Source: a virus. From it: a DNA stretch of 26,309 bases. The translations under genes and the position numbers were made by a program. Where the stretch lies: positions 1-26,309 of the IMG/VR virus record IMGVR_UViG_3300030103_005646. One strand, given 5' to 3'. Positions 1-26,309 of the stretch are shown here, in pieces; within the stretch, counting starts at the first letter, position 1, and the number at the start of each line of letters is the position of its first letter. The notes beneath the pieces are model-generated. The model worked only from the letters and a program-made list of their open reading frames with translations, was not told the DNA's origin and did not search any database.

Positions 1-1080
1 AACGCAGCTACAACTCGTTATGTAGAAGTAACACCATCATCATCAACTGACTTTTATTATCTTTGTTATGTTCATGGTATTGGCATGGGTGGAATATTTG
101 ATATTGAGTCAAATGTTTGGGGTGGACTATCTTGGGGTAATGGTGTTTGGGGAGACCAAGGACACATTGATGTATCAATAACAGGAATTTCATCTACATC
201 TAGTATTGGTGCTTTACAATCAGTAGCAGGAAACGCACTTGTTGAACCAAGTGGACAACAGCTTACTTCATCACAAGGAGCAAGTGTTGCAGGAACTTCT
301 GCTTTAGTTACAGTTACTGGAAGTTTAGAATCCTTAGGTATAGGTCAAGTTGTATCTGGAATTGGTGCAATAACTACCGGGTCATCTTTAACCTCAAGTA
401 TTGGTGCAGCAACGGTAGACGAAACTACTTTAACAGGAGAAGGTTGGGGTAGAGCTGAATGGGGTGAGTTTGCTTGGGGTGGAAATTTCTCAGTTCAAGT
501 CGTAGGACAATCTTTAACATCATCTATTGGAAATGAAACAGCATTTACAGATGTAACTGCTGAAGTTACAGGTCAATCAATGACCTCTACACAAGGTATA
601 ATTTCTTTACAGGGGGATTTTGGAATTGTCGTTTTTGCTGCAGAAGATCAATTAGATTTTACAGTAGGTACAGTAGGTTTTGATGCGAATGCGCTTGTAG
701 AAGTTTCTGGAATATCAATAACATCACAACAAGGAAATACTGTAGGAGGTCTAAAAACTCCAGTTGATGTTTCTGGCATACAGATGACATCGGCTATAGG
801 CACAATTGCTCTTGAACAAACTACTATTGAACCAGTTACTGGACAACAAATAGCTATGACACTTGGCACACATGCTGAGGTTCCAGCCATGTTAGTAGGG
901 GTTTCAGGATTATCAATTACATCAGCTTTAGGGGAAGAAGGACCAATAACAGCAAATGCAGCGGTAACACTTACAGGCATACAATTTACAGGATCTGTTG
1001 GAAACCCTAATTTAACCGCATGGTCAGAGATAGATTTAGGAGTATCTAATACGTGGACGGTAGTTGATTTGGCTGCTTAG
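1..1080 (+). CDS. Repeat-rich tail fibre/appendage protein (5' partial)
   Basis: The frame is open from base 1 without a stop, so the gene starts upstream; 359 residues are visible. The protein is low-complexity, rich in Ser, Thr, Gly, Val and Ile, with about eleven degenerate units of the type V-x-V-T-G-x-S-L-T-S-x-x-G spaced roughly 20-35 residues apart (for example VTGQSMTSTQG, VSGISITSQQG, VSGLSITSALG). This suggests a stack of short beta-strand repeats. Two Trp-Gly-rich patches (near nt 115-155 and 440-485) interrupt the array. There is no catalytic motif. It is followed by fibre- and collar-type genes, so a virion appendage role is likely. The exact family is not recognised; similar repeat proteins occur in marine phage tail regions. 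Function is inferred from context and repeat architecture. Confidence 0.7.
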   Translation, partial: NAATTRYVEVTPSSSTDFYYLCYVHGIGMGGIFDIESNVWGGLSWGNGVWGDQGHIDVSITGISSTSSIGALQSVAGNALVEPSGQQLTSSQGASVAGTSALVTVTGSLESLGIGQVVSGIGAITTGSSLTSSIGAATVDETTLTGEGWGRAEWGEFAWGGNFSVQVVGQSLTSSIGNETAFTDVTAEVTGQSMTSTQGIISLQGDFGIVVFAAEDQLDFTVGTVGFDANALVEVSGISITSQQGNTVGGLKTPVDVSGIQMTSAIGTIALEQTTIEPVTGQQIAMTLGTHAEVPAMLVGVSGLSITSALGEEGPITANAAVTLTGIQFTGSVGNPNLTAWSEIDLGVSNTWTVVDLAA

Positions 1081-1092
1081 TTTATATATAAT
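1064..1092 (+). promoter_or_regulatory. sigma70-like promoter before the fibre gene at 1119
   Basis: TTGATT (1064-1069) and a perfect TATAAT (1087-1092) are separated by exactly 17 bp. The start site would fall near 1099, about 20 bases before the ATG at 1119, with an AGGAG ribosome-binding site between. The -35 box lies in the last codons of the upstream gene. Expression by host RNA polymerase is inferred. Confidence 0.5.
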
Positions 1093-1118
1093 AAGAATTA
1101 TTTAGGAGATTAAAATTT

Positions 1119-1817
1119 ATGGCATCAAGTTATTCAAGCGACCTAAAATTAGAATTAATGGTAACCGGAGAAAATGCCGGTACATGGGGTGATAAAACCA
1201 ATACCAATCTTAATTTGGTTCAACAATCTGTTGCTGGATATCAAGCAATTGATGTAGCCTCTTCAGATGTTGCTTTGGCAATGACTGATGGAACAATTTC
1301 AAATGCAAGAAATGCAACTTTAAAATTAACAGGAACCTTAGCTGCCAACAGAACTGTCACTTTACCAAATAGTATTGAAAAAGTTTTTAACGTTATAGAT
1401 GGAACTGATCACGCAGGATACACATTAACTTTTAAAACAGTAAGTGGCACAGGAGTTTTACTTTGTGAAGGAAATTGTTATGTATTGTATTCAGATGGAA
1501 CTAATATTGAAAAAGCAGTTGAGTATAAAAAATGGAGAACAGTATCGGCTGCAGAAACAGTTCAAGCAGGAGCTCAACTTTTTGTAGATACAAGTGGTGG
1601 AGCTGTAACAATAACTTTACCTGCGTCTCCAGCAGTTGGAGATGAAGTGCATTTCATAGATTCAAGATTTACTTTTGACAGTAACGCATTGACTGTAGGA
1701 AGAAACAGTTCTAAAATAGCTAATGCGTCTTCAGATTTAGTAGTTAACACAGAAGGTGCAGGTTTTGGATTAGTGTATTCTGGTTCAAATATTGGCTGGA
1801 CTTATATGGAGAAATAA
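1119..1817 (+). CDS. Tail fibre-like structural protein
   Basis: A 232-residue protein with no catalytic motif. Its N-terminus (residues about 1-40) has a Ser-rich start followed by the TGENAGTWGDKTNTNLN segment. I recognise this as the start of many marine phage fibre/appendage proteins, where it probably forms an attachment or trimerisation module. The remainder is Gly/Thr/Val/Ser-rich beta-type sequence (TLKLTGTLAANRTVTLP; GGAVTITLPASPAVGDEVHF), with a C-terminal segment resembling fibre shaft or tip strands. The ATG follows an AGGAG at normal spacing and lies just downstream of a good sigma70-like promoter. The next gene begins one base after its stop. A receptor-contacting or shaft role is inferred from neighbours. 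Confidence 0.65.
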   Translation: MASSYSSDLKLELMVTGENAGTWGDKTNTNLNLVQQSVAGYQAIDVASSDVALAMTDGTISNARNATLKLTGTLAANRTVTLPNSIEKVFNVIDGTDHAGYTLTFKTVSGTGVLLCEGNCYVLYSDGTNIEKAVEYKKWRTVSAAETVQAGAQLFVDTSGGAVTITLPASPAVGDEVHFIDSRFTFDSNALTVGRNSSKIANASSDLVVNTEGAGFGLVYSGSNIGWTYMEK

Positions 1818-1818
1818 T

Positions 1819-2391
1819 ATGTCAAATTACGAAGCAACAAGATACAATTTTACAGGAGCAGACCTTACAGGTATCGAGGGAATTCCTACAGCTACTATTG
1901 TACCTTGGTCTACTTCATCAGTGCCAACAGGTTTTTTAGAATGTAATGGAGCAGCTGTTTCAAGATCAACTTACTCTGCATTGTTTGCAATAGTAGGTAC
2001 AACTTATGGATCTGGAGATGGTGCATCAACTTTTAACGTGCCAAATTTAGCTGACAATGTAGCAGTAGGAAAATCTAACAATAAAGCTTTGGCTTCTACT
2101 GGAGGAGCAAATACAGTTACTTCAACTGGTAATGTCGCTGGTTCAACAGCGAATGCATCTTTATCTGAAGCTCAACTTGCTAGTCACGCCCATGGTGGTA
2201 GTGCTAAAAATTCACCTCACGCTTTACAAGGGGCTAGTGCTTCAAGTTACTATCTTTTGCAAGCACCGAATAGCACTAACAATACTGGAAGTGGTAGTGG
2301 TCACTCACATAACATGAGTGCAAACTTTGTTGGAGATGCAACATCAGTTTTACAACCTTATCTAGCAGTAACATATATAATTAAAACGTAG
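1819..2391 (+). CDS. Phage tail collar-domain protein
   Basis: A 190-residue protein. Residues about 25-85 match the phage tail collar domain pattern: PWSTSSVPTGFLECNGAAVSR, then Y-x-x-LF-x-IVGTTYG and FNVPNLADNVAVG. The C-terminal half carries two HxH motifs, H123-A-H125 and H162-S-H164, and ends in LQPYLAVTYIIK, typical of collar/short-fibre C-termini. In T4 gp12 and related receptor-binding tips, HxH pairs from a trimer bind metal ions along the needle; the same is inferred here. I chose the ATG at 1819 because a GGAG (1809-1812) sits six bases upstream. An in-frame ATG at 1792 would overlap the previous gene and lacks this site. It is probably the receptor-binding tip. Confidence 0.85.
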   Translation: MSNYEATRYNFTGADLTGIEGIPTATIVPWSTSSVPTGFLECNGAAVSRSTYSALFAIVGTTYGSGDGASTFNVPNLADNVAVGKSNNKALASTGGANTVTSTGNVAGSTANASLSEAQLASHAHGGSAKNSPHALQGASASSYYLLQAPNSTNNTGSGSGHSHNMSANFVGDATSVLQPYLAVTYIIKT

Positions 2392-2399
2392 GAGAAAAA

Positions 2400-2804
2400 A
2401 TGGCAACTAATGCACAATGGACAGTAATATTCGAGGATAAAAGAATTATAAAACAATCTGGAGATGGTGCTGGTGCTTACGTAATTGATAATGATTCTTT
2501 TTGGAATGATTCTAAATGGTCAAACATTTGGGCAATTCAATATCAACCAGATAATCATGATTATAATGATACTGTTGAGCATAGAGATGACACTCCTCAC
2601 GCTACATGGACACAAGCTGATTTAGGAGATTTTCAAAGTCAATTTATTGATAAGTGGGATGCAGCTCATTTAGCTAGATTACAATCAGATTGGGATAATG
2701 ATAACGTCACATCTTTTGATGAATCAGGTAATGAAGTTTCTGCTGAAAGTGAAGCTGAGAAGATAGCTAGATTAGGTGAAAGACCTACTTCTTACTCTTC
2801 GTAG
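2400..2804 (+). CDS. Conserved small virion-region protein, unknown function
   Basis: A 134-residue acidic protein with many Asp, Trp and Asn (for example DNDSFWNDSKWSNIWAIQYQPDNHDYND) and a charged C-terminal part ending in SEAEKIARLGERP. No membrane segment, signal peptide or catalytic motif is visible. It has a strong start: TAG-GAGAAAAAATG places GGAG about six bases before the ATG. It follows the collar gene, so it may be an appendage accessory or chaperone; that is only context. Its last 20 bases overlap the end of the convergent oxygenase gene on the minus strand. I do not recognise a named family. Confidence 0.7.
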   Translation: MATNAQWTVIFEDKRIIKQSGDGAGAYVIDNDSFWNDSKWSNIWAIQYQPDNHDYNDTVEHRDDTPHATWTQADLGDFQSQFIDKWDAAHLARLQSDWDNDNVTSFDESGNEVSAESEAEKIARLGERPTSYSS

Positions 2805-3411
2805 TTTCTAAATATTTCTTTTTTTTATTAAATTCCAAATGGTTTTTATCTACAATATTGAACACTAAATTATATCTATTGAAGTCTTCTTCATGTATAT
2901 CAAATCCATGTACTATTTCTGGAGGAAGTAAATAATAATCTCCAGGTTCTGGCGATATTTTTAAATTTAATTCTGGTAATATTAGATCAGATCCTTTTGT
3001 TAAATATAAAATACCACTCAAACAAGGGTGAGTATGAAAGTCAACACTATCTCCTTTTTTAATTTCATTACCCCATGCATCTTGAAAAGTTTTTCTTTCA
3101 AAAAAATACTCAAATATTTGTGGATGTGTATTTTGATATTTATTTATAAGATAGGTTGTAAAGTCAACAAATTCAGGTTTATTCAAAAAATAATCCCAAC
3201 TAGTCATCGCTCCTTTTACATTAGTGTAGCTATGCATGTTAGTATCTAAATTAGATTTAATTGACATTATTAGATTATGTATAATATTCGGATAAGGATA
3301 ATTACCAAATATTATATTAACATGTCTAGTATAGCTTACATTTATACTATTTCGTTCTTCGCTTAATTTATTATTTTTGTTTATAAGACTGATCACGATA
3401 ACATCAACCAA
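2785..3411 (-). CDS. 2OG-Fe(II) oxygenase-like protein with HxH metal motif
   Basis: 208 residues from a TTG start. The C-terminal half has a double-stranded beta-helix pattern like the phage 2OG-Fe(II) oxygenase group related to PF13759: WGNEIKKGD, then H126-T-H128-P-x-L-SGILYL, PEPGDYYLLPPEIVH168, and R179 in a FNRYNLVFN strand that would bind the 2-oxoglutarate carboxylate. The first metal motif is HxH rather than HxD, as in cupin-like sites. The substrate is unknown. The start is uncertain: no Shine-Dalgarno site is visible, the reading frame overlaps the end of the upstream minus-strand gene by 19 bases, and a GTG at 3396 is an alternative, so translational coupling is likely. The sequence is very AT-rich compared with flanking tail genes. 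Confidence 0.7.
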   Translation of the reverse strand: MVDVIVISLINKNNKLSEERNSINVSYTRHVNIIFGNYPYPNIIHNLIMSIKSNLDTNMHSYTNVKGAMTSWDYFLNKPEFVDFTTYLINKYQNTHPQIFEYFFERKTFQDAWGNEIKKGDSVDFHTHPCLSGILYLTKGSDLILPELNLKISPEPGDYYLLPPEIVHGFDIHEEDFNRYNLVFNIVDKNHLEFNKKKKYLETTKSKK

Positions 3412-3986
3412 GAAGTTAATATGTATTTTTCACCAGATAGTGGTGGATTACCTCTATGAACGTATGGAAAAGAAGCTGGCCATATAACTATCCTACCCTT
3501 TTTGGGTTTTACCCTTTTTGAAAAATGTAAAAACTCTGTTTCTCCACCTTCCTCAACATCATTTAAATAAATTGTGTATACCAAACCTCTATATGCATTA
3601 TCTTTTGTATTTCCATGCTCTAAATGCCAAATGTGATAACCTTGAGTTGGTAGAGTCTTCTGTATTTTAATATCTGTATATTTTAAAGATGGTATATTGT
3701 AAGAAACTAAAATACCTGTTGAATCTTGATAGTGTCTAAGTGCAAGATCGAAATTGACTAACAATGGTTTGAATTCTTCGAACCAAGTATTAACATGTTC
3801 ATTTAAGGTAATAGCCCTATCGTTTTTTAATAGTAATGGTGTGTTTTCAGATTGTAATCTATCATATGCTTTTTTTAAGGCATTTTGTTTTTCAAAATAT
3901 TCTATAGCTTTATCACATTCTTGTGGGAGTATATAATTATCATATATACCAATAAAATTATTTATGCTTACTTTTTTTTCGTTCAT
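3393..3986 (-). CDS. Prolyl-4-hydroxylase-type 2OG-Fe(II) oxygenase
   Basis: 197 residues from the ATG at 3986. A jelly-roll oxygenase core is visible: GYHIWH121-L-E123, GLVYTIYLNDVEEGGETEF (the strand and Gly-Gly-Glu-Thr turn typical of prolyl 4-hydroxylase relatives), KKGRIVIWPASFPYVH177, and GEK187YILTSWL, where Lys at this position binds 2-oxoglutarate in P4H enzymes. The metal triad would be H121, E123 and H177, with Glu replacing the usual Asp. The likely reaction is Fe(II)/2OG-dependent hydroxylation of a protein or small-molecule substrate; the substrate cannot be read from sequence. The ATG lies two bases after the upstream gene's TAA. An in-frame TTG at 4001 is less attractive. No clear ribosome-binding site is seen. 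Confidence 0.78.
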   Translation of the reverse strand: MNEKKVSINNFIGIYDNYILPQECDKAIEYFEKQNALKKAYDRLQSENTPLLLKNDRAITLNEHVNTWFEEFKPLLVNFDLALRHYQDSTGILVSYNIPSLKYTDIKIQKTLPTQGYHIWHLEHGNTKDNAYRGLVYTIYLNDVEEGGETEFLHFSKRVKPKKGRIVIWPASFPYVHRGNPPLSGEKYILTSWLMLS

Positions 3987-3988
3987 TA

Positions 3989-4552
3989 TTATTGAAGCCA
4001 AGCAACTATACTATATCTAGTCCCCTCTGTTATAGGACTTATTTGATGAGGATATAAAAAATTACTAGGAAAAAAAACTATTGATCCTTTTTTTAATTGT
4101 ATTTCTTTTATCTTTTCATTTATATTCATGGGATTCATAAAAATTAAACTACCACCTTTGTATTGATTATTCAAATTTAAAATAACGCTTATACTCCTTG
4201 TAACATCAGTAACGCTATCAATATGCGCTCCATACTTGCCTCCAACACTATATTTAAGTAAATCTATTTGGTTTATTTTTTGATTGTTTACTGTTTTTAG
4301 AAATTTAATTTTATAATATAAATATAAGTCTTCAATTTTTTTTCCTATTTTTTTAAATAATATTTTATCTTTTTTTTGTAACGTATAACCTAAAACATTT
4401 CTTCCTTTTTTATCTACTCCACTTATCATTCCCATATTACTTAAATTTATTTTATCAATATGATTTGATATATCATCACAAAAATCATCACCTATTATTT
4501 GATCTATTTTAACAATTGCCTCTAAATGATCCATAAATTTATTTTCTATCAT
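3989..4552 (-). CDS. Prolyl-4-hydroxylase-type 2OG-Fe(II) oxygenase, first minus-strand gene of the island
   Basis: 187 residues from the ATG at 4552; the frame is open to an ATG at 4600, and another ATG lies at 4534. In numbering from 4600, the core is LLKYSVGGKYGAH126-I-D128, RSISVILNLNNQYKGGSLIF, KKGSIVFFPSNFLYPH185 and TEGTR195YSIVAWL. These give a canonical HxD...H facial triad and the 2OG-binding Arg of the P4H/PiuC-type superfamily. I prefer 4552 or 4534 because a perfect TTGACA on this strand occupies 4595-4600, which would put a transcript start downstream of 4600; this remains uncertain. The next gene starts two bases after the stop, suggesting a three-gene minus-strand operon. Base composition is extremely AT-rich. 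Confidence 0.78.
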   Translation of the reverse strand: MIENKFMDHLEAIVKIDQIIGDDFCDDISNHIDKINLSNMGMISGVDKKGRNVLGYTLQKKDKILFKKIGKKIEDLYLYYKIKFLKTVNNQKINQIDLLKYSVGGKYGAHIDSVTDVTRSISVILNLNNQYKGGSLIFMNPMNINEKIKEIQLKKGSIVFFPSNFLYPHQISPITEGTRYSIVAWLQ

Positions 4553-4569
4553 ATTTATCAGCAAATAAA

Positions 4570-4600
4570 AGAATAATTTTTTACTTGTTTTAAATGTCAA
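4570..4600 (-). promoter_or_regulatory. Possible minus-strand promoter of the oxygenase operon
   Basis: The minus strand carries a perfect TTGACA at 4600-4595. Downstream are weak -10 candidates: AATTAT at a 16-bp spacing (4578-4573) or TATTCT at 19 bp (4575-4570). The site lies between the divergent oxygenase genes and overlaps the first codons of the plus-strand gene. The weak -10 boxes keep this tentative. Confidence 0.28.
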
Positions 4601-5550
4601 AGATGATTAAAAATTGTAATTCTATGCTTCCTACAATACAAATTAAAGATAATTTTTTAAGCAAAGAAGAACTAAAAATTATTCTAAATAATTTAGATAA
4701 AATTAATTTAGAACCTATAAATAATGGAGTTGGAAATTTTGGATTTAGACATTTTTTTGATATTAATTCAGATAATGAATGGTTGTTTGTCAAAATAAAA
4801 AAACAATTTTTTCCAAATGTTAATTTAGTTCCTGATCATGCTTCTTTTCATTTGAGGCACAATTGTAAAAAAGTAATGTCTCATGATGATGCACAAGATT
4901 TTAATTTTTTACTGTATTTAAAAGGTGATGAGATTGTCTATAACGGAACTGGATTTTATTATAAAAATAAATTAAACACATATTTAGGTTTTGTTAATAA
5001 CAGAGCATTATTTTTTGATGGTAAAAACAATGTGCATACTGATTTGCAAGCACTAGGAGATAGCTCACCAAGATATACAATAAACATATTTTTTAACACA
5101 ATTATTCATTCCAATTTTAGAATAGGATGGGTTGATAGTAACGAAGTTCAACATAGAATGTATCCTTGTTTACATAGTCCCTATACTTTTGACGATCTTA
5201 AAAATGTAAAAATATTGGACGTGGTTTTAGATAAATTGAAAGATAAAAATATAACAATAAATAACTATGATAAATGTGTAATTAATCTTACCAAAAATAT
5301 GGACGTTAATTTTATACACAACCATCCTAATCAAATTGTGTTTTTACATTATTCTAATCTAACCTGGAATCCTGAGTGGGGTGGTGAAACTGTTTTTTAT
5401 AAACATGATGGTAAGGATATTTTAGAGTCTAGTCCTTATACACCTAATAGGGCCATCATATTTGATGGAGAGATAAAACATACTATAAAAGCTCAAAATA
5501 TTTTAGGACCAAGTTATAGATTTACTACTAGTTTGTTTTTTAACAAATAG
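4594..5550 (+). CDS. Tandem two-domain 2OG-Fe(II) oxygenase-like protein
   Basis: 318 residues containing two successive beta-helix halves. Domain 1 (about 1-168): H97-D-D99 (HxD), NNRALFFDGKNNVH148 and SPR160YTINIFFN. Domain 2 (about 225-318): NFIH242-N-H244-PNQIVFLHYSNLTW, EWGGETVFY, PNRAIIFDGEIKH296 and YR309FTTSLFFNK. The two end strands, FFDG-x(4)-VH...RYTINIFFN and IFDG-x(2)-KH...YRFTTSLFFN, look like diverged copies. Domain 2 resembles a marine phage/bacterial oxygenase family with an HTHPNQ-type motif, so it may use a three-His site. The gene is divergent from the minus-strand oxygenase operon. No ribosome-binding site is obvious; ATGs at 4603 and 4624 are alternative starts. Substrate unknown. 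Confidence 0.72.
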   Translation: MSKMIKNCNSMLPTIQIKDNFLSKEELKIILNNLDKINLEPINNGVGNFGFRHFFDINSDNEWLFVKIKKQFFPNVNLVPDHASFHLRHNCKKVMSHDDAQDFNFLLYLKGDEIVYNGTGFYYKNKLNTYLGFVNNRALFFDGKNNVHTDLQALGDSSPRYTINIFFNTIIHSNFRIGWVDSNEVQHRMYPCLHSPYTFDDLKNVKILDVVLDKLKDKNITINNYDKCVINLTKNMDVNFIHNHPNQIVFLHYSNLTWNPEWGGETVFYKHDGKDILESSPYTPNRAIIFDGEIKHTIKAQNILGPSYRFTTSLFFNK

Positions 5551-5630
5551 ACGAATATCTATTATTTATGATATAAATATCGCTGAATGCTTATGGTTTA
5601 GAACTTAAAAAAATTAGTGTATAATGCAGT
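5551..5630. other. Intergenic gap with AT-only inverted repeat
   Basis: This 80-base gap separates the oxygenase island from the next virion gene. It has a 7-bp inverted repeat, TATTTAT (5563-5569) and ATAAATA (5573-5579), with a GAT loop. No T-tract follows, so it is not a convincing intrinsic terminator. Downstream lies the promoter described at 5597-5625. Confidence 0.4.
5597..5625 (+). promoter_or_regulatory. sigma70-like promoter giving a near-leaderless transcript
   Basis: TTTAGA (5597-5602; 4 of 6 consensus bases) and a perfect TATAAT (5620-5625) are spaced by 17 bp. A start about seven bases below the -10 box would fall at roughly 5632, essentially on the ATG at 5631. No Shine-Dalgarno sequence precedes that ATG, which is consistent with leaderless translation. 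Confidence 0.48.
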
Positions 5631-7790
5631 ATGCCATTAACAAAAGTACAAATAGCCCCCGGATTTAATAAACAAGTTACTCAGACTGGAGCAGAAGGTA
5701 AATGGACTGATGGTGATTTTGTTAGATTTAGGTATGGCTTACCTGAAAAGATAGGTGGATGGGAACAGATTCTAGCAGATACTTTAGTTGGTGCCGCAAG
5801 AGAACAATTTATTTGGGCTGATTTAGATGGAAGACGTTATGCTGCAATAGGAACAAATAAAGTATTAGTAGTATATTATGAAGGTGCTTTTTATGACATT
5901 ACTCCTTTAGATACTGCTTTAACAGGATGTACGTTTGATACTGTAAATACATCAGCAACAGTAACCGTAAACAAAGCAGCTCATGGACTTGAGCCTGGAG
6001 ATATTTTTTTATTTAGTTCTGTAACACCACCATCAGGAGCAGGTTATTCTGCAGGAGACTTTACAACAAATCCTTTTCAAGTAATTACTGTTCCAGGTAG
6101 TGATGAATTTACTGTAACCATGGCTAGCGCAGCAGGGACAACGGTCAACGGATCTGGATCAGCTACAATTACACCCTACGTAAAACCTGGAGCTTTAGGA
6201 TTTACATATGGTTTTGGTTGGGGCACAGGATTATGGGGAGGTGGTCAACAAGTAATAGGCACTTTAAATGGAGCATTATTAGATGACACTGCAGGAACTG
6301 GTGGATCAGGTACATCAATTACACTAACCTCTACAACAGGATTTCCAACATCCGGAACTATAAAAGTTGGTGCAGAATTTATTTCTTACACAGGTATTTC
6401 AACAAATGATCTTACAGGAATAACAAGAGCTGCTGCAGGAACCAGGTCCGCACATGCAGATGGAGCTGGTGTTGAATATTTTACAGCTTGGGGTGAAGCT
6501 TCCTTAGCACAAACTTTAACAACTGATCCTGCTTCTTGGTCATTAGATAATTTTGGAGAGAAACTTATTGCTACAGTAAAAAATGGAAAATCTTTCGAAT
6601 GGAATCCTATAAATTCTAACGCTAGTGCTTTAACCACAAGAGCAGCTGTAATTTCTAATGCACCAACTGCCTCTGTAATGTCCTTAGTTTCAGATAGAGA
6701 TAGACACCTAATAATGTTAGGCACTGAAACAACAATCGGATCACCATCAACACAAGATAAATTATTTATTAGATTTTCAGATCAAGAAAATATAAGTGAC
6801 TACACACCTACTTCTGTGAATACTGCTGGAACTTTTAGGTTAGACTCCGGAACTAAAATTGTTGGAGCAGTAAAAGGTAAAGATTACACATTAATTTTGA
6901 CTGATAATGCTGCATATGTAATGCAGTTTGTAGGTCCTCCGTTTACTTTTTCTATAAGACAAGTAGGATCTAACTGTGGTTGTATAGGTCAACATGCTAT
7001 GAAATATGTCAATGGAGCTATTTATTGGATGGGAGAATCTGGTGGCTTTTTTGTTTTTGATGGTACTGTTAAATCATTACCATGTGCTGTTGAAGATTTT
7101 GTTTTTACAACAAAGAATGGTGAAAACCTTGGAGTCAACTATCAAAATGGTGAAATAGTTTATGCAGGGTTAAATCATTTGTACGAAGAAATTTGTTGGT
7201 ACTATCCTAAATCAGGATCATCATTTAACGATCGTTATGTTTGTTATAATTATCAAGATAATACTTGGGTAACAGGATCATTATCTAGAACTACGTGGGT
7301 AGACGCTAATTTATATGATGTTCCATATGCAACTGAGTTTAGTTCTACTGGATTACCATCGTTTCCTGTAATTCAAGGTGTAACAAACACAAATGGTTCG
7401 ACTACTTATTTTGCACATGAAACTGGAGTAGATGAGGTAGATGCTACAGGTAATAAAACTGCTATACCTGCTTTTATAGAGTCAGGAGATTTTAGTTTAA
7501 ATCCTGATGGGACAAATGCTGAGTTTTTTATGAGTATGAGAAGATTTGTACCTGATTTTAAAACTATACAAGGTAATGCTCAGGTAACAATTTTGCTTAG
7601 AGATTTTCCCGCAGATACAGAAGCATCGTCTCCATTAGGACCATTCACGGTCACCGGATCAACACAAAAGGTAGATACTAGAGCAAGAGCTAGGTTTGCT
7701 AGTTTAAAAATTGCTAACACTGGAACAGAACAGAACTGGCGTTTTGGAACTTTTAGAGCAGATGTTCAACTTGATGGAATGAGAGGATAA
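5631..7790 (+). CDS. Large tail/stabilisation-like structural protein
   Basis: 719 residues with no catalytic motif. The N-terminus (MPLTKVQIAPGFNKQVT, then EGKWTDGDFVRFRYGLPEKIGGW) is a start I recognise from a widespread marine phage virion protein. Residues about 60-330 are Gly/Thr/Ser-rich beta sequence with a Trp-Gly patch (GFGWGTGLWGGG, about 190-205) and FPTSGTIKVGAEFISYTG-type strands. The C-terminal half (RDRHLIMLGTE, DNAAYVMQFVGPPFTFSIRQVGS, IYWMGESGGFFVFDG) resembles the repeated strands of P22 gp10-like tail stabilisation/hub proteins; that match is by pattern only. The start is supported by the TATAAT box just upstream, not by a ribosome-binding site. The next gene starts inside its stop codon (TAATG). 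It is probably a tail hub or adaptor component. Confidence 0.65.
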   Translation: MPLTKVQIAPGFNKQVTQTGAEGKWTDGDFVRFRYGLPEKIGGWEQILADTLVGAAREQFIWADLDGRRYAAIGTNKVLVVYYEGAFYDITPLDTALTGCTFDTVNTSATVTVNKAAHGLEPGDIFLFSSVTPPSGAGYSAGDFTTNPFQVITVPGSDEFTVTMASAAGTTVNGSGSATITPYVKPGALGFTYGFGWGTGLWGGGQQVIGTLNGALLDDTAGTGGSGTSITLTSTTGFPTSGTIKVGAEFISYTGISTNDLTGITRAAAGTRSAHADGAGVEYFTAWGEASLAQTLTTDPASWSLDNFGEKLIATVKNGKSFEWNPINSNASALTTRAAVISNAPTASVMSLVSDRDRHLIMLGTETTIGSPSTQDKLFIRFSDQENISDYTPTSVNTAGTFRLDSGTKIVGAVKGKDYTLILTDNAAYVMQFVGPPFTFSIRQVGSNCGCIGQHAMKYVNGAIYWMGESGGFFVFDGTVKSLPCAVEDFVFTTKNGENLGVNYQNGEIVYAGLNHLYEEICWYYPKSGSSFNDRYVCYNYQDNTWVTGSLSRTTWVDANLYDVPYATEFSSTGLPSFPVIQGVTNTNGSTTYFAHETGVDEVDATGNKTAIPAFIESGDFSLNPDGTNAEFFMSMRRFVPDFKTIQGNAQVTILLRDFPADTEASSPLGPFTVTGSTQKVDTRARARFASLKIANTGTEQNWRFGTFRADVQLDGMRG

Positions 7791-8338
7791 TGGACCCTAT
7801 TACACAAAAAATTTTAGAACAACAATTAGCTATAAGACAAGATCCTAATTTCAGTCTTTATCAACCATCTAATATAGCTGAACCATTAAATGCAAATGAA
7901 ACTTTAGGAATTGCTCCGCTTGTAAGTGAAAAAACTACAATGCCAGACTTAAGAAAAGTTGCGGGTAATGTTATTAGAAATAAAGCTATTGATTATGCTG
8001 CAAGTAAATTAGGTATGAATAATGCCTTATCTTCTGGTTTAGCTGGAATAATTGGTATTGGACAAAATACGTTTGCACCATTAACAGCAATATCAGCTCT
8101 TTCAGGTAGATCTCTTGGTATTTCAGATTATTTAAGTAATAAAAGATCACAAAAACAAGCAATAAAAGCAAATTTAGTTAATGACAAACAAGGAAATATT
8201 GTAACATACCCTACAGGTATTATGTCCATAGAACCAACTTCTCAAGACTTAGGAAGAGGAAGTTATGGTCAAGATACAAGAGCTGATAGAACAAACCGAG
8301 GAGTAACGTCTGCACAATTTCAGGCGTTAAGAAAATAA
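7790..8338 (+). CDS. Hypothetical virion-module protein
   Basis: 182 residues. The N-terminus is polar (MDPITQKILEQQLAIRQDPNF). A central stretch (about residues 60-115) is Ala/Gly/Leu-rich and moderately hydrophobic (NALSSGLAGIIGIGQNTF, LTAISALSGRSLG), and the C-terminus is basic and Gly/Arg-rich (SQDLGRGSYGQDTRADRTNRG). It shows no clear transmembrane helix and no enzyme motif. Start and stop codons overlap the neighbours on both sides (TAATG), so it is translationally coupled within the late block. It may be a minor tail or internal virion component; I do not recognise a family. Confidence 0.65.
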   Translation: MDPITQKILEQQLAIRQDPNFSLYQPSNIAEPLNANETLGIAPLVSEKTTMPDLRKVAGNVIRNKAIDYAASKLGMNNALSSGLAGIIGIGQNTFAPLTAISALSGRSLGISDYLSNKRSQKQAIKANLVNDKQGNIVTYPTGIMSIEPTSQDLGRGSYGQDTRADRTNRGVTSAQFQALRK

Positions 8339-8502
8339 TGGCTAGAGTAGATATAGTAATTCCAGAACCAACACCGAGGTATACTGAAGAAAATCAAAGA
8401 CAAGTAACTCAGTCTTTACGAACCATGCAAGATAAGTTAAATACATCTTATCAACAAGAACTTAAAAATGAACAGGACGCTTTTAATTATTTTTTATCAT
8501 GA
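8338..8502 (+). CDS. Small conserved virion-region protein, 54 aa
   Basis: A 54-codon frame begins with an ATG inside the previous gene's TAATG and ends in a TGA that overlaps the next ATG (ATGA). This double coupling strongly supports a real gene despite its size. It starts MARVDIVIPEPTPRYTEENQ and continues with a Gln/Asn/Leu-rich helical segment ending NYFLS, which could form a short coiled coil. Peptides with this IPEPTPRYT-type start recur, to my recollection, in the same position in marine podovirus-like genomes. Its function is unknown; a scaffold, clamp or adaptor role in the tail would fit the context. Confidence 0.75.
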   Translation: MARVDIVIPEPTPRYTEENQRQVTQSLRTMQDKLNTSYQQELKNEQDAFNYFLS

Positions 8503-8849
8503 CAATTAGATACAAAAATCAAGGTTATAAACAAGCTGGTACAGGTAAGACTACTGTGTTTACTTGCCCTAGTGATGCAACAGTTATAGTAAAAAGTGTA
8601 TATTGTTCTAATACTGATGCTTCCTCAGCTATTTTAGTAAATATGAATCTTGTAGATTCTTCTGACTCTAGTGCAGAGTACGAATTTTTTAGAGATGGTG
8701 TGGCTGCAAAATCACAAGTCAATGCTGCTCCAGAAGGTTTGAACTTAGAAGCAGGTGATGCTATAACAGTTCAAGCAGGTACAGGAAGTAATACAATTCA
8801 AGGTGTAATAAGTTATGCTCTTATAGATAGATCTCAAGAAAATGGCTAG
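8499..8849 (+). CDS. Small beta-rich structural protein
   Basis: 116 residues, beginning MTIRYKNQGYKQAGTGKTTVF. The pattern of alternating hydrophobic strands (TVFTCPSDATVIVKSVYCSN, SAILVNMNLVD, LEAGDAITVQAGTGSNTIQG) suggests a small beta-sandwich like head-decoration or tail-adaptor proteins. The GTGKT string near residues 14-18 is not a functional Walker A: there is no preceding strand-loop context or Walker B. The gene is coupled at both ends: its ATG overlaps the upstream TGA, and the next ATG (8842) lies inside its last codons. A minor virion protein is the best guess. Confidence 0.7.
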   Translation: MTIRYKNQGYKQAGTGKTTVFTCPSDATVIVKSVYCSNTDASSAILVNMNLVDSSDSSAEYEFFRDGVAAKSQVNAAPEGLNLEAGDAITVQAGTGSNTIQGVISYALIDRSQENG

Positions 8850-8979
8850 ACAAAAATTTACACATTTCGTACCTAGAGATAAACCTAGAAAGAGGCCGCG
8901 AAGACACTCAAAAACTTTAAATAAAAAAAAGAAGTTGCAACATAGTAAGAAATATAATAGACAAGGACGTAAACAATGA
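8842..8979 (+). CDS. Very basic 45-aa peptide
   Basis: A 45-codon frame nested between coupled neighbours: the ATG lies eight bases before the upstream stop ends, and its TGA overlaps the ATG at 8976 (ATGA). About 40% of residues are Lys, Arg or His (PRDKPRKRPRRHSK, then KKKKLQHSKKYNRQGRK), with almost no acidic residues. The composition resembles nucleic-acid-binding tails or ribosomal-protein-like peptides. I recall similar tiny basic proteins in the same place in marine phage genomes. It may coat or condense DNA or RNA inside the virion or neutralise packaged DNA; this is inference. Confidence 0.72.
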   Translation: MARQKFTHFVPRDKPRKRPRRHSKTLNKKKKLQHSKKYNRQGRKQ

Positions 8980-9176
8980 GTGATTTACCAAAAATATCTG
9001 CAGAGGCAACTGAAATCATTAAACATAAAAGAACAGGAAAAGTGTATGATAGCAAAGCTCATTTTGATTCTGATGTTGCTGATCCCAACACTGATACTAC
9101 TCAAGATGATTTTAGACAAGACCTCGAAATAAAAGTTACAAGAGCAGGAAATATTGGTGCTAAAACCAAAAAATAA
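8976..9176 (+). CDS. Small conserved hypothetical protein
   Basis: 66 residues, starting MSDLPKISAEATEIIKHKRTGKVY, then an Asp/Thr-rich stretch (FDSDVADPNTDTTQDDF) and a basic tail. The N-terminal helix-strand with a KRTGKVY turn is typical of a short protein I associate with pelagiphage-like virion modules. It is coupled to both neighbours (ATGA upstream, TAATG downstream into the glycosyltransferase gene). No membrane segment or motif identifies its function. Confidence 0.68.
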   Translation: MSDLPKISAEATEIIKHKRTGKVYDSKAHFDSDVADPNTDTTQDDFRQDLEIKVTRAGNIGAKTKK

Positions 9177-10105
9177 TGAAACCTAGAGGCGCAACTGAAC
9201 TTCAACACGAGTTGCTTGAAAAATACGTATCAAAAGATTTACTAGATAAATTTCAAATATGTACATCTATTCCAGGAAAAGTGCCACTGGATCCCAATAA
9301 AATAAATATTCTTTGGCAAAAGAACTCTTGGGATCAACCAAATCTACAAAGCTTTTTTAGAAATAAAGACAGACACCATGAGTATGATTGGTATGTTTTC
9401 AATTCACATTGGTGTTATGAAAAATTTAGATATTTTTTTCAAATACCTGAAGATAAATCTATTGTAATTAAAAATGGTGCACATCATTTTCCAAAAAGAA
9501 AAATTTACAAGAAAGGTGATCATATAAGAATTATGCATCATTGTACTCCTTGGAGAGGCTTGAACGTATTATTATTAGCAATGCAACTAGTACAAAATAA
9601 AAATATAACTTTAGATGTGTATAGTTCAAATGATGTTTATGGAAAAGAGTTTGCTGACAGAGCAAATAAAGACACTGAAGCTTTGTTTGATCAAGCAAAG
9701 AAATTGCCAAACGTAAATTATATAGGATACAAACCTAATGAATATTTATTAGAACACATTACAGATTATGACTTATTTGTATATCCTTCAATATTCGAAG
9801 AAACTTTTTGTGCTTCAGCTTTGGAAGCTCTATCAGCTGGGCTTCATGTTATTACAACTAACTTTGGTGCATTACCTGAAACCTGCGCAGAATGGCCAGT
9901 ATATGTAAATTATTCAAAGGATCTTGAATTACTAGCAGCAAGTATTGCAGGAGCTATTGATATTTCTGCAGAATATTTACATACAGATACAATGCAAAAT
10001 CATTTAGACGAACAACAAAAATACTATAAAAAATTTTATAGTTGGGATAAGAAAGCTATGGAATGGGAAAACTTTTTGAAAGGAGCTTTACGTGTCAAAC
10101 AATAA
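9176..10105 (+). CDS. GT-B glycosyltransferase, GT4-like
   Basis: 309 residues. The C-terminal Rossmann half has the family-4 signature: IRIMHHCTPWRGLNVLLLAM, then LFVYPSIFE-E209-TFCASAL-E217-ALSAG, i.e. the EX7E motif that binds the nucleotide-sugar donor, followed by HVITTNFGALPE. The N-terminal half is shortened but keeps GATELQHELLEKYV in place of the usual Gly-rich acceptor-side loop. It would transfer a sugar from an activated donor to an unknown acceptor in the cytoplasm. The ATG overlaps the preceding stop (TAATG). The next glycosyltransferase starts 14 bases before its end, so the two are co-translated and may act in sequence. Total length is slightly below typical GT4 enzymes (350-400 residues). 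Confidence 0.82.
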   Translation: MKPRGATELQHELLEKYVSKDLLDKFQICTSIPGKVPLDPNKINILWQKNSWDQPNLQSFFRNKDRHHEYDWYVFNSHWCYEKFRYFFQIPEDKSIVIKNGAHHFPKRKIYKKGDHIRIMHHCTPWRGLNVLLLAMQLVQNKNITLDVYSSNDVYGKEFADRANKDTEALFDQAKKLPNVNYIGYKPNEYLLEHITDYDLFVYPSIFEETFCASALEALSAGLHVITTNFGALPETCAEWPVYVNYSKDLELLAASIAGAIDISAEYLHTDTMQNHLDEQQKYYKKFYSWDKKAMEWENFLKGALRVKQ

Positions 10106-10967
10106 ATATATTAATGAAGATACTTATCAAACATTACAAGAGGTAAATATAGAAACTCAATCAGATTATGAAAAAGCTGTAGAACCTTTATGGAAAGAAA
10201 ACAAAGATCAATATAAAGATATTGAAGTCTTTGTTGCAACACCAGTACACAGTGAGGTTTCTATACATTACACGCAAGCCTTAATAGAGTTTCAACAAGA
10301 GTGTTTTAAGAAAAAACTAAAAGTATCTTTTCATCTAATTAAATCATCCTTAGTAACACAGGGAAGAAACTTATCAGTAGCAGGATTTTTGGAATCAAAA
10401 GCAACACATTTACTATTTATTGACTCAGATATATATTTTCAAGGTAAATCTATATTTGCTATGCTTAAAGCAGATAAGCATATTATATCTGTTCCTTATC
10501 CATTAAAAACTTTGATGTGGGATAAAGCTTTTAATAAAATGAAAGAAGGTAGAATAAAATCACCAGATGATATTAGAAAAGCACTACATACATATCCTAT
10601 GAAAGTGCCTGATGTTAACAACATTAAATTAGATAAGGGAGTAATGGAAGTAACTGACTCGCCAACAGGATGTATGTTGATAAAAAGAGAAGTTATAGAA
10701 AAAATGATAGAAAAATACCCTGACAAAGAGATAGTTCAAAAAACAGTTATTAATGGTAAATATGTAAATAAACCAAATATGTGGAACTTTTTTGATACTT
10801 TACATGACCCTAAGGAGAAGACTTATAATGGTGAAGATTTTGCCTTTTGTAAGTTATGGAGAGATCTAGGTGGCAAATGTTACGCATATGTAAATGATGC
10901 TATAGTCCACATTGGAGAACATCAATACCAAGGTAAGTTTTACGATGAGTTGATATCAACCAAGTAA
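10092..10967 (+). CDS. GT-A type glycosyltransferase with DxD motif
   Basis: 291 residues from a GTG start with AGGAG about seven bases upstream. After a charged N-terminal helix, the core begins at about residue 46 with EVFVATPVHSEVSIHYTQAL. It continues with SSLVTQGRNLSVAGFL and HLLFIDSD (D111-S-D113, the metal/nucleotide-sugar motif), then PTGCMLIKREVIEKM and GED249FAFCKLWRDLGGKCY, a late acidic motif at the place of the catalytic base in GT-A enzymes. Proteins of this arrangement are common in marine phages. Acceptor and sugar are unknown. It is paired with the GT4-like enzyme upstream, with overlapping reading frames. Candidate targets are virion proteins, host envelope glycans or modified DNA bases. 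Confidence 0.82.
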   Translation: MSNNKYINEDTYQTLQEVNIETQSDYEKAVEPLWKENKDQYKDIEVFVATPVHSEVSIHYTQALIEFQQECFKKKLKVSFHLIKSSLVTQGRNLSVAGFLESKATHLLFIDSDIYFQGKSIFAMLKADKHIISVPYPLKTLMWDKAFNKMKEGRIKSPDDIRKALHTYPMKVPDVNNIKLDKGVMEVTDSPTGCMLIKREVIEKMIEKYPDKEIVQKTVINGKYVNKPNMWNFFDTLHDPKEKTYNGEDFAFCKLWRDLGGKCYAYVNDAIVHIGEHQYQGKFYDELISTK

Positions 10968-10978
10968 AATGGTATTAT
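10950..10978 (+). promoter_or_regulatory. sigma70-like promoter for the internal virion protein operon
   Basis: TTGATA (10950-10955; 5 of 6) and TATTAT (10973-10978; 5 of 6) are spaced by exactly 17 bp, with a predicted start near 10985. An AAGGAG ribosome-binding site (10998-11003) precedes the ATG at 11013. The -35 box lies inside the end of the glycosyltransferase gene. This is the best promoter by overall match in the window. Confidence 0.5.
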
Positions 10979-10984
10979 TTCATA

Positions 10985-10998
10985 TTTAAGATCTTAAA
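10985..10998. promoter_or_regulatory. 14-bp perfect palindrome at predicted transcription start
   Basis: TTTAAGATCTTAAA is a perfect two-fold symmetric 14-mer. It coincides with the predicted start site of the promoter at 10950-10978 and touches the Shine-Dalgarno AAGGAG. It could be a repressor operator or a short hairpin near the ribosome-binding site; function is inferred from position alone. Confidence 0.35.
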
Positions 10999-11012
10999 AG
11001 GAGTATTTATAT

Positions 11013-11966
11013 ATGCCACATCCATTAGCTATCGCTGCCGCATTATACGGTGGATATAGAGGATACCAAGGAGCAAAAGATTCAGGAGCATCAGGATTAG
11101 GAAGATTATTTGGTGCTGCTGCAGGAGCTTATGGAGGATACAATTTAGCAGGGATGGTGCCTGGGGTAACTGCTCCAGCGGTTACTTCTTTGTTTTCTGC
11201 AAAAAATCCCGCACTTACTTCAAGAGTAATGTCAGCTGTGCCTGGAGGCGGAGATCCAAATATGTTTGTCCCAACTGGAACAAAAAAACAAGGTCTAGAT
11301 AGAATTTTAAATGTTTTGAGAAAAGAAGGAGATCCAAACGAAACATATAGTCCTGCAAGAGTTTCAGCTGCATTAGCTGGTGCTACATATTTAAGTGGTG
11401 CTTTTGATAATCAACCGACTGATATTTATATGCCAGGTTATAACATGAGCTATTTAAATGTTAAGGAACAAAGACCTGGATATACATATATTGATCCAAC
11501 AACAGGAAATGAAGTTGCTTATCAAAAAATGTACTCTCCTGAAGAAGCAGGTAGGGGTGATGCACGAATGGGTCCTTATTCTTTTGTTCAACAAAGATTA
11601 AAATCAGGTGGACTTGCAGAAGTTAAAAAATTTAATGAGGGAGGTGTTAATTATCTTCCATCAAAAATGACTCACGATGAAAACGATTCTAACAATTATG
11701 TAAGAGCTTTAGGATATGTTGAAGATGGAGCAGGAGTAGGTGACAAAGACGAGGATACAATGTTAGCTCAATTAGCAGACGGAGAGTTTGTAACAAGAGC
11801 AGATGGAGTATTAGGTGCTGGAATCATAGCAGGTGCTAATCCAAATAGCATGAAAGACATGAGAGAAAAAGGTGCCCGATATTTCTATGAACAACAAAGA
11901 AGATACAAAAGAGTATTTGATTTATTAAAGGATAGAAATGGCGACAGCAAACAAAAAATCAATTAA
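11013..11966 (+). CDS. Glycine/alanine-rich internal virion protein
   Basis: 317 residues. The N-terminal 65 residues are Gly/Ala/Tyr-rich with glycine-zipper character (AIAAALYGGYRGYQGAKD, GRLFGAAAGAYGGYNLAG), a composition typical of proteins that insert into or cross membranes. The C-terminal part has a segment seen in phage internal/tape-type proteins: DEDTMLAQLADGEFVTRADGV (about 246-266), followed by a GARYFYEQQRRYKRVF helix. It has a strong AAGGAG site and is the first gene after the 10950 promoter. The gene end overlaps the GNAT-like gene by 29 bases. I infer an ejection-complex or inner-core protein, comparable in place, not in sequence, to T7/P22 ejection proteins. Confidence 0.62.
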   Translation: MPHPLAIAAALYGGYRGYQGAKDSGASGLGRLFGAAAGAYGGYNLAGMVPGVTAPAVTSLFSAKNPALTSRVMSAVPGGGDPNMFVPTGTKKQGLDRILNVLRKEGDPNETYSPARVSAALAGATYLSGAFDNQPTDIYMPGYNMSYLNVKEQRPGYTYIDPTTGNEVAYQKMYSPEEAGRGDARMGPYSFVQQRLKSGGLAEVKKFNEGGVNYLPSKMTHDENDSNNYVRALGYVEDGAGVGDKDEDTMLAQLADGEFVTRADGVLGAGIIAGANPNSMKDMREKGARYFYEQQRRYKRVFDLLKDRNGDSKQKIN

Positions 11967-12402
11967 ACCTTTAGTAAGTATTTTACCACTAGAGCCAAAA
12001 GATATAGATACTTTTTGGCCACTAGCAGAATTTATGGTAGCTGAGGCGTTAAAATTTTCAGGTGGTTACGCTGATGCAAAGTGGATTAAAGATGAATTAA
12101 AAAAAGACATGATGCAATGTTGGGTTATGTTTGGTTCTGATGAGACAGAAGAGAATAAAGCATTTGGTATTTGTGTTGGAAGAATAGGTGTAATGCCAAA
12201 CTTCAACCAATATGAGATTGTTATATGTACAGGTAAGAGAAGAGAACTGTGGGAAGATAATCTCATAAAAGCTGTAACAGATTTTGCATTAGTAAATAAA
12301 TGTAAAAGACTAAATATAATGGCCAGACCCGGTTGGGAAAAAATTTCTAAAAAATGGGGCTGGAAAAAGAAACACGTGCAATTAGAAAAGTGGATAGGAT
12401 AA
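11938..12402 (+). CDS. GNAT-fold-like protein in the internal virion operon
   Basis: 154 residues. The order of elements suggests a Gcn5-type acyltransferase fold: ILPLEPKDIDTFWPLAEFMVAEAL (N-terminal strand and helix), IKDELKKDMMQCWVMFGSD (strand), KAFGICVGRIGVMP (central strands), ELWEDNLIKAVTDFALVNKCKRLNIMARPGWEKISKKWGWKKKHVQLEKWI (C-terminal helix and strands). The usual Q/RxxGxG/A acetyl-CoA loop is not clear, so it may be catalytically degenerate. T7 gp13 and its relatives occupy a similar place next to the ejection proteins, and I recall a GNAT-like relationship for some of them. It may be an assembly factor of the internal core rather than an enzyme. Confidence 0.5.
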   Translation: MATANKKSIKPLVSILPLEPKDIDTFWPLAEFMVAEALKFSGGYADAKWIKDELKKDMMQCWVMFGSDETEENKAFGICVGRIGVMPNFNQYEIVICTGKRRELWEDNLIKAVTDFALVNKCKRLNIMARPGWEKISKKWGWKKKHVQLEKWIG

Positions 12403-12406
12403 AATT

Positions 12407-13261
12407 ATGAGTTTTTTTGGAGGAGGAAAATCACAACCCGCAGCTACACCAACTTCACAAACACAGTTTGTAAGAGAGGCTCCTGGGATAGAAGAGAGAA
12501 AAATAGAATTGATGGACATTGCCCGTCAAGTAGCGCAAAAACCAATTGATCTTCCAGATTATCAAGTTTCAGGTTTAGGGGCATTAGAACAACAAGGTAT
12601 GACTCAAGCAGGCACGACAGGTGTTGGTGCAGGTACTGTTCAATCAGGTATAAATCAAATTACAGGAGCTGCTGCTCCTATTGGTGCTTCACAAATTTCA
12701 CAATTTTTAAATCCTTATCAACAATATGTTACTGGTGAAATTGGTAGACAATCACAAATTATGCAAAATCAATTAGCTAACCAAGCAGTTCAATCAGGAG
12801 CTTTTGGTGGTGGTAGAGAAGGTGTTCAACAAGCAGAACTTCAAGGTAGAACTTTAGAGGCTATGGGTAGAGCACAACAACAAGGTTTCAACACTGCATT
12901 AGGTGCAGCTCAAAGACAACAAGCAATTGGGTTACAAGCAGGTCAACAATTAGGTCAGTTAGGAGCTGGTCAACAACAAATGGCGCAAGCAGATATAAAT
13001 CAATTGTTCCAAGCAGGAGGTGTTCAAAGACAACTTGCTCAACAAGCAATAGATGCGCAAAGACAATCTACATTACAACAACAGTATGAACCATACCAAA
13101 GAGCAGAGTTCTTAGCTAATTTATATGCTGCAGGACCAAAAACTCAATCAGGAATTACAATGGGAACTGCTCCATCAACTAGCCCACTTGCTCAAGCAGT
13201 TGGAACAGGTATTGGTGCGTTTACTGCTTATCAGGGTATGAAACCACCTGGAACAGTTTAG
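12407..13261 (+). CDS. Gln-rich internal virion/DNA-ejection protein
   Basis: 284 residues rich in Gln, Ala and Gly. It starts MSFFGGGKSQ and contains ISQFLNPYQQYVTGEIGRQSQ (about 100-120), then QLANQAVQSGAFGGGREGVQ and a long Gln/Ala helix (GFNTALGAAQRQQAIGLQ, LGAGQQQMAQADINQL). This LNPYQQ...QSGAFGG-x-R arrangement is one I recognise from marine phage internal/ejection proteins placed before the two large ejection proteins, in the role of P22 gp7 or T7 gp14. It probably forms part of the periplasm-crossing conduit. The stop codon overlaps the GGAGG ribosome-binding site of the next gene. Confidence 0.7.
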   Translation: MSFFGGGKSQPAATPTSQTQFVREAPGIEERKIELMDIARQVAQKPIDLPDYQVSGLGALEQQGMTQAGTTGVGAGTVQSGINQITGAAAPIGASQISQFLNPYQQYVTGEIGRQSQIMQNQLANQAVQSGAFGGGREGVQQAELQGRTLEAMGRAQQQGFNTALGAAQRQQAIGLQAGQQLGQLGAGQQQMAQADINQLFQAGGVQRQLAQQAIDAQRQSTLQQQYEPYQRAEFLANLYAAGPKTQSGITMGTAPSTSPLAQAVGTGIGAFTAYQGMKPPGTV

Positions 13262-13269
13262 GAGGTTAA

Positions 13270-15483
13270 GTGTCTTTAAATAGAGTATTAAATAGACCAA
13301 TGTTTAGAAGAGAGGCTTTGAAAAAAGGTCATCTTAAGCCTATTAAGGCAAGGACAGGTAAAAGTATTATAGGTCCTAATCGACCACCTGTGCCTGCTGT
13401 CATAAATCAAACAGGATTAGGAACTACTGTTGGTCAACCTTATAATTATGGAGTGGCACTAAGAAATCAACCATCATTAATGGAAAGAGCTGGAACAGGT
13501 TTTAGAAATTTTGGCAGACAGTTGTTTGGTATACCAAATTTATTAGGTTTTACTGGAGGAATGAAAGTTGCTGATGCTCTTAATATAAAAGATCCAGTTG
13601 GACAAACAGCCTTTGGCATAGGTGGATCTTATCTAGCAACTAAAGCATTACCTGGATTAGCGGCTTTACCAGCTTCTACTTCTCTTGCTATAGCTGCAGG
13701 GCCTACATATCTTATGTATGCAGGTTCAAAAGAAAGAGAAAGAATTAAAAATATGAGTCCAGAAGAAAGAGCAGCTCATAAATCAAAAGTAATGCAATTT
13801 GGAACAGAGGGTTATTTAAATGATGAAATGTTTAATAATCAGTTTAAAATAGATCCAAGTAAGCTTGATGAGATTGTAAAAAAACCAAGAACAACAATAC
13901 CTAGCCCTGGTAGTGGTAGACCAAGTTCTAAAAATTTTGAATCAAAACAAGAAGATGTTGCAACAGCCCCTGATAATACAACCAGGTTTGGAAAAACAAA
14001 AGTTATTGATACTGCTAAAATAGCAGAAAATTCTTTACCACCTCAACTTTCAGACATAGGAAAAAGTATGGATGATATGTCAGGTGCAATGCCTGCACCT
14101 GAAGCAGAGGAGCCAAAACAAACTACACCAAAAGAAGATCCTAAAGATCCAAAAGCTAAGGGGAATCCTAATCAAGATACAATAGATGCAAACTCACCGT
14201 TTAAAGCTCAACTAGATTTAGCAAGATTGATTGCAAAAGAAATGAGACAAGGTCAAACATCTCAAGCTAAATTAACATTCTTATCTAACCTTGCATCTGG
14301 TTTGTTAACAGGAACTACTAGAAAAGCAGGATTAGGTGGTGCTTTAGAAGTATTTGGAGCTGCACTAGGTCCAGCGGTTAATAACATGGTTATGGTAAAA
14401 ATGAAAGAGGATGAGATAGAACAAAATTTACTTGGTAGAGCATTAGAGTTTTCAACAGATTTCTTAAAAGCACAAAACCAAGCATTTGAAATGCCTGATA
14501 CAGAGGAAGTGGGTGTTATTCAAATGACTAACAGTGAAGGTAGAATAGTAAACTTACCAGGACGTATTTTAAAAGATGGAACAAAACAAAGAGCTATAGG
14601 AACTGCAGATGCTAATGGAATGTATAATTATCAGACAGTTGATCCTGGTTTAAACTTTATAGCAAACAAAGATATGAACAAAGAAACTTTAGACATTGCT
14701 AAAAGCATCGCTGGTAAATACGCAGCTGTAAATTTAATTAACAGAAGTTTAGGTATTATTGAATCAGGTAAAGCAGAAGCAGGTGTTACTGGTGCTATTG
14801 GATTATATGGCGGTCGTTTAACTGAAGCATTAGGTGATGTTTTAGCTTTTGCTAAAATAGGTGGTGACAGTGTATCAGAAGTAAAAGCAGCTGGTAAAAC
14901 TATGTTCAATATTGAACAGAAAAAAGTTGTAAACGCTTTAGTTGCATCTGGTGAATTTGAAACCGCAGAACAAGCATTAAAATATTTAAATGGTAGAGAT
15001 GGTTTAGGTAATTTCCAGAAAAACTATAATGATTCAATTAGAAATGCTAAGAATAGATTAAAAGATGGTAATACACTTGATTATGAAAGACTTGCTATTA
15101 ATGAAACAGTTCTTGTTTACAAATTAGCAAACTCATTAAAAGCAAAAGATAGATTAACTCAAAAAGATATTGAGATGGCTAAAGGTCTTGTAAAAGTGTT
15201 CCCATTACTAAGAGGTGAAACAAACGTAATTGCTTCACTAACAGCTACAGCTGAAACTATTCTTGATGATATAAGACAGCAAGAAAGATTATATGAAAGA
15301 GCTGGTGGATCATCCCAATACTTATTGAATGAAAGAAAAGCATATGGTTTAGCACCAGAAGGAATGAGTATTGATACAATGACTGATTTTGATAGTAAAG
15401 ATTTTAAAAAATTACAAAAGGCTATAGAAAATATGAGTGAAGATGATTTTAAATTAATTTTTCCACCGGAGTTATTTAAATAA
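13270..15483 (+). CDS. Large internal virion (ejection) protein, 737 aa
   Basis: It starts with GTG, supported by GGAGG at 13261-13265 four bases upstream. The N-terminal 100 residues are basic. A hydrophobic Gly/Ala stretch at about residues 113-155 (GIGGSYLATKALPGLAALP, STSLAIAAGPTYLMYAG) could span a membrane. A Pro/Glu/Asp/Lys-rich linker follows (about 200-305), then a long predicted-helical region (LARLIAKEMRQGQTSQAKL onward) to the C-terminus. No lysozyme, transglycosylase or peptidase motif is visible. Size, order and composition correspond to the middle large ejection protein of podoviruses (the T7 gp15 or P22 gp20 position). The TAATG stop-start junction couples it to the next gene. 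Confidence 0.65.
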   Translation: MSLNRVLNRPMFRREALKKGHLKPIKARTGKSIIGPNRPPVPAVINQTGLGTTVGQPYNYGVALRNQPSLMERAGTGFRNFGRQLFGIPNLLGFTGGMKVADALNIKDPVGQTAFGIGGSYLATKALPGLAALPASTSLAIAAGPTYLMYAGSKERERIKNMSPEERAAHKSKVMQFGTEGYLNDEMFNNQFKIDPSKLDEIVKKPRTTIPSPGSGRPSSKNFESKQEDVATAPDNTTRFGKTKVIDTAKIAENSLPPQLSDIGKSMDDMSGAMPAPEAEEPKQTTPKEDPKDPKAKGNPNQDTIDANSPFKAQLDLARLIAKEMRQGQTSQAKLTFLSNLASGLLTGTTRKAGLGGALEVFGAALGPAVNNMVMVKMKEDEIEQNLLGRALEFSTDFLKAQNQAFEMPDTEEVGVIQMTNSEGRIVNLPGRILKDGTKQRAIGTADANGMYNYQTVDPGLNFIANKDMNKETLDIAKSIAGKYAAVNLINRSLGIIESGKAEAGVTGAIGLYGGRLTEALGDVLAFAKIGGDSVSEVKAAGKTMFNIEQKKVVNALVASGEFETAEQALKYLNGRDGLGNFQKNYNDSIRNAKNRLKDGNTLDYERLAINETVLVYKLANSLKAKDRLTQKDIEMAKGLVKVFPLLRGETNVIASLTATAETILDDIRQQERLYERAGGSSQYLLNERKAYGLAPEGMSIDTMTDFDSKDFKKLQKAIENMSEDDFKLIFPPELFK

Positions 15484-18400
15484 TGAGTACACTAGATCAA
15501 TTACAAAAAAAGTTAGATGATAAAACTTTAAACCCAAATACTCTTAATGAAGAGCAAAAAATGGTTATAGATGCTCTTATAAAGAGTGGTAAGTTAAAAG
15601 GCCCTACTATGGGTCAATTATCTGAAATGCGTGAGGGTGCAGCAAAAGAAGTTGCTACAGAAAAAGAATTTTTAAAAGATCCTTTACAAGTATCCACAGG
15701 TGTTGGACAAGATACTTATGAATTAGTTGGTGACATAACAGGCAGTATTTATCCTTATGTTGCTAACAGAAAAAAAATATTTAAAGCTGCAAAAGAAGGC
15801 ACACTTTTAGGTAAAGGCCCTGGATTTTTTGCTCAACAAGCAATTAAATTAGCAGATAAATTACCTGGAAGATTCAAATTATTTGGTGGTGCAATAAGAG
15901 GTATAGGAAAATTAGTAGATCCACTATCAAGAGCCTACAGAGGTCCTTTATTAAAAACAGAAGTACAATCTATATTAGGTGGTACCGCTGGAGCAGGAGT
16001 AGGAGCTTTAACTTATGATACTTTAAACGAACAAGTTGGTGTACAGGTTGCATCAGCTTTAGCAGATGATTTATCTGAAATACCAGAGGGAGATGTAGAA
16101 AGAGATCAATTAGTAAATGCAGGTGTTGCCATGAAAAACGCAATGATGTGGAACACAGGAGCATCTTTATTATCACCATTTATATTTGGACCCATGGGTA
16201 AAATGGTTAGAAAAGCTTTTGGAACAGTAGGTCCTAAACAAAAAGAACTTGCACAGTTTGCAAGAGATAAGGGTTTACCATTACCATTATTATCTGCATT
16301 GAAAGAGGGACAAGGAACTTTTTCAGGATTAGGAAGAAACTATTTTAGATTCATGGGGGTATTCCCACTAGTATCACCAATAGGTAAAGTTGCTAAATCA
16401 GAAGCAGAGATCGCAGGTGGTAAAAGATATTTAGAAGATTTACAGGCATATGCACCCTTATTAAAAGTAAGTGCAATCAATAGTAGTATAAGAAAACAAG
16501 CAGAAAAAGTTTTTGTAGAAAATGTAAACTTATATGAAAGTGCTTATAAAACTTTTGATAATTTAGCTATTACATCTGGTAACCCAAGAATAATAAAATT
16601 ACAAAAAACTCAACAAGCAGCAAAAGAATTTTTAGAAGAAAACCAATCACAGTTTCCTGAATTTAGTGAATACTTAGAAGGTATGTATGGTGTAGCAGCC
16701 AAACCAATGGACATAGAAAAATTACTTACTATGCAAGCAGACCCTATAAACTTGTTTATGAAATCAATGATGCAAATTAGAGATGGATTGATTACACCAA
16801 AACAATTTAAAGGTGTAATGACTATGTTAAATAATGCAATTCAAGGTAGTAGATATCAAACATTAAAAGACAATATGTTTATAATGCGGGAAGCTATGGA
16901 GACAGATTTTGCAAAATTTGGAGAAGATATTGGTAATCCAGGTAAATTTTTAGAGGACGAAGGTATAAAAGCTACTTATGATACAATAGCTAAACAAGGT
17001 GGTAAACCTCTTGCAGATCAATATATTGAAAAGACACAACAAGCAGCTAATCTTTTAAAAGATCAGTTATTAAATGCAAATAAAATATTCTCTGATGTTC
17101 AAGGTTTTTATCAACTATCTCCTCTTGTAAAAAGTATAAGAAAGTTTGATAGAAACGTATTTACTGCAAAAAGTTTAGAAGGTTTTCAAGGAGCTGGTAC
17201 ACAATATAGAGATCAATTATTTAGAGATATAGGTAGAGAAGTATTTGAAAATGATTCTGTAGATGCTTTAGTGCAATTTAAAAAACTTATAGGTGCTGAA
17301 GGATCTAGAGAGATAGGTGTGAAGGCAACTAAAGGTGGTGAAGATTTATTCAAAGCGGTCACTGCAAAATATGCATTTAATAAATTCTTAAGAGCTTTTG
17401 GTAGTCCATCTGATGCTGGAGCAAAATCTGTATGGAATTTTATAGATGAAGATGCATCTATAAACGCTGGTGCATCATACCTAACCGACACATTAAAAGT
17501 TATGACAAGAGATCAAAAAAGAAATCTTACAGATTTTAGTATTGAGAGTGTAAAAAGAAACAATGGAATATTTGACACGACTGAATTAAAATTTGGTGCA
17601 GATGACTTTGCTGAGTTTAATGCTGATAAATTTATGAAATCATTTGGTATTGCAAACTCATTTGATGAAGCTGGTAGAAGAAAAATACAATATATGCTTG
17701 GTAATAAAGGTGCAGAAGAATTTTATAATTTTGCATCTTATATGAAAGCAATTGGTGAAACAAAACTATCTGATCCATCTCAATTCTTAGCAAGAAGACT
17801 TACACTTGGTGGAGGTATTGCAGGAGGTTTAATATTTGGTGCTCCAGGCTTCATAGCTTCAGCAGCATTATTGTTATTATCTAGAAGAGCAGGACAAATT
17901 CTTACAGATCCAGTTGCAATTAGAGCTATGAACGATGCTCTTTTACCTGATGAAACATTAAAGCTATTAAGAGGTGAAAAGATTGGCACTGGTACACCTA
18001 AAGCAACTTTCTTACCTGGTAGAGATTATTATTCAGGCAGAAGTGTACAAACAATTGTTGATGCTTTAAAAGTTAATGGCATTTTAGGAAAAACAAAAGC
18101 GGTTACTGGATCAGCTATGAAACTTGGCTTAACAAGAAAGAGAGATGCTTTAGCAAGACTTATTAACTATCTTGCAGATGAAGATAAAGATATACCTAAA
18201 GTTGATCCAAAAACTATTAGTGAAACAGAAATCATAGAAAAATTATCTAATTTACCAATGTCTGTACCTGAACCTAGGTTTGATAATGTACCTGATAAAG
18301 TACAAGAAACTTTGTTTGCAAATGATTTTAGTGAATCTTCAGGCAGTGCAGAAGAAGACAATAACTTAGTTGGTATGATTCAAAAATCTTTACAAAACAA

Positions 18401-18602
18401 CTCTGTTGTAGATGCAGAAGAAGAAGAGAGAGATAAAGAACAAGTTGCATCTGTAATGGGTGATGTAAAATTAGAAAACCCTGTTGCTCCACAAACACCA
18501 GCGAACACTGGACAAGTGACATCGCAACAAGTAGCTGATCTATTTCCAAACGATCCAACATCTATAGCTGCTGCAAGAAGAAGAGAGTCAGGAAATGTCT
18601 AG
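15483..18602 (+). CDS. Giant internal virion (ejection) protein, 1039 aa
   Basis: The largest protein in the window, almost entirely helical by composition. Early Gly/Ala patches (LLGKGPGFFAQQAIKLADKL; ILGGTAGAGVGALTYDTL, about 100-190) and a strongly hydrophobic Gly/Ala/Leu segment near residues 770-805 (GGGIAGGLIFGAPGFIASA) are candidate membrane-insertion elements. The C-terminus is acidic, then ends in VADLFPNDPTSIAAARRR, a tail I recognise from other marine phage ejection proteins. I see no SLT/lysozyme catalytic signature like the N-terminal domain of T7 gp16. It is placed last in the ejection-protein operon, and its end overlaps the holin-like gene. It probably forms the main trans-envelope channel or DNA-translocation core. 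Confidence 0.65.
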   Translation: MSTLDQLQKKLDDKTLNPNTLNEEQKMVIDALIKSGKLKGPTMGQLSEMREGAAKEVATEKEFLKDPLQVSTGVGQDTYELVGDITGSIYPYVANRKKIFKAAKEGTLLGKGPGFFAQQAIKLADKLPGRFKLFGGAIRGIGKLVDPLSRAYRGPLLKTEVQSILGGTAGAGVGALTYDTLNEQVGVQVASALADDLSEIPEGDVERDQLVNAGVAMKNAMMWNTGASLLSPFIFGPMGKMVRKAFGTVGPKQKELAQFARDKGLPLPLLSALKEGQGTFSGLGRNYFRFMGVFPLVSPIGKVAKSEAEIAGGKRYLEDLQAYAPLLKVSAINSSIRKQAEKVFVENVNLYESAYKTFDNLAITSGNPRIIKLQKTQQAAKEFLEENQSQFPEFSEYLEGMYGVAAKPMDIEKLLTMQADPINLFMKSMMQIRDGLITPKQFKGVMTMLNNAIQGSRYQTLKDNMFIMREAMETDFAKFGEDIGNPGKFLEDEGIKATYDTIAKQGGKPLADQYIEKTQQAANLLKDQLLNANKIFSDVQGFYQLSPLVKSIRKFDRNVFTAKSLEGFQGAGTQYRDQLFRDIGREVFENDSVDALVQFKKLIGAEGSREIGVKATKGGEDLFKAVTAKYAFNKFLRAFGSPSDAGAKSVWNFIDEDASINAGASYLTDTLKVMTRDQKRNLTDFSIESVKRNNGIFDTTELKFGADDFAEFNADKFMKSFGIANSFDEAGRRKIQYMLGNKGAEEFYNFASYMKAIGETKLSDPSQFLARRLTLGGGIAGGLIFGAPGFIASAALLLLSRRAGQILTDPVAIRAMNDALLPDETLKLLRGEKIGTGTPKATFLPGRDYYSGRSVQTIVDALKVNGILGKTKAVTGSAMKLGLTRKRDALARLINYLADEDKDIPKVDPKTISETEIIEKLSNLPMSVPEPRFDNVPDKVQETLFANDFSESSGSAEEDNNLVGMIQKSLQNNSVVDAEEEERDKEQVASVMGDVKLENPVAPQTPANTGQVTSQQVADLFPNDPTSIAAARRRESGNV

Positions 18603-18783
18603 GGAAGCTTTACAAAAAATAGAATCACACGAAAAACTTTGCAGAATAATGCAAAAACAAACACACGATAAAATTCACAATTTAGAAAAATCAGTAGGCA
18701 GAATAGAAAAAATTATGTTGACTTCTGCAGGTGTATTAATTACAGGTATGGCATCAGTCATAATTGTATTAATTACACAATGA
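18595..18783 (+). CDS. XhlA/holin-like small membrane protein
   Basis: 62 residues: an N-terminal charged helix with heptad spacing (KIESHEKLCRIMQKQTHDKIHNL, KSVGRIEKI), then one C-terminal transmembrane segment (MLTSAGVLITGMASVIIVLI, about 41-60) and two polar residues. This coiled-coil-plus-single-helix design matches haemolysin XhlA-type proteins that assist or act as holins in phage lysis cassettes. No endolysin gene is adjacent in this window, so a lysis role is an inference; it could also be a membrane anchor for ejection proteins. It overlaps the upstream gene by 8 bases and the downstream nuclease start by 4 (ATGA). Confidence 0.6.
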   Translation: MSREALQKIESHEKLCRIMQKQTHDKIHNLEKSVGRIEKIMLTSAGVLITGMASVIIVLITQ

Positions 18784-19448
18784 AATTATTAAAAAAATAT
18801 CCATACAAACATTACAACAGATACTCAGACACAAACGGAAGAAAGTATTTAGTTGATAATGTTAAAGTACCAAGTGTAACAAATATACTTGGAGCTACAA
18901 AAGATAAAAGATTTTTAGAAAACTGGCGTAGAAAAGTTGGAGATGCTGAGGCTGACAGAATTATGAGACAAGCATCCACAATAGGAACAGAGATGCATCA
19001 AGTATTAGAGTACACTTTGAATGGCCAAGGTTATTACAACGCTATGGAAGAAGGAAACAAGCCAAGAATGATGGCTAAAACAATTCTTGATAATATAAAA
19101 CTTGATGAAATTTGGGGAAACGAAGTAAGTTTAGAATACGAAAACAAATTTGCAGGCACATGTGATTTAACAGCTATGTGTTATGGTAAGCCAAGTATTG
19201 TAGATTGGAAACAAACTAACAAACCAAAAAAAGAAGAATGGGTTGAGGATTATAAGTTACAGCTTGGTGCATATTATTTAGCTCATGTAAAAAATTACGG
19301 TCCAATAGAGCAAGGTGTAATATCTATGTGTAGCAGGGCTTTACAATATCAAGAATTCCGACTAAATGAGTCAGAATTACAAGAGTATGGTGATAAATTT
19401 TTAGAAAGAGTTGAACAATATAATAAGATTATAGAAGCCAGCTCTTAA
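18780..19448 (+). CDS. RecB/Cas4-like PD-(D/E)XK nuclease
   Basis: 222 residues with the RecB-type exonuclease motif series: G69TEMH73 (the leading His), E115 or E119 in the strand before G126TCD129, the core SIVD142-W-K144 (D-x-K), and LQ160LGAY164 (QxxxY). These residues coordinate two divalent metals and the scissile phosphate in this superfamily. It likely acts as a 5'-3' or ssDNA exonuclease in replication-linked recombination, DNA-end processing or host-genome degradation. The start codon overlaps the stop of the holin-like gene. Its final 20 bases overlap the convergent helicase gene on the other strand. No extra helicase or Cys cluster is fused to it, unlike many Cas4 proteins. Confidence 0.85.
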   Translation: MKLLKKYPYKHYNRYSDTNGRKYLVDNVKVPSVTNILGATKDKRFLENWRRKVGDAEADRIMRQASTIGTEMHQVLEYTLNGQGYYNAMEEGNKPRMMAKTILDNIKLDEIWGNEVSLEYENKFAGTCDLTAMCYGKPSIVDWKQTNKPKKEEWVEDYKLQLGAYYLAHVKNYGPIEQGVISMCSRALQYQEFRLNESELQEYGDKFLERVEQYNKIIEASS

Positions 19449-20886
19449 GATCTTCTTCCCCTAATGTTTTAGCAGCAAGCTTACCTTTATTAGTTAAAGA
19501 CTTCATAATTGCTTCATCTAAAGTATTTCTAGCAACTATGTCTATGTAAACAACAGTTCCTTTTTGTCCAAGTCTGTGAGCTCTATCTTCTGATTGCATT
19601 CTTACTTCTAGGTTATATGAGTTTGAATAATAGATAACAGTATTACAAGCGGTAAGAGTAAGACCAAAGCCCCCAGTAGTAGGATTAGCAACCATGAAAC
19701 GACAACTGTCATCGTTTTGTATACGATCCACAGCATTTTTTCTATTTTCAACGCTAATTTCTCCATAAATACATACAGTAGATTCTTCTCCATATTTATC
19801 AATCAAAAAATCTTTTATCTCATGAATATTATATAAATAATTAGCCCATATAATTACTTTGCCATCAGTTTCTTCTAATGTTTCTTCAAGTGCATTTAGT
19901 TTTTGTTTATGTAATTTTAATATTTTACCATCATCATCCTTAGTGAATCCATTACATACTTGATGCAGTTTAATAATTTCTGTTAACTTATTAGAAAATG
20001 ATATTGTACTATCTTCAACTATCGCAAGCGCAGATGTTCTTAGACGGTCATATATTTTTTTGCCTTCACCATCTAGTTCGATGTACCTTCTAGTTCTTAC
20101 TTTTGGTTTTAGATCTAAACATTGATCTTTACGTATACGAGTAGCAAAACCTTTCATTTTCTCTTCTAGTTCTTCAAGTCTTTTGTAGTATTTGGGCACT
20201 GATATGTACCTTCCTGAGCCAACTGGTATATCAGTCATCTCTGCATAACGATTTCTAAATGCCAAATAACTATGAAAACCTAATAGTTCTGGACTTAAGA
20301 ATTGACATTGTGTAAATAGATCTAATGGAGATTTTGTTATTGGGGATCCTGTTAATATTCGCTTTATATGACTTATTTTTCCTAATGCTAAAATGTTTTT
20401 TGTTCGTTTTGCTTGTCTGTTTTTTATTGTGGTTGATTCATCCACTGCTACAAAATTTAATTTATTTCTTGTAAGATAATCTACACAACCCTCAAGTCCC
20501 CTTTTAGTTGATAAAGCTTCAACGTTTATTAGAAAGATTCTAAGGTGCGAAAATTCATTCAATCTGTAATAATCTTTTGGTTTATCTATATTCCATTTAT
20601 ATATCCTATACTTTATAACATCAGGTAAATGAGTTTCTATTTCAGATTGCCAATTCAAATATACTGATTTAGGTGCAATTATTAAACAAGAATTAATTTT
20701 TCTTTGTAAAAATAAAAAAGCAATGTTATCAATAGTTACTTTTGTTTTACCCGTACCCATTTCCATAAAGTATGCCCAATTTTTTTTTTCAGCTGATTCT
20801 TTCAACGCATTACGTTGATGCTCATACGGTTGAGTTTTGTAAGGGTAGATCCACATCCAAAAACTTTTTATATTTTTTTCTTGCAA
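19429..20886 (-). CDS. SNF2/SF2-family DNA helicase (reverse strand)
   Basis: 485 residues from a TTG start; an ATG at 20856 (residue 11) is a good alternative and would give 475 residues. Motifs: YEHQ (Q-motif area, about 21-24), Walker A M43GTGKT48, Ia LIIAPKSVYLNW, II V148DEST152 (DEST in place of DEAH), III ILTGSPI, IV VIIWANY, V GGFGLTLTACNTVIYYSNSYN and VI QSEDRAHRLGQKGTV. Motifs V-VI are diagnostic for the SNF2 group. It would be an ATP-driven dsDNA translocase or remodeller, perhaps aiding replication restart or recombination with the adjacent nuclease. It is the only minus-strand gene outside the oxygenase island. No ribosome-binding site is seen. A weak minus-strand -10 (TATAAA, 20872-20867) precedes the ATG at 20856. 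Confidence 0.88.
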   Translation of the reverse strand: MQEKNIKSFWMWIYPYKTQPYEHQRNALKESAEKKNWAYFMEMGTGKTKVTIDNIAFLFLQRKINSCLIIAPKSVYLNWQSEIETHLPDVIKYRIYKWNIDKPKDYYRLNEFSHLRIFLINVEALSTKRGLEGCVDYLTRNKLNFVAVDESTTIKNRQAKRTKNILALGKISHIKRILTGSPITKSPLDLFTQCQFLSPELLGFHSYLAFRNRYAEMTDIPVGSGRYISVPKYYKRLEELEEKMKGFATRIRKDQCLDLKPKVRTRRYIELDGEGKKIYDRLRTSALAIVEDSTISFSNKLTEIIKLHQVCNGFTKDDDGKILKLHKQKLNALEETLEETDGKVIIWANYLYNIHEIKDFLIDKYGEESTVCIYGEISVENRKNAVDRIQNDDSCRFMVANPTTGGFGLTLTACNTVIYYSNSYNLEVRMQSEDRAHRLGQKGTVVYIDIVARNTLDEAIMKSLTNKGKLAAKTLGEEDLKSWLL

Positions 20887-20914
20887 AGATCAAACAAATA
20901 ATTTATTTGAGCCT

Positions 20915-20920
20915 AGGAGG
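20915..20920 (+). promoter_or_regulatory. Strong AGGAGG ribosome-binding site
   Basis: A full AGGAGG sits six bases before the ATG at 20927, in the 40-base gap between divergent genes. It is the strongest Shine-Dalgarno site noticed in the window and fixes the start of the coiled-coil gene. No clear promoter is visible in this gap on the plus strand. Confidence 0.7.
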
Positions 20921-20926
20921 ATAAAT

Positions 20927-21466
20927 ATGGATATTGAAAAAATGTCAAAAATTGACATTAGTCAAGATAGTGTAAAATCTATTTCTGACAAATGTAATCA
21001 CTTAAAAGATCTAAATAAACAAATAGAACAAGAAGAAGAAAAACTTTCATTACTTAAGCATAAGGCAAGAGATATGGAAGAAAGAATAATTCCAGAGATG
21101 ATGCAGGAAGCTGGTGTATCTTTGCTGAAGTTAGCTGATGGTTCAACTGTAGAAGTAAAACCATTCTATGCAGCAAAAATTCCTGAATCACGTGTTGAAG
21201 AAGCGTTCAGCTGGTTACGAAACAGAGGTTATGAGGATTTGATTAAAAATACTATAACTGCAAGTTTTGGCAGAGGACAAGACAACCAAGTCTCGGAACT
21301 TGTAAAAGTTTGTGAGGACAATGGTTTTGCTTACAATAAAAAAGAAAAAGTAGAACCAATGACTCTTAAAGCTTTTGTAAGAGAACAAGTTGAAGGTGGT
21401 AAAGAACTACCTTTCGATCTGTTCGGTGTATACATCGCAAATAAAACAAAAATAACGAACAAATAA
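20927..21466 (+). CDS. Coiled-coil replication-region protein, unknown function
   Basis: 179 residues. Residues about 20-60 form a charged heptad-rich coiled coil (LKDLNKQIEQEEEKLSLLKH, KARDMEERIIPEMM). A compact alpha/beta part follows: GVSLLKLADGSTVEVKPFYAAKIPE, then VEEAFSWLRNRGYEDLIKN and ITASFGRGQDNQ; a helical C-terminus ends PFDLFGVYIANKTKI. It has the strongest ribosome-binding site in the window, so it is probably abundant. It sits directly before the SSB-like, primase and helicase genes, suggesting a replication accessory such as a clamp, loader or ssDNA-coating partner. I do not recognise a named family and see no enzyme motif. Confidence 0.65.
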   Translation: MDIEKMSKIDISQDSVKSISDKCNHLKDLNKQIEQEEEKLSLLKHKARDMEERIIPEMMQEAGVSLLKLADGSTVEVKPFYAAKIPESRVEEAFSWLRNRGYEDLIKNTITASFGRGQDNQVSELVKVCEDNGFAYNKKEKVEPMTLKAFVREQVEGGKELPFDLFGVYIANKTKITNK

Positions 21467-21477
21467 TAGGTAATAAT

Positions 21478-22272
21478 ATGAAACTAAAAGACGGACAATC
21501 GAACGAAGTATCGATTAAAAAAGAAGCCGGTGCACTTGCCTCAATAAATATTGAGCAATTCGCTGATACGGGTTTTGATAATGTAGATTCAAAAAGTCTA
21601 GCATTACCATTCCTTAAAGTTCTAGGACAACTATCACCACAAGTTACTCAAGGAGATAGCCAGTTCATTGAGAGCGCAAGACCTGGAATGATCTACAACA
21701 CAGTAACCGATGAGCTTTATAATGGACAACAAGGTATAACAGTTATTCCTTGCTATTATAAGTTGGAGTACATTGAATGGAGAGACAGAGGCCAAGAAGG
21801 TAGCTCTGCTCCTATAAATGTATATCCTGCTGATTCGGATATCATGAGTAAAACTACCAGAGGTGACGATGGTAAAGACAGACTAGAAAATGGTAATTAC
21901 ATAGAAGAGACAGCGTCTCACTATGTGATGATTGTAGAAGAAGGTAAGTCTTCAACTGCATTAATTACTATGAAGTCTACTCAAAGAAAGAAATCTAAGA
22001 AATGGAATTCTATGATGATGTCTTTGAGAGCGAAGAAGAAGGATGGCAAAGGGTTCTTTAAGCCTGCTCCTTTCACTCAAATGTACAACATGAAGACTGT
22101 TTTAGAGAAAAACAATCTTGGATCGTGGTACGGTTGGGAGATCGAGCACAAAGGGACAGTGGAGAGCGAAGAGACAATCAAAGCAGCTTTTGAGTTTTAT
22201 GAAACTTGTAAAAAAGGTGCTGTCAGAGTTAACCACGGAAAAGAAGAATCAGTAGAAAAAACTCCATTCTAG
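21478..22272 (+). CDS. Putative single-stranded DNA-binding protein
   Basis: 264 residues. The N-terminal region has LPFLKVLGQLSPQVTQGD and GMIYNTVTDELYNGQQGITV, followed by strands with aromatic and basic residues (VIPCYYKLEYIEWRDRG; STQRKKSKKWNSMMMSLRAKK; FTQMYNMKTVLEKNNLGSWYGWEIE) that suit an OB-fold nucleic-acid-binding surface. The extreme C-terminus, EESVEKTPF, is short, polar and ends Pro-Phe, like the DDDIPF tip with which bacterial SSB recruits partners and the Phe-terminated tail of T7 gp2.5. It lies between the coiled-coil protein and the primase, with one base to the next ATG. Assignment as SSB rests on tail, composition and context, not on a named domain. Confidence 0.55.
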   Translation: MKLKDGQSNEVSIKKEAGALASINIEQFADTGFDNVDSKSLALPFLKVLGQLSPQVTQGDSQFIESARPGMIYNTVTDELYNGQQGITVIPCYYKLEYIEWRDRGQEGSSAPINVYPADSDIMSKTTRGDDGKDRLENGNYIEETASHYVMIVEEGKSSTALITMKSTQRKKSKKWNSMMMSLRAKKKDGKGFFKPAPFTQMYNMKTVLEKNNLGSWYGWEIEHKGTVESEETIKAAFEFYETCKKGAVRVNHGKEESVEKTPF

Positions 22273-22273
22273 T

Positions 22274-23845
22274 ATGGACCTACTTGACAAAACCCTGGAG
22301 GAGTTTGTAGAACTCTTCCAGGGCTCTACTACATATTTTGGTGTTTCCAAACCAACGGGTAAGAAAAACTCTAAAGGCAAGGCAGAATTCAAACATTGGG
22401 TTGAACCTAAACCAATAACAATTGAACATTGGAAACAACATTTAAAAGGAGAAGCCTATTATGGATCAGTTCCCATTCGAGATGATAATACATGCAGTTG
22501 GGGGGTCATCGATGTTGATCGTTATAATATACAGCATCAGGACGTTATATCGATTATACGGAAAAGAAAATACCCACTCGTCCCATTCAGATCAAAATCC
22601 AACGGACTCCATTTAATTTTATTTATTGATGGTGTAGTTGCTGCATCTTCAATGAGAAAAAAATTAATTGAGATTGCATCAGACTTAGGTATCAACGATA
22701 CAACAACAGATATATTTCCTGCACAAGATGAAGTAGATCTTACACCTGAAAACTGGGATGAAAAAAGAAAAGGTAATTTTGTAAACTTACCATATCAAAA
22801 ATTTAACATGACAACGCGAGTTGCAATGGATGACCAATGCAATTCAGTAAAACTCGAAAACCTTTATGAGTTTGTAAAACAATACAGACTTACACCTGCA
22901 GAATTTAAAAAATTAAAAATATTTCAAGATGATGAAACAAAAGACTACCCACCTTGTGTAGTAAACTTTATGAAAAACAAAGTACAAAAAGGTGAAGGTA
23001 GAAATGATGCAATGTTTAATGTTGCAGTATTAGCAAAGAAAATAAATCCCGATCCTGTCATGTATGAGGAGTGGACAAGGGAAATGATGACAAAGGTTTG
23101 TAGTGAAAAGCTACACCCAAAAGAATTACAAAATATATTTAAAGGTGTCGAGAACAAAGAATATGCTTATAAATGCAAAACATCTATTGCTAGAATGCAT
23201 TGTGTATCAAGTGAATGTGTAAAACGTAAATTAGGTATTGGTGCAAATGAAGCTTTACCTGAAGTTGGTAAACTTATTAAAGTAAATTCATATCCTGAAC
23301 CTTATTGGATTTTACCCATACAAGGTAAATCAATTAGACTTTCAACAAAACAATTATATCAACAACAACTACTTGGAGAACAACTTTTAAATTTTGATAT
23401 AGTTTGGAGAGCATTGAAACCAACCAAAAGAGATCCAGATCCGTACAGAGATTGGCTTGAAGAGTTGATTGCAAACAAACAAGACATGGAAGGTTTTGAT
23501 GCAGGAGAAGAGAGTAGTGATGTATTTAATTCAAGAATGGGTAGATTTTTAGAAGATGTTGAAGATACTACAGAATTTGACCAGATAGATAGTGGTAATA
23601 TATGGCGTGATGAAACAGAAATGAGATTTAAACTTGAGACGTTTAGAGCTTTTATGAAAAAAATGAGTTACAATTGGAATGAAAAAGAATGTACAAGATT
23701 CTTAGAACAAGGTGGAGCTAAACCCAAAGCTAAGTTCAAAGGAATTCAATCTAGACATTGGGTTGTGACTCTACCAAAACAAAGTGAGCATAAGAATAAA
23801 GATGTCAAATTCGTTAAAGCTAAGGCTGCGTGGGAAGACAATTAA
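22274..23845 (+). CDS. AEP-type DNA primase (TOTE-like) with C-terminal Cys cluster
   Basis: 523 residues. The three AEP (archaeo-eukaryotic primase) motifs are in order: I, WGVID80-V-D82; II, RSKS109NGLH113LILF; III, TTTD146IFPAQ. This arrangement resembles the primase of TOTE conflict systems. Residues about 230-320 look like a primase C-terminal region: GRNDAMFNVAVLA, KELQNIFKGVE, then C301, H309-C310 and C315, which may bind zinc or an Fe-S cluster. A further C-terminal helical domain (about 330-523) is unassigned. It would synthesise primers, perhaps short DNA, for phage replication with the neighbouring SF1 helicase. A 31-base hairpin occupies codons about 7-17. The helicase gene begins within its last 44 bases. 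Confidence 0.82.
   Translation: MDLLDKTLEEFVELFQGSTTYFGVSKPTGKKNSKGKAEFKHWVEPKPITIEHWKQHLKGEAYYGSVPIRDDNTCSWGVIDVDRYNIQHQDVISIIRKRKYPLVPFRSKSNGLHLILFIDGVVAASSMRKKLIEIASDLGINDTTTDIFPAQDEVDLTPENWDEKRKGNFVNLPYQKFNMTTRVAMDDQCNSVKLENLYEFVKQYRLTPAEFKKLKIFQDDETKDYPPCVVNFMKNKVQKGEGRNDAMFNVAVLAKKINPDPVMYEEWTREMMTKVCSEKLHPKELQNIFKGVENKEYAYKCKTSIARMHCVSSECVKRKLGIGANEALPEVGKLIKVNSYPEPYWILPIQGKSIRLSTKQLYQQQLLGEQLLNFDIVWRALKPTKRDPDPYRDWLEELIANKQDMEGFDAGEESSDVFNSRMGRFLEDVEDTTEFDQIDSGNIWRDETEMRFKLETFRAFMKKMSYNWNEKECTRFLEQGGAKPKAKFKGIQSRHWVVTLPKQSEHKNKDVKFVKAKAAWEDN
22293..22323 (+). repeat. Near-perfect 13-bp inverted repeat (hairpin) inside primase start
   Basis: CCCTGGAGGAGTT (22293-22305) and AACTCTTCCAGGG (22311-22323) pair over 13 positions around a TGTAG loop. 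The only non-Watson-Crick pair is one G-U wobble in RNA. Eight of the 13 pairs are G-C, extreme for this AT-rich genome. No T-tract follows, so it is not a standard terminator. It lies 20 bases inside the primase gene. Confidence 0.75.
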
Positions 23846-25412
23846 GATCTTTGGACCACCTGGCACTGGAAAGACAGAGAACCTTTTGAAACGTGTAAAA
23901 CGTTATCTTGAAAAAGGTTATTCTCCTGATGAGATATGTTACGTATCTTTTACAAACAAAGCTGTAAACGAATGTGTAACTAGAGTTAGACAAAAATTTA
24001 AAGGCTACGATGAAGATGCATTTAAATATTTTAGAACACTTCACTCACTAGCAAGACAACAGTTTGCTGAAATACCTGTGTTAGATCCAAAGGCTGATAT
24101 GCTTATGTTTCATACACAATATGGAACTATAAAAATTAATTACAAAGATGGGCATGACGATCAAAAAGTTTATAACAACTGGTCTCTTCAAATATATGAC
24201 AGGGCAAGAAACATGAAAGTTGATCCTGTATGGCTATACAAACAACAATCTAGAAAGAGTGTAAGGTTACAGCAATTCAAATCAATCATCGCAGGGTATG
24301 AGCAGTTTAAAACAATGGAGTTGGAAAACGGACAACGGACACCAGACAGGTTGGATTTTACAGACATGGTGCAGAAGTTTATTGATGATGGATTGGTTGT
24401 GCCTTTCAAAGTTTTAATGGTTGATGAAGCTCAGGACCTAACACCTTTACAATGGGACATGGTTGTAAAGATGTCTGAAGGTGTTGAACGTGTATACATT
24501 GCAGGAGATGACGACCAGGCAATCTATGAGTGGAACGGTGCTGATGTAACTTTGTTTCAAACGTTTCCTGGTAAATCACTTGTGTTAAAAAAATCTGTAA
24601 GACTTAATAAAAACATACATTTCTTTTCTAAATGTTTATTGAACTCTATGGGTAATAACAGAGTACCAAAAGAATTTTATTCTAATGACAAAGAAGGTGC
24701 AGTGTATAGATGGAATGGTTTAAAAAAAGTACCTTGGGACATGGATGGTAGTTGGATGGTCCTTGCAAGAATAAATGATGTAAAAAAAGAATTACAAACA
24801 GAAGCAAAAAATCTTGGATTATATTATCAAGATCAAAAAAATAATAAGTCATTCGATCCAAATCAGTTTTATGCAATACAATATTGGGAAAAAATATGTG
24901 ATGGTGGCAGCATAAACAGAGAAGAAGCTGTAACTATGTATGAGTATTTATTAAACATAGACCACGGATACCGGTCATCGGACAGTAAAAAATGGAGCTT
25001 TGCTCATCCAAATCAAGTGTTTACATTTGATGAATTACATTTAAGGTGTGGTATGCGAGATGAAAAGGGTAAATGGAATCAAGTGTTTAAGAGAAAATTT
25101 AAAGATAAAGACAAACAATATTTTCAAAAACTTATGAATGAAGGTGTAGATCTTACACAACCACCAAAAATTATTATTGATACTATACATCAAGTAAAAG
25201 GTGGAGAAGCAGATAATGTAGTTCTTGCTAGTAAGTGCAACTTCCCATCTCATTTCGATAAAAAGAATTTAGCAGATAAGGTAAAAGAACTTAGGGTATG
25301 GTATACAGGTGCAACAAGATCCAAACAAACTTTACATTTGTTAGGCACTTATCATCAATACAACTTTCCATTGGGAAAGTATTTTAAACAATACGAGGCT
25401 AATTATGTTTAG
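23802..25412 (+). CDS. UvrD/Rep-like SF1 DNA helicase
   Basis: 536 residues from the ATG at 23802; an in-frame GTG at 23784 is a weaker start. Motifs: Walker A G18PPGTGKT25, Ia YVSFTNKAVNEC, Ib FRTLHSLARQ, II V207DEAQD212, III AGDDDQAIYEWNGA (from residue 234), IV SVRLNKNI, V DTIHQVKGGEADNVVL (460-474) and VI WYTGATRSKQTLHLL. These define the UvrD/PcrA/Rep SF1A group, 3'-5' ssDNA translocases. The 2B insertion is short, so the enzyme is smaller than bacterial UvrD (about 720 residues). It overlaps the primase gene by 44 bases, suggesting joint production and a primase-helicase partnership at the fork. The next gene overlaps its end by 8 bases. Confidence 0.9.
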   Translation: MSNSLKLRLRGKTIKIFGPPGTGKTENLLKRVKRYLEKGYSPDEICYVSFTNKAVNECVTRVRQKFKGYDEDAFKYFRTLHSLARQQFAEIPVLDPKADMLMFHTQYGTIKINYKDGHDDQKVYNNWSLQIYDRARNMKVDPVWLYKQQSRKSVRLQQFKSIIAGYEQFKTMELENGQRTPDRLDFTDMVQKFIDDGLVVPFKVLMVDEAQDLTPLQWDMVVKMSEGVERVYIAGDDDQAIYEWNGADVTLFQTFPGKSLVLKKSVRLNKNIHFFSKCLLNSMGNNRVPKEFYSNDKEGAVYRWNGLKKVPWDMDGSWMVLARINDVKKELQTEAKNLGLYYQDQKNNKSFDPNQFYAIQYWEKICDGGSINREEAVTMYEYLLNIDHGYRSSDSKKWSFAHPNQVFTFDELHLRCGMRDEKGKWNQVFKRKFKDKDKQYFQKLMNEGVDLTQPPKIIIDTIHQVKGGEADNVVLASKCNFPSHFDKKNLADKVKELRVWYTGATRSKQTLHLLGTYHQYNFPLGKYFKQYEANYV

Positions 25413-25608
25413 AAAATTAATTATAGAAGCTTTAGAAGATAGATATAATGCTCAAATTTCTGAGGCTGAGGCAACACTTAAAATTTATTTAGAGAAACCA
25501 GTAGCTATCGGTGAGCATCCACAACATGTGGACGAAGCAGATAAATTAATTGAAAAAATTGCAAACGCTGAAGAAAAAATAAAAGCATTACAACCATTTA
25601 AATTATGA
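25405..25608 (+). CDS. Small helical protein, unknown function
   Basis: 67 residues, mainly two amphipathic helices (KLIIEALEDRYNAQISEAEA; EADKLIEKIANAEEKIKAL) joined by a GEHPQHVDE turn, consistent with a short antiparallel coiled coil. It has no membrane segment or catalytic motif. It is translationally coupled both ways: its ATG lies eight bases before the helicase end, and its TGA overlaps the ATG of the PP-loop gene. It may be an accessory of the replication block. I do not recognise the family, although similar small proteins are common between phage replication genes. Confidence 0.65.
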   Translation: MFRKLIIEALEDRYNAQISEAEATLKIYLEKPVAIGEHPQHVDEADKLIEKIANAEEKIKALQPFKL

Positions 25609-26309
25609 AACAAAACCCATCATTAAGAATTTTATCTTTAGGAGCTGGTGTGCAAAGCTCAACGATGGCCTTGATGGCAGATGCAGGAGAGTTTGGTGTA
25701 AAACCTGACGCTGCCGTATTTGCTGATACGGGTTGGGAACCTAAACCTGTGATAGAACATTTAGAATATTTAAAGAGTGTAATAAGTTATCCAATACACA
25801 TTGTAAAAAAAGGTAATATTCAAGATGATATTATAAAAGCGTTGTCTCCAGGTGGGAATCAATTTGCTTCTGCACCGTTTTATACTTTAAATGAACAAGG
25901 TAAAAAAGGAATGGGTCGTAGACAATGCACAAGAGAATATAAGATTACTCCGATTGCAAAAAAAATAAGAGAGATATTTGGATTAAAACCAAGACAAAGA
26001 TTTCCAAAAGATAAACACATAGAAGTGTGGGTTGGTATATCAACAGATGAAATTATGAGAATGAAACCATCGAGATTTTGGTGGCAAGAAAACAGATGGC
26101 CCTTAATAGAAAAGAAAATGTCTAGGCAAGATTGTCTTAAATGGTATGAAGGTAAAGGTTTTAAAATTCCTGTTAAATCTGCTTGTATTGGTTGTCCATT
26201 TCATGATGATAATTTCTGGTTAGATATGAGAAACAACAGGCCAGAAGAATTTGCAAGTGCTGTAGAATTTGATAAGAAGATGCGAATGCATAATCCTAAA
26301 GTAAAAAAC
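25605..26309 (+). CDS. PAPS-reductase-like PP-loop ATPase (3' partial)
   Basis: 235 codons are visible and the frame is open to the window end. Motifs: PP-loop S11LGAGVQSST20 (adenylate-binding), AVFADTGWEPKPV, GRRQCTREYKITPI (conserved Cys), VWVGISTDEIMRMKPSR and CIGCPFHDDNFW (a CxxC pair). This is the PAPS reductase/ATP-pyrophosphatase superfamily (the COG0175-like phage group, distantly related to DndC and to tRNA or base-thiolation enzymes). It could activate an acceptor with ATP for sulfur or amide transfer, possibly in nucleic acid modification; true sulfate assimilation is less likely in a phage. Its ATG overlaps the preceding TGA (ATGA), so it belongs to the replication operon. The end of the protein lies outside the window. 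Confidence 0.78.
   Translation, partial: MKQNPSLRILSLGAGVQSSTMALMADAGEFGVKPDAAVFADTGWEPKPVIEHLEYLKSVISYPIHIVKKGNIQDDIIKALSPGGNQFASAPFYTLNEQGKKGMGRRQCTREYKITPIAKKIREIFGLKPRQRFPKDKHIEVWVGISTDEIMRMKPSRFWWQENRWPLIEKKMSRQDCLKWYEGKGFKIPVKSACIGCPFHDDNFWLDMRNNRPEEFASAVEFDKKMRMHNPKVKN

Follow-up and report, generated by a model that had tools for sequence, protein, structure and literature searches.

An invariant prolyl-4-hydroxylase-like gene and a changing set of 2OG-Fe(II) oxygenases accompany the tail-collar gene in an exchanged cassette of HTVC023P-type pelagiphages

Marine phages carry many 2OG-Fe(II) oxygenases, which are read as metabolic helpers, and HTVC023P-type phages, in which much of what follows is set, have as their host SAR11, an abundant marine bacterium. 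Clusters of non-orthologous 2OG-Fe(II) oxygenases were reported in HTVC023P-type phages in 2022 (Wittmers et al., PMC9599517), where they are called auxiliary metabolic genes and described as nearby but non-adjacent, and where tail fibres go unmentioned in the main text. Earlier, in 2014, a description of metaviromic islands had, in its available text, placed oxygenases, likewise Fe(II)-dependent, among the genes of variable islands of marine phages labelled as host recognition (PMC3909814). The literature searched gives no experimentally tested function for marine phage 2OG-Fe(II) oxygenases.

The stretch of DNA analysed here (the window), a virus record 26,309 bases long, derives from a pelagiphage of the HTVC023P type, of whose genome it is a part; its structural genes and their order are common to HTVC023P and HTVC027P. 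Between 2785 and 5550 lies an island of four adjoining genes, three of them reversed, with five double-stranded beta-helix 2OG-Fe(II) oxygenase domains. Its open reading frames were confirmed at 2785-3411(-), 3393-4001(-), 3989-4600(-) and 4594-5550(+), and the probable true starts of genes 1 to 4 are GTG 3396, ATG 3986, ATG 4552 and ATG 4594, respectively. The features of the locus are as follows.

1119 to 1817, plus strand: tail gene B, with a conserved N-terminal part and an exchanged 3' part; the cassette's left breakpoint falls within this gene (about 1251-1500).
1251 to 5600, breakpoints approximate: exchanged cassette, running from the 3' part of B through C and D to the last of the oxygenases, from DNA comparison.
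1819 to 2391, plus strand: tail-collar protein C, with a Phage Tail Collar domain (PF07484, 2e-21); the open reading frame runs from 1792, with probable start ATG 1819.
2400 to 2804, plus strand: gene D, 134 amino acids, possibly a tail assembly factor; its C-terminal RPTSYS is at least 94% conserved.
2785 to 3396, minus strand: oxygenase 1, 2OG-FeII_Oxy_5-like, HxH..H..R, from profile and predicted fold.
3393 to 3986, minus strand: oxygenase 2, prolyl-4-hydroxylase-like, HxE..H..K; the core gene, which no complete collar-type locus lacks.
3989 to 4552, minus strand: oxygenase 3, 2OG-FeII_Oxy_3, canonical HxD..H..R, from Pfam and motif.
4594 to 5550, plus strand: oxygenase 4, with two domains, 4N (HxD..H..R) and 4C (HxH..H..R), from Pfam and motif; a fusion relative to contig L168.
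5090 to 5096, plus strand: T-run where L168 has 64 extra bases; the junction that joins 4N and 4C.
5631 to 7790, plus strand: virion structural (stabilization-like) protein, the right-hand conserved flank.

A preceding sequence-only reading of this DNA had described four oxygenase-like genes with five domains inside the tail block, three of them reversed, and open reading frames, profiles and folds all agree with it. The profile search that it proposed for the oxygenase fold places genes 2, 3 and 4 above the Pfam 2OG-FeII_Oxy_3 cut-off (46, 62 and 33 bits, respectively); gene 1 falls under the cut-off for 2OG-FeII_Oxy_5 (E 2e-4), yet matches phrog_81 (9e-9) and has the oxygenase fold in prediction. 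Iterated profiles seeded with any of the five domains gather overlapping sets of several hundred open reading frames from related loci, and the five therefore belong to one superfamily. The AlphaFold model of gene 1 (pLDDT 84.8) matches 2OG oxygenases, with a Z of 15.4 to the viral collagen prolyl hydroxylase (vCPH) of PBCV-1, which tops the fold-match lists of both gene 1 and gene 2; a PDB sequence search with gene 1 gave nothing useful. For gene 2 (pLDDT 79.5), the matches include vCPH (Z 15.8 over 157 residues, 3.1 Å), EGLN1 (14.8) and the P4H of B. anthracis (14.3), and among its 50 listed fold matches nearly all are protein prolyl hydroxylases. Genes 3 and 4N have the iron-ligand motif HxD..H..R; gene 1 and 4C have a conserved HxH..H..R, in which a histidine stands in place of the carboxylate ligand and which may or may not bind iron. 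The motif of gene 2, HxE..H..K, is invariant in 72 sequences, HxE replacing the HxD of P4H with the remainder of the active site kept, a substitution that may mean altered chemistry. Judged by predicted fold and motif, gene 2 thus appears closest to prolyl hydroxylases, above all PBCV-1 vCPH. A dN/dS of about 0.2 in the oxygenase families indicates purifying selection.

The arrangement as four genes and five domains holds in the window and is, beyond it, a local state only. Contig L168, which shares 99.8% identity with the window across 5.1 kb, has the 64 additional bases in the middle of gene 4 and carries two overlapping genes (176 and 171 amino acids) at the place of the window's single gene of 318, and L188 and L191 likewise have separate genes at this position, so that the two-domain gene 4 would be either a local fusion or an assembly error. 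Genes 3, 2 and 1 are spaced a few nucleotides apart or overlap, the GTG start of oxygenase 1 overlapping the stop of oxygenase 2 (GTGA) and its 3' end overlapping D by 20 nucleotides, and this layout suggests that they form a single operon with translational coupling, its reading probably starting in the AT-rich divergent gap near 4552-4594. Promoter-like sites in the island were no more frequent than in shuffled sequence, and the same scan found no terminator there. Ribosome-binding sites had been thought lacking in the island; a four-base Shine-Dalgarno (SD) match indeed precedes none of its four genes as against 13 of 23 others, but the difference is weak (Fisher p 0.10), and tight packing with translational coupling would explain the absence in the reversed genes.

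Low GC content had been among the grounds for reading the island as acquired cargo. The hand counts of 60-base lines behind it were right to within 2 bases, and the dip is real: GC is 0.258 at 2785-5550 against 0.344 elsewhere in the window, where the lowest stretch of equal length has at least 0.313. It is also general, island GC being under tail-gene GC in the loci of 74 of 74 relatives (mean 0.274 vs 0.365). Third codon positions tell otherwise, with GC3 of 0.13-0.19 in the oxygenases and 0.15-0.17 in the tail genes of the window (0.152 vs 0.142-0.175 over all loci), and fourfold-site GC equals that of the flanks, confining the difference to first and second codon positions. The island proteins have a high content of Phe, Tyr, Met, Ile, Asn and Lys, and the dip thus follows from their amino-acid composition. 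The deduction of a foreign origin from low GC is thereby rejected: composition carries no sign of it, and AT-richness is a property of the proteins.

Relatives were retrieved through the flanking structural gene, gene D, gene 4, gene 2 and the collar gene, and the D-type sample consists of the 74 loci in which the interval from D to the structural gene is complete. All 74 have one to six oxygenases in this same interval, which spans 0.6-4.6 kb, a tally from which the ds2 family (“ferrochelatase”, phrog_2954) was left out, profile comparison having given no proof that it is an oxygenase; 252 of the 295 island genes are reversed, and none of the 74 loci has an empty site. The sets differ widely. 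At 40% identity or more, gene 2 recurs in all 74 loci, gene 1 in 40, gene 3 in 34, 4N in 8 and 4C in 2, mean Jaccard distances between islands are 0.71-0.89, and grouping the oxygenases from all loci, 474 in number, at 50% identity yields 146 clusters. The oxygenases other than gene 2 reshuffle freely, and a variable hotspot at a conserved junction, as anticipated from the window, is what the relatives display. The acquired cargo that had been anticipated with it is not supported in that form: every relative with this tail type has the island, AT-rich in all 74 and with the GC3 of its flanks, and the island is neither foreign nor recent.

Gene 2 is the invariant member of this changing assembly. 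Besides the D-type loci, all 64 complete loci sampled via the collar gene have it, in each case on the opposite strand to that gene (the two samples share some contigs), and it lies beside the collar gene in seven of seven close matches in cell assemblies, among them a single-cell contig of Pelagibacteraceae. Sampling through gene 2 itself gave 80 loci, 74 with D and six in which gene 2 is near a contig end. Long-fibre loci differ: gene 2 is found in only 2 of 48, and 44 of the 48 carry another gene (weakly DUF6065-like) together with forward oxygenases of their own, which are other oxygenases at the corresponding place. The collar gene C is thus always accompanied by gene 2, nearly always reversed, and by a changing oxygenase set, all of which lie between C and the structural gene at 5631. 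The position of gene 2 inside the island varies among loci, and the pairing is therefore not just adjacency. Gene D was considered as a necessary substrate in view of its highly conserved RPTSYS, a candidacy weakened by 8 of the 64 collar loci, which lack D and keep gene 2. Physical linkage alone could hold part of the association between gene 2 and the collar gene.

The unit that moves is larger than the island. On the tree built from the flanking structural protein, the next supported group of the window consists mostly of phages with long glycine-rich fibres (20 of 23 rows), and in DNA comparison the window resembles such long-fibre phages left of about 1250 (62-80%) and right of about 5600 (80-93% in most segments). 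Between these limits the similarity is with distant collar-type phages, reaching 80-90%, and there is hardly any with long-fibre phages. In this lineage the exchanged unit is accordingly not 2785-5550 but about 1251-5600, which takes in the 3' part of B together with C, D and the oxygenases. An alignment of related genomes for presence or absence of 2805-5600 had been suggested as a check; with no empty site in 74 loci and a moved unit that includes the tail-collar genes, it does not bear out the insertion. Tail type switches three times on the flanking-gene tree, with gene 2 switching along in three independent pairs; an independent-pairs test is concordant, but with only three exchanges (p 0.25) significance is out of reach.

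The best explanation, which we put forward tentatively from sequence and structural models, is that the island forms the variable part of an exchangeable tail-tip cassette, in which gene 2 hydroxylates a virion tail protein. With Fe(II), O2 and 2-oxoglutarate, the enzyme would hydroxylate a side chain, most likely of proline, with collar protein C as the first candidate substrate; the modification would occur during assembly, and its effects may be on folding, stability or receptor binding. Other residues or partners are probably the targets of the accessory oxygenases, which would be gained, lost and shuffled by recombination. Alleles of gene 2 and of the collar gene do not co-vary (partial rho 0.03, p 0.38), which suggests as target an invariant part of the tail (e.g. 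conserved collar prolines), not the variable tip. Nor did gene 2 or the accessory genes give any signal of co-divergence with the collar gene, tail gene B or the flank, except one weak accessory-D correlation at one threshold. A shared job, once proposed for all the oxygenases, is plausible for gene 2; the content of accessory oxygenases does not track the collar.

Foremost among the alternatives, possible if somewhat unlikely in our estimate, is that the oxygenases act on host proteins (e.g. EF-Tu) or metabolites, or drain 2-oxoglutarate, the tail locus being simply a place of recombination among late accessory genes. A prolyl hydroxylase of Pseudomonas acts on EF-Tu, and bacterial P4H-EF-Tu structures are among the fold matches. 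The free shuffling of the accessory genes is in keeping with host-directed action, as are published readings of such genes as auxiliary metabolic genes (PMC9599517, PMC11561400, PMC9602691) and the rise in host iron uptake in HTVC027P infection (PMC12753301), but taken alone it leaves unexplained why every collar-type locus has gene 2 and so few long-fibre loci do. Quite unlikely, in turn, is a role in glycan chemistry, whereby the oxygenases would modify host surface sugars or lipids (e.g. to block reinfection) or ready virion residues for sugars from the glycosyltransferases at 9176-10967. A group-1 glycosyltransferase and a weak Anp1-like gene do lie there, downstream of the island, and the island of one relative includes a weakly sulfotransferase-like gene; no glycan-specific oxygenase family was matched, however, and the glycosyltransferase pair, present also in phages of the other tail type, is not tied to the island. 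The high turnover seen in cluster numbers and Jaccard distances would suit a passive recombination hotspot with selfish or neutral build-up of small oxygenase genes that have no common role, a reading made improbable by the lack of empty sites, the purifying selection and the one invariant gene. Nucleic-acid modification or repair of AlkB or TET-like kind is very improbable, since the listed fold matches of gene 2 are nearly all prolyl hydroxylases, AlkB-type structures appear only lower among the listed matches of gene 1, and PHROG names such as “DNA endonuclease V” on some members look like misannotations, phrog_274 members being oxygenase-like.

The invariable pairing of gene 2 with the collar gene, present in the cultured phage HTVC027P, provides a specific candidate substrate and hints that the virion, and not host metabolism, may be what some of these oxygenase genes serve. 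A wider proposal, to which we attach still more doubt than to host-directed action, is that phages from one of the ocean's most abundant groups carry a dedicated hydroxylase of tail proteins, which is obligatory and is exchanged together with the tail-collar receptor-binding module, along with shuffling oxygenases that diversify tail chemistry, together a post-translational layer of host recognition.

Among known systems, the nearest is HTVC027P itself, with oxygenases gp72-gp74, of which gp73 (58% identical to gene 2) and gp74 (66% identical to gene 1) stand reversed after the collar gene (gp70) at the same locus. The PBCV-1 viral collagen prolyl 4-hydroxylase (5c5t, 5c5u) resembles gene 2 in being virus-encoded, in providing its nearest fold and in its similar H..H..K ligands, and differs in that identity is about 20%, gene 2 has HxE for HxD, and PBCV-1 is an algal virus, not a phage. 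The 2OG-Fe(II) oxygenase of T4-like cyanophages (T4-GC 240) is a gene 2 homologue of about 40% identity, located in head/tail blocks in three of four cases, but it lies mainly between gp23 and gp3, or near other genes, on the same strand, without a collar partner and not beside tail fibres, a placement that counts against a role on the tail. The metaviromic islands (PMC3909814) belong in part to other phage groups (HTVC010P-like), and their account, in its available text, offers no pairing rule or mechanism; PMC9599517 describes neither the five-domain set of the window nor the collar rule. None of the literature searched gives the collar-hydroxylase rule, the limits of the cassette or the argument from composition. 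Already published, then, are the oxygenase clusters of these phages; apparently new is the obligatory pairing of collar and hydroxylase.

The HxD..H..R motif is replaced in gene 1 of the island (2785-3396, minus strand) and in 4C, the second domain of gene 4 (4594-5550, plus strand), by a conserved HxH..H..R, a three-histidine site at which the binding of iron and 2-oxoglutarate remains putative. As assembled, gene 4 is a fusion relative to the 99.8% identical contig L168: at a T-run (5090-5096) the window lacks 64 bases present there, and their absence joins two oxygenase genes into one. In gene D (2400-2804, plus strand), which lies between the collar gene and the oxygenases, the final RPTSYS codons (2783-2804) are at least 94% conserved, far above the remainder of the protein and despite their frequent overlap with varying reversed genes.

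Elsewhere in the tail block, the ORF at 85-1080 is only the 3′ part of a gene within which the window begins; its full-length counterpart in L168 encodes 454 aa, and repeats such as VTGQSMTSTQG occur in this tail protein. Common to both the collar and long-fibre tail types is the gene pair at 9176-10967, comprising a group-1 glycosyltransferase and a weakly Anp1-like gene, possibly also a glycosyltransferase.

Two family names bear on related contigs, where their members are:

L033:5859-6365, phrog_274, labelled "DNA endonuclease V"
L085:5295-5915, phrog_2954, "ferrochelatase", HTVC023P gp67
L033:4583-5128, phrog_2954, "ferrochelatase"
L032:7889-8401, phrog_2954, "ferrochelatase"

Oxygenase-like proteins of these islands fall into phrog_274, whose name looks wrong. 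The phrog_2954 proteins, of about 170-220 aa, have an invariant HxDR and later H; a search for the ferrochelatase domain (PF00762) in nine records found no match in any. This family may be one more oxygenase under a wrong name, an identity that profile comparison supports weakly; in published work, the pelagiphage "ferrochelatase" is described as a partner of 2OG oxygenases.
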